Shown: positions 1 through 64,000 of the stretch, piece by piece | How the letters are laid out: the number at the start of each line of letters is the position of its first letter | Position numbering within the stretch: the stretch's first letter is position 1 | Origin: Serratia oryzae | GTDB lineage: Bacteria; Pseudomonadota; Gammaproteobacteria; Enterobacterales; Enterobacteriaceae | Reading direction: 5' to 3' | Assembly: GCF_001976145.1 (NCBI RefSeq) | Contig: NZ_MOXD01000003.1 | Coordinates: forward strand, 62,001 to 126,000 | DNA length: 64,000 nucleotides | Translations under genes and position numbers: made by a program | Notes under the pieces: generated by a model | The model's database searches: none | What the model was told of the DNA's origin: nothing | The model's input: only the letters and a program-made list of their open reading frames with translations

Positions 1-1472
1 GACAGATTTTAGCCACCCGAATTATCACCAAACTTAATGAACTGCTGCTACCTGCACAGCAACAGGCCGGGAACATCATGCAGTTGGTTGGCCAGCCCTG
101 CGCGCCTATCATGCCAACGCTGCGCTTTCGTGCAGCACAAAATCAGGCCTTGCGCGCCCTGCTGCTGGTGAAGAATGGGGTTATTTACTGTTCAAGCCTG
201 TTTGGCCAGCGCCATTATGTATTTTCAATTATCTTCCCCAAGATGAACAATGAAGGTGTGCAATTGGCCCTACGCCCTTCTCTGTCGGTGGCCAAAGGCG
301 TGCCGACGCTGGTGCTGTGGACGCCGCAAAGCAATAGCGGCACCAGTGGCGTGCTGCACGTATTCAATATTGAATTGCTGGCCAATTTTTTACTTGAGCC
401 ACAGGAGCCTTACGCTCATCGAGTCATGCTTAACGTTGGTGACTCAAGCCTGATGTATGGTCAGCGCGAAATTATTCTTGGTAGTACGCAGTCTGAAGGC
501 CGACAATATACGGCAAAATCAGATAAGTACCCCTTTTCTATTTCACTGTTTGGCCCTAGCACCAACTCGTTGGCTCTGGCCGCCTTACCGCGCCATATCC
601 CACTCGCCCTAATGATTAGCCTGCTGGTCGCTTATCTGGTGTATCTGATTACCGCTAACCGCATGAGCCTGTCTTACTACATCGGCCATGCCATTACACA
701 CCATGAGTTCCGCGTTTACTGCCAGCCGATTATTAATAGCGATAATGGCCGCTGCATTGGCGTCGAAACACTATTACGCTGGAAGAATAAACGCCAAGGT
801 TGGATTTCACCGGATGTGTTTATCCCCTTGGCCGAACAGCACGATCTGATTATTGCTCTCACCCGTTACCTAATGAGCAACGTCATAGAGAACCTGAACC
901 TATTCCCACAGCGCCCCTCGTTCTATATCAGCATCAACGTTGCCGCCGAGCATTTCAACAGCGTCGGTGTTATTGATGACATCCGGCGCCTTTGGTTACC
1001 GGCAAACCCGATGCCCTCGCTGATGCTGGAATTAACCGAACGCACGGCACTGTCGGAAATTCAGCACGAGCAGATTAAGGCGCTCAAGGAAATGGGCATC
1101 ATGCTGGCGATTGATGATTTTGGTACGGGCCATAGCTCATTGAGCTACCTGAAGAATCTGAGCCCGGATGTGTTGAAAATCGATCAAAGCTTTACCGCCG
1201 CTATCGGTACCGATGCGGTGAATGCCACCGTCACCGACACCATTATCACGTTGGCACAACGCCTGAAGATCAAAATGGTTGCAGAAGGGGTGGAAACTCA
1301 AGAGCAGGTCGACTACCTGCGCTCCCGCAGCGTCAATGCGCTGCAGGGTTACTACTTTGCCAAGCCGATGCCGATCAAAGTGTTTCCAGTGTGGTTACAG
1401 CAATATGAAATCCACCAGCAGGAGTTGCGTACACCGCGGCGGCAGCGGCCGGAGGAGAACCCTCCGGCCTGA
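1..1472 (+). CDS. pdeD: CSS-motif EAL cyclic-di-GMP phosphodiesterase, 5'-truncated by the window edge
   Basis: The reading frame is open from base 3, so the true start lies outside the window; the ATG at 78 is internal. The visible N-terminal part is a periplasmic CSS domain (Cys-Ser-Ser in GVIYCSSLFG). A membrane helix follows (about residues 176-193 counted from that ATG), then a cytoplasmic EAL domain. Catalytic motifs are present: GVETLLRW (ETL in place of EAL), LELTERTAL, the DDFGTGHSS loop, LKIDQSF and VAEGVET. An active c-di-GMP phosphodiesterase is expected. In E. coli the CSS domain of this family senses redox through its cysteines. The position directly upstream of yoaE matches E. 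coli pdeD (yoaD), which supports the symbol. Another CSS-EAL paralogue cannot be excluded without the N-terminus. Confidence 0.88.
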   Translation, partial: QILATRIITKLNELLLPAQQQAGNIMQLVGQPCAPIMPTLRFRAAQNQALRALLLVKNGVIYCSSLFGQRHYVFSIIFPKMNNEGVQLALRPSLSVAKGVPTLVLWTPQSNSGTSGVLHVFNIELLANFLLEPQEPYAHRVMLNVGDSSLMYGQREIILGSTQSEGRQYTAKSDKYPFSISLFGPSTNSLALAALPRHIPLALMISLLVAYLVYLITANRMSLSYYIGHAITHHEFRVYCQPIINSDNGRCIGVETLLRWKNKRQGWISPDVFIPLAEQHDLIIALTRYLMSNVIENLNLFPQRPSFYISINVAAEHFNSVGVIDDIRRLWLPANPMPSLMLELTERTALSEIQHEQIKALKEMGIMLAIDDFGTGHSSLSYLKNLSPDVLKIDQSFTAAIGTDAVNATVTDTIITLAQRLKIKMVAEGVETQEQVDYLRSRSVNALQGYYFAKPMPIKVFPVWLQQYEIHQQELRTPRRQRPEENPPA

Positions 1473-1485
1473 AGTATTACTGATT

Positions 1486-3021
1486 TTATTCGTCGTGAGG
1501 CTTCACCTTGGTAATACCCACCAGTTCAATGCGATAGTCGGACACTTCCAGGATCTCAAAACGCAGCGAGTTCAGTTCCACCACGTCGCCAACTTCCGGC
1601 ATCTGGCCGTAATGGGAAAGTAGGAAACCTGCCAGCGACGCGTAATCCTCCGTCGGGCTGACCAGGTCGTCGCAGTCCAATGCCTGCTCCAGTGAGTGTA
1701 AGTCCGCCCCGCCTTTCACCAGCCAGCGGCTATCTTCCGCAATAATATCCGGCGTTTCGTCTTCGTCAGGAAATTCACCGGCAATCGCTTCCAGCACGTC
1801 TAAGGGTGTTACCAACCCCTGCACCACCCCGAACTCATTAGTGACCACCACCAGGCGGCCTTTGGCACGGCGCAATACGGCCAGCAGCTTGATCACATCC
1901 ATGGTTTCCGGCACCACCATCGGCGGCGTGCGGGCGGCGAACTCCGCGATATCCACGCCCTCGTCCAGTGCCACCAGCAAGTCTTTAGCGCGCACTACGC
2001 CAATGATTTCATCCAGTTCGTCACGGCACACAGGGAACAGGCTATGCGGCGTATCCAGCAGTTGCTCGCGCACCTCTTTACGGGAGCGTTCACAGTCCAC
2101 CCAGGAGATTTCGGTACGCGGTGTCATGACGCTGCGCAGGGTGCGCGAAGCCAGCGTCAGCACCCCACTGATCATATAGCGCTCTTCCTCGGCAAAGGTC
2201 TGGCTCACTTCACGCGTTGCCGTTTCATCCGGTTGCGGCGTCCTTTCCTGGCCCATCAGGCGCATAATGGTTTCTGCCGTGCGCTCACGCATCGGGCGGC
2301 GCGCCTCATGCTTGATGAAGTTGCGACGTGCGATCTGGTTAAACAGTTCGATCAGGATCGAGAAGCCGATCGCGGCGTACAGATACCCTTTCGGAATATG
2401 CAGGCCGAAACCTTCGGCAATCAGGCTCAGGCCAATCATCAGCAGGAAGCTCAGACAGAGCACCACGATGGTAGGATGGGCGTTGACGAAGCTGGTGAGT
2501 GGTTTCGATGCCAGCAGCATCACCGCCATGGCAATCACCACCGCCGCCATCATGATAGGCAGATCGTTCACCATTCCCACGGCGGTGATCACCGCATCGA
2601 GGGAGAATACCGCATCCAGAATAACGATCTGCACCACGACCACCCAAAATTTGGCGTAGCCGCGGTTAAGGCCACCTTGGTGGTTATGCCCTTCTAACCG
2701 CTCGTGCAGTTCCATGGTTGCCTTGAACAGCAGGAAAATACCGCCAAACAGCAGGATCAGATCGCGGCCAGAGAAACTGAACTCTGCCACGCGGAACAAC
2801 GGCGTGGTCAGGGTCACCATCCACGAAATCACCGACAGCAGACCAAGGCGCATCACCAACGCCAGCGACAAACCAAGAATACGCGCTTTATCACGCTGCT
2901 TGGGAGGCAGTTTGTCGGCCAGAATGGCAATAAACACCAGGTTGTCGATGCCCAGTACAATTTCCAGCACCACCAAAGTCAATAACCCAGCCCAAATGGA
3001 GGGGTCCATTAATATTTCCAT
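1486..3021 (-). CDS. yoaE: TerC-family membrane protein with CBS pair and CorC_HlyC domain (YoaE)
   Basis: This is a 511-residue protein with the TerC fold (about seven helices, residues 10-240), then two CBS domains (about 300-420) and a C-terminal CorC/HlyC domain. TerC hallmarks are [17 protein letters not shown] near the start and [17 protein letters not shown] near residue 150; their acidic residues lie in the membrane core. TerC proteins are linked to manganese or other metal export, and YoaE itself has no firmly established substrate. The start at 3021 ([10 protein letters not shown]) is preferred over an upstream in-frame ATG because GGAG lies about 8 bases before it and E. coli YoaE begins at the same residue. 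The gene converges on pdeD and diverges from manX across a 556-base gap. Confidence 0.93.
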
Positions 3022-3239
3022 ATCAGACTCCAGAAGAAAGACGGGTTTGCTGAGCAATACTCAAGCATAAGGATGCATACGCAAAGGTTGCGCGAGCAGA
3101 AACAACGGTGGAATAGAATCGCAGTACCGGGAAGCAGCCAACGGGCCGGGTGATATCTATAACGCCAACAGGGGGCGGGTGAAACGTTGAAAAACAGTAA
3201 CTTCGGTGACAGTCCATAGGGAGGGCTGAGGCCCTTCAC
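3009..3239 (-). other. Possible leader ORF overlapping the yoaE start
   Basis: In the region before yoaE, an ORF beginning with GTG at 3239 (76 codons) runs into yoaE and stops 10 bases past its ATG. A second frame opening with ATG at 3217 (64 codons) stops one base before it. Either arrangement would allow translational coupling. TAAGGAG abuts the GTG with no spacer, so initiation there is doubtful. No protein family was recognised. I treat this as a hypothesis about a translated leader, not as a firm gene. Confidence 0.25.
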
Positions 3240-3577
3240 TCCTTAACGATGAAAGAAGCAGGCACTCTAGCAGGAAATTTTTTAGTGGAAAAGTGGCTTC
3301 TGCTACTTTGCGCCTCATTTTGTCATCTGTTTGCTGTTTAATCCTTCAAACAAACGCTGGCAGTCGTTCGATCGGCCAATAACAGAGCAGCATCACAAAA
3401 TTTATTTTTTCACTCACTAAAATAAATTAACACCCGTATGAGTTAACGCGCACAGGTTGATGAAACTGCGCAAAAAATATGAAGTCAGCTTTTTGTATCT
3501 ACACCATGGAAACCGACTGCCAGGATGGTAACGAGAAAGACACGATCGGTGTCTTAAGTTCAACGAGGAGGTAGCGA
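3240..3577. other. yoaE-manX intergenic regulatory region
   Basis: This is the remainder of the divergent yoaE/manX gap. It is AT-rich around 3395-3430, where the Mlc-like inverted repeat sits. A strong ribosome binding site (GAGGAGG, about 3563-3572) precedes the manX GTG. No further gene is visible. Confidence 0.6.
3399..3428. promoter_or_regulatory. Mlc-like operator upstream of manXYZ
   Basis: A perfect 10-base inverted repeat (AATTTATTTT, then AAAATAAATT) is separated by 10 bases and lies about 150 bases before manX. Its layout resembles known Mlc sites of glucose and mannose PTS genes in E. coli (TTATTTT arms around a 10-11 base centre). Mlc is known to repress manXYZ in E. coli. The assignment here is inferred from symmetry and context only. 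Confidence 0.55.
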
Positions 3578-4540
3578 GTGGCAATAGCTATTATCATCGG
3601 CACACATGGGACTGCAGCGGAGCAATTGCTGAAAACCGCAGAAATGCTATTAGGCGAACAGGCTAACGTCGCTTATATAGATTTTGTCCCCGGTGAAAAC
3701 GCCGAAACGCTAATTGAAAAATACAATCGAAAAATCAGCGAGCTCGACACCAGCGATGGCGTCCTGTTTCTGGTCGATACCTGGGGTGGCAGCCCGTTTA
3801 ATGCGGCCAGCCGTATTGCTGTCGATAAACCGCACTATGAGGTGATCACCGGGGTTAACATTCCGATGCTGGTAGAAACCTTTATGGCGCGAGACGACAA
3901 CCCCAGCTTCGACGAACTGGTGGCCTTGGCGCTGGAAACCGGCCGTGAAGGCGTAAAAGCGCTGAAGAAACCGGTAGCAGAGCCCGCCAAAACCACCGTT
4001 CCCCCCCCGATAAAAACCGCCGCGCCACAAGCTCCACTCGGCCCTGACGATCATATGAAGATTGGCCTGGCTCGCATTGATGATCGTTTGATTCACGGCC
4101 AGGTCGCCACCCGTTGGACCAAGGAAACCAACGTTAGCCGTATCATCGTGGTCAGTGACGAAGTCGCGGCCGATCACGTACGCAAAACCCTGCTGACGCA
4201 GGTGGCTCCTCCCGGCGTGACCGCACACGTTGTCGACGTAGCAAAAGCGATTCGCGTCTGGAATAACCCGAAATATGCCGGTGAGCGCGTGATGCTACTG
4301 TTTACCAATCCCACCGATGTCTGGCGCCTGGTGGAAGGCGGCGTGGCGATTAAATCCGTCAATATCGGTGGTATGGCGTTCCGTCAGGGCAAAACCCAGG
4401 TGAATAACGCCGTGTCTGTCGATCAAAAAGACATCGATGCGTTTAATAAATTAAACCAACGCGGTATTGAACTGGAAGTGCGTAAAGTGTCGTCCGATAC
4501 CCAGTTGAAAATGATGGACCTGATTAACAAACTCAATTAA
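3578..4540 (+). CDS. manX: Mannose-family PTS enzyme IIAB
   Basis: This 320-residue cytoplasmic phosphotransfer protein receives phosphate from HPr and passes it to mannose, glucose or related hexoses brought in by ManYZ. The IIA domain occupies about residues 1-130, with its phosphorylated His10 in IIIGTHGTAAE. A proline/alanine/lysine-rich linker (about 135-158) follows, then the IIB domain with its active histidine in RIDDRLIHGQVATRW near residue 176. The start is GTG, preceded by a strong GAGGAGG. The length is close to that of E. coli ManX (323). It is first in a tight manX-manY-manZ operon. Confidence 0.97.
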   Translation: MAIAIIIGTHGTAAEQLLKTAEMLLGEQANVAYIDFVPGENAETLIEKYNRKISELDTSDGVLFLVDTWGGSPFNAASRIAVDKPHYEVITGVNIPMLVETFMARDDNPSFDELVALALETGREGVKALKKPVAEPAKTTVPPPIKTAAPQAPLGPDDHMKIGLARIDDRLIHGQVATRWTKETNVSRIIVVSDEVAADHVRKTLLTQVAPPGVTAHVVDVAKAIRVWNNPKYAGERVMLLFTNPTDVWRLVEGGVAIKSVNIGGMAFRQGKTQVNNAVSVDQKDIDAFNKLNQRGIELEVRKVSSDTQLKMMDLINKLN

Positions 4541-4597
4541 TGGCCTGTGCCGTTAATTCTTTTATTCAAAGCTTTTCGGTCAAATAGGAGAAGTACA

Positions 4598-5398
4598 ATG
4601 GAGATCACCACTCTTCAGATTGTGCTGATATTTATCGTTGCCTGTATTGCCGGGATGGGTTCCGTTCTGGATGAATTTCAGTTCCATCGTCCGTTAGTCG
4701 CCTGTACGTTGATTGGTTTTGTCCTTGGCGACATGAAAACCGGCATCATCATCGGCGGTACGCTGGAGATGATCGCCCTGGGTTGGATGAATATCGGCGC
4801 CGCAGTAGCACCGGATGCGGCATTGGCGTCCATCATTTCTACCATTCTGGTTATTGCCGGTGGGCAAAATATCGGCGCCGGTATCGCTCTGGCCATTCCG
4901 CTGGCAGCAGCAGGCCAGGTATTGACTATTATCGTCCGTACCCTGACCGTGGCCTTCCAGCACGCGGCCGACAGTGCGGCGGAACGTGGCAGCCTGCGCG
5001 GCATCACGGTGATCCACATCTCTGCCCTGCTGTTACAGGCGATGCGTATCGCCATTCCGGCGGTGATCGTGGCTATCTCGGTCGGTACCGCTGGCGTTCA
5101 CGCGCTGCTTAACTCGATCCCGGAAGTGGTGACCAGCGGCCTGAACATCGCCGGTGGCATGATCGTGGTGGTTGGTTATGCCATGGTCATCAACATGATG
5201 CGTGCCGGCTACCTGATGCCATTCTTCTACCTGGGCTTCGTTACCGCCGCCTTTACCAACTTTAACCTGGTTGCACTCGGGGTGATCGGCGTGGTGATGG
5301 CCGTGCTCTATATCCAACTCAGCCCGAAATACAACAAGTCTCAGGTGGTTCAGGCCGGCCCGGCCAATGCCAACGACCTTGATAACGAACTGGACTAG
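4598..5398 (+). CDS. manY: Mannose PTS enzyme IIC (membrane channel subunit)
   Basis: This 266-residue polytopic membrane protein forms the sugar channel with ManZ. It opens with MEITTLQIVLIFIVACIAG and carries the glycine-rich IIC signature GGTLEMIALGWMNIGAAV. The start at 4598 has TAGGAG just upstream and matches E. coli ManY; an in-frame ATG at 4547 would add an extension not seen in the family. The C-terminus ends in an acidic DLDNELD as in E. coli. ManXYZ also takes up N-acetylglucosamine and glucosamine and can serve as a phage and bacteriocin entry point. Confidence 0.96.
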   Translation: MEITTLQIVLIFIVACIAGMGSVLDEFQFHRPLVACTLIGFVLGDMKTGIIIGGTLEMIALGWMNIGAAVAPDAALASIISTILVIAGGQNIGAGIALAIPLAAAGQVLTIIVRTLTVAFQHAADSAAERGSLRGITVIHISALLLQAMRIAIPAVIVAISVGTAGVHALLNSIPEVVTSGLNIAGGMIVVVGYAMVINMMRAGYLMPFFYLGFVTAAFTNFNLVALGVIGVVMAVLYIQLSPKYNKSQVVQAGPANANDLDNELD

Positions 5399-5413
5399 GA
5401 ATAGGTGAAAGAA

Positions 5414-6256
5414 ATGGTTGATACAACGACGCAAAAGAAACTGACACCTGCTGATATTCGTGGCGTATTCATCCGCTCGAACCTATTCCAGGGGTCATGG
5501 AACTTTGAACGTATGCAGGCGCTGGGGTTCTGTTTTTCAATGGTGCCGGTGATCCGCCGCCTGTACCCGGAGAATAACGACGATCGTAAGCAGGCGATCA
5601 AACGCCATCTCGAGTTCTTCAACACACAACCCTTCGTTGCGGCACCGGTGCTCGGCGTCACTATGGCAATGGAAGAGCAGCGCGCCAACGGTGCCCCGAT
5701 TGACGATGCGGCGATCAACGGTATCAAAGTGGGCCTGATGGGGCCGCTGGCTGGCGTGGGCGACCCGATTTTCTGGGGCACCGTGCGCCCGGTGTTTGCA
5801 GCTCTGGGGGCGGGTATCGCCATGAGCGGCAGCCTGCTCGGCCCGATCCTGTTCTTCGTGCTGTTTAACCTGGTACGCCTGCTGACCCGCTATTACGGCG
5901 TGGCCTACGGCTACCGCAAAGGGGTTGATATCGTTAACGATATGGGCGGTGGTTTCCTGCAGAAGCTGACGGAAGGAGCGTCGATTCTCGGCCTGTTTGT
6001 CATGGGGGCCTTGGTTAACAAGTGGACGCACGTCAATATTCCGCTGGTGGTGTCGAAGATCACCGATCAGACCGGGCAAACCAAGATCACCACGGTGCAA
6101 ACCATCCTCGATCAGTTGATGCCGGGGTTGGTGCCACTGCTGTTAACCTTTGGCTGTATGTGGCTGCTGCGCAAGAAGGTCAATGCGCTGTGGATCATCA
6201 TCGGTTTCTTTGGTATTGGTATTTTCGGCTATTGGATCGGTCTGCTAGGGCTATAA
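5414..6256 (+). CDS. manZ: Mannose PTS enzyme IID
   Basis: This 280-residue membrane subunit completes the mannose PTS permease. Characteristic segments include RGVFIRSNLFQGSWNFERMQ and GLMGPLAGVGDPIFWGTVRP, and the C-terminal helix ends in GLLGL. The ATG at 5414 (MVDTTTQKK) is chosen over a GTG nine bases earlier by analogy with E. coli ManZ. The gap to manY is 15 bases, so the two are probably co-transcribed. Confidence 0.96.
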   Translation: MVDTTTQKKLTPADIRGVFIRSNLFQGSWNFERMQALGFCFSMVPVIRRLYPENNDDRKQAIKRHLEFFNTQPFVAAPVLGVTMAMEEQRANGAPIDDAAINGIKVGLMGPLAGVGDPIFWGTVRPVFAALGAGIAMSGSLLGPILFFVLFNLVRLLTRYYGVAYGYRKGVDIVNDMGGGFLQKLTEGASILGLFVMGALVNKWTHVNIPLVVSKITDQTGQTKITTVQTILDQLMPGLVPLLLTFGCMWLLRKKVNALWIIIGFFGIGIFGYWIGLLGL

Positions 6257-6297
6257 TCGCGTCAACAAGCGAGGATAAAAATCTAAAGGCTAAGCAG

Positions 6298-6323
6298 TCC
6301 CCTCTCCTTCGGGGAGAGGGGGC
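6298..6323 (+). terminator. UUCG-capped hairpin after manZ
   Basis: A near-perfect stem (CCCCTCTCC / GGGAGAGGGG) is capped by a UUCG tetraloop and lies 45 bases after the manZ stop. No T-run follows, so it is more likely an mRNA-stabilising or REP-like element than a classical intrinsic terminator. Confidence 0.5.
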
Positions 6324-6421
6324 GTTGCCTTTGGCATTATGCCGCATGGTTATGCCACTGTTCGCTTAACTGACCGGCATTAGAGGCAAAACCCCCGGTT
6401 TTTTATTGATGGAGTGATAAG

Positions 6422-6880
6422 ATGTCGCTGACCGACGCGGTATTACTGATTTTTATTGTGCTGATGCTGCTATATGCCATGTACGACGAATTCGGCATGA
6501 ACCTGCTGAAGGGCAAAACCCTGCTCAAGGTGCAGTTAAAGCGCAGTAACCGACTTGACTGCCTGATTTTTGTCGGCCTGCTGGCCATCCTGATTTACCG
6601 CAACATCACCACGCAAGGCGCGCCGTTAACCACCTATCTGCTCATTTCTCTCGCCTTGATTGCCGTGTATATTTCCTATATTCGCTGGCCCAAACTGTTG
6701 TTTAAATCACAGGGTTTCTTCTATGCCAATGCATTTATCGAATACTCGCGGATCAGAGCGATGAATTTATCTGAAGACGGCATTCTGGTTATTGATTTAG
6801 AACAGCGCAGATTATTGATTCAGGTCACGAAATTAGACGATCTGGAGAGGATTTATCATTTTCTTGTTGAAAATCAGTAA
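6422..6880 (+). CDS. yobD: DUF986 inner-membrane protein YobD
   Basis: This is a 152-residue protein with an N-terminal membrane helix (about 3-20), two further hydrophobic segments (about 45-60 and 70-88), and a soluble C-terminal half ending [12 protein letters not shown]. The length and its position between manZ and mntP match E. coli YobD (UPF0266/DUF986). The function is unknown. TGGAGTG lies 8 bases before the ATG. It may be read from the man promoter through the hairpin at 6300. Confidence 0.9.
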
Positions 6881-7099
6881 CAAAAAACCTTCCCTCACTT
6901 TATTTAAATTTAACATTCAGCGGTGTCGGCGGGTAATTAATCAGCAATTACCCTGACATGTTGCTTATTACTTTCGCAGCACTGATGCTATTATCACCAA
7001 TATTTTTTGCCTTTCCATCTTAAGTAAAAACCATTCTCAGTCCTATTGCGTCACCCCAGCAATTTAAAGGTTGTCTCCGCTAAAAATATTATGGTAAGG

Positions 7100-7290
7100 T
7101 TGCGCCGTCATTGGGGAGTAGCCGGTTTCTGAGCAACAAATACCAGAAACGCCCGTATCAACATACTCGTTTCGCAACTCGAAACGTGGTGCGGGCAGCC
7201 GAACAGGTTGGCGAGACCATAGACACGTAACTCCGTCGTATGGTTGGGGGTGGGTTACGTGTATATGGAGCCACCCGGCCGAGGCTATTT
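7100..7290 (+). ncRNA. yybP-ykoY manganese riboswitch upstream of mntP
   Basis: The mntP leader contains the two conserved internal-loop elements of this Mn2+-sensing class: GGGGAGTAGCC at 7113-7123 and GCGAGACCAT at 7211-7220. A terminal helix involving CCGGCCGAGGCTATTTT (about 7275-7290) reaches the ribosome-binding region. The same riboswitch controls mntP in E. coli, mainly at translation. Exact helix ends were not computed. Confidence 0.88.
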
Positions 7291-7293
7291 TAC

Positions 7294-7863
7294 ATGAACC
7301 TGTCAGCAACTCTTATTCTCGCATTTGGTATGTCTATGGACGCATTTGCCGCTTCGATCGGTAAAGGCGCTACCCTGCATAAACCGCGTTTTCGTGAAGC
7401 ACTGCGCACCGGCCTGATCTTTGGCGTGATTGAAGCCATTACCCCGTTGATCGGCTGGGCTATCGGGCTGTTCGCCAGCCAATACATCATGGAGTGGGAT
7501 CACTGGGTGGCCTTCGGCCTGCTGTTTATTCTGGGCGCACGTATGATCGTGGAAGGTGCCAAGAACAAGCCGCACGAAGAACAAAAGGTTAAACGTCATG
7601 GCTTCTGGGTGTTGGTGGCTACCGCTATCGCCACCAGTTTAGATGCGATGGCTATCGGCGTCGGCTTGGCCTTCCTGCAGGTTAACATTGTCCATACCGC
7701 CATGGCGATCGGTTGTGCCACCATGATTATGGCCACGCTGGGGATGATGATTGGCCGCTATATCGGCCCTCTGCTGGGTAAACGCGCCGAAATTCTTGGC
7801 GGCGTGGTGCTGATTGGCATTGGAGTCAATATCCTGCTCGAGCACCTGGGCTATCTGGCCTGA
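7294..7863 (+). CDS. mntP: Manganese exporter MntP
   Basis: This 189-residue membrane protein has six predicted helices in two related halves. Each half carries the family motif with an acidic residue in the helix: [14 protein letters not shown] near residue 13 and [16 protein letters not shown] near residue 117. It exports excess Mn2+. The start at 7294 follows GAGG and matches E. coli MntP; an upstream in-frame start at 7240 falls inside the riboswitch and is rejected. Expression is expected to rise with Mn2+ through the leader RNA. A bidirectional terminator separates it from convergent rlmA. Confidence 0.95.
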
Positions 7864-7878
7864 CGTCCAGCGGAAGTG

Positions 7879-7902
7879 AAAAACCTGCCTCGGCAGGTTT
7901 TT
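7879..7902. terminator. Bidirectional terminator between mntP and rlmA
   Basis: The inverted repeat AAAAACCTGCC-TC-GGCAGGTTTTTT has a T-run on each strand and sits between two convergent genes. Confidence 0.85.
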
Positions 7903-7908
7903 TGGTTT

Positions 7909-8730
7909 CTAATAGAAGCGGCGATACAGGCGGAGCGCAAAGTCTGTCTCACAGGCAAAAGCCGTGTTCTCCGCCAGCGTTTGCTGCACCTGTACTGAGG
8001 CACGCCAGGCAAACGGCGTCATCTGCAGCAGATTAGCCGCCTGCTCGCCCGGCAACGTCATCGGATAGGCTAGCGACTCTGCGATTTCACACGTGAATCC
8101 CGCAAGCTGCTCGTCGTTTTCCGCATGTAGCTGAACATCCTGATAAACCTGCTGTTTGAGCTGATAAAGATGGCGTGGCCCCGGTGATACCGTCACAACA
8201 ACACCGCCCGGCTTCACCACCCGCGCCAGCTCTTCGGCTTTACAGGGCGCATAGATGCGTAATACCGCATCGAGCGAAGCGTCGGCAAACGGCAAGCGAT
8301 GGCTTGAGGCAACACAGAACGATACCGACGGGTAACGTTTGGCGGCGGAACGAATCGCCACCTTGGCCACGTCCAGGCCAAAAGCGGCTAATGCTCGCCG
8401 TTGGGATAACCGCGCGGCTACTGCTGCGGTGTAATAGCCTTCCCCACAGCCAATATCCAACAACGACGCCTCGGCCCCCGCAGGCAATGCCTCATCCAGC
8501 CATTCAGCGACCCGCTGTTGCAAAGGCTGATAATACCCCGCCTCCAGGAACGCACGGCGTGCCTGCATCATCTCAGCGCTGTCCCCTGGTTGCTTTGAGC
8601 GCTTATGCTGTACCGGCATTAAGTTGACGTAACCTTCTTTGGCACAGTCGAATTGATGATGATTTTCACAATGCCATTGCTGGCGCGCATGGTGCAGCGG
8701 CTGGTGACACAGGGGGCACTGATAGGACAT
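7909..8730 (-). CDS. rlmA: 23S rRNA (guanine745-N1)-methyltransferase
   Basis: This 273-residue enzyme has an N-terminal zinc finger (CPLCHQPL, then Cys and His near residues 21-26) and a Rossmann S-adenosylmethionine domain ([16 protein letters not shown] near residue 88, then [10 protein letters not shown]). It methylates G745 of 23S rRNA in E. coli. The start at 8730 (MSYQCPLC) matches E. coli RlmA; an upstream in-frame ATG would add 20 residues before the zinc finger. The gene converges on mntP as in E. coli. Confidence 0.94.
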
Positions 8731-8874
8731 GGCTTGATTTCCAGAGAGATACGGCGCGGCTAGTCTAAAGAACGAGGCTATGGGATGCAAGGTGGATACT
8801 CTCTGCTGCTAGCCAAGCGGTAAAAAAGCTAGCTACACTGGAGCCCATCATCAGTTGCAGGTAAAAGACGTTTT

Positions 8875-9588
8875 ATGACCGACTACTCCCCGCTTCTTAG
8901 TGCCGTTCCCGGCATCAAACATGGCTTCGGTAATAAAGGGGCCCTGCTACCCGAGTTACTGTTGCCTTATCACGCCACGCTGCCAGAAAAAAAGCAGGTC
9001 CACGGCATCCGTATTGTCGATGTTCATCACCCGGCGCAAACCTGTGGCGAGGCCGATGGCTTCTTTACCCGCGAACCGGGGATTTTGATCAGCGTGCTAA
9101 CCGCCGATTGCCTACCGGTCATATTCAGCCGTAACGACGGCAAGGCTATTGCAGCGGTTCACGCTGGCTGGCGCGGATTATTGGACGGCATTCTTGAGCA
9201 GATGGCACAGCATATCAACCGCGAAGATGGCACCGCAAACTGGGTCGCGGCCATCGGGCCTGCGGCTGGCCCATGCTGCTATGAGGTCAACGAGGAGTTG
9301 GTGGCGCGCTTTCAGGAGGTGTTACCTCTGCCACCTGAATTGATCAGCCCGCAACACCGCCATCTGGATTTGGCCGCTATCGCCGAGAAAAAGCTGTATG
9401 CCTTGGGATTTGCCGCTGTCGATCGCGCAGGCAGTTGCACCATCTGCACTCAGAACCACGACCCTAGGCTGCCACAGCGCTTTAAATACACCAGTTATCG
9501 CCGTAACAGCCATCGCCGCACGCAGGATCCCAGTCATCCGGGCATCAAAGGGCGAAATCAGTATTCCGGCATTGTTATTACAGGCTGA
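8875..9588 (+). CDS. Laccase-domain (DUF152/YfiH-like) purine nucleoside phosphorylase-type protein
   Basis: This 237-residue protein belongs to the multicopper polyphenol oxidase/YfiH/LACC1 family, whose members act as purine nucleoside phosphorylases or deaminases. The zinc-site residues are visible: His in KKQVHGIRI, Cys in LTADCLPVIFS and His in AVHAGWRGLLDG. The GPAAGPCCYEV motif is present too. The C-terminus (SYRRNSHRRTQDPSHPG, then KGRNQYSGIV) differs from the usual SYRRDGxTGR ending of E. coli YfiH, so this is probably a separate subfamily or paralogue. It diverges from rlmA and is not found at this locus in E. coli. Confidence 0.82.
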   Translation: MTDYSPLLSAVPGIKHGFGNKGALLPELLLPYHATLPEKKQVHGIRIVDVHHPAQTCGEADGFFTREPGILISVLTADCLPVIFSRNDGKAIAAVHAGWRGLLDGILEQMAQHINREDGTANWVAAIGPAAGPCCYEVNEELVARFQEVLPLPPELISPQHRHLDLAAIAEKKLYALGFAAVDRAGSCTICTQNHDPRLPQRFKYTSYRRNSHRRTQDPSHPGIKGRNQYSGIVITG

Positions 9589-9609
9589 AGCGAGCGAATC
9601 ACAGAAACG

Positions 9610-9637
9610 AAAAAACCCGCACAAAGGCGGGTTTTTT
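9610..9637. terminator. Bidirectional terminator between the laccase-domain gene and cspC
   Basis: AAAAAACCCGC-acaaag-GCGGGTTTTTT has a T-run on both strands and separates convergent genes. Confidence 0.88.
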
Positions 9638-9653
9638 GTACAGCTGACGCTGA

Positions 9654-9863
9654 TTAGATAGCAGTAACGTTTACTGCAGATGGGCCTTTCTGGCCATCTT
9701 GGATTTCGAACTCAACATTCTGACCTTCAGCCAGGGTTTTGAAACCGTTACCCTGGATTGCAGAGAAGTGTACGAACACATCTTTGCTGCCGTCAGCTGG
9801 GGTGATGAAACCGAAACCTTTAGACTCGTTGAACCACTTAACTTGACCTTTGATCTTTGCCAT
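9654..9863 (-). CDS. cspC: Cold-shock-family RNA chaperone CspC
   Basis: This 69-residue single cold-shock domain protein has the RNP1 motif KGFGFITP and the RNP2 motif VFVHFSAI. The sequence is essentially E. coli CspC, with one visible change near the C-terminus (PSAVNV for PAAVNV). CspC binds RNA, stabilises transcripts such as rpoS and is not strictly cold-induced. It lies 41 bases downstream of yobF in the conserved yobF-cspC operon. Confidence 0.97.
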
Positions 9864-9904
9864 CTTGAGTATTTCCTTTGGATTGTTTAAACCGCCCAGC
9901 GGCG

Positions 9905-10021
9905 TTACATAGACAAACTAGAGTCGTTACTGCTTGAGGCACTAAGATAAGGATCGGCAGAGAAGCGGTATTCAACGCTAACGTCTTTACTCAGAACTTC
10001 TTTACTGAAAATGCCACACAT
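9905..10021 (-). CDS. yobF: Small stress protein YobF
   Basis: This 38-residue ORF starts [20 protein letters not shown] and ends SLSM. The first 20 residues match E. coli YobF (47 aa) almost completely, while the tail is shorter and serine-rich. GAGGT lies about 10 bases before the ATG. YobF is a short protein of unknown role whose level rises under stress in E. coli, and yobF is co-transcribed with cspC. The gene order supports the call. Confidence 0.85.
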
Positions 10022-10799
10022 ATACAGAACTGTACCTCGTTTTACCCAGATGCGTTATCACATACTCTGGAAACTATGGCAAGCCATTTTTAATCACTGA
10101 TCGACCTGTCGCACATATTTGAAACGGTCGAGCGCATGAATAGCCAAAATACCGTAAAAGATGTTGAAGCCTTGGCTATTTTCTGATTTGTAAACGACTT
10201 GCGCTGTAATCCGCGTGCTGCCTGAATTTTAACAATTCTTTCAACCTGACAACGCATACCTTTGACAACATATAAACGCCTGACCAGCACAAATGCATAA
10301 AAATTTTTGAATCTTTATGGAATTTTATATGCAAGATTTGAATATCGATGAACGGGTGGCCAAATCGCTCATCGCTCTGACCTCTTACCGCCAACGCCTG
10401 CTGCAGTAGGATAGTATTATCACCTTCCTCCTCTGCTGCGGCGGTTATCCCCCTTTTGGCGCAGTACCAAGCTGCCGTTTACTGGTGCATAAACATGCAT
10501 CACTGGGAATTACGCACCAGGAAAGTGCAGCTCGGTGAAATAGCGGTGGCCGCAAAATGATGAATATTCGGAGTTAACTTAGGTAGAAGAAAATAAATAA
10601 AAAAAAAGCCCCCCGATAATAAAATTCTTATTTCCCCCAGGATTAACTTAAGGAGTTATGTAATTTCAACCGCCAACTTTGGCTTTGTTTTTACCCATTT
10701 CCGCTGCAACTCGCGTCATTGCCCAACTAAAGGCCATCTACGCCAAAGCCCGTACGGTGCGGGATGCGGCCTATCCCTTATGCCTTCGCCATTTACTCA
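10022..10799. other. Long gene-poor region upstream of yobF-cspC
   Basis: No convincing gene was found in these 778 bases. The cspC operon promoter and leader must lie in the first part. A 26-codon plus-strand ORF (10329-10409, MQDLNIDERVAKSLIALTSY) and a stretch at 10640-10800 with coding-like codons but no start are possible remnants. A T/A-rich block at 10590-10630 includes a run of nine As. The region may be the scar of a lost gene. Confidence 0.5.
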
Positions 10800-11798
10800 T
10801 TAAGAGTTAGTATCAAGATCAATACGCGCCCCAATCTTCACCGGATGAAATCGATGTTGCTCAATTCCTGCGGTCTTTAATGCCTCACCTAACTGCTGCG
10901 GGGGCTCATCTAACGATTCATCGGCCAATTCAAAAACCCCCCAATGAATAGGAATAACTTGAGGTGAATTTAATTGCTGATACAGCATGACCGATTGCTG
11001 CGGATCCATATGCTGCTCCTGCATGAACCATCTTGGTGCGTAGGCACCGATAGGCAACGCGGCCATGTCGAGCGGCCCCAGGCGAGTGCCAATGTCGACC
11101 AGTTTTTCGGAGTAGCCGCTGTCACCGGAGAAGTAAAAACGCAGCGCAGGATGATGGATCACCCAGCCACACCAGAGAGAGCGGTTGCGATCCCAGGGGG
11201 TTCTCATGCTCCAATGGCGCGCAGGGGTGGCGTGCAGCGTCATATCATCCAATACCAGGCTTTCCCACCAGTCTAGCTCAACCACACGTTTAGCTGGATA
11301 ATGGCTGAACCAGCGTTTAAGGCCCAGTGGCACCACGAAAGTGATCTCGCGGAAACGCTTGGTCAGTTCCCTGATGGTGCAGCGATCCAGATGATCGTAA
11401 TGGTTATGAGAAATCAGCACCACATCCACGGCAGGCAACTGCTGCACCGTCAACGGAGGGGGCGTTTTACGTTTTGGGCCATAAAAATTCACCGGTGAGG
11501 CACGGGGCGACAATACCGGATCAATCAGCACATAACGCCCTCCCAGGCGCAACAAGAGCGAAGCATGGCCCAGCCACCAAACGCTGTCCTGGTTGCCACC
11601 GAGATCGGCGGCTTGCCACCAGCGCTGGTTAAACTGTTCGTACCCCTCTTGCGGCGGCTTGGGTAAGCCGAGCTTTTTGCGCTCATCTTGCCAACGCCGC
11701 AAATCCCCCGGTTGATGCAGCGTTGGTTCCGGATTGATAAATCCCTGCGGCGTATGATGTGCTTTATTCGCATCGTAATAACGATTGGTGATCTTCAT
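10800..11798 (-). CDS. Metallo-beta-lactamase-fold hydrolase (NAPE-PLD-like)
   Basis: This 332-residue protein has the metal-binding motif ISHNHYDHLD (HxHxDH) near residue 135, then RHWSMRTPWDRN, a further metal site FYFSGDSGYS and the histidine of PIHWGVFEL. The arrangement fits the N-acylphosphatidylethanolamine phospholipase D-like branch of the family, which in bacteria often acts on membrane lipids or unknown esters. No clear signal peptide or membrane helix is seen. The start at 11798 is followed by a typical family N-terminus (KITNRYYDANKAHHTPQGF). It stands alone. The substrate cannot be told from sequence. Confidence 0.85.
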   Translation of the reverse strand: MKITNRYYDANKAHHTPQGFINPEPTLHQPGDLRRWQDERKKLGLPKPPQEGYEQFNQRWWQAADLGGNQDSVWWLGHASLLLRLGGRYVLIDPVLSPRASPVNFYGPKRKTPPPLTVQQLPAVDVVLISHNHYDHLDRCTIRELTKRFREITFVVPLGLKRWFSHYPAKRVVELDWWESLVLDDMTLHATPARHWSMRTPWDRNRSLWCGWVIHHPALRFYFSGDSGYSEKLVDIGTRLGPLDMAALPIGAYAPRWFMQEQHMDPQQSVMLYQQLNSPQVIPIHWGVFELADESLDEPPQQLGEALKTAGIEQHRFHPVKIGARIDLDTNS

Positions 11799-11950
11799 TC
11801 CCGACCTCTCCCTGCCTCAAGTCATACAAGATAGCCCGCTAGCGGCTTATGTGACCAGTATGATAAACATCTGGCCTTTTTGCCTATCTTACTGGCAGAT
11901 AAATTAATTTAGCGGGAGCGATGAGGGAAAAGAGTGAACGACGCCTTACG

Positions 11951-12265
11951 TCAACTCGCCCTCTCTGGCGTCTGCTGGCTCAGCAGGAAACAGATCATGG
12001 CGGCTCGCAGTGGGCTGTGGCTACCCGCCAGCCACACGCCGCACGGGTTGGTGATACTGGCCTGCCACTGGGGGGGATTATCCTGGCTGATGGCGTTGAG
12101 GCTGATTTTGTTGGCACAGATAATCGGCCAGGCATCCGCCGGGTTCTTGCAATAGTCTTTGCCTTTCATCCCCCCGTAAGGGTACCATTTTTCCGGATTC
12201 TCCCCGGTGATTAACGCAATGTTACGGTTTACTTCAGCATCACTTTCTTCAGACCATTTAATCAT
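11951..12265 (-). CDS. Orphan phage NinX-like protein (DUF2591)
   Basis: This 104-residue ORF carries the DUF2591/NinX pattern: an acidic N-terminal WSEESDAEVNRNIA, then CKNPADAWPIICANKISL, and the C-terminal PLRAAMICFLLSQ. These proteins come from the nin region of lambdoid phages and have no firm function. No other phage gene lies nearby, so this is a stray or domesticated gene. The ribosome binding site is weak. The reverse-strand frames over it look non-coding. Confidence 0.68.
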   Translation of the reverse strand: MIKWSEESDAEVNRNIALITGENPEKWYPYGGMKGKDYCKNPADAWPIICANKISLNAISQDNPPQWQASITNPCGVWLAGSHSPLRAAMICFLLSQQTPERAS

Positions 12266-12362
12266 TGGCTATATCCATCTTGCGTAGGGTTCAGGCTACA
12301 TTACGATGCCGATACGACAGATTTATGACAGCCAACGATTACCCTTAAGGATATCCGCCACC

Positions 12363-12770
12363 ATGCTATCTGGCCTTAACCACCTGACGCTCGCCGTCAG
12401 CGATCTTGACCGCAGCTTTGCTTTTTACATTGATCTTCTGGGCTTCAGCCCCAAGGCCCGGTGGGCACAAGGTGCCTATCTGACGCTGGGTGAACTGTGG
12501 CTTTGCCTGTCGCTGGATGATGCTTGCAGTGGGTTATCAAGACGTGACTATACCCATTATGCTTTCAGCGTGGCACCGGCAAATTTTGCCGCTTTCGCCG
12601 CGCGCTTACGCTCAAATGGGGTCGAAGAGTGGAAAACTAACCGCAGCGAGGGGGAGTCGGTGTATTTTCTCGATCCCGATCGACATGCTCTGGAAATTCA
12701 CTGTGGCGATCTGGCCAGCCGTTTGGCAGTCTGCCGGGAGAAACCCTATGCGGGCATGGTGTTTTATTGA
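12363..12770 (+). CDS. fosA: FosA-family fosfomycin glutathione transferase
   Basis: This 135-residue vicinal-oxygen-chelate enzyme adds glutathione to the fosfomycin epoxide using Mn2+ and K+. Metal ligands are visible: His7 in [10 protein letters not shown], His in DYTHYAFSV (about 65) and Glu in [10 protein letters not shown] (about 111). The K+-loop and substrate motif [14 protein letters not shown] is intact. The start at 12363 (MLSGLNHL) follows TAAGGAT; an in-frame ATG at 12306 would add 19 residues not found in FosA. Chromosomal fosA genes are common in Serratia and Klebsiella and give low-level resistance. It is flanked by the NinX-like orphan and yebO. Confidence 0.93.
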
Positions 12771-12859
12771 CGATGAAGGTGGTGAGAGGGCGTTCCGATT
12801 AACACGGAAACTGAGGTAATCGACCCGTTCTTGACCTTCTCACCCAATCTGCGGCGAGC

Positions 12860-13135
12860 TTAACGCTCTGGAATAAACCCTTTGAAACTCAGCGCAGGGC
12901 TGAGGTCGTCATCATCGTTCGGATCCTGGTCCCCACGCGCGCTTTTCGCCAACGTTTTCAGCAACGCTGTTTGCTGGCGCTGTTGCTCGGCGATCTCCTG
13001 TAACAAGCGGATCTGCTCATCGGCACGCACGCTGGCGCGGTTGACCAAGAACCACACCCACAAGCCAAGCAGTGCGGACAAAATGACAACGGCGATGGAA
13101 ATCAGGCCGGATGGACCATAACCTAAATCGAACAT
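12860..13135 (-). CDS. yebO: YebO-like single-helix membrane protein
   Basis: This 91-residue protein has one N-terminal transmembrane helix (about residues 11-31, LISIAVVILSALLGLWVWFL). It continues with NRASVRADEQIRLLQEIAEQ, a likely coiled coil, and an acidic patch (DPNDDDD). E. coli YebO (95 aa) has the same layout, including the INRAS-NEQI-LL stretch. The start at 13135 is preferred to a TTG six bases earlier because AGGTAGGG is well spaced. The function is unknown. In E. coli mgrB is adjacent, but no mgrB was found here. Confidence 0.78.
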   Translation of the reverse strand: MFDLGYGPSGLISIAVVILSALLGLWVWFLVNRASVRADEQIRLLQEIAEQQRQQTALLKTLAKSARGDQDPNDDDDLSPALSFKGFIPER

Positions 13136-13242
13136 GAACAACCCTACCTACTGCATAAACTGAGCCGCTATCTTAGCATCCCCTTTAGAGCCAAGGGCAG
13201 GTTCGTGAGAAATTGTTATTACACCCTGTTACCGCAATGACA

Positions 13243-13272
13243 CCAAGAGTGGTTTAAATCCACCACTCTTGG
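13243..13272. terminator. 10-bp stem hairpin downstream of the small gene at 13287
   Basis: A perfect inverted repeat CCAAGAGTGG / CCACTCTTGG with a 10-base loop lies between the stop at 13287 and the yebO promoter. It has no T-run. It is probably a transcript end or stability element. Confidence 0.5.
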
Positions 13273-13286
13273 CGACAACTCACCGT

Positions 13287-13526
13287 TTACTCGCGGCTGA
13301 ACTTCATCTCAATCAACGCAATAGCTTTTTCAATCGCACGCTTGGTGATGGGATCGGCCCCGGCCGGATGGGTGGAAAAATCGATACTCTTCAGTTGATT
13401 GGCCATCTTGTCCCGCACTTCCGTCGGCGCAATAACGTCGATCACGTCCAGGATCTGTTTGATAACCAGTTGGCAGGCAACCAGATCAGAAACCAGTTCC
13501 TGATCGTTGCTCAGCATGTCAGACAT
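13287..13526 (-). CDS. Small helical protein, possibly DUF2766 family
   Basis: This 79-residue soluble protein opens [20 protein letters not shown] and contains [20 protein letters not shown], mostly amphipathic helix. GGGAG lies 7-10 bases before the ATG. I recall a family restricted to enterobacteria and annotated DUF2766 with this pattern, but the name is unverified. No function is known. It is monocistronic, with a palindromic repeat immediately upstream (13557-13634) and a hairpin downstream. Confidence 0.7.
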
Positions 13527-13556
13527 AATAACTCCCTTCTTGATTCAGACACGGCA

Positions 13557-13634
13557 TATACCCGTCATACTTCAAGTGACAAGTGCGGTGAGTTACCAAG
13601 CCAACGCCCTGCCGCTCGAAATAGGGCGGGTATA
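13557..13634. repeat. Palindromic intergenic repeat, short copy
   Basis: This copy begins TATACCCGTCATACTTCAAG and ends CTCGAAATAGGGCGGGTATA, the same termini as the longer copies at 21892, 39352 and 47797. At 78 bp it looks like an internally deleted member. Confidence 0.7.
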
Positions 13635-13648
13635 ATACAGCATGCCGA

Positions 13649-13957
13649 TCATTGCTGCGCAATAAAACGTTCCAGGCGATGGCGTAACTGGCTGTTCTCT
13701 TTGCGTAACTGCTCAATCTCCTCCAGCAGCGTCAGCGTCACGGCGATGCCCGGCCAGTCCAAGGCCAGTTCGCGCTGCAAGCGTTGGGCACGATTAAACG
13801 CCGCCAGCGCAGCGTCGTCGAACAGCCAATCGGCCGCCCCAGGATCACGTGGCTCAATAACCCCTAATCCCACCACTTCACTCAATTCAGCTTCCGTCAC
13901 TCCCGTATGCAGGCAAAACTCCGTTACGGTAAAGGTGATCTGTAACTTGGTCATCAT
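13649..13957 (-). CDS. cbpM: Chaperone modulator CbpM
   Basis: This 102-residue MerR-like helix-turn-helix protein binds the J-domain of CbpA and inhibits its co-chaperone and DNA-binding activity. Family motifs include [22 protein letters not shown] and [16 protein letters not shown], and a C-terminal coiled coil ends [11 protein letters not shown]. The ATG overlaps the cbpA stop (ATGA), implying translational coupling. An ATG one codon later is an equally likely start. Same layout as E. coli cbpAM. Confidence 0.95.
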
Positions 13958-14868
13958 GCTTTACTCCATACAGTGCGGGGATCGAAGGCCGCATTGGCTT
14001 CAGCCAGTTGTTGCCACAGAGCCGCCTGTTTGGCATCAGGCTTTGACGGCATGACAACTTTGATCACCGCATACAGATTGCCGGTTTCCTTTTTGCTGAC
14101 CAGGCCTTTCCCCTTAATTCGCAGCCGCTGGCCAGCCTGAGTACCGGCAGGAATAGTCAGCAAAATATTATCTGATAAGGTGGGGATTGAAACCTTCGCC
14201 CCCAGCGCAGCCTCCCAAGGTGCCAACGGCACAACAACCTCGAGATCGTGCCCAATCACATCGAACAGAGGGTGCGGGGCAAGTTTAATGACCAGGTACA
14301 GATCACCATTAGCCCCGCCATCTATACCAGGCACCCCCTGCCCCTTAACGCGGATGCGTTCGCCATCCACCACCCCTGCGGGAATTTTCACATTAAGCGT
14401 TTTGGGGATTTCTTTTTCGACCAGGCCAAAAATGTTATATATCGGCACCGTATAACTCAGCGGCCGGGTGTGTTCAGTCAGCGTTTCCTCCAGGAACATG
14501 GCCACCGCGATCTCGACATCCTGCCCACGTGCCGCATGCCGCTGCTGTCGGCCTTGCGCACCACGGCCAAACATTGAAGCAAAGATATCAGCGTAATCTT
14601 CAGCATCGCCGCTCTCTGCCCGCCGAGTCTGTTGGCCAAAGCCAGGATCGTTACGGTGCCGGAGCAGTTCATCATATTGCGCACGTCGTTCGTTGTCCTT
14701 CAGCACTTCATAGGCTTCAGCAATTTCTTTAAAACGGGCTTCTGCATCAGTCTCGGTGCTGACATCAGGATGGAATTTCCGTGCCAAACGGCGGTATGCG
14801 GTCTTGATCGCCTTGATGTCATCAGAAGGTTTAACCCCTAAAATGGCATAGTAATCCTTGATTTCCAT
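13954..14868 (-). CDS. cbpA: Curved-DNA-binding DnaJ-like co-chaperone CbpA
   Basis: This 304-residue protein has an N-terminal J-domain (residues 4-69) with the HPD motif in [10 protein letters not shown], a linker rich in Arg/Gln/Gly (about 75-115), and two C-terminal beta domains ending [10 protein letters not shown] and DPRTVWSKA. It stimulates DnaK and binds curved DNA; in E. coli it accumulates in stationary phase under RpoS. The length matches E. coli CbpA (306). It is transcribed with cbpM and follows hdeD by 59 bases on the same strand. Confidence 0.96.
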
Positions 14869-14927
14869 AACCTTCTCATCTCGTATTTATCAGTAGCCGG
14901 GAAAAATGAACGCACTGTTCAATCCGT

Positions 14928-15491
14928 TTATTTCAGTCGATTAACCACCTGGAACAGGCTGAATGCGCTGATCAGCATTTCGATACCGACAATAGCCGTC
15001 ACCAGCGTCAGAGTGGTCTCGGGGCCTGCGCCAATCAACACTCCGGCGATCGCCAGATCGAGGATACCGATGACAACCTGCAGCCAGCGCCCCTCGCTCC
15101 CACGCCAGATAAAACCGGCTATCAGTCGCGCAATGCCGCCCAAAGCAAACAACACCGCCAAATAGACCGCCAGCGCCAAAATACCGACCGTCGGATTAGA
15201 GATAAAAACATAACCGACCATCAAATAGGCTAGGCCCAGCAGGATACCACCGATCATCGGCCAGGTGTTTTGTGCCCGGTTAATGAACATCTCAATAATG
15301 AGAGCCAGCCCGCTCAACAGCAGAAAGACACCGATCATCACGCTGAGAGCAACGCCAGAGGCAAAGGGGTTCAGCAGGCACAAAATCCCCCCCAGCAACA
15401 GTAACGCCGCCGTAATCAACAAGGGGACTCTTTGTTTCTTAAGAATATTCTCTTGAAGGGATAATAAGTGAGTACGATCGATATTCAACAT
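14928..15491 (-). CDS. hdeD: HdeD-family membrane protein
   Basis: This 187-residue inner-membrane protein has six hydrophobic helices in three pairs. The N-terminal segment NIDRTHLLSLQENILKKQR is cytoplasmic. Motifs shared with E. coli HdeD include LLCLLNPFASG-like and WLQVVIGILDLAIAGVLIGA. HdeD gives density-dependent acid resistance in E. coli, where it sits beside hdeAB; here neither hdeA nor hdeB is present. The adjacency to cbpA suggests shared general-stress control, which is inference. Confidence 0.88.
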   Translation of the reverse strand: MLNIDRTHLLSLQENILKKQRVPLLITAALLLLGGILCLLNPFASGVALSVMIGVFLLLSGLALIIEMFINRAQNTWPMIGGILLGLAYLMVGYVFISNPTVGILALAVYLAVLFALGGIARLIAGFIWRGSEGRWLQVVIGILDLAIAGVLIGAGPETTLTLVTAIVGIEMLISAFSLFQVVNRLK

Positions 15492-15696
15492 GATGCACTT
15501 CCTTAGCTAATTTAAACGTCATCAATCATTTAGCTTAGTATGCGGCATTCATTAATGCGCTAATTTAGCGTTTTGGGCGGATTTTTACGAGGTAGGCAAC
15601 TTGAAACTATGATGACATGGTTCCTTCCTGGAACCCGCCATCATTCATTAAGCACTGGGTTGAATTAATTCCGGTGAGCGAGTTGTTTGTCTGATT

Positions 15697-15810
15697 TCAC
15701 TGATCTTCACCTCTCACACCTTCCGCGTTATTCACCACCATCACTGGCGTGGCCATAAAAGCAGCAACGCCCACAATGACAACAAGAGTAATAATCACTG
15801 TTATTAACAT
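15697..15810 (-). CDS. Candidate 37-residue single-helix membrane protein
   Basis: This minus-strand ORF starts at ATG 15810 with GGGGTGATCGC just upstream. It encodes one strongly hydrophobic helix (MLITVIITLVVIVGVAAFMA) and a short polar tail ending GVRGEDQ. I do not recognise it. It lies in the 600-base gap upstream of hdeD, otherwise apparently empty (15492-15696 and 15811-16092 show no gene). Good start context and a clean helix-plus-tail design argue for a real small protein, but nothing else supports it. Confidence 0.45.
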   Translation of the reverse strand: MLITVIITLVVIVGVAAFMATPVMVVNNAEGVRGEDQ

Positions 15811-16092
15811 GCGATCACCCCATCAACATGAAGTTGTTTCGGCTGACTCTCTGTTTAGGTTAATGACTTTCGAACCTGAACCACTCACAAGCGGCGGTAA
15901 CGGGCAATTTCAGATTAGCTGGTTTTTCTGGATGATGGCAAGTCATCCAGCCAAGCTTTTTATTGATGAGAACTGCAAACAGCAAGCGCATTGCATAGGC
16001 CAGAGCCAGCTACAACAACGGGCTTGGATGCGGCGAGGCCTCTGATTTTCGCCACAGGCAATGACCCGTCTCTATGCAAAATCCCCTCTGGC

Positions 16093-17061
16093 TCAAAGCC
16101 CACTATTTTCTAAAAGTGTGCCGCACGTTTGATTTTTGCCCTTTTTCTTCGCCTGATACAGTTGCGTATCCGCCTGCAGCAAGAAATCGGCCAGCGCAGC
16201 GGTGCTTTCTGCACCTCGGCAGCACACCCCAAGGCTGATACTGACAAAGGAGGAAGCCGAAGAGTCGGCATGTGGGATCCCCTGCTCGAGCACCTGTGTT
16301 CTGATTAATTCTGCCACTGCCATAGCACCGCTCAGTTCGGTATTCGGAAGCAAGCAGGCAAATTCCTCGCCACCATAGCGGGCAACCAGATCGGTAGCGC
16401 GCTTCAGGGTCCGTTGGATCGTTTTTGCCACCCGGCGTAAACAATCATCCCCCGCCAAATGGCCATACAAGTCGTTATATTTTTTGAAAGAATCAACATC
16501 AATAATAATCAGGCTGAGCGGAGTATGATGACGGCAGGACAGTTTCCACTCCTGAGCTAACCGTTCATCAAAATAGCGCCGATTATGCACTTCAGTTAAG
16601 CCGTCAAGGTACACCAGTTGGCGTAATAAATCAGATTGCGCCTTCAGCAGCAGATGCGTGCGCACGCGTGCTCTGACCGTGTTTCTATTGATCGGCTTGC
16701 TGATAAAATCGACCGCTCCCTCATTAAAACAGCGGGTTTCCGTCTCTTCATCAATATGGGCGGTAACAAAGATAATCGGAATATCTTTGGTTTCAGTCAG
16801 CGCCTTGAGCTGAGCGCAAACCTCATAACCACTGATATCCGGCATTTCAATATCCAGCAGGATCAGATCCGGCTTCTGCTTAAGACAAACTTCTAGCGCC
16901 TGTTTGCCATTGGTTGCCATACAAACCTGGTGATCGGCAGAAAACGCCTGATATAACACCTGAATATTGATCGGGTGATCGTCCACAATCAACAGCTTGG
17001 GTTTCTCTAACCCTGGTAAAAACACGACAGGCTCCTGGTCAGGAGAGTCATTTATTGTCAT
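16093..17061 (-). CDS. Response regulator with GGDEF output (PleD/WspR type diguanylate cyclase)
   Basis: This 322-residue protein has a receiver domain (about residues 21-140; phospho-acceptor Asp near 67 in LILLDIEMPDISG) followed by a GGDEF domain (about 155-315). The catalytic site reads RYGGEEF near residue 228. An RxxD product-inhibition site (RATD) lies five residues before it, so both catalysis and feedback inhibition look intact. It should make c-di-GMP when phosphorylated. The stop of the large hybrid kinase is 6 bases upstream of this start, so the two form one operon and probably one signalling pathway. Confidence 0.94.
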   Translation of the reverse strand: MTINDSPDQEPVVFLPGLEKPKLLIVDDHPINIQVLYQAFSADHQVCMATNGKQALEVCLKQKPDLILLDIEMPDISGYEVCAQLKALTETKDIPIIFVTAHIDEETETRCFNEGAVDFISKPINRNTVRARVRTHLLLKAQSDLLRQLVYLDGLTEVHNRRYFDERLAQEWKLSCRHHTPLSLIIIDVDSFKKYNDLYGHLAGDDCLRRVAKTIQRTLKRATDLVARYGGEEFACLLPNTELSGAMAVAELIRTQVLEQGIPHADSSASSFVSISLGVCCRGAESTAALADFLLQADTQLYQAKKKGKNQTCGTLLENSGL

Positions 17062-17067
17062 TATTTT

Positions 17068-20000
17068 TCATTCCTTTGCATTTAAAAAACTGTCCAGCAA
17101 CGCCTGAGCTATCTGAATGGCCAGAGCGAAATCTAATTGATTGATCGCTTGGCTCAACGGGGACAATTTGTCACCAACCTGGTGACCAAAAGTCGCCTGT
17201 AATTGATTCATTGCCTCCAATGCCGCCATGTCTGAATTTTGTAACAGTAATATCAGAGCGTTAAGAGCTGAATCAAGGGTGTCGGTATATTTATCTTCTG
17301 CTGAGTCGGCATCCGTCACTTTCCCCAACAACAGGAGGCTCAATTCCACCATTCCAGCTTGAACAGATTGGGCCTGATCTTTTATTTCATTCAGCAACGC
17401 CTCCACCGCTTCCGCTGCGGGTAGCGGTTCTTCGTTCAATAATCGCTCCCCTTTACTGGCATTTTGTGACAAATGCGTGGCACCAAGCTGCGCCGCCAAC
17501 CCCTTGATCGTGTGTAACAAACGCGAAGCGGCTCGCCAATCGCGCTGGGCAACCAGCGTATCTAGTTGCCCAGGGAAATCGGCCAGTTCAGCGCCAAACA
17601 ACGAGAGCATTTTCTGCAGCAACGAAACGTCTCCGCCTAATCGATTAAGAGCCGATTCCAGCTCAATACCAGCGACCGTTGCCGCCTCTTTCCACTCCGT
17701 TAAGAGCGGTGAAAGCGTCTCTTTCTGCGTGACGATGGCGAGATCGGGTTGTTTACCGTATTTGCGTATCACGCGGATCAAATTGTTTAGATCAAAGGGT
17801 TTACCGATATGATCGTTCATACCCGCCGCCAGACAGGCATCGCGATCGGAAGCCATTGCATTGGCGGTCATGGCAATAATAGGCAGTTCCAATAGCCCCA
17901 GCGTGCTGCGTATATACTGCGTCGCGCTTAAACCATCCATCACCGGCATCTGCAAATCCATCAATACCACGTCAAAGGAAGAAGGGTTTTCCTCAAGTAT
18001 ATCAATTGCTTCCTGACCATGATTGGCAATACGCACCTTAGCGCCTTCGTCTTCCAATAGCTCACGGGCAATCTGCTGGTTATTCACGTTATCTTCGACC
18101 ACCAATAGCCTGATGCCGGATAGCTGGTGTGAAGACGCTGGCATCGGCCTGATTGACGAATTCTCAGGCTGTTTGCCATCGCTTAAGGCGTCCGTCACCG
18201 AATCCAGCAGCATTGAGGCAGTAATGGGTTTCACCAGATACCCATCAAGCAATGCCTGGTCTTCTTCGCTGCGCTGTAACAGCATTTCACGATCGTGAGC
18301 GGTGATCATCACAATCATCGGGACAATCCCTTCCGGCATCAGTTCACGTACTGATTTGCTGGTCTGCCAACCATCCAAGCCCGGCATTTGCCAGTCGATA
18401 AATAACGCTCCGTAGGTAATTCCCTGCTCGCGCTGTTGCTTCATCAACTGCAATGCGTCATTGCCACTGGTTGCCACATCGACGGTCCATTTTAACGATT
18501 CCCCCATGCGCTTGATCAGATCGCAGGCGGTAGGGTTATCGTCAACCACCAGGACGCGTAAATGATTTAATGCGTGAGCTCTGACGGCCAATGATTCTGA
18601 GTTCTCATTATCAATCGGCGGATGCGCAGGGAGTGGCAGCGTAATGGTGAAATGGAACAGGCTACCCTGGCCAAGCTGGCTTTCTAGTTCCAGTGTCCCG
18701 CCCATCAAAGCCACAAAACGTTGGCTGATCACCAAGCCTAGTCCGGAGCCGCCGAAACGGCGGGTGATCGAGGCTTCTGCTTGCGTAAACCCACTGAAAA
18801 TACGTTCCTGATGCTCAGGTGCGATGCCAATCCCAGTATCACGTACCCCAAATTCCAAGGTCACCTGCTGGTCGTCTTGTTTAAGCACCTTGATAAACAG
18901 TATCACCTCACCCTGTTCGGTAAATTTCAGCGCATTTCCACCCAGGTTAATTAATATCTGTTGCAACCGCATGCTGTCCCCGATCACAAATGTCGGTAAG
19001 AGCGGATCAATATCAAATAAGACTTCGACGTTTTTAACTCTCAGATTACTGGATAAAATAACGGATAGATCCCGCAGCATGGTATGAATATCAAACGGAA
19101 TGCACTCCAGAACCATTTTGCCTGATTCGATTTTAGAGAAATCCAAGATGTCATTCAGCAACCGTAGCAACGTGCGTGCAGCCGCTTCGATTTTGATAGC
19201 ATAGTCGGCCTGTTTATTATTCAGCCCAGTTTTTCTCAGTAATGTCATCATTCCGAGAATGGCATTCATTGGCGTCCGTAACTCATGGCTCATGGTCGCC
19301 AAGAAGGCAGACTTGGCATTATTCGCTGCTTCCGCCGCCAGCCTGGCCGCTCGAAGTATATTCTCATCCTCATGCTGCTGAGTGATGTCACGATTTATTC
19401 CCATCATTGAGACAGGGTGGCCATTCTCATCCCGTTCAACCATGCCGCTCGATTGAATAAAGCGGACCTGATTATTAATAACGATCCGGAAGTTCTGGCG
19501 GTAAATATTTTCACTTTCCAGCGCCATTTTCACCGCATGCGTAACGTCTTGACGATCTTCTGGATGCAGCAGGTTATACCAATGTTCTTGGGGAATAGGC
19601 ACATTGCATAACTCTTCGGGCAGCCCGTAAATATCGTTCATCCGTTCATCAAAAGAGAAGGTTCTATCAGGGATATTCCAAAACCAGATCCCCAATTCCG
19701 CCACTTCGGCGGCGCGGATCAGTTGGTTACGGGCAATGATCAGGTTGGTTTGCTGATTTTTACTGGCGGTAATATCAATCTGAATGGCGATATAGCGATC
19801 GATCTCACCAGCGCTGTTCTTGAACGGGGCAATCGTAGTGTCGACCCAATAAATACGCCCATCTTTGGCCTTGTTGCAAATCTCTGCACGCCAGGAGATC
19901 CCACTGGAAATATCGTTCCACATAGATTGCCAAAACTCGGTGGGATGAGTATGTGAGTCTAATAATCGATAATTTTGCCCAAGCAACTCTTGCCGTTGAT

Positions 20001-21630
20001 AACCACTGATTTTACAAAACGCGTCATTTACTTCCGTGATTAGCCCATGGCTATCGGCGGAAGAAATGATGCCATGTAAATTAAGGGTGCTCAGTAGCGC
20101 ATTATTTTCACGTAACGCCGCCTCAAGCCGTAGATAGGTTGCTTTACGTTCGCTGATATCCGACTCGATGGCCATAAAGCCAATAGGCTCATTCTGCTCG
20201 TTATAGCGAGGTTGGATTTCTAGTTCAATCCAGTATTCCTGTCCTGATTTAGAACGGTTTACTATTTCGCCATTAAAGGGTTCACCCGCATCCAATGCGG
20301 CCTTCATCGCCGCCGCCACTTTCTTATCCGTATTGGCACATTGTAATAACTTCCCAGGTGCCTGCCCCAGCACCTCAGTTTTACTGTAACCCGTGATCCG
20401 TTCAAATCCCTCGTTAACCCACACTATACGGCGGTCTATATCCGTAATAATCACGGCATTAGAGGTATTTTTCGCCACCAGAGCCAAACGCTCAAGATCT
20501 GCCGTCATATCACGCGCCAATATTTCTGCTCGGTGTCTTCCGCTTATTTGTTGGCGCAGTAATAGTGCCAATGCCGAACTGAGCACAAAACCAAAAGCAA
20601 ACAATAACCACGCCGCATAACGCTCCGTCATCAATTTAAAAGAAGGAGTACTGGCTACCCGCAGAGTCATTTGCCTGCCTGGCAATGACAATATACTTTT
20701 ATTCTCAAACACTCTTGTATTGATAAGGCGACTAAAGTAGCCATTATTGGGTACAAAATTGGGATCTTGGCTGCCATCAACATCAAAAATTAAATGTTGC
20801 CTGGATAAATCATCCAGGCTATCAAACAACTCGATGTCCACTTCCCCATTGGTAAACTTTGGAATATCACGCAGCAGATCGGCGATCACGATCGGAGCAT
20901 AGAGCAACCCCACCAAGGCTGCCCGCCGTTCAGCAGGCGTCACCGGCTTGGATCCATCAGCATAGACCGGCACAAACAGTAAAACCCCGGGAGTTTTACG
21001 GTTATCCTGCACTAAACTAATGGTGTCTGACAGCGTGGCTTTACCCGTATTAATCGCCAGTAATGCTGCCGCACGCCGGATCGCCTCAGAACCGATATCC
21101 AGCCCTTCAGCCCCCAGATTATCTTCTGTCGGCACAAGATACTTAACAATATACAGGTCGTCATAGTGCTTATCATCAAGCTGGTGAACGGTAAATGTCG
21201 GCGCGCCATCGGCCCTGGTCTCTGCAAGAAAAGCATCCAGATGGCTGCGCGGTACATGCTGAATAAAACCAAACCCACGCACCCCAGGGAACTCGACCGA
21301 CAGATTACGAGAGACAACATAAGAGCGAAACTGCTCGCGAGTTAAGTGGTTATTGGTCGCATAAGCACCTTTAGCCCCGTTCAGTCCATATACCGGCTGA
21401 TAGAAACGCCTGACGATCTCATCTGAGATTCTCTCAACATCGCGTTGAAACTCGGCCAGAGCATTACGTTCAATCTCATTATAAAGCCGCCAGGCACCAA
21501 CGCCTGAAAAGATCACTCCTACGATAAATAACAATATTGGCAACAGGTTAACTTGCTGTGACCTATATTTATCCCAGGAAAATAAGGTTTTCTGAGCATG
21601 AGCACTTTCACTTGAGTTTGGAGAAGCCAT
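17068..21630 (-). CDS. CHASE-PAS hybrid sensor histidine kinase with two receivers and Hpt
   Basis: This 1520-residue inner-membrane kinase shows, in order: transmembrane helix about 28-48; periplasmic CHASE domain about 80-290 (RGFGFIQHVPRS); second helix about 338-358; three PAS/PAC repeats about 385-760 (GYSKTEVLG, GYQRQELLG, WYNLLHPEDRQD); HisKA with phospho-His near 781 (MSHELRTPMNAILG); HATPase about 890-1005 (GTGIGIAPEHQ-like, GGSGLGL); receiver 1 with Asp near 1078 (FIDWQMPGLDG); receiver 2 with Asp near 1225 (LMDLQMPVMDG); and Hpt with His near 1373 (LLHTIKGLAAQLG). It has all parts for a His-Asp-His-Asp relay, with the adjacent receiver-GGDEF protein as the likely final acceptor. 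The ligand is unknown. Confidence 0.95.
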   Translation of the reverse strand: MASPNSSESAHAQKTLFSWDKYRSQQVNLLPILLFIVGVIFSGVGAWRLYNEIERNALAEFQRDVERISDEIVRRFYQPVYGLNGAKGAYATNNHLTREQFRSYVVSRNLSVEFPGVRGFGFIQHVPRSHLDAFLAETRADGAPTFTVHQLDDKHYDDLYIVKYLVPTEDNLGAEGLDIGSEAIRRAAALLAINTGKATLSDTISLVQDNRKTPGVLLFVPVYADGSKPVTPAERRAALVGLLYAPIVIADLLRDIPKFTNGEVDIELFDSLDDLSRQHLIFDVDGSQDPNFVPNNGYFSRLINTRVFENKSILSLPGRQMTLRVASTPSFKLMTERYAAWLLFAFGFVLSSALALLLRQQISGRHRAEILARDMTADLERLALVAKNTSNAVIITDIDRRIVWVNEGFERITGYSKTEVLGQAPGKLLQCANTDKKVAAAMKAALDAGEPFNGEIVNRSKSGQEYWIELEIQPRYNEQNEPIGFMAIESDISERKATYLRLEAALRENNALLSTLNLHGIISSADSHGLITEVNDAFCKISGYQRQELLGQNYRLLDSHTHPTEFWQSMWNDISSGISWRAEICNKAKDGRIYWVDTTIAPFKNSAGEIDRYIAIQIDITASKNQQTNLIIARNQLIRAAEVAELGIWFWNIPDRTFSFDERMNDIYGLPEELCNVPIPQEHWYNLLHPEDRQDVTHAVKMALESENIYRQNFRIVINNQVRFIQSSGMVERDENGHPVSMMGINRDITQQHEDENILRAARLAAEAANNAKSAFLATMSHELRTPMNAILGMMTLLRKTGLNNKQADYAIKIEAAARTLLRLLNDILDFSKIESGKMVLECIPFDIHTMLRDLSVILSSNLRVKNVEVLFDIDPLLPTFVIGDSMRLQQILINLGGNALKFTEQGEVILFIKVLKQDDQQVTLEFGVRDTGIGIAPEHQERIFSGFTQAEASITRRFGGSGLGLVISQRFVALMGGTLELESQLGQGSLFHFTITLPLPAHPPIDNENSESLAVRAHALNHLRVLVVDDNPTACDLIKRMGESLKWTVDVATSGNDALQLMKQQREQGITYGALFIDWQMPGLDGWQTSKSVRELMPEGIVPMIVMITAHDREMLLQRSEEDQALLDGYLVKPITASMLLDSVTDALSDGKQPENSSIRPMPASSHQLSGIRLLVVEDNVNNQQIARELLEDEGAKVRIANHGQEAIDILEENPSSFDVVLMDLQMPVMDGLSATQYIRSTLGLLELPIIAMTANAMASDRDACLAAGMNDHIGKPFDLNNLIRVIRKYGKQPDLAIVTQKETLSPLLTEWKEAATVAGIELESALNRLGGDVSLLQKMLSLFGAELADFPGQLDTLVAQRDWRAASRLLHTIKGLAAQLGATHLSQNASKGERLLNEEPLPAAEAVEALLNEIKDQAQSVQAGMVELSLLLLGKVTDADSAEDKYTDTLDSALNALILLLQNSDMAALEAMNQLQATFGHQVGDKLSPLSQAINQLDFALAIQIAQALLDSFLNAKE

Positions 21631-22098
21631 ATAGCGTCACAGTCCCTATAATCAGCAATAGCTCAAGCATAGACGTATTGTTATATGATTCAAACCTGTT
21701 CAAACAGCTTTGTCTAACGAAAGCAACACTTTTGAGCAAGGCTGAAACCCTGCTCATGCTGAAGTGACGTTACCTCGCGCAACCCAGCAAAGGAGCATGA
21801 GGCAAGACGCTCAATGGTGACAACCTAAAATCTGTGAGTTAGGCTAAGTAAGTTTACCAACGGCTATCAGTTAAGGTTAAGGCGCTGCACCCTTCATAGC
21901 TCAAATTGCTTGGGTGTTGGCTGTGCAGCTTCGCCCCTGCTACATAGTGGGCTATTGCTCCTGAGTCTCCGTTGCTTGCCGCCTACAGGCAACTCGAGCT
22001 ATTTTGGGTATAAATCCGGCTAAACCATGACGTTAATCGAGTATCAATGAGCGTACGGGATTTATAAATTTAACAGAAAAATCAATTGGGTAAGTGTA
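21631..22098. other. Intergenic region between hybrid kinase and MarA-like gene
   Basis: This divergent gap must hold promoters for both genes. No ORF is convincing. The palindromic repeat copy at 21892-22012 fills the middle. Confidence 0.6.
21892..22012. repeat. Palindromic intergenic repeat, long copy
   Basis: This copy shares the core TTGCTTGGGTGTTGGCTG near one end and GCAACTCGAGCTATTTTGGG near the other with the copy at 39352. The outer left terminus is degenerate. Confidence 0.75.
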
Positions 22099-22485
22099 TT
22101 GATACAACAAAACCACCTCGCATTAGTCTGTGCTCTCAGTAAGTGGGTTGAAACTCACCTCGGACGCGTGATCCACTTGGAAGAAGTCGCCGAGTATTCA
22201 GGCTATTCTCTATGGCACATGCAGAAGTTGTTCAAAGAAGCAACGGGGATCTCGCTCGGCAAATATATTCGTGAACGCCGTCTCGCAGGGGCGGTGTACC
22301 AACTGCGCAGCAGCGAAGCCTCCATTTTCGACATCGCGCTGGATTTTGGTTTTGGCTCCCAGTCACACTTTACTTACATGTTTAGAAAGCGCTTCAATAT
22401 TACTCCTTATGATTTCCGTCAGGATCTGAGCGTAGACCTGCATATTGAGCCCCCCTTGCACGTCATCCATCAGAAAACGGCCTGA
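22099..22485 (+). CDS. MarA/SoxS-like single-domain AraC-family regulator
   Basis: This 128-residue protein is one AraC DNA-binding domain with two helix-turn-helix units: EEVAEYSGYSLWHMQKLFKE and DIALDFGFGSQSHFTYMFRK. It has no ligand-binding domain, as in MarA, SoxS, Rob-N and RamA, so activity is probably set by its own synthesis. The only start giving the usual length is TTG at 22099, preceded by GGGTAAG; the first internal ATG would cut into the first HTH. Related proteins activate efflux and stress genes, but the targets here are unknown. It converges on the DUF1304 gene. Confidence 0.85.
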   Translation: MIQQNHLALVCALSKWVETHLGRVIHLEEVAEYSGYSLWHMQKLFKEATGISLGKYIRERRLAGAVYQLRSSEASIFDIALDFGFGSQSHFTYMFRKRFNITPYDFRQDLSVDLHIEPPLHVIHQKTA

Positions 22486-22493
22486 GTCACGCT

Positions 22494-22835
22494 TCACTCC
22501 GCCAGCAATGCCAAGAGGGTTACCAGTGCTGGCAACGCCTGCACCCAGAGGATTTTACGGCTGGCGGTCAAGCCACCGAAAATGCCCGCAACCAACACAC
22601 AACTCAAGAAAAACACTTGAATAGGGACATCCTGCCGCAATATCCCCCACAGCAAGCCAGCGGCAAGAAAACCGTTATACACCCCTTGATTAGCCGCTAA
22701 CACTCGCGTAGCCGCAGCAAACTCCACGGTGGTGCCAAAAACCCGTCTTCCAATGGGTTTTTGCCAGAGAAAAATCTCCAGCACCAGAATATAAATATGC
22801 AGGATGGCGACGAGACTAACCAGAATAGTAACCAT
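22494..22835 (-). CDS. DUF1304 membrane protein
   Basis: This 113-residue protein has four hydrophobic helices. The family motif is seen in HIYILVLEIFLWQKP and RVLAANQGVYNGFLAAGLLW. Function unknown. ATG at 22835 is favoured over a GTG nine bases earlier. It overlaps nothing and converges on the MarA-like gene with 8 bases between stops. Confidence 0.85.
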   Translation of the reverse strand: MVTILVSLVAILHIYILVLEIFLWQKPIGRRVFGTTVEFAAATRVLAANQGVYNGFLAAGLLWGILRQDVPIQVFFLSCVLVAGIFGGLTASRKILWVQALPALVTLLALLAE

Positions 22836-22918
22836 GAGTGTCACACTTAATTGGGTTATTTTTAGTTAAATAAACATAAAGTATAGGCCCAATCGTTAAG
22901 TGATTTGTTTCACGACAT

Positions 22919-22947
22919 AAAAAAACCCGCCGTAGCGGATTTTTAAT
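22919..22947 (-). terminator. Terminator after the 33-residue small protein
   Basis: On the minus strand, CCGC-TACG-GCGG(G) is followed by TTTTTT. It lies 14 bases after the stop at 22961. Confidence 0.75.
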
Positions 22948-22960
22948 TAATCGTTTAGAG

Positions 22961-23062
22961 TTAGTTAAGCATCACGGAGACCAATGCCGCAATCGAAACC
23001 CAAAATACTGCCGTTGCGATTACAATATGGTACAGCCTTGCAGGAGAGAGGAATTGGTTCAT
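22961..23062 (-). CDS. 33-residue single-helix membrane protein (YmiA-like)
   Basis: The ORF begins MNQFLSPARLYHIVIATAVF and ends in a hydrophobic helix finishing SVMLN. GAGGT sits 6-7 bases before the ATG and an intrinsic terminator follows at once, so it looks like a complete small transcription unit. The ALFWV-like pattern of the helix recalls the YmiA family of small enterobacterial membrane proteins, but this is a weak resemblance. The function is unknown. Confidence 0.7.
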   Translation of the reverse strand: MNQFLSPARLYHIVIATAVFWVSIAALVSVMLN

Positions 23063-23265
23063 AGCAACCTCACTGACGTCAACGAGCAACAGACCAAAAC
23101 TACCCTTTTGAATTAATTTAGCTCGCTGTGGCTATTTTTATTTGCGCCAGATCACCTTTTTACGAAAGGGAGATCTTGCACCAAAAAAGATAATTTGTTC
23201 GCGATTCTCTCTGGTTATACCCTAAATGGCTCGCATTGCCGAAAGGTGCAGCCCATCCTGAATAG

Positions 23266-23430
23266 CTAAAAACCTTTGCTGTAACAACTTCTGATATCAA
23301 TCACTTTATGAGTATGTTTGAAATCGAAAAAGTACGTTACGCCAAACAAGATTGAGACAATGAGCAGTACTGAAACCAATAATCCGATAACCGCAATAAG
23401 TTTAGTGTCATCATGCCGATTGTGCTCCAT
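23266..23430 (-). CDS. 54-residue single-helix membrane protein of unknown function
   Basis: The protein starts MEHNRHDDTKLIAVIGLLVS, with a charged N-terminus, one long hydrophobic helix (about residues 11-33) and a polar tail containing FKHTHKVIDIRSCYSKGF. GGGAGAG ends 3 bases before the ATG at 23430; an upstream in-frame ATG at 23472 has no such site. Unrecognised. The 203 bases between it and the 33-residue gene upstream hold no gene. Confidence 0.5.
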   Translation of the reverse strand: MEHNRHDDTKLIAVIGLLVSVLLIVSILFGVTYFFDFKHTHKVIDIRSCYSKGF

Positions 23431-23754
23431 CTTCTCTCCCGTCGATAACAACATCAGTACACTGTTTTTCACCGAGTCTGCTTTCTCACCCGCTTTGGCG
23501 GAAGATCAGGCTCCGCGCCCAGTATACTAAGAATTTTCTGTGGCGCAGACGCTACCAATTTTCCACTATCGGGTCAACACTCATCAGGTAGTTAGCAGAG
23601 CTAGCGCACAACACATCCGCAAAACCAATGAAAAATAAATTTACATTAATCTGAATAATTTCATCGAGCCCAAAGTGCCATTAAATAATTTGTTGCGTAA
23701 ATCGTAGATAATGCCGCCGCAGGCTTTTTTCTACCTGCGGCATAGAGGAAAGGA
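23431..23754. other. Intergenic region upstream of the 54-residue gene and downstream of astE
   Basis: AT-rich with no gene seen. It contains the astE-side hairpin at 23712-23744. Confidence 0.5.
23712..23744 (-). terminator. Hairpin ending the ast operon
   Basis: ATGCCGCAGG-tagaaaaaag-CCTGCGGC(GGCAT), minus strand, lies 11 bases after the astE stop. The stem is strong but the T-run is weak. Confidence 0.6.
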
Positions 23755-24738
23755 TTAGAACAGAGCCGTACGGGGGACTTCGCGCAACATCATGCCAGCA
23801 CGCAGCCCCAGGGCAACGTGGGGATTGGGGAACAATATCCATTCACTGTCGTGCTGCACCCGATAAGCCTCTCCGGGTTGTTCACACAATAACGTGCCAC
23901 GGGGTAATTCCGTAAAGTTGGCCGTGTCATCACTCAGGTAAAGCTTGAATGCTTCACTGCGCTTGATCAGTGATTGCTCCACTCGGAATACCCGCATCGG
24001 TGCCTGTGCACGCTGCGGCAACGGTTCAGCGCTGATAAATGCCCGCAGCGCCTGGTGGATCCCGCTAAACTGCTGCAGATCGTTACAGCCAAACGGCCGC
24101 GCCTTTCCCAGCTCTAACGTGCAGCTGGCCGCTTGTAGCTGTTCACTGGTGAAATGGCTGAAAGTGCCGCCAGGAGCCTGATGGATCACCACTGCATCCA
24201 GCGCCGCCGCATCCAGCAATGCCAGCATTGCCGCGCTGTATGGCCGCTGTTGGAAGGGTAACAGGCCAAAGCGAGGTAAATACGATTCACGTATCGCCGT
24301 ATGCAAATCAAAGTGAAAGCGTGCAGCCTCTTCGCCAGCAAAGAAGGCGCTGACGGCCTGCTCCAACCGCTGTGCCCGTAAGGTTTCCTCGCTAGGCTCA
24401 AACTGGCCGTAGCGGCCACCGAACATGCGGTTCATATCGCTAACCAGATAGCGTTTACCGGCCCGCACCGCGGATGGGTTACCCAGTACCACCAGCAAAC
24501 GCACCGCCAGGGGGCGGGTGCCCGCGAGTATTTCATCTACGCACTGGTTCAGTAATTCGATGGGTGCCGTTTCATTACCGTGGATACCGGCTGAAATCAC
24601 CGCTGCACGCTGATAACCGTGCAACGGGCAGATCTCCAGCAGCCCTTCTCCCAGCCAGTGCCAACGCAGCATGGCGTTTTCACCACCGGATTGTGCCGGT
24701 TCCTCCCCTGCCAGCGTCAGCGCCAAAAGATCGATCAT
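23755..24738 (-). CDS. astE: Succinylglutamate desuccinylase
   Basis: This 327-residue zinc carboxypeptidase-like enzyme performs the last step of arginine succinyltransferase catabolism, splitting N-succinylglutamate into glutamate and succinate. Zinc-binding HxxE lies in SAGIHGNETAPIELL, with a second His in RFHFDLHTAIRESYLP. The catalytic Glu is expected in the SCTLELGKARPFG motif. It is last in astCADBE, 11 bases after astB. Confidence 0.96.
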   Translation of the reverse strand: MIDLLALTLAGEEPAQSGGENAMLRWHWLGEGLLEICPLHGYQRAAVISAGIHGNETAPIELLNQCVDEILAGTRPLAVRLLVVLGNPSAVRAGKRYLVSDMNRMFGGRYGQFEPSEETLRAQRLEQAVSAFFAGEEAARFHFDLHTAIRESYLPRFGLLPFQQRPYSAAMLALLDAAALDAVVIHQAPGGTFSHFTSEQLQAASCTLELGKARPFGCNDLQQFSGIHQALRAFISAEPLPQRAQAPMRVFRVEQSLIKRSEAFKLYLSDDTANFTELPRGTLLCEQPGEAYRVQHDSEWILFPNPHVALGLRAGMMLREVPRTALF

Positions 24739-24749
24739 AAATGCTCCGG

Positions 24750-26090
24750 TTATTGCTGGAATGGATAAACAGAGCCCAAACCGAGGAGCGATGTCAGGGC
24801 ATCCAAGGCATCGCGGCCTTCGCGCAGTAGCTGCGGATCGGCCAAATCGTCCTGCGTCAGGCGGTCTCGATAATAGCGATCAACCCATTGGTTTAGGGTG
24901 GTAAACAACCGATCATTCATCATCACCCGCGGGTTGACCGCGTGTAATTCTTGTTCGTTCATCGCCACCCGCAGCCGCAGGCAGGCCGGGCCACCGCCGT
25001 TACGCATGCTCTCACGCAGATCGAACACCTTGATTTCATCAATTGGCCCGCCGCTGGCCACCATTTCTGTCAGATAACGCCAAACCCCTTCGTGCTGGCG
25101 GGATTCTTCTGGCACCACGATCATCATCCGGCCATTCGGTTTGGTCAGGATCTGGCTGTTAAACAGATAGGTCGCTACCGCATCCGCCACGCTAACGCGC
25201 GCAGTGGGCACTTCGATCGCCAGCAGTTCTGCTCCCACCGCCGCCATCTTGCGCCGAACCTCATCCAGCCCACGCTGCTGATGCAAGAAAGCCTGCTGAT
25301 GATGAAACAGCACCTGCTGATTGCTGACCGCGATCACATCGTTATGGAAGACCCCTTGATCGATCACTGCCGGGTTCTGCTGCAAAAACACCGTCTGCTC
25401 CGCATCCAACTGATGCAAGCGGGCGATCGCTTCGCTGGCTTCGCGCGTCTGCCGCGCCGGATAACGCGTGGGTGCCCGTTCCCCGCCGAACTCCTGGCGA
25501 CCGTAAACGAACACCTGCACACCGCGTTTGGCGTAGTCACCGCCCAATCGGTTGTGGTTAGCCGCTCCTTCATCACCAAACAGCGCCACCTGCGGCAATG
25601 CATCATGGTGAACAAAGTGCTGCCGATCGCTGAAAATCGCCTGCAGCACGGCGGAGGTGGTTTCTGCTTCGATCGCACGGTGGAATTTGTTATTCAGGTT
25701 GGCAGCGGTAAAGTGCAGTTTGCCATCGGCGCTGTCGGCCGAGGGTGAAACCGTTGCCGCATTGGCCGTCCACATGGCAGAGGCCGAACTGAGCGCAGAA
25801 AGCAGCTGTGGTGCGGTGCGCATCGCCTGAGCCAACACGTTTTCGTCAGTGCCACTGAACCCCAGTTTGCGCAGCATCGGCAAATGCGGGCGTTCCTGCG
25901 GGGGCAACACCCCCTGCTGAAAGCCCAAATCCGCCAGCGCTTTCATTTTTATCAAACCTTGCTTAGCGGCCAACTTGGGGTTGGATACCGCATTGCGGTG
26001 CTGGGTTGAGGCTTCATTACCAAACGACAGCCCGGCATAATGGTGCGTCAAACCGACCAACCCATCGAAGTTAACTTCATATCCCGACAT
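24750..26090 (-). CDS. astB: N-succinylarginine dihydrolase
   Basis: This 446-residue amidinotransferase-fold enzyme converts N-succinylarginine to N-succinylornithine, two NH3 and CO2. The N-terminus [22 protein letters not shown] is typical. The nucleophilic cysteine is in [14 protein letters not shown], and the catalytic His/Glu lie in the central domain. The length matches E. coli AstB (447). It starts 18 bases after astD. Confidence 0.97.
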
Positions 26091-26108
26091 GTTTCTCTCC
26101 TCTGGGCA

Positions 26109-28615
<2,507 letters not shown>

Positions 28616-28695
28616 GATGCGAACCTCGAAAGTCATCTACCCCGCGTTTTCCAAGCTATCGGAATAGTCATTATGGCTTGGAACCCGCTGGGTAT

Positions 28696-28720
28696 CGGCT
28701 GCACCACCCGGGTGCAGCCG
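28696..28720 (-). other. Hairpin in the astC-astA gap
   Basis: A perfect stem CGGCTGCACC / GGTGCAGCCG with a 5-base loop lies just past the astC stop. It has no T-run. It probably protects or processes the polycistronic RNA so that astC is expressed above the distal genes. Confidence 0.55.
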
Positions 28721-28725
28721 CTTTA

Positions 28726-29955
<1,230 letters not shown>

Positions 29956-30199
29956 TCAGCAAAGGCTGAATTTTGACTGTAAGGGCCGTTCCTGCACCGG
30001 AAGTAATACAACACGACAAAAAACCGTCTTACTGGCGATATCCTCTGGCCGACGATAATGCTCCTTATCAACGGCCATTCAGCTACAAATCTGTTACATA
30101 AAATCGGTTTTTCGCTATATCTGTCGCATTTAGCACCCCGGAACGGGGAATAAATGTTAACGAGTAGTTAAAATACATGTCGCTTCATAAAGAGTGTAG

Positions 30200-30215
30200 A
30201 GCAGCTATCGTGCCA
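30200..30215 (-). promoter_or_regulatory. Sigma-54 (RpoN) promoter for astCADBE
   Basis: On the minus strand the sequence is TGGCACGATAGCTGCT. Against the consensus TGGCACGRNNNTTGCW only one core base differs, and the GG-to-GC spacing is exact. NtrC-activated RpoN transcription of ast is established in E. coli and Salmonella. Confidence 0.85.
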
Positions 30216-30268
30216 AATTGGGTTTTTCAGCGCTTTCTGGAATTTTTTCCGGTAAAACAAACAGTTAT

Positions 30269-30307
30269 ATTGCATAAATATGCAATATTTATGCATTGGT
30301 AATGAAT
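30269..30307 (-). promoter_or_regulatory. ArgR-box-like pair upstream of astC
   Basis: ATTGCATAAATATGCAAT is an 18-bp near-palindrome fitting the ARG box pattern TGNAT-N4-ATNCA. A weaker second 18-mer (TATGCATTGGTAATGAAT) follows after 3 bases, the usual ArgR spacing. It lies about 60-90 bases upstream of the sigma-54 element. ArgR is a known ast activator in E. coli. The second box is imperfect. Confidence 0.55.
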
Positions 30308-30603
30308 AATGGCAAAAATACGGAATGAAATCATCGTTGGCCGCGAAATCCTATTCAATCGTAAAATTCTTCTGTTTTTCTGATCGTGCTCGCAAAAATA
30401 ATTTGGCCTGCTAGCGGTTTTCTCACAGCGCCGCACCACTTTGGGGCATTAAGCGCACTCAATTGAGGCAAACCAGCGCGCACATCAGCAATGACGCGGC
30501 CTGACACATTTTTTACTCACTCGTTACCAGACAAAATAAGCACATTAGCTACACTTTGATTGCGCCAGTTCACGCTTCCCTCCGCCACCTTTGAGGATCC
30601 AGC

Positions 30604-31578
30604 ATGTCTAAAAAAACCTTTGATCCTAGCCAGCCGCTTGCGGAACAGCACACTGCCGCCTTTTTGCAGGCGTTGAATACCCGTGTGAGTAAACCCATGG
30701 AGCATATGAAGCCGAAAGAGGCACGCAAGGTGCTGGAAGCGCTGCAACGCAGCGTCGAGGTGCCGCTGCGTGACGTTGAGATTGAGGAAAAGGTTATCCG
30801 TGTCGCCGGCAACGATCTCCTGCTGCACATCGTGCGCCCGCCCAGAGTGAAGGGGAAATTACCGGCGTTTATGTTCTTCCACGGTGGCGGCTGGGTGCTG
30901 GGTGATTTCCGCACTCATGAGCGGCTGGTGCGCGATCTGGTTTACAGCTCCGGCGCAGTCGCCGTGTTCGTCAACTACGCGCCGTCACCAGAAGCGCACT
31001 ATCCTGGCGCCATTCATCAGGCCTATGCGGCCACCGCCTGGGTGGCGGAGTTTGGCGAGAAAATCAACGTCGACGGCACGCGTCTGGCCGTTGTCGGCAA
31101 CAGCGTTGGCGGCAATATGGCGGCGGTGGTCAGCCTGCTGGCCAAAGAGCAGGCCACACCCGCGTTACGTTGCCAAGTCCTGCTGTGGCCGGTCACCCAT
31201 GCCAGTTTTGATACGGGCTCCTATCATCAATTCGCAGAAGGCCATTTCCTGACGCGCAGTATGATGAAAGGATTCTGGGACCATTACGCCCCTGATAAAG
31301 CCCTGCGCAAGGAGATCCACGCTTCGCCGCTCAATGCCACACTGGAACAACTGAAAGGCCTGCCGCCAGCCCTGATCCAAACGGCAGAGCTGGACGTATT
31401 GCGTGACGAAGGCGAAGCCTATGCCCGCATGCTGAACGCTGCGGGCGTGGAGGTCATTGCCACCCGCTACAACGGCCTGATCCATGATTACGGCCTGCTG
31501 AACCCGCTGGCCCACGTCCCTGCGGTGCATTCCGCCCTCCACCAGGCAGGGCGAGCGCTAAAACATTATTTAACCTGA
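30604..31578 (+). CDS. HSL-type alpha/beta hydrolase (carboxylesterase)
   Basis: This 324-residue serine hydrolase has the oxyanion-hole motif FFHGGGWVLGD, the nucleophile elbow VVGNSVGGNMAA (GNSVG in place of the common GDSAG), an acid in AELDVLRDEGEAY and a His in NGLIHDYGLLN. These mark the hormone-sensitive lipase family, which cleaves short acyl esters. There is no signal peptide, so it is cytoplasmic. GAGG precedes the ATG. Its stop is one base from the stop of the convergent MocR gene. The natural substrate is unknown. Confidence 0.9.
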   Translation: MSKKTFDPSQPLAEQHTAAFLQALNTRVSKPMEHMKPKEARKVLEALQRSVEVPLRDVEIEEKVIRVAGNDLLLHIVRPPRVKGKLPAFMFFHGGGWVLGDFRTHERLVRDLVYSSGAVAVFVNYAPSPEAHYPGAIHQAYAATAWVAEFGEKINVDGTRLAVVGNSVGGNMAAVVSLLAKEQATPALRCQVLLWPVTHASFDTGSYHQFAEGHFLTRSMMKGFWDHYAPDKALRKEIHASPLNATLEQLKGLPPALIQTAELDVLRDEGEAYARMLNAAGVEVIATRYNGLIHDYGLLNPLAHVPAVHSALHQAGRALKHYLT

Positions 31579-31579
31579 C

Positions 31580-32998
31580 TCACCCCACCGGCTCCAGCTC
31601 GCGGATGAGTCTGGCTAAGGTCTTGATCGCCGTTTCAAACTTGTCACACCATTCAAAAGAGGCGTTTAAACGGAAGCAATGGTTGAAATGGTTGCCGGTG
31701 GTAAACATCCGCCCTGGTGCGATACTCACGCCTTCAGCCAATGCCCGCTGATACAACACCATGGCAGACAGTGCCGGATCGAGCTCGAGCCAGAGAAAAT
31801 AGCCACCGTCCGGTTGGCTCACCTTGACGGTGGACGGAAAGTGATGGGCGATCGCCTGACGCATCGCACTCTGACGCTGGGCCAGTAAACGGCGCAGGCG
31901 GCGCAGGTGAGTATCGTAACCACCGTGCAGCAGATAATCGGCAATCGCCATCTGGGTCGGCACGCTGGTGGATACGGTACTCATCAGTTGCAAACGCTGG
32001 ATCTGCTGGGCATAACGCCCTGCGGCCACCCAGCCCACGCGGAACCCCGGTGCCAGACATTTGGAAAACGACGAGCAGTGCAGGATCTGCCCACCGCTGT
32101 CCAGCGCCTTGGCGGGCAGTGGTTGTTCGGCGCTGAAATACAGTTCGCCGTACACGTCATCTTCAATCAATGAGATCTGGCGCTCGCGCAGCAACGTCAC
32201 CAGCCGCTGTTTGTTCTCCTGCGGCATGGTGGCACCCTGCGGGTTCTGAAAGTGAGTCATCAGCCAGCAGGCTTTGATCGGATACTGTTCCAGCGCGTGC
32301 TGCAACGCATCCAGATCGATACCGTCCTGCGGATGGGTGGCAATCGCCACCGCCTTCAGCCGCAGGCGTTCCAATGCCTGCAACGCGCCGTAAAATGCCG
32401 GGGATTCGATCGCCACATAGTCGCCCGGTTGCGTCACCGCCTGCAGGCTGAGGCTCAATGACTCCATGGCACCGGCAGTGATCACAATCTCGTCCGGAGC
32501 CACCTGCATCCCGCTCAACGCATAACGCTGGGCAATGTGACGGCGCAAGGCATCATTGCCCGGCGGTAGGTTGGCCAGCGAACTGTGCGGGGTGAATTTA
32601 CGCGCCACGCTGCTCAGCGCTCGCGCCAGCTTCGGTTGCATAAACAGCGTGGCATCAGGAAAAGCGGAACCAAAAGGCACAATGTCCGGATCTTTACACG
32701 CCTGCAACACTTCAAAAATAAAGGCGTTGATATCCACCTGTTCACTTAGCAGCAATTTTTCCTTGCGCATCGGTTGTGGCAAGGGCTGCGGACGAGCAGC
32801 AACGTAATAGCCAGACTGTGGCCGGGCGACAATCCAACCCTGACTCTCCAACAGTTGGTACGACTGCACCACCGTCATCAGGCTCAATCCTGCGCGTTTG
32901 CCGCTTTCACGCAGCGAGGGCAGTTTGTCACCGGCACGCCACACGCGATTCTGAATTTGCTCGCGGATCTGCTGAGCAAGCAGTTCGTATCTGGTCAT
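31580..32998 (-). CDS. MocR/PdxR-type GntR regulator with aminotransferase domain
   Basis: This 472-residue regulator has an N-terminal GntR winged helix (about 1-70; LPSLRESGKRAGLSLMTVVQ) and a C-terminal fold-type I PLP domain. The PLP lysine is in HCSSFSKCLAPGFRVGW. MocR proteins bind PLP or amino compounds and control nearby genes. The start at 32998 (MTRYELLAQQIREQ) is chosen over an upstream in-frame ATG because it matches the start of the GntR fold. It is divergent from cioAB, so that operon or the esterase gene are candidate targets. Confidence 0.92.
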   Translation of the reverse strand: MTRYELLAQQIREQIQNRVWRAGDKLPSLRESGKRAGLSLMTVVQSYQLLESQGWIVARPQSGYYVAARPQPLPQPMRKEKLLLSEQVDINAFIFEVLQACKDPDIVPFGSAFPDATLFMQPKLARALSSVARKFTPHSSLANLPPGNDALRRHIAQRYALSGMQVAPDEIVITAGAMESLSLSLQAVTQPGDYVAIESPAFYGALQALERLRLKAVAIATHPQDGIDLDALQHALEQYPIKACWLMTHFQNPQGATMPQENKQRLVTLLRERQISLIEDDVYGELYFSAEQPLPAKALDSGGQILHCSSFSKCLAPGFRVGWVAAGRYAQQIQRLQLMSTVSTSVPTQMAIADYLLHGGYDTHLRRLRRLLAQRQSAMRQAIAHHFPSTVKVSQPDGGYFLWLELDPALSAMVLYQRALAEGVSIAPGRMFTTGNHFNHCFRLNASFEWCDKFETAIKTLARLIRELEPVG

Positions 32999-33143
32999 TC
33001 GCACCCAACTGTTATAGGTAAATATAAAATAATTGTCACTATTATAGCTACTGTACTCCATGCTCTACTGAATACCAAGGGTTGGTTTGGAAAATTAGAG
33101 CTATACTTGAGGGGTCAATTTATGTACAGCAGCAGGAGGCGTC

Positions 33144-34544
33144 ATGTTAGGCTTTGACGCGTTGGAATTAGCACGTATTCAGTTCGCCTTCACCGTATCC
33201 TTTCACATCATTTTTCCGGCCATCACCATCGGTCTGGCCAGTTATCTCGTAGTGCTGGAGGGGTTATGGTTAAAGAGCGGCGATCGTACCTATCGCGATC
33301 TGTATCATTTCTGGTCAAAAATCTTTGCCGTTAACTTCGGCATGGGGGTGGTTTCCGGCCTGGTGATGGCCTATCAATTTGGTACCAACTGGAGCTTTTT
33401 TTCTGAATTTGCTGGCAGCATTACCGGCCCGTTGCTCACCTATGAAGTGCTGACCGCCTTTTTCCTTGAAGCCGGTTTTCTGGGGGTGATGCTGTTTGGC
33501 TGGAACCGCGTCGGCCCTGGGTTGCACTTCTTTGCCACCTGCATGGTGGCACTCGGCACGCTGATTTCCACCTTCTGGATCCTGGCTTCCAACAGTTGGA
33601 TGCAAACCCCACAAGGGCATGAAATCATCAACGGTGTGGTGGTGCCGGTTGACTGGCTGAAGGTGATCTTCAACCCGTCGTTCCCTTACCGCCTGCTGCA
33701 CACAACCACGGCGGCGTTCCTCTCCTCGGCCTTCTTTGTTGCGGCTTCCGCCGCCTGGCATCTGCTGCGCGGGCGTGACACCCCGGCTATGCGCAAAATG
33801 CTGTCGATGGCCATGTGGATGGCGCTGATCGTAGCTCCGATCCAGGCAGTCATCGGTGATGCCCACGGCTTGAATACGCTAAAGTATCAGCCAGCAAAAA
33901 TCGCGGCGATGGAAGGCCACTGGGAAAACCGCCCAGGCGAAGCCACGCCGCTGATCCTGTTCGGTTGGCCAGATATGCAGCGTGAAGAAACGCGTTTTAA
34001 GCTGGAAGTTCCTTACCTTGGCAGCCTGATTCTGACCCACAGCCTGACCGAGCAGGTACCGGCCTTGAAATCCTTCCCGCCGGAAGATCGCCCCAACGCC
34101 ACCGTGGTGTTCTGGTCATTTCGCATTATGGTGGCACTGGGCGTGCTGATGATCCTGGCAGGCGTCTGGAGCCTGTGGCTGCGCTGGCGCGGTAGGCTCT
34201 ATCACTCCAGGCCCTTCCTGCACTTTATTCTCTGGATGGGACCATCCGGCATATTGGCCCTACTGGCAGGCTGGTTTACCACAGAGATTGGCCGCCAGCC
34301 CTGGGTCGTCTATGGCTTGCTGCGCACCAAAGACGCCGTCTCTGCCCACGGTGAACTGCAGATGAGCATCAGCCTGCTGGCCTTTATCGTCGTCTACTGT
34401 TCGGTGTTTGGTGTCGGTTACTCCTATATGATGCGCCTGATCCGCAAAGGCCCGCAGGAACACGAGGGTGACGAAACCAACAGCAACGGCACGCCGTCTC
34501 GTCCGCTGTCGGCGGTTAAAGAAACCTTGGACGACAGGAGCTGA
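33144..34544 (+). CDS. cioA: Cyanide-insensitive quinol oxidase subunit I (CioA/CydA-like)
   Basis: This 466-residue nine-helix membrane protein of the cytochrome bd family oxidises ubiquinol and reduces O2 without pumping protons. Heme ligands are recognisable: His near 21 in FTVSFHIIFPAITIG, His near 188 in YRLLHTTTAAFLSS, and Met in FWSFRIMVALGV. The Q-loop is short, with GRP replaced by the CIO pattern DMQREETRF, so it belongs to the cyanide-insensitive subgroup and not classical CydA. GGAGG lies just before the ATG. It is co-transcribed with cioB, 2 bases downstream. Confidence 0.93.
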   Translation: MLGFDALELARIQFAFTVSFHIIFPAITIGLASYLVVLEGLWLKSGDRTYRDLYHFWSKIFAVNFGMGVVSGLVMAYQFGTNWSFFSEFAGSITGPLLTYEVLTAFFLEAGFLGVMLFGWNRVGPGLHFFATCMVALGTLISTFWILASNSWMQTPQGHEIINGVVVPVDWLKVIFNPSFPYRLLHTTTAAFLSSAFFVAASAAWHLLRGRDTPAMRKMLSMAMWMALIVAPIQAVIGDAHGLNTLKYQPAKIAAMEGHWENRPGEATPLILFGWPDMQREETRFKLEVPYLGSLILTHSLTEQVPALKSFPPEDRPNATVVFWSFRIMVALGVLMILAGVWSLWLRWRGRLYHSRPFLHFILWMGPSGILALLAGWFTTEIGRQPWVVYGLLRTKDAVSAHGELQMSISLLAFIVVYCSVFGVGYSYMMRLIRKGPQEHEGDETNSNGTPSRPLSAVKETLDDRS

Positions 34545-34546
34545 AC

Positions 34547-35554
34547 ATGGGTATCGATCTTCCACTGATCTGGTTTGTGATTATCGTGTTCAGCACCATG
34601 ATGTACGTGGTGATGGACGGTTTTGATTTAGGTATCGGCATTCTGTTCCCCTGGGTGAAAAACAGCCGCGATCGCGATGTGATGATGAACACCGTGGCCC
34701 CAGTTTGGGATGGTAATGAAACCTGGCTGGTGCTCGGCGGTGCAGCGCTGTATGGCGCTTTTCCGCTTGCCTATGCGGTGATCCTCGAAGCGTTGGCTAT
34801 TCCGCTCACGCTGATGCTGTTTGGCCTGATTTTCCGAGGGGTCGCCTTTGAGTTCCGTTTCAAGGCAAAACCGGAACAACGCCATATCTGGGACAAAGCC
34901 TTTATTGGCGGATCGATTTTCGCCACCTTTAGCCAAGGGGTGGTAGTGGGAGCGATCCTCAACGGCTTTCCGGTGGAAGGCCGTGCCTATGCGGGTGGCG
35001 CGCTCGACTGGCTGACGCCGTTTGCGCTGTTCTGCGGGCTGGGGCTGGTAGTGACCTATGCTTTGCTGGGCTGTACCTGGCTGGTGATGAAAACGGCGGG
35101 CGATCTGCAAGCACGCATGTACCGTCTGGCGACTCCGCTGTTAATCATTCTGCTACTGGTGCTGTTAGTGGTCAGCCTGTGGACCCCTATCGCACATCAT
35201 GCTATTGCGATACGCTGGTTCAGCCTGCCAAACCTGTTCTGGCTACTGCCAGTGCCGCTGCTGGTGTTGCTCAGCGCCTGGGGTATCTGGCATGGCGTGC
35301 GTCACGGTGCCCATTATTCGCCCTTCTTACTGACGTTACTGTTGGTGTTTCTCGGCTTGAGCGGCCTGGGAATCAGCATCTGGCCGCTGCTGATACCGCC
35401 ATCCATCACGCTGTGGCAGGCCGCCGCTCCGCCACAGAGCCTAGGCTTTATGTTGGTTGGCGCGCTGTTCATTATCCCGATCATCCTGGTTTATACCTTC
35501 TGGAGCTATTACGTATTCCGCGGCAAAGTCAGCCATGAAGATGGGTATCATTGA
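34547..35554 (+). CDS. cioB: Cyanide-insensitive quinol oxidase subunit II
   Basis: This 335-residue partner of CioA has eight or nine helices. Family motifs are IWFVIIVFSTMMYVVMDGFD, APVWDGNETWLVLGGAALYG and RGVAFEFRFKA. It contains no heme ligands in known structures but is needed for assembly. Two bases separate it from cioA, and a small membrane gene follows after two bases. Confidence 0.94.
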   Translation: MGIDLPLIWFVIIVFSTMMYVVMDGFDLGIGILFPWVKNSRDRDVMMNTVAPVWDGNETWLVLGGAALYGAFPLAYAVILEALAIPLTLMLFGLIFRGVAFEFRFKAKPEQRHIWDKAFIGGSIFATFSQGVVVGAILNGFPVEGRAYAGGALDWLTPFALFCGLGLVVTYALLGCTWLVMKTAGDLQARMYRLATPLLIILLLVLLVVSLWTPIAHHAIAIRWFSLPNLFWLLPVPLLVLLSAWGIWHGVRHGAHYSPFLLTLLLVFLGLSGLGISIWPLLIPPSITLWQAAAPPQSLGFMLVGALFIIPIILVYTFWSYYVFRGKVSHEDGYH

Positions 35555-35556
35555 TC

Positions 35557-35703
35557 ATGAAAAAGACGATGGAGTCTAAAACGCCTTGGTGGCGACGCCT
35601 AGGCTGGCTGGTGATTATCTGGAGTGCCAGCGTACTGGGGCTGTTTCTGGTTGCAACGCTGTTTCGCCTGTTGATGGGCATGGCAGGGATGAAAACGCAC
35701 TAA
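35557..35703 (+). CDS. DUF2474 small membrane protein of the CIO oxidase
   Basis: This 48-residue single-helix protein reads MKKTMESKTPWWRRLGWLVI at its start and ends LLMGMAGMKTH. The W-RRLGWLV-IW pattern followed by a hydrophobic helix is that of DUF2474, often encoded right after cioB. It is a probable counterpart of CydX, which stabilises cytochrome bd. An alternative ATG 12 bases in (MESKTPWW) is possible. Confidence 0.85.
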   Translation: MKKTMESKTPWWRRLGWLVIIWSASVLGLFLVATLFRLLMGMAGMKTH

Positions 35704-35730
35704 ATCTGGCGGCTCTAGGGAGCCGCTACC

Positions 35731-36750
35731 TCAGCCCTTCTTTTCCAGAACGCCCTGCTGCTTTAGCCACTGCCCTGTTTGCTCAATCCCCTGCTCCATA
35801 CTGTACAGTGGCCGATAACCCAGTTCCTCAATCGCTCGTGTGTTATCCAGCGTCATATCGAAATGGATAGATGCCACGCCGTGGCGTGTCAGAAACGGCT
35901 CTTTGCCAGTGATAAACGCCAACATTTCCATTGCGCATGCTAATGACAGCAACAGCCGGTAAGGCACTACCTGCAAGCGATATTGCCAACCGAGTTGTTC
36001 AATGAGTAATTGGTGCAGCACATCCGCCAACGGCTGCGGTTGTTGATTAGTGATGTTGTAAATACTGCCGGAGGTTAAATGCTCCTTACGGCTGGCCAGA
36101 TCGAGCGCATGCACCACGTTGAGCACAAAGGTCAGATCCAGGCACACCTTGCCGCCCTCAGGCAGGCGCAGCACCCCCTTGTTACGCCGCAGTTGAGCCA
36201 GGATCCTCGGCACATTCATCCGATCATATGGCCCAAACAGGCCACGAGGCCGCAGGATAAGATAGGTGGTTTGCGGGTAAAGATGCAGCAACGCTGCGAT
36301 ACTCTGCTCGGCGGCAAACTTGCTGGCGGCATAATGGTTGACAAAGCTATCCGCAAACTCACTTTCCGCAATATTGTGTTGGTGCTGAAAATCAAAATAG
36401 ACCGCAGACGTTGAAATATAAATGAACCGCCGCACGCCGCAACGCCCGGCCACGTGAGCCAGTTTATCCGTCACGTAGGTATTGACCTGATAAAACTCTG
36501 AGCGTCTTCCCCAAGAGGAATATTTAGCCGCACAGTGCCAGACCACCTCACAACCCACCATCAGTTGCTCGCACTGCTCCACGCCCGCACGGGTCAGATC
36601 CAGCGCAGTGAACTTTGCGCCCAACGCCACCAGCGCCAGTCCGACGGCCTCATCACGCCCAGTGGCATGTACCTGATGCCCGGCTGCCAGTAACCACTCA
36701 ACAGCGTTGCGCCCCAGCCCACTGGTTGCGCCTGTCACCAGCACCCTCAT
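35731..36750 (-). CDS. NAD-dependent epimerase/3-beta-hydroxysteroid dehydrogenase-type SDR
   Basis: This 339-residue extended short-chain dehydrogenase has the Rossmann motif VTGATSGLGRNAVEWLL at the N-terminus and the catalytic NHYAASKFAAEQ (YxxxK) near residue 140. STSAVYFD supplies the catalytic Ser/Thr. Similarity is to OleD-like and sterol dehydrogenase-like members, but no partner genes of an olefin pathway are present. It converges on the cioAB operon. The substrate is unknown. Confidence 0.85.
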   Translation of the reverse strand: MRVLVTGATSGLGRNAVEWLLAAGHQVHATGRDEAVGLALVALGAKFTALDLTRAGVEQCEQLMVGCEVVWHCAAKYSSWGRRSEFYQVNTYVTDKLAHVAGRCGVRRFIYISTSAVYFDFQHQHNIAESEFADSFVNHYAASKFAAEQSIAALLHLYPQTTYLILRPRGLFGPYDRMNVPRILAQLRRNKGVLRLPEGGKVCLDLTFVLNVVHALDLASRKEHLTSGSIYNITNQQPQPLADVLHQLLIEQLGWQYRLQVVPYRLLLSLACAMEMLAFITGKEPFLTRHGVASIHFDMTLDNTRAIEELGYRPLYSMEQGIEQTGQWLKQQGVLEKKG

Positions 36751-37348
36751 GGCAGGCTCATCGGAATAGCAAACAGCAACGTCGACGATACAGCATGAGG
36801 TAGCGAGAATGCCGCTCTAGGGGCAAAAAATGTCAGCGGAAATGCGATATCAGGAAGAATTTCAGTCGTCATTTTAGGTATTCAGTCTGCTTATCCATAA
36901 TTCGGCCCAGCAAAAATCAAGCGCTATTAATTAATAATTAACAGGCTAATTTTTGCCAACCTATTGATTAAAATCAGAATAATAAAAACCTTGAAAGTAT
37001 TTATTACTGATTGATTCCGTTCATTTAACTAATACGGCAAACAATGCCTTTTACGAACGCGCAACAGCGTAAATCAACGACGAAAAGAGATCCATAGGAA
37101 TACACTAAGTTAGTTCCTAGCCGAAGGAACAGACACGTAGCGGGCCCCACAATTTACAGGGGCAATAATTGGCGGCTCCGATGAAAAAAAGGTGAAAAAA
37201 CATTAACAAGATAGGAAGGTTTTTTCTTATCAATGTCGCGGTTACCGATTGTTGCGATTAACCGATGTCATTGTGATCGCAAAAAAACTGGGGGCCTGGG
37301 GCAACTTCGCGCCCAACATTACGCTCCGCATAATAAACATGGCAAATA
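36751..37348. other. Intergenic region between cbl and the epimerase gene
   Basis: AT-rich, 598 bases, with no gene or repeat recognised. It must hold the epimerase promoter (near its upstream end) and the cbl 3' end. A T-run at 37221-37226 is not tied to a clear hairpin. Confidence 0.5.
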
Positions 37349-38302
37349 TCAAATCTGATAATCGATCACCTGTTCCAGGTGAGCCGAAAAAACTTTCTCT
37401 TTGATTTCCGTCAGAGAAAGCGTGGGGTTACAGAGCTGGATAAATTTCCACATATAGTTACGTTGTAACTGACTACTTTTCAGCCCCAGCCAGACGGTAT
37501 TGCTATCAAACAGATGTTCCGCATTAAGGCAAACCAGGCCACGGTCGCGCTCTTTTTCAAAAGAGATGTCGGCTAACACCCCCACACCCAATCCCAGTTC
37601 AACGTAGGTTTTTATTACGTCGGAATCCTGTGCACTCAGAGCAATATCTGGCGTTAACCCTGCGGCCTTAAAAGCGGCGTCTAACCGCGAACGCCCGGTG
37701 ATCCCCTGGCGGTAGGTAATCAACGGCAAGGTGCTCAACATCTCCAGCGTTACCTGCGGTTGACGCGTCAATTCATGCCCTTCCGGCACCAGAATAGCAT
37801 GGTGCCAGCGGTAATAAGGAAAAGCCGCCAGCGACTCATCATTCATCAGGCGTTCGCTGGCGATGCCGATATCAGCCTCGCCGGAAGCCAGCATCGACAC
37901 GATCTCTTCTGGGCTACCCTGATTGAGAACCACCCGCACACGCGGATACAGCGCTCGAAACTCTTTAATGACTCCCGGCAGGCTATAGCATGCCTGAGTG
38001 TGGGTCGTGGCAATGTGCAATTGGCCAGCGTCATTGTTGCTGAATACATTCGCCAGGCGGCGAATATTGTTGGCATCGTTTAGGATTCGTTCAGCGACAA
38101 TCAATAGTTCTTTACCGGGCTCCGTCATGCCTAATAATCGTTTACCACGGCGGATAAATATCTCGATGCCCAGCTCTTCTTCCAGTTCACGAATATGGCG
38201 GCTAACTCCCGATTGGGACGTAAATAGCGTATTAGCAACCTCCGTCAGGTTGTAGTTGCAACGTGCTGACTCACGGATAATTTTTAATTGCTGAAAGTTC
38301 AT
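37349..38302 (-). CDS. cbl: LysR-type regulator Cbl (sulfur-source control)
   Basis: This 317-residue LysR regulator has an N-terminal winged HTH (NFQQLKIIRESARCNYNLTE, then FTSQSGVSRHIRELEEELG). Its effector domain includes ATTHTQACYSLPGVIKEFR and ITYRQGITGRSRLDAAF. The C-terminus ends IDYQI exactly as E. coli Cbl. Cbl is a CysB paralogue that activates sulfonate-utilisation genes (tau, ssu) under sulfate limitation and senses adenosine phosphosulfate. No ssu or tau gene lies in this window. Confidence 0.93.
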   Translation of the reverse strand: MNFQQLKIIRESARCNYNLTEVANTLFTSQSGVSRHIRELEEELGIEIFIRRGKRLLGMTEPGKELLIVAERILNDANNIRRLANVFSNNDAGQLHIATTHTQACYSLPGVIKEFRALYPRVRVVLNQGSPEEIVSMLASGEADIGIASERLMNDESLAAFPYYRWHHAILVPEGHELTRQPQVTLEMLSTLPLITYRQGITGRSRLDAAFKAAGLTPDIALSAQDSDVIKTYVELGLGVGVLADISFEKERDRGLVCLNAEHLFDSNTVWLGLKSSQLQRNYMWKFIQLCNPTLSLTEIKEKVFSAHLEQVIDYQI

Positions 38303-38562
38303 CCAATGTTCTCTTTGAACCTATATAGTTAACAATATTGATACGGATTCTGCCGAGAAGGAACAAATAAGAAATAATCTTTACTTATATCTTTTAATGC
38401 TAAATACTTTTTTTCATTGCTGACTCACCCTCATGATTTAACAAAGACAAGGACAATGTTTTTATAATCAATAAGATGTATAACCATTATAAATGGGGTG
38501 ATTTAGATGCTATGCTGAACCAGGTTATTAAATAGAGAGATTCGTTATATCAGCGATCAGAT
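38303..38562. other. cbl promoter region
   Basis: AT-rich leader upstream of cbl with no gene seen; ends at the chaC terminator. Confidence 0.5.
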
Positions 38563-38596
38563 AAAAACGAGCATGGTACCCACGAGGGTGCCATGC
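38563..38596 (-). terminator. chaC intrinsic terminator
   Basis: On the minus strand, GCATGGCACCC-tcgt-GGGTACCATGC is followed by TCGTTTTTATC. It lies just after the chaC stop. Confidence 0.85.
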
Positions 38597-38608
38597 GACA
38601 GAGCCAGA

Positions 38609-39304
38609 CTAAGCCGTTGCTTCACTCCCGGCCGAGCCAGAGCCGTTCTGTTGTAACCACTGCCGCACCATGTTGACCAAGTCACCGATACAGTCATCCT
38701 TCATGCCGTAGTTTTTTAACTCATTATCCAAGGCGAACAGGTATTGCGCATTGGTGCCCAACGGGCCGCTGGCGCTGGCAATCAGCGGTGCAATCACCTG
38801 ATGGCGGGTATCTTCCTCAAACAATGGGTGCTGCGGGTTCATCACGAATACCAACGCTGTCACCATTCTGCCATCGTCCAGCGTCAGGTCGCACCAGGTT
38901 GGCAGGTAGCAACCGGTGATCATCTCGCGTTTCCACAGCAACTCCAACTCTTCGCGCAGCGTCTCTTCCGGTAACCGGAACGCCAGGCCAGCGGTTTGCC
39001 CGCCTTCGCTCAGCGCCAGCATACGCCCTGGCTGATGCAGAGTGCCGCGCCCGGCGGTCAGCCGCAGGCAAAAAGCACGATGCCACCCTTGCAGAGTAGC
39101 AGGTTTGACCTCTTCAGATTCAAATACCGGGTTCCACATTAATGAACCGTAGCCAAATATCCACACCGGGCTATTGTCTGGCCGACGCGACAACGTGCAT
39201 GCCAACGATGCCATACGCTGTTCTGGTGTCAGTAACAGCGACTCTTCAATTGTGCCGAATGCCGTCTTGCAATCTGCCTTTTGTAGAAAATCTCGTGTTA
39301 ACAC
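38609..39304 (-). CDS. chaC: Glutathione-specific gamma-glutamylcyclotransferase ChaC
   Basis: This 231-residue enzyme cleaves glutathione to 5-oxoproline and Cys-Gly. The substrate-binding motif WIFGYGSLMWNP and the catalytic Glu in LLWKREMITGCYLP are present, as is GTNAQYLFALDNEL. The start is GTG (LTRDFLQKADCKTAFG follows), matching E. coli ChaC. In E. coli it is next to chaB and divergent chaA. Here chaA lies 1.7 kb away with the siderophore gene between, and no chaB was seen. Confidence 0.94.
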   Translation of the reverse strand: MLTRDFLQKADCKTAFGTIEESLLLTPEQRMASLACTLSRRPDNSPVWIFGYGSLMWNPVFESEEVKPATLQGWHRAFCLRLTAGRGTLHQPGRMLALSEGGQTAGLAFRLPEETLREELELLWKREMITGCYLPTWCDLTLDDGRMVTALVFVMNPQHPLFEEDTRHQVIAPLIASASGPLGTNAQYLFALDNELKNYGMKDDCIGDLVNMVRQWLQQNGSGSAGSEATA

Positions 39305-39351
39305 CTAATACAACCCCCTAGGAGTAGGATTGCCCTAATCCCATTTGCCAC

Positions 39352-39478
39352 TATACCCGTCATACTTCAAGTTGCTTGGGTGTTGGCTGCCTTCGTTCAC
39401 CCCAGTCACTTACTTGAGTAAGCTCCTGGGGCTTCACTCCGTTGCCGCCTACAAGCAACTCGAATTATTTTGGGTATA
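39352..39478. repeat. Palindromic intergenic repeat, full-length copy
   Basis: This 127-bp element is bounded by TATACCCGTCATACTTCAAG and GCAACTCGAATTATTTTGGG + TATA. It contains inner inverted segments (TTGCTTGGGTGTTGGCTGCC and CTCCGTTGCCGCCTACAAG). It best represents the family and also occurs at 13557, 21892 and 47797. Confidence 0.85.
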
Positions 39479-39715
39479 CATCTTTGAAATTGAGTTTGCG
39501 GGATTTATTAATTTAATAACCCCGCTGTTATATTAATAACCTTATTCGGTTCTGGCAGCGTAATCAAGTTTACCGGCAGATTTAGTGTGAAAAAGTATTT
39601 ATCTGTAACAGCGATAATATGAGTCAGCGTATTTTTTACCTCTGTATTTCTCCCTCAAACATTTTCTTAACCGAGGCTGCGCATAAAACACCCTCTTAAC
39701 TGACGGGTTTTACCC
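39479..39715. other. Intergenic region upstream of the siderophore-interacting gene
   Basis: AT-rich, no gene seen; leads into the Fur-boxed promoter. Confidence 0.5.
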
Positions 39716-39721
39716 ATGAAA

Positions 39722-39740
39722 TTAAACGATTCTCATTATC
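39722..39740. promoter_or_regulatory. Fur box of the siderophore-interacting protein gene
   Basis: TTAAACGATTCTCATTATC matches the 19-bp Fur consensus at 13 positions, best in its right half, and lies 44 bases before the GTG start. An in-frame ATG at 39716 overlaps this site and is therefore not the likely start. Confidence 0.65.
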
Positions 39741-39784
39741 ATATGGCATGGTATACTCGGCGCAGAATGATAAAGGAGAACACC

Positions 39785-40603
39785 GTGACCACAGAGACCC
39801 CACGCAGCCGCGCGCCCTATTTGATCGAAGTCATCCGCCTGCGCGATATTACGCCGCACCTACGCCGCATCACCTTCAGCGCTGCGGATTTGTGTTATTA
39901 CCCGGCGAATGCCGCCGCTGCGCACATCAAGGTGTTTTTGCCACATGCGGGCCAAACCCAGCCAGATCTGCCAACGCTCAGTGACAATGGGCCGGTATGG
40001 GCTGCCGATGCCGTGCGCCCGTTGATCCGCACTTATTCCATACGTGCCATTCGGCCACAGCAGGCTGAAATTGACATTGAGTTCGCATTGCACGATCACA
40101 GCGGCCCGGCGGTGAACTTTGCCCGTCAGGCCAAACCGGGCGATAAAATCGGTATCAGCAATCCCGGTGGCCCCAAACCCATGCTGCCAGCCGCAGACTT
40201 CTATTACCTGGCTGGCGATCCGTCGTCGCTGCCAGCGATCGCCGCGCTGCTGGAAAACCTGCCTGCGCACAGTACCGGATGTGCATTTATTCGCGTCGAT
40301 ACACCGGCAGACCTGCTCGATCTGAAGAAACCCACCGGCATTGAGCTACGCTGGATTATTGGCAACACCGAAAAAACCGCAGAGCTCATTACCCAATTCT
40401 GTGCGCAACCCTTGCCGCAAGCAGGCACCCAGTTCTGGTTGGCCGGTGAAGACCGCCTGGTGGTCGAACTGCGCCGTCACGTGCGCCGCGTGTGGAAATG
40501 CGATCGTAACCAGCTTTATGCCGTACCTTACTGGCGTGAAGGGCTAAATGAAGAAAGTTATCATGATAAAAGGCATGAGATCATGGATGATATTGACTCC
40601 TGA
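39785..40603 (+). CDS. Siderophore-interacting FAD/NAD(P)H ferric reductase (ViuB/YqjH family)
   Basis: This 272-residue flavoreductase releases iron from imported ferric siderophores. It has the FAD-binding RTYSIRAIRPQQAEIDIEF and NAD-domain ending RVWKCDRNQLYAVPYWREG. The start is GTG at 39785, with AGGAG spaced 6 bases before it. The Fur-like box implies iron repression. It is an orphan with no receptor or ABC genes nearby. E. coli YqjH is the closest remembered relative. Confidence 0.9.
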   Translation: MTTETPRSRAPYLIEVIRLRDITPHLRRITFSAADLCYYPANAAAAHIKVFLPHAGQTQPDLPTLSDNGPVWAADAVRPLIRTYSIRAIRPQQAEIDIEFALHDHSGPAVNFARQAKPGDKIGISNPGGPKPMLPAADFYYLAGDPSSLPAIAALLENLPAHSTGCAFIRVDTPADLLDLKKPTGIELRWIIGNTEKTAELITQFCAQPLPQAGTQFWLAGEDRLVVELRRHVRRVWKCDRNQLYAVPYWREGLNEESYHDKRHEIMDDIDS

Positions 40604-41024
40604 CGGTTAATTTCTGCCTGATTTAATAAGATAATGTGGTATTAAATCGATTTTATGGTGCCTTAGCACAAAAAAAGCACTTTATTACGTAAAAGTTCGT
40701 AAAAAAAACCGCATTAACTGCGGTTTTTTTGTTACGCTTGTCACATAAAGCAACCCATTGCTTTCCCTAGTTAAAACAACATCACATCATTACCCAGCTT
40801 CATATGCAGGGTGTATCCTATTATTATTATCCCCTTCGCTTTTCAAGCTGCGGAGGTTGGTTGCCCTACAGGCTCTAGACCCAGTTTGTCAGGAGCCGCT
40901 AAGTGGGTGCCTACCTGTGGCCTGAATCCTTCGGGGAATAACAACTTCTGGATACGCAGAACGGCTATTCACTGCCTATTATGCGATGACGGGGCCACGC
41001 AGTTTGAGAAGGAGAATCACCAAA
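40604..41024. other. Intergenic region with a long chaA leader
   Basis: Beyond the terminator at 40701 the sequence 40810-41020 is GC-rich with several inverted stretches. No convincing protein is encoded, although a 177-codon frame crosses it. It may be a structured chaA leader or a divergent copy of the intergenic repeat. Confidence 0.4.
40701..40731 (+). terminator. Terminator after the siderophore-interacting gene
   Basis: AAAACCGCATTAACTGCGGTTTTTTT; stem AACCGCA / TGCGGTT followed by Ts. Confidence 0.85.
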
Positions 41025-42131
41025 ATGAAGTCGCACAACGATCCTGGCCGATCCAAATCCCGCCATACCGAGTATTCATTGATTTTTGCTATTGCGGCAC
41101 TGGTTGTGCTCAACCTGTGGGGCGGTACCGGCAGTTTTCCGCTGATCGTCGGTATAAATATTGTGGCGCTGGTGGGGATCCTCAGCAGTGCGTTCAGCGT
41201 GGTACGCCATGCCGACGTACTGGCCCATCGGCTGGGCGAACCCTACGGCTCGCTGATCCTCAGCCTGTCGGTGGTGATTCTGGAGGTCAGCCTGATTTCT
41301 GCCCTGATGGCAACTGGCGACGCCGCTCCTGCACTGATGCGTGACACGTTGTATTCGATCATCATGATTGTCACCGCTGGCCTGGTGGGCGTTGCCCTGC
41401 TGCTTGGTGGGCGCAAGTTTGCCACCCAGTACGTTAACCTTGGCGGCATCAAGCAGTATCTGATGGCCATTTTCCCGCTGGCGATCATCGTGCTGGTGTT
41501 GCCCAGCGCGTTGCCGGGCGGTAATTTCAGCGTGGGCCAGTCGCTGCTGGTCGCGGCTATTTCGGCGGCAATGTATGGCGTATTCCTGCTGATCCAGACC
41601 AAAACACACCAGAGCCTGTTCGTGTATGAACACGAAGATGACGGTGACGATGGCGATCCGCACCACGGCAAGCCCTCTTCTCACAGCAGCCTGTGGCATG
41701 CAGTCTGGCTGGTCGTACATCTGGTGGCGGTTATCGCCGTGACCAAGTTCAACGCCAATCCGTTGGAAGGGTTGTTGACCAAGCTGAATGCGCCGACGCA
41801 GTTCACCGGCTTTCTGGTCGCGTTGCTGATTCTGTCACCGGAAGGGCTGGGAGCGCTGCGTGCGGTGCTGAACAACCAGGTGCAGCGCGCCATGAACCTG
41901 TTCTTCGGCTCCGTGCTGGCGACGATCTCGCTGACGGTCCCTGCAGTCACGATCATCGCCACCCTGACCGGCCAAACGCTGATCTTCGGCCTGCAGGCAC
42001 CGCATATGGTGGTGATGTTGACGGTGTTGATCCTCTGCCATATCTCCTTCTCAACCGGCAGAACCAACGTGCTGAACGGCACCGCGCACCTAGCCCTGTT
42101 TGCCGCTTATATGATGACTATTTTCGCCTGA
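41025..42131 (+). CDS. chaA: Sodium-potassium/calcium:proton antiporter ChaA
   Basis: This 368-residue CaCA-family antiporter has 11 predicted helices. The alpha-repeats are conserved: SSAFSVVRHADVLAHRLGEP with SVVILEVSLISALM, and ALLILSPEGLGALRAVLNNQ with SLTVPAVTI. The acidic loop HEDDGDDGDPHHGK is a known regulatory segment. The start at 41025 has GGAG well placed, and matches E. coli ChaA. A terminator follows at 42163. Confidence 0.95.
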   Translation: MKSHNDPGRSKSRHTEYSLIFAIAALVVLNLWGGTGSFPLIVGINIVALVGILSSAFSVVRHADVLAHRLGEPYGSLILSLSVVILEVSLISALMATGDAAPALMRDTLYSIIMIVTAGLVGVALLLGGRKFATQYVNLGGIKQYLMAIFPLAIIVLVLPSALPGGNFSVGQSLLVAAISAAMYGVFLLIQTKTHQSLFVYEHEDDGDDGDPHHGKPSSHSSLWHAVWLVVHLVAVIAVTKFNANPLEGLLTKLNAPTQFTGFLVALLILSPEGLGALRAVLNNQVQRAMNLFFGSVLATISLTVPAVTIIATLTGQTLIFGLQAPHMVVMLTVLILCHISFSTGRTNVLNGTAHLALFAAYMMTIFA

Positions 42132-42162
42132 TGCCAGGCTGCGGCCATAAATAACATCCCCA

Positions 42163-42199
42163 AATCAGGCGGTGCAGATACTCCGCCTGATTTTTTATA
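42163..42199 (+). terminator. chaA terminator
   Basis: AATCAGGCGG-tgcagatact-CCGCCTGATTTTTT. It overlaps the upstream part of the MFS gene leader. Confidence 0.88.
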
Positions 42200-42216
42200 T
42201 CGTCGCTAACCAAAGG

Positions 42217-43491
42217 ATGCCGACTGTGGAGCAGGCAAGCGTGAAAACAGGGACAGACGCGTACCAGGCGCAAACCAAGCGCTATATCTATTTGCTATTT
42301 GCCCTGCAGGCGATCGGGGCCTCTTCACCACCGATTATTATCTCGCTGGGTGGATTGGTGGGCGAAACCTTAAGCAGCAACAAAACCTTATCGACCCTAC
42401 CGGTCAGCCTGTTTAACATCGGCCTGGCGTTGTCCGTCTTACCCATCGGCTTCCTGATGGCTCGCATTGGCCGCGTTAATGCTTATACCCTTGGTGCGCT
42501 CAGTGCGTTACTCGGCGGTGCCATAGCCACCTGGGGAGTGATCAGCGGTTCTTTCGGCCTGTTCTGTTTGGGCTGCCTGCTGGCAGGGTGCTATGCGGCA
42601 TGCGTACAGAACTATCGCTTTGCCATAACAGACTATGTCGCCAGACCAGAGCAACCCATGGCGATCTCACGTATTATGCTCGGCGGGCTGCTGGCAGCGC
42701 TGATTGGCCCACAGTTGGTGATTTGGACACAAAATCTCTTACCGGTGCCGCTGTCCGCCAGCTTTCTCAGCCAGTCTTTATTAGCCCTGATCGCCCTGCT
42801 GTTTTTATGGCGCATGCGGCGTATGACGGCACAGTTAGCGGCCCAGCAGCGCCATCTTTCCGAGCAACTGCCTCAACACGAAACGCTGCTGGCCCCTCCC
42901 CGCTCCCTGAGAGAAATTGCCAGCTCATTCCGCTTTATTGCTATCGCGGTGGCAGGCCTGGTCTCTTATGGATTGATGACGTTTATGATGACCGCAACCC
43001 CGCTGGCCATGCTGCATAGCGGCCACAGCCTGTCTACCGCAACGCTGGGTATCCAGTGGCATATTCTGGCGATGTATGCGCCGGGATTTGTTACCGGCAG
43101 GCTGATGACGCGTTTTGGCCCGCGTAAAATCTGTGTCACCGGGCTGTTGTTAACGGCCTGTGCCGCTGCGGTTTCCATGGTCGGTAACGAGGTGATCTGG
43201 TTCTGGAGCGGGCTCATCCTGCTGGGCGTGGGCTGGAACTTTGGTTTTGTCAGCGCCACGGTGATGCTCAGTTCCTGTTACACCCACCAGGAACGGCTAA
43301 AAACGCAATCCCTGAACGACACCTTTGTCTTTGGCACCACCGCATTAGCCTCACTGTTATCCGGGCAGATGCTGCATACCATCGGCTGGTTCTGGCTCAA
43401 TATTCTGGTGTTCATACCGGTGACTATCGCGTTAGGGCTGTTATTTATTCAGTATCTGTCAGAAAAAAAACAACCGGCACCAGCCCAATAA
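42217..43491 (+). CDS. Major facilitator superfamily transporter
   Basis: This roughly 424-residue protein has 12 hydrophobic helices. The A-loop motif is degenerate (FLMARIGRVNAYTLGAL) and a second-half copy reads MTRFGPRKICVTGLLL. A central cytoplasmic loop contains LPQHETLLAPPRSLREIASS. Either ATG 42217 or GTG 42226 may be the start; AAAGGA is better spaced for the GTG. An upstream ATG in the chaA terminator (42172) is rejected. Substrate unknown. It shares a bidirectional terminator with convergent phoH. Confidence 0.85.
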   Translation: MPTVEQASVKTGTDAYQAQTKRYIYLLFALQAIGASSPPIIISLGGLVGETLSSNKTLSTLPVSLFNIGLALSVLPIGFLMARIGRVNAYTLGALSALLGGAIATWGVISGSFGLFCLGCLLAGCYAACVQNYRFAITDYVARPEQPMAISRIMLGGLLAALIGPQLVIWTQNLLPVPLSASFLSQSLLALIALLFLWRMRRMTAQLAAQQRHLSEQLPQHETLLAPPRSLREIASSFRFIAIAVAGLVSYGLMTFMMTATPLAMLHSGHSLSTATLGIQWHILAMYAPGFVTGRLMTRFGPRKICVTGLLLTACAAAVSMVGNEVIWFWSGLILLGVGWNFGFVSATVMLSSCYTHQERLKTQSLNDTFVFGTTALASLLSGQMLHTIGWFWLNILVFIPVTIALGLLFIQYLSEKKQPAPAQ

Positions 43492-43495
43492 AGTA

Positions 43496-43522
43496 GAAAG
43501 GCCACCGCAGTGGCCTTTCATA
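43496..43522. terminator. Hairpin between MFS gene and phoH
   Basis: AAAGGCCAC-cgca-GTGGCCTTT lies between two converging genes; T-run short on both strands. Confidence 0.75.
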
Positions 43523-43535
43523 AAGTTCAACGATC

Positions 43536-44324
43536 TCAATCGTAAGCATTAAGCGTGTGCTGGCAAAGTGCCGAGCGGACGCAGTCTTGTTTGTCAAAGC
43601 GGATAATGCCCACCATTTCGTCCTCTTCGAAGCGTTCCAACGCGTCGCTAAGGCCGGATTTCACGCCGCGTGGTAAATCGCACTGGGTGATATCGCCATT
43701 GACGATCACCGTGACGTTTTCACCCAGGCGCGTCAGGAACATCTTCATCTGGCTGGCCGTAACGTTCTGGGCTTCGTCCAGGATCACCACCGCATTTTCA
43801 AAGGTACGCCCGCGCATATAGGCGAAAGGCGCGATCTCTACCTTGCCGATTTCCGGGCGCAGGCAGTATTGCATAAACGACGATCCTAAACGGCGCAGCA
43901 GCACGTCATACACCGGCCGGAAATAAGGGGCGAATTTCTCAGAGATATCCCCAGGCAAAAAGCCGAGGTCTTCATCCGCCTGCAGAACCGGACGCGTCAC
44001 TATAATCCGATCCACCTCTTTATGTATTAAGGCTTCTGCCGCTTTGGCGGCGCTGATAAATGTCTTACCGCAGCCGGCTTCGCCAGTGGCAAATATCAGC
44101 TGTTTATTTTCTATCGCTAATAAGTAATGACCCTGAGCTTCGGTTCTCGCCTCAATGGTAGAAGTATCTCGGCTGTCACGTGCCATGCCGATAGACTCAA
44201 CCCCTCCCATTTGCACCAGAGAGGTCACGCTTTCTTCTTCACGTTGACGATGGCTACGTGCGTCACGGCGAATAACGCGTTTAGCTTCACGACGTGCTTT
44301 GATCACTGCTTTCTGTCTTCCCAT
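43536..44324 (-). CDS. phoH: PhoH-family ATPase
   Basis: This 262-residue cytoplasmic ATPase has Walker A TGEAGCGKTFIS near 81 and Walker B VVILDEAQNV. The sequence is nearly that of the conserved part of E. coli PhoH. Its basic N-terminus (MGRQKAVIKARREAKRVIRR) could bind nucleic acid. In E. coli phoH is PhoB- and phosphate starvation-regulated; whether it is here cannot be told. The start chosen is the ATG at 44324. Confidence 0.95.
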   Translation of the reverse strand: MGRQKAVIKARREAKRVIRRDARSHRQREEESVTSLVQMGGVESIGMARDSRDTSTIEARTEAQGHYLLAIENKQLIFATGEAGCGKTFISAAKAAEALIHKEVDRIIVTRPVLQADEDLGFLPGDISEKFAPYFRPVYDVLLRRLGSSFMQYCLRPEIGKVEIAPFAYMRGRTFENAVVILDEAQNVTASQMKMFLTRLGENVTVIVNGDITQCDLPRGVKSGLSDALERFEEDEMVGIIRFDKQDCVRSALCQHTLNAYD

Positions 44325-44918
44325 GGTGGCACCTTACAGTTTGTTTCACCTACCGCAGCGGCATCAGATGCCGTACGATTATGTTTCACACACGTATTAG
44401 GTTTTGGCTTCCTTTAGAGCCAATATAAGCCGATGAATAACGTGAATACGCGGCAGCAGGGTAATGCACCGTTTCTTCACAGGACAACGCGAGGGTGGGT
44501 ACGCAATAAGAGAGTGTGTCAGCCAGATTGCGGCGCAAGAAAAGCCAAGAATTGTTGAGAAATTGAGAGTCGGAGGGAGAGCCCTCGTTATAACGAGAAA
44601 TCAGGGAGGTGATGTTATTTGTCTTTTGTAGCCCAACCAAGGACTTTACCATTAGCGATCCCCGCAGTGATATTTACAGCATTAAGCTGTGCACCGAGTG
44701 AAACTACCGCCAGATGATTACAGTATAATGACATTCAAACTTGCTGTGTTACTAAAATGTAAAAAATTTTAATATTCGCTGTTCTCAGATCGTGCAAAAA
44801 CACTATATCATGCCGCTCATACCATTCCAGATAAATTTTTTATCACTTTAAATCAATTAGTTATCATTAAAATTCAGCAATGGCATTTTGATTGCCAGAT
44901 TAAAATAGCAGCAAACAA
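44325..44918. other. phoH upstream region
   Basis: AT-rich, no gene supported. An 88-codon minus-strand frame (44386-44652) reading SLVGLQKTNNITSLISRYN is unlike any family I know and is treated as chance. The phoH promoter lies here; no clear PHO box was read. Confidence 0.45.
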
Positions 44919-44944
44919 AAAGGCACAACCTGCACTGTGCCTTT
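44919..44944 (-). terminator. Terminator of the former efeUOB operon
   Basis: On the minus strand, AAAGGCAC-agtgcaggtt-GTGCCTTT then TTGTTTGC. It lies just after the efeB remnant. Confidence 0.75.
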
Positions 44945-44970
44945 AGTAGACAGCTCAACATTTCAGCGCT

Positions 44971-45834
44971 TCAGCTTTGCCACAAACCGCTGGCCAAATA
45001 ATCAGCGGCCTCTTTGACACCCGGTAAAACAAAGAAATACCCGCCACCAATCGGCTTAACGTATTCTTCCAAGGCTTCACCATTCAGCCGTTTCTGCACC
45101 GTTAGAAACGCCTTTTCCAGGTCGGACTGATAACAGACAAACAGCGAGCCCATTTCTAATTGGCCAGAATTAGAGCCCCCCACCGAATAGCTGTAGCCAC
45201 GGCGCAGCATCAGGCTGCTTTGGGTTTGCGGCGTGCGCGGGTTAGCCAGCCGAATATGCGCGTCCATTGGGATCATTTTCCCCTCTGGGTTTTTGGCATA
45301 GTCTGGTTCATCCCCAGCGGCGCCCCACTGTGCTTTTCTCGGCCAAAGAGGCTTTACTGTTCCTGCAGAGGGGTACGATCCCAGAACTCCACGTGGAAAC
45401 GGATAATGCGCACGGCCTGATAGCTCCCCCCCACCGCCCAGGCAGGTTCACCCGCGTTGTCCCCCACCCACACCACCTGATCCATCAACGGCTTATCGCT
45501 GGTTTTCGGGTTAGCGGTGCCATCTTTAAAGCCGAGCAGGTTGATCGGGGTCTCTTTGCCTTTACTGCGCGCCGCATGGGCAGAAATAAACCCTTCACGC
45601 TTCCAGCGCACGCTGAGCAAGTCCGGTGCGTGCTTGATGATATCGCGCAGCGCGTGGATCACGGTTTCATTAGTATTGGCACAGATTTGCAGCAGCAGAT
45701 CGCCATGGCATAACGCAGCATCCAGCGAATCGTTCGGGAAGCGCGTCATTTTCTGCAAGCGCAACGGTTTATGCGCCTGCAGGCCGAAACGTTCATCAAA
45801 CAGCAAAGCGCCGACAGACAGGGTGATCGTCAGG
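44971..45834 (-). pseudogene. efeB: efeB (Dyp-type heme peroxidase of ferrous iron uptake), broken
   Basis: The C-terminal two-thirds of EfeB remains: [17 protein letters not shown], then [31 protein letters not shown] (with the GXXDG motif), and [20 protein letters not shown] to the natural end. Lesions read directly: the N-terminus with its Tat signal is gone; a TAA at 45354-45356 replaces the Gln codon after WDRTPLQEQ; and a small deletion/frameshift near 45309-45315 joins APLG to DEPDYAK out of frame. Three independent hits mean it cannot make active enzyme. Two internal frames of 150 and 101 codons remain. Confidence 0.95.
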
Positions 45835-45909
45835 TTAGCCGGCGATCAGGCTGACGATCAGCGCGGCCTCCAGCCCCTCACGGAACATGATAAGAAAGGG
45901 AACGAACAT
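45835..45909 (-). pseudogene. efeU: efeU (FTR1-type iron permease), truncated to 24 codons
   Basis: It starts at ATG 45909 after AGGGGGGAC and reads MFVPFLIMFREGLEAALIVS, then LIAG and stop. The first 24 residues match E. coli EfeU (REGLE is the iron-binding motif). The sequence then runs straight into efeB. One deletion has therefore removed about 90% of efeU, all of efeO and the start of efeB. Confidence 0.94.
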
Positions 45910-45986
45910 AAATAAGTCCCCCCTGAAAAGGTGCTAGCACGCGAGCAACCCAGCCGCAAGCAATCTAAAGAAAGGCAAACAAGAAC

Positions 45987-46005
45987 GATAGTGATTATCA
46001 TTATA
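45987..46005. promoter_or_regulatory. Fur box of the decayed efe operon
   Basis: GATAGTGATTATCATTATA matches the 19-bp Fur consensus at 16 positions. It sits about 80 bases before the efeU start. Confidence 0.85.
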
Positions 46006-46144
46006 GAAAAGAGAAATACAAGAGACGGGCACGTGATTTTTACTAATCAAATGTCGCCAGTTGTTACAGCAGGGAGAAAAGCTGGTCAGGAAGGGAGTGA
46101 TGTTGCAGCCTCCTCCCGATCGTCAGGAGGAGGCTAAACAGGTA

Positions 46145-47629
46145 TTACACCGTTTTAAACTCGGCTTCAGCCAGGTCAAAACGTTCGATCATGGTCGCCG
46201 AAGGCTTACGCCCCATCAGGCTGACCAGCACGATGGCGATGCTGCCAAACAGGAAGCCAGGGATGATTTCATACAGATCCAGCCAGGCATAGTGCTTCCA
46301 GACGATCACGGTGATCGCCCCCACCAGCATACCGGCCAGAGCGCCGTTGCGCGTCATGCGTGACCACATGACCGAGATCAGCACCACCGGGCCAAACGCA
46401 GCACCGAACCCTGCCCAGGCATAGCTAACCAGGCCCAGTACGCGGTTTTCCGGGTTGGCGGCCAGCGCGATCGCGATCAGTGCCACCAGCAGCACCATGG
46501 CACGCCCCACCCACACCAGCTCTCGTTGGCTGGCACCTTTACGCAGGAAGGCTTTGTACAAATCCTCGGTAATCGCGCTTGAACACACCAGCAACTGGCA
46601 GCTCAGGGTACTCATCACCGCCGCCAGAATCGCCGACAACAGAATGCCCGCGATCCAAGGGTTGAACAGCAGCATGGCCAGCTCAATGAAGACCCGCTCA
46701 CCATTCTGTGACACATTCCCCGCCTGTTCCGGGTTATTGGCAAAATAGGCGATGCCGAAGAAACCGACCGCAATGGTGCCGGTCAGGCACAGGATCATCC
46801 AGGTCATACTGATCCGGCGTGCGCTGCGGATAGTGCGGTGGGAATCTGCCGCCATGAAGCGCGCCAGAATATGCGGCTGGCCGAAATACCCCAGCCCCCA
46901 GCCCATCAGCGACAGAATGGCGACAAAATTCAGCCCTTTCATCATGTCAACGTTGGCCGGGTTTTTAGCGGCAATCACCAGCATCGACGTGTCGATCCCG
47001 CCAACGGCGAAAATCACGATCACCGGCGTGAGGATCAGCGCAAAAATCATCAGGCTGGCCTGCACGGTATCGGTCCAGCTCACCGCCAGGAACCCGCCGA
47101 TAAAGGTGTAAAGGATGGTGGCTGCCGCACCGGCCCACAGCGCCGTGCCATAGCTCATGCCGAAGGTGCTTTCAAACAGACGCGCACCGGCCACGATGCC
47201 CGAAGCACAGTAGATGGTGAAAAACACCAGAATGACGATGGCGGAAATCACCCGCAGCAGCTTGCTGTTGTCTTCAAAACGGCTGGTGAAATAGTCTGGC
47301 AGCGTCAGGGCGTTATTGTTGGCTTCGGTATGCACGCGCAACCGGCCCGCCACCAGCTTCCAGTTCAGGTAAGCGCCAATCGTCAGGCCGATGGCGATCC
47401 AGCTTTCTGAGATACCGGACAGGAAGATCGCCCCCGGCAGGCCCATCAGCAGCCAGCCGCTCATATCGGATGCCCCGGCGGAAAGCGCGGTCACCACGCT
47501 ACCCAGGCTGCGGCCGCCCAGAATATAGTCATCAAAGTTGTTGGTCGCCCGGTAGGCGAGTAAGCCGATTAACACCATCCCAAAAATGTACACCAGGAAG
47601 GTCACCAGCATCGGTGTGCTCATTGTCAT
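46145..47629 (-). CDS. putP: Sodium/proline symporter PutP
   Basis: This 494-residue inner-membrane protein of the SSS family has 13 helices. Na+ and proline-binding segments are intact: YILGGRSLGSVVTALSAGAS, ASDMSGWLLMGLPG and MSTLSCQLLVCSSAITED. The start is ATG 47629, with GGAGAG 6 bases before it. It is divergent from putA. The gap contains PutA operator motifs, so putP and putA are probably repressed together by PutA when proline is absent. Confidence 0.97.
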   Translation of the reverse strand: MTMSTPMLVTFLVYIFGMVLIGLLAYRATNNFDDYILGGRSLGSVVTALSAGASDMSGWLLMGLPGAIFLSGISESWIAIGLTIGAYLNWKLVAGRLRVHTEANNNALTLPDYFTSRFEDNSKLLRVISAIVILVFFTIYCASGIVAGARLFESTFGMSYGTALWAGAAATILYTFIGGFLAVSWTDTVQASLMIFALILTPVIVIFAVGGIDTSMLVIAAKNPANVDMMKGLNFVAILSLMGWGLGYFGQPHILARFMAADSHRTIRSARRISMTWMILCLTGTIAVGFFGIAYFANNPEQAGNVSQNGERVFIELAMLLFNPWIAGILLSAILAAVMSTLSCQLLVCSSAITEDLYKAFLRKGASQRELVWVGRAMVLLVALIAIALAANPENRVLGLVSYAWAGFGAAFGPVVLISVMWSRMTRNGALAGMLVGAITVIVWKHYAWLDLYEIIPGFLFGSIAIVLVSLMGRKPSATMIERFDLAEAEFKTV

Positions 47630-47796
47630 TCAACTCTCCACTTTTATTATTCCCTTTATCTTTCAGACGGCCACGTTATTGGCAGGCAGCTGAAATGCAT
47701 CGGGTATTTTTATGTCATGTATTTCACCCGCCAAGTGCCGGAACGTGGCGCATTGCGATAGGTAGCGGGTAAAGATAGTTTCTGCCCGGCATGATC

Positions 47797-47922
47797 TATA
47801 CCTAAATAATTCGAGTTGCATGCAGGCGGCCAGTCCTAGAGTCGCCAGGAGCATAGAAAACTCTGTGACGGGTGCGAGCGGACGTAGCCAATACCGATGC
47901 AACTTGAAGTATGGCGTGTATA
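47797..47922. repeat. Palindromic intergenic repeat, inverted copy
   Basis: TATACCTAAATAATTCGAGT opens it and GCAACTTGAAGTATGGCGTG + TATA closes it. This is the reverse orientation of the 39352 copy, with a divergent centre. Confidence 0.8.
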
Positions 47923-48021
47923 AACGCTGGCTATCCTAGATGAGGCCCCCCGCAGCCAACAAGATATTTAACAATAAAGTTACACAAAGTTTACCCTGCG
48001 TCACATTTAACCACTCAATAG

Positions 48022-48208
48022 GTTGCACTCATCCATCATAAAATGAGTTGCACCTCTCCCTTACCCCTGTTTAATGCAGGGAAATACGGCCTTGGATAAC
48101 CAGCAACCGCAGATACCCGCAAGATCCGTGCGTAGTTCGATGTTAAAAAACCGATTGAAATCACAGTTCAATCACGGCCCTGATTTAACAAGGTTGCACA
48201 AAGTTGCA
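48022..48208. promoter_or_regulatory. PutA operator motifs (four GTTGCA sites)
   Basis: Exact GTTGCA occurs at 48022-48027, 48047-48052, 48193-48198 and 48203-48208. This hexamer is the reported binding core of the PutA ribbon-helix-helix domain in the E. coli put region. The last pair, ten bases apart, lies on one helix face. Confidence 0.75.
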
Positions 48209-48329
48209 ACATGCTGGATATTGTCCGCATTAATAACACAACCTAGCTACGAACCTATCCCAGCAGGCTTATCTGCGCGCGCTCTGTATGCCTGATGGGA
48301 TAGGTTCTAAACACAGGAGTTGGACTGGC

Positions 48330-51300
48330 ATGGGCACTACCACTATGGGCGTGAAGCTTGATGAAGCCACACGTGACCGGATTAAAAGCGCGGCACAGCG
48401 CATCGACCGCACGCCGCACTGGCTAATCAAGCAAGCCATTTTTAATTACCTCGAGCGTCTCGAAAGCGGTTCCGATCTTCCCGAACTGCCTGCGCTCGCC
48501 GCCGGGCTGGCCGAAGCGGACGACATTATGCCGCAAACCCATGAAGAGTCCCACCAGCCATTCTTGGATTTTGCCGAACAGATCCTGCCGCAGTCCGTCA
48601 CCCGCGCCGCCATTACCGCCGCCTACCGCCGCCCGGAAACCGAAGCGGTGCCGATGCTGCTGGAACAGGCGCGTCTGCCAGCCGATCTGGCCCAGGCGAC
48701 CCACAAGCTGGCGTATGGCATTGCCGAGAAGTTGCGTAACCAAAAGAGTGCCAACGGCCGCGCCGGTATGGTGCAAGGGTTGCTGCAGGAGTTCTCCCTC
48801 TCTTCACAGGAAGGCGTGGCATTGATGTGCCTGGCGGAAGCGCTGCTGCGTATCCCAGACAAACCGACGCGCGATGCGTTGATCCGCGACAAAATCAGCA
48901 ACGGCAACTGGCATTCGCACCTTGGCCGCAGCCCATCGCTGTTCGTCAACGCGGCAACCTGGGGGCTGTTATTCACCGGTAAGCTGGTGTCTACCCACAA
49001 CGAAGCCAACCTGTCGAGTTCACTGAACCGCATTATCGGTAAAAGCGGTGAACCGTTGATCCGCAAAGGCGTGGATATGGCCATGCGCCTGATGGGCGAG
49101 CAGTTTGTCACCGGTGAAACCATCGCTGAAGCGCTGGCCAACGCCCGCAAGCTGGAAGATAAAGGGTTCCGCTATTCTTACGACATGCTGGGCGAAGCGG
49201 CGCTGACCGAAGCCGACGCGCAAGCGTATCTGGTATCCTATCAGCAGGCGATCCACGCCATCGGCAAAGCCTCTAACGGCCGCGGCATCTATGAAGGCCC
49301 AGGAATCTCGATCAAGCTTTCAGCCCTGCACCCGCGCTACAGCCGGGCACAGTACGATCGCGTAATGGACGAGCTGTATCCGCGCCTGCTGTCGCTGACA
49401 TTACAGGCACGCCAGTATGATATCGGCATCAACATTGACGCCGAAGAAGCCGATCGGCTGGAGATCTCACTCGATCTGCTGGAAAAGCTGTGCTTTGAGC
49501 CGCAGTTGGCGGGCTGGAACGGCATTGGCTTCGTGATCCAGGCTTATCAGAAGCGCTGCCCGTTTGCCATTGATGCGGTGATTGATATGGCAAGCCGCAG
49601 CCGTCGTCGCCTGATGATCCGTCTGGTGAAAGGCGCATACTGGGACAGCGAGATCAAACGCGCCCAGATGGACGGCCTGGAAGGCTACCCGGTTTATACC
49701 CGCAAGGTATATACCGACGTTTCCTATCTGGCCTGCGCCCGTAAGCTGCTGGCCGTGCCGAACCTGATCTACCCGCAGTTTGCCACCCACAACGCCCACA
49801 CCCTGAGCGCCATCTATCATCTGGCAGGTAATAATTACTATCCGGGCCAGTATGAGTTCCAGTGCCTGCACGGCATGGGTGAACCGCTGTACGAACAGGT
49901 GGTTGGCAAAGTGGCCGACGGCAAACTGAACCGCCCTTGCCGCATATACGCCCCGGTAGGCACGCATGAAACCCTGCTGGCTTATCTGGTGCGTCGCCTG
50001 CTGGAAAACGGGGCTAACACCTCATTTGTTAACCGTATCGCCGATGCCACACTGCCGTTGGATGAACTGGTGGCCGATCCGGTCAGCGCCGTTGAAGCGC
50101 TGGCGGCCAGCGAAGGCCAGATCGGCCTGCCGCATCCACGCATTCCGTTGCCGCGTGAGCTATACGGCAACAAACGCGTCAACTCCAACGGGTTGGATCT
50201 CGCCAACGAACATCGCCTGGCCTCGCTATCCAGCGCGCTGCTCACCAGTGCCGCACAGCCATGGCGCGCCGAACCTATTATCGATGCCGCGCTGGATCAG
50301 GGCGTGCAACAACCGGTGCTCAACCCAGCAGAACCGGGGGATATCGTCGGTTACGTGCGTGAAGCCACCGCAGGCGAAGTCAACCGGGCGCTGGACGCCG
50401 CGGCCGCCGCCGGGCCAATCTGGTTTGCCACCCCTCCTGCTGAACGCGCGGCCATTCTGGAGCGAGCGGCTGAACTGATGGAGGGCCAGTTGCAAAGCCT
50501 GCTGGGCATTCTGGTGCGTGAAGCGGGCAAAACGTTCAGCAACGCCATCGCCGAAGTGCGTGAGGCGGTTGATTTCCTGTACTACTACGCTGGACAGGTG
50601 CGTGACGACTTTGCCAACGACAGCCATCGCCCGCTCGGCCCGGTGGTGTGCATCAGCCCGTGGAACTTCCCGCTGGCGATCTTCACCGGCCAGGTTGCTG
50701 CCGCGCTCGCCGCAGGCAACAGCGTGCTGGCCAAACCGGCGGAGCAAACGCCGCTGGTGGCCGCGCAGGCGGTGCGGATCCTGCTGGAGGCCGGGATACC
50801 GCAGGGTGTCTTGCAGTTGCTGCCAGGCCAGGGTGAAACCGTGGGATCGGTATTGGTCAACGACGCCCGCGTGCGCGGCGTGATGTTCACCGGCTCTACC
50901 GAAGTCGCTGGTATTCTGCAACGCAGTATCGCTGGCCGCCTGGATCCGCAAGGCCGTCCAACGCCGTTGATCGCCGAAACCGGTGGCCTGAACGCCATGA
51001 TCGTCGACTCTTCCGCACTGACCGAGCAGGTGGTAACCGACGTGGTGGCTTCGGCCTTCGACAGCGCGGGCCAGCGCTGCTCTGCACTGCGCATTTTGTG
51101 TATTCAGGAAGATGTGGCGGAACACACGCTGCAAATGCTGCGCGGAGCCATGGCCGAATGCCGGATGGGTAACCCGGAACGCCTGTCGACTGACATTGGC
51201 CCGGTCATCGATATTGAAGCCAAGACCGGTATTGAGCGCCATATTCAAGCCATGCGCGCCAAAGGCCGTAAGGTTTATCAGGCAGCCAAAGGCACCGGGC

Positions 51301-52298
51301 AGGACGAGAAAGAGTGGGCACGCGGCACCTTCATCAAACCCACGCTGATCGAACTGGACAGCTTCGATGAGCTGCAGAAAGAGATCTTTGGCCCAGTGCT
51401 GCACGTGGTGCGTTATCAGCGCGCAAATCTGGATAAACTGGTCGAGCAGATCAACGCCGCTGGCTATGGCCTGACGTTAGGCATTCACACGCGTATCGAT
51501 GAAACCATCGCCCGCGTCACCGGCAGCGCCAAGGTCGGCAACCTATACGTTAACCGTAATATGGTCGGCGCGGTGGTCGGCGTACAACCGTTTGGTGGCG
51601 AAGGCCTGTCCGGCACCGGTCCGAAAGCCGGTGGGCCGCTCTATCTGTACCGTCTGCTCGCTAGCCGCCCAATGGATGCGGTGCAACGCACCCTGAATCG
51701 CCAAGATAGCGAACGCCCGCAGGAAGCAACGGCGCGCCCGGCTTTGCTGGCACCGCATCAGGCACTGGAGCAGTGGGCCGTGGCCGAAAAGCAGCATGAC
51801 CTGGCAGCGCTGGCGCAACAGTATGCCGAACTGGGCCAAGGTGGGATCGTGCGGCCGCTGCCGGGGCCGACCGGGGAACGCAATACTTACGCCCTGCTAC
51901 CACGTGAACGCGTGCTGTGCCTGGCCGATAACGATGCCGATGCGCTGGCTCAGTTGGCGGCAGTGTTGGCCGTGGGCAGCCAGGTGCTGTGGCCGGAAGC
52001 GGAGTTGCAGCGCGCGCTGTTCCGCCGCCTGCCCGCCGCCGTGCAGGCACGTATCAGCTTCAGCAAAGACTGGCAGCAGGATAAGGTGGCGTTTGATGCC
52101 GCGATCTACCACGGCGATGCCGATCAGCTACGCACCCTGTGCGAGCACATCGCTCAGCGCAGCGGTGCCATTGTCTCGGTGCAGGGCTTCGCCCGCGGTG
52201 AAACCCATATTCTGCTCGAGCGCCTGCTAATTGAACGTTCATTGAGCGTCAACACTGCCGCCGCAGGGGGTAACGCCAGCCTGATGACGATTGGCTAA
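48330..52298 (+). CDS. putA: Trifunctional PutA: proline dehydrogenase, P5C dehydrogenase and repressor
   Basis: This 1322-residue protein has a ribbon-helix-helix DNA-binding domain (residues 1-47, TTTMGVKLDEATRDRIKSAA), an FAD proline dehydrogenase barrel (about 260-610; GPGISIKLSALHPRYSRAQY, LMIRLVKGAYWDSE), and an NAD P5C dehydrogenase (about 650-1120) with catalytic Glu in IAETGGLNAMIVD and Cys in SAGQRCSALRIL. A C-terminal domain ends NTAAAGGNASLMTIG as in E. coli. The start at 48330 is chosen for the RHH start; an in-frame ATG at 48288 precedes AGGAG and is rejected. It oxidises proline to glutamate and represses put when reduced substrate is lacking. Confidence 0.97.
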   Translation: MGTTTMGVKLDEATRDRIKSAAQRIDRTPHWLIKQAIFNYLERLESGSDLPELPALAAGLAEADDIMPQTHEESHQPFLDFAEQILPQSVTRAAITAAYRRPETEAVPMLLEQARLPADLAQATHKLAYGIAEKLRNQKSANGRAGMVQGLLQEFSLSSQEGVALMCLAEALLRIPDKPTRDALIRDKISNGNWHSHLGRSPSLFVNAATWGLLFTGKLVSTHNEANLSSSLNRIIGKSGEPLIRKGVDMAMRLMGEQFVTGETIAEALANARKLEDKGFRYSYDMLGEAALTEADAQAYLVSYQQAIHAIGKASNGRGIYEGPGISIKLSALHPRYSRAQYDRVMDELYPRLLSLTLQARQYDIGINIDAEEADRLEISLDLLEKLCFEPQLAGWNGIGFVIQAYQKRCPFAIDAVIDMASRSRRRLMIRLVKGAYWDSEIKRAQMDGLEGYPVYTRKVYTDVSYLACARKLLAVPNLIYPQFATHNAHTLSAIYHLAGNNYYPGQYEFQCLHGMGEPLYEQVVGKVADGKLNRPCRIYAPVGTHETLLAYLVRRLLENGANTSFVNRIADATLPLDELVADPVSAVEALAASEGQIGLPHPRIPLPRELYGNKRVNSNGLDLANEHRLASLSSALLTSAAQPWRAEPIIDAALDQGVQQPVLNPAEPGDIVGYVREATAGEVNRALDAAAAAGPIWFATPPAERAAILERAAELMEGQLQSLLGILVREAGKTFSNAIAEVREAVDFLYYYAGQVRDDFANDSHRPLGPVVCISPWNFPLAIFTGQVAAALAAGNSVLAKPAEQTPLVAAQAVRILLEAGIPQGVLQLLPGQGETVGSVLVNDARVRGVMFTGSTEVAGILQRSIAGRLDPQGRPTPLIAETGGLNAMIVDSSALTEQVVTDVVASAFDSAGQRCSALRILCIQEDVAEHTLQMLRGAMAECRMGNPERLSTDIGPVIDIEAKTGIERHIQAMRAKGRKVYQAAKGTGQDEKEWARGTFIKPTLIELDSFDELQKEIFGPVLHVVRYQRANLDKLVEQINAAGYGLTLGIHTRIDETIARVTGSAKVGNLYVNRNMVGAVVGVQPFGGEGLSGTGPKAGGPLYLYRLLASRPMDAVQRTLNRQDSERPQEATARPALLAPHQALEQWAVAEKQHDLAALAQQYAELGQGGIVRPLPGPTGERNTYALLPRERVLCLADNDADALAQLAAVLAVGSQVLWPEAELQRALFRRLPAAVQARISFSKDWQQDKVAFDAAIYHGDADQLRTLCEHIAQRSGAIVSVQGFARGETHILLERLLIERSLSVNTAAAGGNASLMTIG

Positions 52299-52605
52299 CC
52301 TGTGCAAATAAAGCAGCGTCATTAATTTTCAGGATGAATAAATAGAAATCCCCAGAAGCTCAGCAAACTGAGTGACTGGGGATTTTTAAAAGATATTTAT
52401 CCCGCCATAGGGTAAAAATCTTAAGTAAAGTGAGCAGCCTTATCCTTTAAGAAACATCTTTCTGTTAGGATACGCGGCGTGAATCTATCTCACTGATATA
52501 AGTACTCCGATACTTCACTTAAATATACATTAGCTAAATACCCATCCTGTAATTATACATGAAGGTTATTTCCCGAATTCGTCATCATGGAGAGATTTCA
52601 TTTCG
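52299..52605. other. putA downstream region and lipoprotein-operon promoter
   Basis: No gene seen. It contains the putA terminator and an AT-rich promoter region before the CsgG-like gene. Confidence 0.6.
52347..52387 (+). terminator. putA terminator
   Basis: AAATCCCCAG ... CTGGGGATTTTT with an internal loop containing a second small stem. Confidence 0.85.
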
Positions 52606-53274
52606 ATGAAAAAATCACTCATTGTTTGTTCTATTACCTTCACCACCCTCTTGGCGGGTTGTGCTACCGAATCTTCGCGTTCGCTCGAGGTGCCAAAGGT
52701 TGCCTCCTACAATACGGCGTATCAAGGCGTGCGTAGCCCGATCGCCGTCGGCAAATTTGATAACCGTTCCAGCTATATGAATGGGGTGTTCTCCGATGGC
52801 GTTGACCGCTTGGGTAACCAGTCAAAAACCATCCTGATCACCCACCTGCAGCAGACTGGCCGTTTCAACGTGCTGGATCGCGCCAATATGGATGAGCTGA
52901 AAGCCGAAGCGGGTATCAAGGGCCAACAGCAAACCCTGAAAGGCGCAAACTATGTGATCACCGGTGATGTTACCGAGTTCGGTCGCAAGGAAGTGGGCGA
53001 TCAGCAACTGTGGGGCATTCTGGGCCGCGGTAAATCACAGGTCGCCTATGCCAAAGTCAACCTGAACGTGGTTAACGTGCAAACTTCTGAAGTCGTTTAC
53101 TCCAGCCAGGGCGCAGGGGAATACACCCTGTCGAACCGCGAAGTGATCGGTTTTGGTGGCACGGCAAGTTACGACTCAACCCTGAACGGCAAAGTGCTGG
53201 ATCTGGCCGTGCGCGAAGCGGTTAACAACCTGGTTGCAGGGATCGAAAGTGGTGCGTGGCGCCCAACTAACTAA
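52606..53274 (+). CDS. CsgG/HfaB-family outer-membrane lipoprotein
   Basis: This 222-residue protein has a type II signal (MKKSLIVCSITFTTLLAGCA; lipobox LAGC). The mature domain has CsgG-like features: QTGRFNVLDRANMDELKAEA, GANYVITGDVTEFGRKE, and the NVVNVQTSEVVYSSQGAGEY strand. CsgG is the curli secretion pore, but this protein lacks a curli locus. It is first of three lipoprotein genes. Similar trios, with DUF4810 and DUF799, occur in several proteobacteria. A pore or a periplasmic assembly role is possible; the function is not established. Confidence 0.85.
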   Translation: MKKSLIVCSITFTTLLAGCATESSRSLEVPKVASYNTAYQGVRSPIAVGKFDNRSSYMNGVFSDGVDRLGNQSKTILITHLQQTGRFNVLDRANMDELKAEAGIKGQQQTLKGANYVITGDVTEFGRKEVGDQQLWGILGRGKSQVAYAKVNLNVVNVQTSEVVYSSQGAGEYTLSNREVIGFGGTASYDSTLNGKVLDLAVREAVNNLVAGIESGAWRPTN

Positions 53275-53292
53275 CGGATTATAAAAACAATA

Positions 53293-53652
53293 ATGATGAC
53301 TAAAAAAATGGGCGGCGTGCTGCTGGCAGCAACTCTGTTAGGCGGCTGTGCTACGCCACAAAAACCTCTTTACAACTGGGATGGTTACCAGAAAACGGTA
53401 TACCAATATTATCAGCAGGACGCTTCTAGCCCGGAAGAGCAGATCGCCGCGTTAAAAGAAAGCCTCGAAAAATCCCGTGCGAAAGGCCAAGCCGTTCCAC
53501 CAGGGTTACATGCTCATCTCGGTATGCTGTACGTTAAAACCGGGCGCACCGAATTGGCGATGGCTGAATTCAACACTGAAAAATCCCTGTTCCCGGAATC
53601 AGTGCCGTTCATGGATTTCCTGATGAGCAAAGATAAAGGGAGTTTCAAATGA
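53293..53652 (+). CDS. DUF4810 lipoprotein
   Basis: This 119-residue lipoprotein has lipobox LLGGC (cysteine near residue 19). The mature part has LYNWDGYQKTVYQYYQQDAS and a tetratricopeptide-like GLHAHLGMLYVKTGRTELAM. The start could be ATG 53293 or the next codon. The stop overlaps the next start by four bases (ATGA), implying coupling. The gap to the CsgG-like gene is 18 bases. Confidence 0.85.
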   Translation: MMTKKMGGVLLAATLLGGCATPQKPLYNWDGYQKTVYQYYQQDASSPEEQIAALKESLEKSRAKGQAVPPGLHAHLGMLYVKTGRTELAMAEFNTEKSLFPESVPFMDFLMSKDKGSFK

Positions 53653-54305
53653 AACGTGCATTAGGTCTTTTGGCTGCGGTTGCAGTACTGCTGCTGGCGG
53701 GTTGCGCCAAGAAACCCGCTTATGATTACACCGCCTTCCACGCAAGCAAGCCAAAATCGATCCTGGTTTTGCCGCCAACCAGCCAGTCTCCTGACGTCAA
53801 AGCCAGCCACAGTGTGCTGTCTACCGCGACCTTACCGCTGGCAGAAGCGGGTTACTACGTGCTGCCGGTCGCCGTGGTGGAAGAAACTTTCCAGCAGAAT
53901 GGGTTGACCAATGCCAACGATATCCGCGCGGTCAGTACTCAGAAGCTGCATAAGATCTTCGGTGCTGACGCCGTGCTGTATCTGGATGTCACCCAATATG
54001 GCACCAGCTATATCGTGATCGGCAGTGAAACCCGCGTTACCGTGAATGCCAAACTGGTCGATCTGCGCACGGGTAAGCAGTTGTGGGCGGGCAGCGCCAC
54101 TGCCTCCAGCAACGAGAACAACAGCAATTCGGGTGGTGGTCTCGTCGGGATACTGGTTACTGCGGCGATAAACCAAGTTGTAGATACCATCAGCGACAAA
54201 GGCTTCGATATTGGTGCGATTGCCAATACGCGTCTCCTTTCCGCCGGGGAAGATGGTGCCATCCTGTATGGCCCACGCTCACCTAAATACGCAGGTCAGC
54301 GTTAA
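53649..54305 (+). CDS. DUF799 lipoprotein (GNA1162-like)
   Basis: This 218-residue lipoprotein has lipobox LLAGC. The body reads KPKSILVLPPTSQSPDVKAS, HKIFGADAVLYLDVTQYGTS and RTGKQLWAGSATASS. It is related to Neisseria GNA1162, whose fold resembles the LpoB/CsgG periplasmic domain. It completes the three-gene operon, followed by a hairpin terminator. Confidence 0.85.
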   Translation: MKRALGLLAAVAVLLLAGCAKKPAYDYTAFHASKPKSILVLPPTSQSPDVKASHSVLSTATLPLAEAGYYVLPVAVVEETFQQNGLTNANDIRAVSTQKLHKIFGADAVLYLDVTQYGTSYIVIGSETRVTVNAKLVDLRTGKQLWAGSATASSNENNSNSGGGLVGILVTAAINQVVDTISDKGFDIGAIANTRLLSAGEDGAILYGPRSPKYAGQR

Positions 54306-54311
54306 TCAACA

Positions 54312-54340
54312 TCTCAGGCAGCCGCAAGGCTGCCTGATTT
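54312..54340. terminator. Terminator between the lipoprotein operon and tetR-like gene
   Basis: TCAGGCAGCC-gcaa-GGCTGCCTGA then TTT on the plus strand; serves two convergent genes. Confidence 0.8.
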
Positions 54341-54968
54341 AAGCCATTGAAATCGCTTGCCACTGACGCATAAAAATGTCCACCAGCCCGAAAAGCTCGT
54401 CGCGGGTTGCGCCATTACGCGCCTGCACCGACATGCCCTGAATAACGCTCACGAGATACTTCCCTAATAACGCACAATGGGTGTTACCAGGCAGTTCCCC
54501 TTTACCAACGCGGCGTTCGAGACACTCAATGACCTTTTGTTCCGCGGAATTACGCTGTTGGCTAAGCTGGTTGAATAACGCATCATCTGCGGCAGACATA
54601 CCAAAGGTGGCCGCCACCATAAAGCAGCCGGAAGGCGTTGCGGCATCGGTGAACCATTCAGCGCTTGTGCGCAGCAGTTGTTCAATCACCTGCGGTAAGG
54701 GCAGTTCATCCTGATCGAGGATCGCATCCCTGGCCTGACCGTAAGTCGCCAGATACTTTTCCACCGCCGCGCAGAATAGCCCCTCCTTGCTACCAAACTC
54801 CGCATACAGCGAAGAAGGCTTGATTCCGGTGCCATCAATCAATTCAGACATCGATGTAGGTTCATAGCCAAAACGCCAGAACAGGTTCATCGCCTTTTCC
54901 AGCACGCTGTCGCGGTCAAATTTTTTCGGCCTGCCGCGCACGGTTACCTCTTTTTGATTTTTACTCAT
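54339..54968 (-). CDS. TetR/AcrR-family regulator
   Basis: This 209-residue regulator has the N-terminal HTH (AMNLFWRFGYEPTSMSELID, then GIKPSSLYAEFGSKEGLF). The C-terminal domain reads GCFMVAATFGMSAADDALFN. The start at 54968 (MSKNQKEVTVRGRPKKFD) is preferred to an ATG 15 bases upstream. It is divergent from the DUF1471/nitronate monooxygenase pair. Two GATCATTA palindromes lie in the gap and are its likely operators. Confidence 0.9.
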   Translation of the reverse strand: MSKNQKEVTVRGRPKKFDRDSVLEKAMNLFWRFGYEPTSMSELIDGTGIKPSSLYAEFGSKEGLFCAAVEKYLATYGQARDAILDQDELPLPQVIEQLLRTSAEWFTDAATPSGCFMVAATFGMSAADDALFNQLSQQRNSAEQKVIECLERRVGKGELPGNTHCALLGKYLVSVIQGMSVQARNGATRDELFGLVDIFMRQWQAISMA

Positions 54969-55003
54969 GTCCACGGTTCCCAACCTGCCCTGCCAAATTT
55001 ATG

Positions 55004-55068
55004 GAACGATCATTATAAAGTCTAGTGCTGAAGATAATCGCCACCTTACATTAAAATAATGATCATTA
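55004..55068. promoter_or_regulatory. Candidate operator pair of the TetR-like regulator
   Basis: TAATGATCATTA at 55057-55068 is a perfect 12-bp palindrome. GAACGATCATTATAAAG near 55004-55020 shares its GATCATTA half. Both lie in the divergent gap. The assignment is inferred from position. Confidence 0.5.
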
Positions 55069-55179
55069 CAAAAAACTATTGCACAGGTTAAATTCTTCGC
55101 GTAGGGTTTAAATAACAAACGTTACGAAAATATCAAGATAACACATCTTGCTGTTTTAATTATCAAAAGGACTCTTGCT

Positions 55180-55422
55180 ATGAAAAAAATTACCATTACC
55201 GTTGCCGCTTGCCTGTTCTCGGTATCAGCACTGGCGGCACAACCCACCCAACAGCCAAACCTGCATCCAATGGGTAGCGTGACAGTTTCGGCCATGACAA
55301 CGCTGGCCGAGGCTGAAAAAGGCATTGCGGAACAGGCGAAAGTGAAAAGCGCCAGCCACTACAGAATTATTTCTGTCTCCGGCAAGAACAAACTGCATGC
55401 CAGCGCAGTGATTTACCGCTGA
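55180..55422 (+). CDS. DUF1471 (YdgH/BhsA/McbA-like) periplasmic protein
   Basis: This 80-residue secreted protein has a signal peptide (MKKITITVAACLFSVSALAA, cleavage after ALA). The mature domain reads MGSVTVSAMTTLAEAEKGIA and AKVKSASHYRIISVSGKNKL, the DUF1471 fold. These small enterobacterial proteins respond to stress and affect biofilm or envelope. It lies 24 bases before the flavoprotein gene and may be co-transcribed with it. Confidence 0.85.
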   Translation: MKKITITVAACLFSVSALAAQPTQQPNLHPMGSVTVSAMTTLAEAEKGIAEQAKVKSASHYRIISVSGKNKLHASAVIYR

Positions 55423-55446
55423 TTACGCTTAGTAAGGAATGACATT

Positions 55447-56382
55447 ATGAGACTACAAGCCTTATTAGGGATTGATACACCGGTAATTCAAGCTTCTATG
55501 GTGTGGTTAAACTCAGCTGAACTTGCCGCTGCGGTATCTAACGCAGGAGGATTAGGAGTATTGGGCCCAAATGCCGGGCGCAAAAGGGCTGATGGCGGGA
55601 TCGCTAAAACCGCCGAGGATTTTCGGCAGGAAATCATTAAAACCCGGGCATTAACGGATAAACCCTTTGCCGTTAACTACCTGCTGCCGATTGAAGGCGT
55701 CGAGATCAGCTTTAAATATGCCGAACCCTTACTGGAAGTGATCCTGCAGGAAAAGATCAATATCGTCATTACCAGCGGCAAAGATGTCACCAAAGGCAAG
55801 AAATACATTCGCAGGCTAAAAGACGCTGGCGTGATCGTGATTCACCGCGAAATTTCACCGACGGTTGAAAACTCGATACTGGCAGAAAAAATGGGAGTGG
55901 ATGCGATTATCATCACCGGACACGAGGCCGGAGGGCACCTGAGCGAACACCGCATCAGTACTTTGGCCCTGTTGCCCCAGGTCACCGATGTGGTCAAGAT
56001 CCCAGTGATTGCCGCCGGTGGCATCTATAACCAGAAAACGGCAAAGGCCGCCACGGCCATGGGGGCTGCGGGGGTATACGTGGGCACGCGTTTTATTACC
56101 ACCTTTGAATCACCGGCCAGCCTCAACACCAAAGAGGCGATCGTTAACGTTTTGTCTGAGGAGCTGATCGAGATTAATACTCCGGCAGGAGACGTACGAG
56201 TCATCGTCACCGAAAGCATCCGCGCTGGGCGAGGAGACAGTGAGGTCGGCATTATCAAAACAGGCATGCTGGACGGCGATCACCAGCACGGCGTGATCAC
56301 CGTTTCCGAATCAGCGGGAGGTATTGAAAAGATCAGCAGTGCAAAAGACGTTGTCTGTGAGCTTTCTTACGCTTTTAATTAG
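55447..56382 (+). CDS. Nitronate monooxygenase-like FMN protein
   Basis: This 311-residue protein of the 2-nitropropane dioxygenase family has a TIM barrel. The phosphate-binding stretch GHEAGGHLSEHRISTLALLP carries the active His. Further motifs are PVIAAGGIYNQKTAKAATAM, AAGVYVGTRFITTFESPAS and the N-terminal TPVIQASMVWLNSAELAAAV. Family members oxidise nitronates, or are enoyl-reductase-like. It may be controlled by the divergent TetR gene. The substrate is unproved. Confidence 0.85.
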   Translation: MRLQALLGIDTPVIQASMVWLNSAELAAAVSNAGGLGVLGPNAGRKRADGGIAKTAEDFRQEIIKTRALTDKPFAVNYLLPIEGVEISFKYAEPLLEVILQEKINIVITSGKDVTKGKKYIRRLKDAGVIVIHREISPTVENSILAEKMGVDAIIITGHEAGGHLSEHRISTLALLPQVTDVVKIPVIAAGGIYNQKTAKAATAMGAAGVYVGTRFITTFESPASLNTKEAIVNVLSEELIEINTPAGDVRVIVTESIRAGRGDSEVGIIKTGMLDGDHQHGVITVSESAGGIEKISSAKDVVCELSYAFN

Positions 56383-56390
56383 CAGCAAAA

Positions 56391-56416
56391 CGCCCCCAAC
56401 CATCAGGAAGGGGGCG
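56391..56416. terminator. Hairpin between nitronate monooxygenase-like gene and tcyN
   Basis: CGCCCCC-aaccatcaggaa-GGGGGCG, converging genes. Confidence 0.75.
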
Positions 56417-56446
56417 CTTCATTTCCCACCAGATTAAAACCACTGG

Positions 56447-57199
56447 CTATTGATTCAGAAACTTATCCAGAAACTGTTTAGTGCGCTGATGCTGCGGGTT
56501 GGCGAACAGCTCTTTCGCCGGCCCCTGCTCCACAATGCGGCCATGATCCATAAAGATGGCGCGATCGGCAACATCACGGGCAAAGCTCATTTCATGCGTC
56601 ACAATCACCATGGTGCGTTTCTCTTCTGCCAGAGCGCGGATGGTGTTGAGCACCTCGCCTACCAGTTCGGGATCGAGCGCCGAGGTCGGTTCATCAAACA
56701 AAATCACCGCCGGTTGCATCGCCAGCGCGCGAGCAATCGCCACGCGCTGCTGCTGGCCACCAGAAAGACGCTTGGGGTAAGCCTGCTCTTTGCCACTCAG
56801 CCCCACCTTCGCCAACAGTGCGCGGGCACGTTCTTCTGCACTGGCTTTCGCCTCACCTTTGACGATCACCGGCCCTTCAATAATGTTTTCCAACACCGAA
56901 CGGTGCGGAAACAGATTAAAGCTCTGGAAAACAAACCCCACCTGCTGGCGCAGAGCACGCACCTGCTGCTTCTGCTTGCTCAGCGGGCGCGCACCGTCAA
57001 TCTCGATATCCCCTACGCGGATGGTGCCTGATTCAGGCACTTCCAGCAGGTTGATACTGCGCAGCAAGGTGGTTTTGCCAGAACCACTTGGCCCGATAAT
57101 CGCCACCACCTCGCCGGAGTTCACCTCGAGATCGATACCGTGCAGCACCGTGTTCCCTTTGAACTGTTTGACCAACTGTTTTACTTCAATGGCACTCAT
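56447..57199 (-). CDS. tcyN: Cystine ABC transporter ATPase
   Basis: This 250-residue ABC ATPase has Walker [13 protein letters not shown] near 37, signature [15 protein letters not shown] and Walker [16 protein letters not shown]. It matches E. coli TcyN (YecC). It energises import of L-cystine and diaminopimelate through TcyJ and TcyL. It starts 3 bases after tcyL. Confidence 0.96.
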
Positions 57200-57202
57200 C
57201 GG

Positions 57203-57865
57203 TTACTCCTGATCCTGACGGTTAACGTGCGCTTCCAGGCGATTTTGCAGCGCAGAAAGCAAGGTTGCCATCACCCAGTAGATCAGCGATGCCGCCAGAT
57301 ACATAGCAAACACCTCCAGCGTGCGTGAGGTAATCAACTGCGCCTGCCGGAACAGTTCTGGCACCTGGATGGTCGCAGCCAGCGATGTATCCTTGACCAG
57401 CCCGATAAAGCTGTTGCCGAGCGGCGGTAACGCGGTGCGTGCCGCCTGTGGCAGAATCACCCGGCGCATTGTCTGCCATGGCGTCATGCCGATACTGGCT
57501 GCGGCTTCCCATTGCCCTTTGTCAATCGACGAGATCGCCGCACGCAGGGTTTCCGAAGTATACGCCGCAGTATTCAGTGAAAGGCCAATCAGCGCCGCAG
57601 GGAACGGATCCAGCTCAATGCCAAACTGCGGCAGACCGTAATAGATCATAAACAGTTGTGCGATCAGCGGAGTGCCACGGAATAGCGAGACATAAATGCG
57701 GGATAACCAGGATACCGGCCACAATGGCGAAAGGCGCATCAGCGCCAACAGAAAACCAAGCATTAACCCCAGTGCCATGCCCCCCAAGCTAAGCTGGAGA
57801 GTCAACAGAGCACCCTTTAATAAAAATGGCGCTGAATCCAGCGCCAGTTGGATACTCTCATGCAT
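57203..57865 (-). CDS. tcyL: Cystine ABC transporter permease
   Basis: This 220-residue His/Glu/Gln/Arg-type permease has the EAA loop IGMTPWQTMRRVILPQAART. Signal-like first helix and four further helices. Its ATG shares a base with the tcyJ stop (TAATG). E. coli TcyL is YecS. Confidence 0.96.
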   Translation of the reverse strand: MHESIQLALDSAPFLLKGALLTLQLSLGGMALGLMLGFLLALMRLSPLWPVSWLSRIYVSLFRGTPLIAQLFMIYYGLPQFGIELDPFPAALIGLSLNTAAYTSETLRAAISSIDKGQWEAAASIGMTPWQTMRRVILPQAARTALPPLGNSFIGLVKDTSLAATIQVPELFRQAQLITSRTLEVFAMYLAASLIYWVMATLLSALQNRLEAHVNRQDQE

Positions 57866-58671
57866 TATTTAGTTACGTCCGCGCCAAACCATTTTTCAGA
57901 GAGCTTTGCCAACGTTCCGTCTTTCTGCATCTCAGCAATCGCCTGATTGATGGCAGCCAGCAGTTCCGGATTGTTTTTACGCACCGCAACACCCGCTTCC
58001 TGGCGGGAGAAAGCGGAACCGGCAACCGCTAGCGTATCGCCGGTTTTCTTCACCAGATCCAGCGCAGCCAGGCGATCGACCAGAATGGCGTCAATACGGC
58101 CTACGCGCAGATCCTGATATTTGGTTGGGTCATCATCGTAGGTGCGCACGTCAACACCCTGCACATTTTCACGCAGCCATTGCTCGTAGTTGGTACCCAG
58201 CCCAACCCCGACCTTTTTGCCTTTCAGATCGTCAGCCTTGGCGATCGTGCCTTCGTTGCCTTTCTTCACCAGCGCCTGAATACCCGAAACGGTATAAGGC
58301 GTTGAGAAGTCATATTTTTTCTTACGCTCGTCGGAGATGGTGACCTGGTTGATCACCACGTCGATACGTTTGGACTCCAGCGAAGCCAGCATGCCGTCCC
58401 ATTTGGTTGGGTTCAGCTTGGCCTTCACGCCCAAGCGCTCAGCAAGCGCATTGGCGAAATCCACTTCGAAGCCGGTGAGTTTGCCGTCTTCCCCCTGGAA
58501 GCTGAATGGCGGGTAAGTCCCTTCCAGCCCAACAATCAGCGTACCGCGTTGTTTGACCTGATCGAGCAGGTTATCAGCCGCATAGGTTTTCACGTTCAAC
58601 CCGGTGACCAACGCAACGGCCATCACACCCAACAGGCATTGACGACGAATTTTAGAAAAGACCATAGACAC
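57865..58671 (-). CDS. tcyJ: Cystine-binding periplasmic protein TcyJ (FliY)
   Basis: This 268-residue periplasmic binding protein has a signal peptide (QCLLGVMAVALVTGLNVKTY, cleavage near AYA). The family motif is LIVGLEGTYPPFSFQGEDGK and GFEVDFANALAERLGVKAKL. It binds L-cystine. In E. coli its old name fliY comes from its place next to fliZ; it is not a flagellar protein. Here dcyD lies between fliZ and tcyJ. Confidence 0.95.
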   Translation of the reverse strand: MSMVFSKIRRQCLLGVMAVALVTGLNVKTYAADNLLDQVKQRGTLIVGLEGTYPPFSFQGEDGKLTGFEVDFANALAERLGVKAKLNPTKWDGMLASLESKRIDVVINQVTISDERKKKYDFSTPYTVSGIQALVKKGNEGTIAKADDLKGKKVGVGLGTNYEQWLRENVQGVDVRTYDDDPTKYQDLRVGRIDAILVDRLAALDLVKKTGDTLAVAGSAFSRQEAGVAVRKNNPELLAAINQAIAEMQKDGTLAKLSEKWFGADVTK

Positions 58672-58818
58672 CCCATCTGTTGTTTATCTTTTTTGATATC
58701 AGGACTTTAACAGTCATTTCGACTGCATAAAGGAATATAAATTAATAAATATAGTTCAAAGTGGAATATATCAACATTCCGCGTAAAACGGATATACCCC
58801 TATGAGGTATAGCTCATC

Positions 58819-59805
58819 TCACACCTGTGGATGATAAGCAAACAGCGCCGGAGCCCCGCCGGTGTGAATGAACAGGATCGGGCCTTCGTCGCGGAAACGT
58901 TTCTGGGCGATGCCGTCAATCAGGCCCGCCATGGCTTTGCCGGTATAAACCGGATCGAGCAGCACCCCTTCCTGTTGCGCCAGCAGTTGCACCGCCGCCA
59001 TGCCTTCATCATTCGGCATGCCGTATTGCGGCGCAAAATAGTCGTCCCACAAAGCGATCGGCGCCAATGCCTCAATGCCTAGAGAACAGGCCAGCGCTTG
59101 CTGAATTTGCTCAACCTTCGGCAACTGATCGATCACGGTGCGTGAAACGGTCACGCCAATCAGCTCGCTGTCTGGCAGCAACTGCTGCAGGCCAACGGCT
59201 AAACCGGCGTGGGTTCCAGCACTGCCAGAAGCCACGACGACAGAACTGAAAGCGATATCGCTGCTCTGCGCAGCAATTTCCAATGCACATTGCACATAAC
59301 CCAGTGCCCCCAGAGCGTTAGAACCGCCAACCGGCACCACATAAGGCCGGAACCCTTGTGCTTCCAGGCGCGTAGCCAAATCTGCCAACTGCGTCTGCGG
59401 ATCGTGCAAGGCATCACACATCACCACCTCAACGTTGAACAGATCGAGCAACAGACGGTTACCGTTGCTGAGGTAGTTTTCCGCTTTAGTATCGATAGGG
59501 TTTTCCAACAACGCCACGCAGTGCAGGCCCAATTTGGCCGCTACAGCGGCCGTCTGGCGCACGTGGTTTGACTGGATAGCACCGGCAGTCACCAGCGTAT
59601 CAGCACCAAGGCGCAAGGCGTCTGCAGCCAGAAACTCCAATTTTCTCAGTTTGTTACCGCCCATCGCCATCGGCGTGACATCGTCACGCTTGATGTAAAT
59701 GTCGCGGCCGAGATAATCAGAAAGGCGAGATAACTTTTCGAGCGGTGTGGCTGAGCCAACAAAATCCAAGCGCGGGAACTGCGCCAGTTGCTGTTGCAGA
59801 TTCAC
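58819..59805 (-). CDS. dcyD: D-cysteine desulfhydrase
   Basis: This 328-residue fold-type II PLP enzyme converts D-cysteine to pyruvate, H2S and NH3. The PLP lysine is in [16 protein letters not shown], and the family motif [20 protein letters not shown] is intact. Start is GTG at 59805 after a GGGGGAAG. It belongs with the cystine transporter as a cysteine/H2S supply module. Confidence 0.95.
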
Positions 59806-60004
59806 AACTTCCCCCTAGGGAATAAAAATAACGACGTCCAAGTGATAGATTTATCAGATGTGCTCTAAATAATCACTCTTTATTCGTGGCAGGAGATAAT
59901 GGGCTAATGAACCGCTCGAGAATGGAATAAGGATGAGCAAGGTAACAGATGAATGCCGCCAAAACCCACCTATGGTATCAGAGGGTGGGTTTAGATATAG
60001 GAGG

Positions 60005-60517
60005 TCAGTAGCTTTTTTGCCAGGCCAGATACTGATCGTATTTACGTAGCGCAATACGATAGTTAGCGTGTGCCGCGTACGGAACATCATCAATAATACG
60101 CTGGTGGCTAATTCCGTCGGCAAACTGCTCGGCAGGATAATTGTGCGCCACCAGCATTTCATCCAGCCGGCGCAGACGCACAACGTATTCCCGAATAGTG
60201 CTGTGATTCATCTCAGTCTGTTCAAACAGATACTGTTTAAACGCCATAATATCGAAGTAGCTGGGAGCGCTGTTATAAGCGATTTCGCTGCAGAAACGGC
60301 ATAGCGCCGTCAGTTCGCTTTGTACGTTGAGCCAGACCTGCTCATCAATCGACTTATCCATACGGGCAATGGTTTCTTTGCTGATGATTTTCCCGCGGAA
60401 AACCAGTGCCATACGATCAAGCACTTTACCACACTGAGAACAGTGGGTCTGGCTGTGTTTATAATCTTTCAGGTAGCGGCTAAGCGGCCGTTTCTTGGAT
60501 GGTATTATTCTTGGCAT
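60005..60517 (-). CDS. fliZ: Flagellar/curli regulator FliZ
   Basis: This 170-residue protein has the conserved N-terminus KKRPLSRYLKDYKHSQTHCS, a CxxC/C-F-C zinc-like pair (HCSQCG, CRFCSE) and the recombinase-like helix EYVVRLRRLDEMLVAHN. In E. coli FliZ represses RpoS-dependent promoters and modulates flagellar genes. The start at 60517 (MPRIIPSKK) replaces a TTG nine bases earlier. It is the last gene of the former fliAZ unit and looks intact although fliA is broken. It may be silent, or expressed from the remaining promoter. Confidence 0.9.
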   Translation of the reverse strand: MPRIIPSKKRPLSRYLKDYKHSQTHCSQCGKVLDRMALVFRGKIISKETIARMDKSIDEQVWLNVQSELTALCRFCSEIAYNSAPSYFDIMAFKQYLFEQTEMNHSTIREYVVRLRRLDEMLVAHNYPAEQFADGISHQRIIDDVPYAAHANYRIALRKYDQYLAWQKSY

Positions 60518-60549
60518 ATCGTGCAATCCGTTTCAGTAATCAGGTTGAA

Positions 60550-60673
60550 AGGCTGCAGGCTGGCGGGCAACCTGACTTGCAGGCGCAGCGCCTCGTGGAG
60601 TACTAACGGTACATAGCGATGCCAGAGAGAATTTTTATCTATTTACGCCTTCGGCGGTATACAGATCGCTCAC
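60550..60673 (-). pseudogene. fliA: fliA (sigma-28), frameshifted and truncated
   Basis: It begins at GTG 60673 (SDLYTAEGVN), then an extra base after that Asn codon (about 60640) causes a frameshift to TAA at 60635. In the next frame the homology resumes as SLWHRYVPLVLHEALRLQVR and LPAS, identical in nature to residues about 15-42 of E. coli FliA. It then ends abruptly in unrelated sequence before fliZ. About 80% of the gene, including both sigma DNA-binding regions, is gone. Confidence 0.93.
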
Positions 60674-60793
60674 TATGTCTAAACCTGCGAATAAGAGGGT
60701 CATAGCTATTATCCGCAAGGAGCAAAGCGCCAATCGGCAGAACAGCCGTACAAAATGCGCCTTATTTGCCCTTTGTCTTCTGATACAGACGTA

Positions 60794-60824
60794 AAAAAGC
60801 CCCGCCAACCTGCTCGGGGCTTTT
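60794..60824 (-). terminator. fliC terminator
   Basis: AAAAGCCCCG-agcaggttgg-CGGGGCTTTTTT on the minus strand; preserved past the fliC remnant. Confidence 0.85.
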
Positions 60825-60849
60825 GCGTCCAAATCTGCCAGCGAATAAA

Positions 60850-61035
60850 TTAGCGCAGCAGGCTCAGCACGTTCTGTGTTGACTGGTTGGCCAGTGCCAG
60901 CAATGGAGGTTACTTTTCCCATCGCACTATCGATAGTGACTTTTTAAGACTGGGTACCAGCACCAATCGCGTACAGATCACCCGTTGCATCATCGGTTTT
61001 ATAGCTAACGGGGGCTGCTTTTTTACTTTTCGCCA
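60850..61035 (-). pseudogene. fliC: fliC (flagellin), remnants
   Basis: The C-terminus remains as LALANQSTQNVLSLLR with the natural stop at 60850. Upstream, in another frame, lies variable-region flagellin sequence (KAAPVSYKTDDATGDLYAIG, and KVTIDSAMGKVTSI) with an in-frame TAA between them. The N-terminal D0/D1 domain and most of the protein are missing. A frame change occurs near 60897. Confidence 0.92.
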
Positions 61036-61096
61036 ATGGCGCAAATAACGCTGTTTTTCTCTCTTCTACTGCGCCATCGCTTTTTAGATTTTTACG

Positions 61097-61124
61097 TAAA
61101 CTTTTCTACTAGCGTAGCCGATAA
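61097..61124 (+). promoter_or_regulatory. Sigma-28 (FliA) promoter of fliD
   Basis: TAAACTTT-N12-GCCGATAA; consensus TAAAGTTT-N11-GCCGATAA. It lies 37 bases before the fliD ATG. Well preserved even though fliA is not. Confidence 0.85.
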
Positions 61125-61161
61125 CGCCAAGAATGAGTCATTGACCCTAGGAGAATCACGA

Positions 61162-61336
61162 ATGGCATCGATTAGTTCATTGGGCATCGGTTCAGAGTTG
61201 GACCTTAATAACTTGCTGGATAAACTGAGCAACGCAGAACAACTACGCCCGACGCCGTATACCACTCAGCAAACCAGCTATAACGCTAAACCGACCGCAT
61301 ATGGCACCTTGAAAGGGGCGTTGGAAAAATTCGCTT
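61162..61336 (+). pseudogene. fliD: fliD (filament cap), N-terminal remnant
   Basis: ATG 61162 after TAGGAGAATC. The reading is MASISSLGIGSELDLNNLLD, then AYGTLKGALEKF, as FliD residues 1-58. After about 58 codons it joins fliS. The frame continues out of register and stops at 61404. About 85% of the gene is deleted. Confidence 0.94.
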
Positions 61337-61627
61337 CGCGCACGGCTACTGATGAAACAAGGGAATATTGTTGGCAAGGGGCAAGCCATCTCGAAGGCGA
61401 TTAATATAATCGATAATGGCCTGAAGCACGGGCTTAATCATGAACAGGGAGGGAAAATTGCCGATAACCTTGCCGCACTGTATGACTATATAATACGCCG
61501 TTTGATGCAGGCCAATCTGCATAATGATACGGCAGCTATTGAGGAAGTCATCAATTTGCTGGAAAACATTGCTGACGCCGAGCGCCAAATTTGCCCGAAC
61601 TATCAACCTGCACAGGACGTCGTGTAA
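61337..61627 (+). pseudogene. fliS: fliS (flagellin chaperone), N-terminally deleted
   Basis: From about 61337 the frame reads RARLLMKQGNIVGKGQAISK and so on to AERQICPNYQPAQDVV with stop at 61625-61627. The first 40 or so residues are lost with the fliD deletion. The remaining frame is out of phase with the fliD start. An ATG at 61352 could start a fragment, but the flagellin-binding N-terminus is absent. Confidence 0.92.
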
Positions 61628-61989
61628 TGGAACAACAACTGTTATCTACCTATCAACATATTTACAACCTGAGTAACCAAATGATCGCCCTGGCTCAATC
61701 CCAGCAATGGGATGCACTGATTGAGTTGGAAATGACCTACCTTTGCGCCGTTGAAAAAACCAGCAACTTCGTCGCTGCCAACGGCTCATCTGCGGTACTG
61801 CAGGAGATTTTGCACCACAAGCTGCAGCGGATCTTGGACAATGAAGCTGAGCTGAGACGATTATTGCAACTGCGCATGGATGAATTAAAAGTCTTGATTG
61901 GGCAATCCACACAGCAAAATGTCGTTAACAACACCTACTGCCAATTCTATGACCAGGCACTGTTATTAGGAGAGCCGCAGTCCAGATGA
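61627..61989 (+). CDS. fliT: FliT (FliD chaperone and FlhDC antagonist)
   Basis: This 120-residue all-helical protein has ATG 61627 overlapping the fliS stop (TAATG). The N-terminus MEQQLLSTYQHIYNLSNQMI is typical, as is the length. FliT binds FliD and, when freed, blocks FlhDC. With fliD deleted its usual partner is gone. No lesion is seen, so it may be recently orphaned. Confidence 0.88.
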   Translation: MEQQLLSTYQHIYNLSNQMIALAQSQQWDALIELEMTYLCAVEKTSNFVAANGSSAVLQEILHHKLQRILDNEAELRRLLQLRMDELKVLIGQSTQQNVVNNTYCQFYDQALLLGEPQSR

Positions 61990-62297
61990 GTCTCAATCCC
62001 GATTATTTATTTTGAACAAGAAATAATACAAGATGCTATTATTAGCCTGCTTTATAATAACAGCGCTATGGTGCACTTGATTAACTCAAATGACATATCG
62101 TGCATGAACCTAAAAATTCACGCATGGCTTTTTTATGGATAACTCTGCTCCCGATATGGATGTTTTATGTTCAACAGGAAATTGACTTGTGCCCCATATT
62201 TTACTGAATAGTAACCTAAGGCAGATGGAAAAATGTTGCCGACGCGCAACGCAAAGCGTAAAGATATTCTCAGATCATGACTATGAAATGAATATCA
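61990..62297. other. Gap after fliT
   Basis: AT-rich; no gene seen. The E. coli neighbours of fliT (amyA, yedD, fliE onward) are absent here. Confidence 0.5.
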
Positions 62298-63056
62298 ATG
62301 GCACGCACAATTAATCTTAATCCCGGGATCGGGGCATCGGCACACCTAATTCAGCATTCTGGACTGGTGCTTACGTCCCTCTATTTTGAATACACTCACC
62401 TGTATCTGATACCGCAAGGCCAGACACGCGTGCGGTGGCAACAAGCGGATGTGGTAGCACATGCCGGTCAATTACTGATCGTCAACAGCAGCCAGACGGT
62501 GGATATTCTCAACACCGCTGCGGATAACGGCACCTTCAGTTGCCAACTGCTGATTTACGATCCTTTGCTGTTCAGTACCCTGTTTTGTGCGGTTGATCCC
62601 TCACCGCCCGCACCATTCAGTGGCGTCTTGGCGTTAAGCACCTTATCCAAGCGCATTTTTACATAGTTTCGAAGCAACAGCCCAAGCTCTGGCGCTCGAC
62701 GCACTTTTCCCACTGGTCATCACTCGTCATAAGATGCTTGAGATTCTGCTCTGGCTGGCCTACCTGGGCATCCGTTTTTACCAAACGAGATCACACGCCT
62801 AACGCAACGCGTGCGTCACTGTCTGGCCACCGATCCGCACAGTATCTGGACAGCCGCAAAAGTGGCACAGAGCTTGTCGATGAGTGAAGTGATGCTGCGC
62901 CGTAAACTGTCGGCAGAGAATATCACCTTGCGCGACCGGATGATCGATGTACGTATTTCTTTGTTATTGCTCCGCCCATTGTTGGCCTTGCAGAGTAAAC
63001 CGCAGAAGATTCCAGCGGCTGAAGCTAAAATTGCAACTTGTCGACCAAGCATCTAA
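62298..63056 (+). pseudogene. AraC-type regulator, frameshifted and decayed
   Basis: From ATG 62298 the frame reads GLVLTSLYFEYTHLYLIPQG and HAGQLLIVNSSQTVDILNTA, an AraC sensor domain, and stops at 62666. Recognisable sequence continues in other frames: QPKLWRS (about 62680), then TRLTQRVRHCLATDPHSIWT and SLSMSEVMLRRKLSAENITL, which is a first HTH. After MIDVR the second HTH is not recognisable and a stop comes at 63054. At least two frameshifts are implied. Confidence 0.8.
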
Positions 63057-63060
63057 GGGG

Positions 63061-63086
63061 TGGCCACCGTAGGTGGCCCTGGATTT
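63061..63086. other. Hairpin downstream of the AraC pseudogene
   Basis: GGCCACC-gta-GGTGGCC, with a weak T-run after it. It sits between the pseudogene and a minus-strand small gene. Confidence 0.45.
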
Positions 63087-63181
63087 TAACTGGATTTAAC
63101 CAATAAAATTGTCAATATGATTAACGCAATCAGCATAATAAAGCTAAAAAAACGCCATCTCATCTCACTTTTTGAACTCAT
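63086..63181 (-). CDS. Candidate 31-residue single-helix membrane protein
   Basis: MSSKSEMRWRFFSFIMLIAL starts a positively charged N-terminus and one long helix; it ends LLVKSS. AGGT is 8 bases before the ATG at 63181, and a hairpin follows the stop. No family recognised. It fits the design of many enteric small membrane stress proteins. Confidence 0.5.
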   Translation of the reverse strand: MSSKSEMRWRFFSFIMLIALIILTILLVKSS

Positions 63182-63927
63182 TATATTACCTGCATTAAGA
63201 TATTAAAAAGCACTTTTAATCATTTTCCACTTACCAACTATAGCGCTGCGAAACTTATAAAAACAAACATCTCTCACCTAAAAAACGCTCTCATCTACTA
63301 AAAATGATCTTCCCATATTCTTTTTTCATACTCCTCAAATGATTTCATTTAAAGCATAAACGTTAGCAGATAATTGAAAGGAAGTTAAATCTACCAATAA
63401 TACCTCACCAAGACGCTGAGACGTGAAACGGAGTTGTGTGAACGCTGGCGTGGAAGAAAGAGAAAACCACCCATAACGCGCCTGCTCGACAGGTAATAAC
63501 CCTTAAAAGCCTCCTCAGTTTCACCAACAAGAATTTCCTCAAGGAATAATCTGTGAAAAAAGGTGCTTTTTGGATACTATTTATGGGATGACGATCTCGC
63601 ATCCGTCAGTGTTCCGGGCCCAGCCAAGACGGCTTTACACCCACATGGTGGTAACAAACCGCATATTCTCTTGGCAAAAAGTCTGCGCCCCCTCTCCCGG
63701 CAATCTCATTACATATGTATATTTAATGTTTTCTCATTAAAATCTGTTGAATTATATATATTAATATCGAATTGAAATAACAACAACCATCATATTGGTG
63801 AAGCAAAAATTAAGAAAAATCCTTATAAAAAGTAGGAATGCAATTATTTTCCGGTATTTTAATTGACAGCCAGCTCAATTCGCTCAAGTATTAGATTCAC
63901 TAATCAATTATCATGGAGAGCAGTAAG
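63182..63927. other. AT-rich gene-poor stretch
   Basis: No convincing gene. TTGACA at 63863-63868 with a plausible -10 about 17 bases on leads to the gene starting at 63928. Short frames around 63405-63775 look random. Confidence 0.5.
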
Positions 63928-64000
63928 ATGGAGTTTTTGGTGGCATCCCTGATGGCCTTGTGTGTGTTTTCCTTCAGGAAACATTCTAATATCATTGACG
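63928..64000 (+). CDS. Unknown gene, cut off by the window end
   Basis: ATG 63928 after GGAGAG; an in-frame ATG at 63913 is also possible. The 24 visible codons read MEFLVASLMALCVFSFRKHS, a short hydrophobic segment that could be a signal or membrane anchor. Too little to classify. Confidence 0.4.
   Translation, partial: MEFLVASLMALCVFSFRKHSNIID

Follow-up and report, generated by a model that had tools for sequence, protein, structure and literature searches.

Structure of the Flagellar Locus

The analysed window, a stretch of 64,000 nucleotides (G000:C33:62001-126000), comes from a 5.01 Mb assembly of 81 contigs, scored as 100% complete, and includes a flagellar locus, which sits within a 530 kb contig. 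Positions below are in window numbering unless a contig is named. The neighbouring genes dcyD (58819..59805, minus strand; NCBIfam NF003032) and tcyJLN are intact according to tblastn and comparison with relatives, as the initial annotation of this DNA had reported. The closest named relatives of dcyD belong to Serratia, namely, S. rubidaea (90% amino-acid identity) and S. proteamaculans (88%).

The gene fliZ (60005..60517, minus strand), encoding a regulator of 170 aa, is intact; it matches the NCBIfam equivalog TIGR03823 over residues 7–168, and its score of 283.6 bits exceeds the cut-off (159.3). The gene fliA is reduced to a stub (60538..60673, minus strand; sequence and alignment) with a GTG start at 60673, whose frame ends after 12 codons owing to an extra base near 60643; homology stops at approximately codon 40–45 of 240, and the remainder is gone. 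Two scraps of fliC were found at 60849..61006 (minus strand; blastn and sequence), an inner piece carrying an in-frame TAA and the last 17–18 codons in a different frame, and the N-terminal part of the gene is missing. Codons 1–57 of fliD (61162..61332, plus strand; tblastn) are joined one base out of frame to codons 40–136 of fliS and its stop codon (61334..61627, plus strand, with the codons at 61334–61624; tblastn and sequence), a junction at which the genus member G006 is about 1.4 kb longer. The initial annotation had described a one-base insertion and loss of most of the gene in fliA, an internal stop, a frame change and a lost N-terminus in fliC, and an out-of-frame junction of fliD and fliS made by a deletion, and the base-level and tblastn checks agree with it on each of these lesions.

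The gene fliT (61627..61989, plus strand) is an open frame of 120 aa (NCBIfam NF007836, 125.1 bits against 116). Between fliT and fliE lies the broken remnant of an older gene, possibly of an AraC-type regulator (62135..62956, plus strand), the AraC-like match being weak and below the cut-off. An insertion relative to G006 was considered for the extra sequence between fliT and fliE and rejected: by blastn this part of it (62135–62956) matches sequence in the genomes G001–G004 and G022, in S. proteamaculans and in S. rubidaea, and is therefore older. The remnant is eroded in G005 too, and the stretches fetched from G006 and G007 contain no match to it.

Extent of the Flagellar and Chemotaxis Gene Loss

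The reference cluster was that of G006, compared by blastn and by tblastn with E. coli proteins. From fliZ to flhD it comprises 47 flagellar and chemotaxis genes over 41.8 kb in a single cluster, in the order fliZ, fliA, fliC, fliDST, fliE-R, flgL-N, flhEAB, che and mot genes, flhCD. The equivalent interval of the genome under study, G000, is 7.3 kb long: 35 of the genes are absent, eight are present as scraps (fliA, fliC, fliD, fliS, fliE, fliF, cheA and motB), and four are open (fliZ, fliT, flhC and flhD). The remnants keep the flag-1 order and the dcyD-tcyJLN flanks, as in G006, and the filament, basal body, export and motor genes required of a flag-1 locus are among those absent or reduced to scraps. 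The gene motA is gone and motB is frameshifted; tblastn matches of cheY and cheB in the window are only to other genes, located elsewhere. The damage continues past the end of the window as far as about 66.3 kb, and the largest deletion, which corresponds to about 31 kb in G006, fuses fliF to cheA outside the window, at 65176/65197. Just beyond the window, the tail of motB runs into an inner part of cheA in one open frame (236 codons; L093:1303-2013, minus strand), a chance fusion left by a deletion.

Profile searches of the whole genome at E 0.001 gave no matches for Flagellin_N, FHIPEP (FlhA/SctV), Flg_bb_rod or MCPsignal (chemoreceptors), and YscJ_FliF matched a single remnant. The search for a further flagellin gene elsewhere in the genome, which the initial annotation had proposed, was thus negative at this threshold. 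A second flagellar system as a substitute was ruled out, flagellin and FHIPEP both being without a match. Judging by gene content, the genes found in this genome cannot yield a filament, an export gate or a chemoreceptor. The conclusion of the initial annotation that no filament could be made from this locus therefore stands, but its view of the loss as local was wrong: the loss is complete, because the flagellin, FlhA/SctV, rod and chemoreceptor families are unmatched genome-wide, the lesions described first lie at one border of a more extensive loss, and the regulators fliZ, flhD and flhC are spared as full-length open genes.

Other features were observed on the same contig. A hybrid sensor kinase of 1520 aa with CHASE, PAS, HisKA, HATPase, receiver and Hpt domains is encoded at 17068-21630 (minus strand). 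A stretch of about 21.8 kb at approximately 147.9–169.7 kb of the contig G000:C33 (L094, L113) is unmatched in the fetched stretches of G006 and lies between matching stretches, which suggests that it is likely inserted or replaced DNA.

Retained Regulatory Genes

The products FlhC (194 aa) and FlhD (116 aa) both score above their NCBIfam cut-offs, and FliZ, FlhC, FlhD and FliT align over their whole length with relatives. FlhD matches solved FlhD chains end to end. FlhC matches E. coli FlhC of the structure 2avu end to end and keeps the CxC/CxxC cysteines of its C-terminal cluster, which has a zinc role. FliZ contains a Phage_int_SAM_1-like stretch, and a search of solved structures with its sequence gave no match.

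No frameshift, indel or stop was found in flhD and flhC against any of the five references. The frame of fliZ is open throughout, with no stop against any of the five; frameshifting gaps are absent against two of them and form one pair against the other three. For fliT, two to five frameshifting gaps were found against four references, and the comparison with G005 showed none; dcyD, the live control, has two such gaps against G005. The function of fliT is doubtful, and the gene is probably useless. FliT was rejected as a further kept gene, its omega not being separable from that of the dead set.

The fliAZ Promoter

The FlhDC-box-like element of the fliAZ promoter, which now stands ahead of fliZ, was located by conserved blocks and a pattern match at 60733..60767 (minus strand), with a -10-like ATAAT block downstream. 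The blocks AAATA, CGATT and ATAAT, invariant across 13 aligned sequences, are kept in G000. The fliA deletion ends just ahead of the leader of fliZ, and this leader is similar to the one in G005. The fliAZ upstream region keeps 55 of the 58 columns that are invariant in six relatives, and ahead of flhD the number kept is 222 of 241. The controls for this conservation are mixed: the live upstream regions of dcyD and tcyJ keep 63/66 and 74/74 columns, and among dead regions fliE-fliF keeps 90/119 and fliC-fliD 12/12, or 35/37 without G001. The box-like sequence predicts binding of FlhDC and activation at the fliAZ promoter.

The box pattern, which was fitted to fliA and flgB of G006, matches the fliA promoter and a second site in all six flagellate members of the genus; the second site is flgB in G006, and in the other five it lies 9.2–9.6 kb from flgL, as in G006. 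Extra matches in these six genomes number 1, 1, 1, 1, 2 and 3. In G000 the pattern matches the fliAZ promoter and three other places; the latter look like chance, the backward control pattern giving two matches there. In G006, a site very like the FlhDC box was observed outside the flagellar cluster (G006:C1:4087392-4087427, minus strand), a possible non-flagellar target of FlhDC in this relative.

Distribution of FlhC and FliZ in the Family

Among 295 sampled genomes of the family, matches were found for FlhC in 175, FHIPEP (a family that also covers type III secretion) in 219, Flagellin_N at E 1e-10 in 185 and FliZ in 158. G000 is the only one of the 175 FlhC genomes without FHIPEP and the only one without flagellin; in the genus sample, flagellin was found in six of seven genomes, with G000 as the exception. 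FliZ occurs without flagellin in G000 and G311, and without FlhC in G136, G188 and G311.

In G136 and G311, fliZ adjoins dcyD, and fliA, fliC, fliD, fliS, fliT, fliE and fliF are unmatched in the 18–20 kb fetched; all seven genes are present in G240 of the same genus. The sequence and gene order upstream of fliZ are common to G136 and G311 and are not found in G240; therefore, the loss of the cluster most likely preceded the divergence of G136 and G311. Comparison of FliZ between these two genomes gave an omega of 0.095, and omega 1 was rejected (p 1.6e-24): FliZ stayed under purifying selection in this second lineage after loss of the primary cluster. A further flagellar system may exist in G136, which retains one flagellin match and FHIPEP matches; both are lacking in G311. 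Over 19.5 kb, G136 is 98.7% identical to Serratia sp. M24T3 (L086), counted here with the second lineage and the only one of 80 named loci around dcyD with a fliZ match and no fliA match. Our guess is that G136 and this strain belong to Rouxiella.

A second kind of flagellar regulator remnant was observed in G188, in which fliA and fliZ stand together (L132, G188:C1:2778410-2779756), with neither fliC nor any other filament gene within the fetched 20 kb and no FlhC match genome-wide.

Codon-Based Tests of Selection

Omega was estimated with a codon model (own script) on nine genomes, the G000 branch being compared with the background. For flhDC it was 0.070 on the G000 branch versus 0.071, and for fliZ 0.090 versus 0.104; omega 1 was rejected in both cases (p 4.9e-11 and p 3.3e-4, respectively). 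The values were 0.035 versus 0.052 for dcyD and tcyJ, 0.331 versus 0.175 for fliT (p 0.17) and 0.254 versus 0.098 for the pooled dead fragments (650 codons; p 2.8e-7).

With other genomes as foreground, the same gene set was also raised in G005 (omega 0.197, p 0.0019), where fliD, fliS, cheA and motB are full-length and fliE and fliF lie outside the stretches fetched, and in G022 (0.160, p 0.023); it was low in G003 (0.050, p 0.0067). Omega of fliZ varies as well, reaching 0.230 in G006 (p 0.017). In a joint model, the dead set of G000 did not differ from the same genes in G005 (p 0.30). After these comparisons the branch test was dropped as decisive. Since the joint model fails to separate the two genomes, the flagellar loss looks recent on the scale of the branch, and the codon test cannot prove that flhDC stayed constrained once the flagella were gone.

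The full-length flagellar genes with raised omega in G005 (L121, L127) perhaps reflect relaxed constraint in this relative, which has four further flagellin-family matches.

Discussion

Flagellar-locus decay is known from Sodalis and Rouxiella chamberiensis, so the broken locus described in the initial annotation is by itself ordinary. Sodalis symbionts are reported to have eroded flag-1 loci (PMC7526173); as in G000, flagellar and chemotaxis genes of a non-motile enteric are missing or have become pseudogenes. In the same account, fliZ is among the genes lacking in the Sodalis flag-4 loci and also, in S. praecaptivus, in a flag-1 locus that is complete in other respects, whereas in G000 fliZ and flhDC are what remains, in a genome of 5.0 Mb. 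For R. chamberiensis, loss of flag-1 is reported (PMC6993521); similarly, the primary cluster is gone from G000 and from G136, G311 and L086, which keep fliZ beside dcyD. G000 differs from G136 and G311, which are without FlhC, in keeping flhDC and the fliAZ promoter.

The same regulators have been described in other enterics. FlhDC is reported to activate fliZ via the fliA promoter in EHEC, where FliZ in turn reduces the activity of sigma-S and alters acid-resistance and LEE genes (PMC4287178), and FliZ of Xenorhabdus nematophila controls 278 genes directly or indirectly (PMC3814329). Both bacteria, in these accounts, keep flagellar genes, whereas G000 has nothing flagellar left to control. 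At the sequence level, wiring of the EHEC type is present in G000, although sigma-28 and the structural genes are gone, and it may still be in use.

A stripped circuit from FlhDC to FliZ may have been retained for non-flagellar genes, a reading to which we assign a probability of about 0.58. A formerly motile lineage would have lost its flagellar and chemotaxis cluster by several deletions and small lesions, leaving an undamaged control layer, namely, the master activator FlhDC and the DNA-binding regulator FliZ, encoded at opposite ends of the cluster, and a putatively FlhDC-responsive fliAZ promoter. Following the deletion of fliA, this promoter would lead across the 12-codon stub to fliZ, FlhDC would still activate fliZ expression, and FliZ would still tune non-flagellar targets, as it is reported to do in E. 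coli and Xenorhabdus; selection on FlhDC would have continued after the loss. The chances are about even for the broader claim that an orphan circuit, free of flagella, sigma-28 and chemotaxis, is selected for a non-flagellar programme and that FliZ survival after cluster loss is recurrent in enterics; against the circuit, flhDC and fliZ occupy the two ends of the cluster and so escape deletions of its inner part, and it is represented by one genome.

Somewhat less probable is ordinary reductive loss caught early, in which FlhDC and FliZ would be useless too, spared by chance and by their position at the cluster ends. Such a loss agrees with the dead fragments being still 62–87% identical to relatives at the amino-acid level, with the joint codon model, which does not part G000 from the flagellate G005, with the equally open fliT and its omega of 0.331, and with the well-kept dead fliC-fliD intergenic region. 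Yet deletions or small lesions are found in fliA, fliC, fliD, fliS, fliE, fliF, cheA, motB and motA and none in flhD, flhC and fliZ, and in G136 and G311 FliZ long outlasted the loss of the cluster. Moreover, on the simple assumption that flhDC turned neutral when the dead set did, its omega would be too low (p 4.5e-4; fliZ p 0.028; both 3.3e-5), a dating that leans on the contested omega excess of the dead fragments.

It is unlikely that FliZ alone is kept for a purpose, with FlhDC as a passenger and fliZ read from another promoter. G136 and G311, which keep FliZ without any FlhC match, offer a precedent for this arrangement, but G000 has an undamaged flhDC with a largely conserved upstream region, and the FlhDC-box-like element ahead of fliZ is kept. 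An assembly or sequencing error that makes genes appear broken or absent is highly improbable: the assembly is a draft, but the locus lies well inside a long contig, and the four families remain unmatched in a genome complete by score.

A literature search, mostly outside which subscription papers fall, returned no paper on point for flhDC or fliZ kept without flagella, Serratia and Rouxiella included. The survival of FlhDC and FliZ after loss of everything they build, seen in one of the 175 FlhC genomes sampled, was not found in print in this search. FlhDC and FliZ affect many non-flagellar genes, effects that are difficult to tell apart from motility as long as the bacterium swims. A natural strain with the regulators and the promoter and no flagellum would be a clean setting for studying what else they do, and would reveal the layer of a large regulon that goes last; in this lineage, the old switch may now govern something else.
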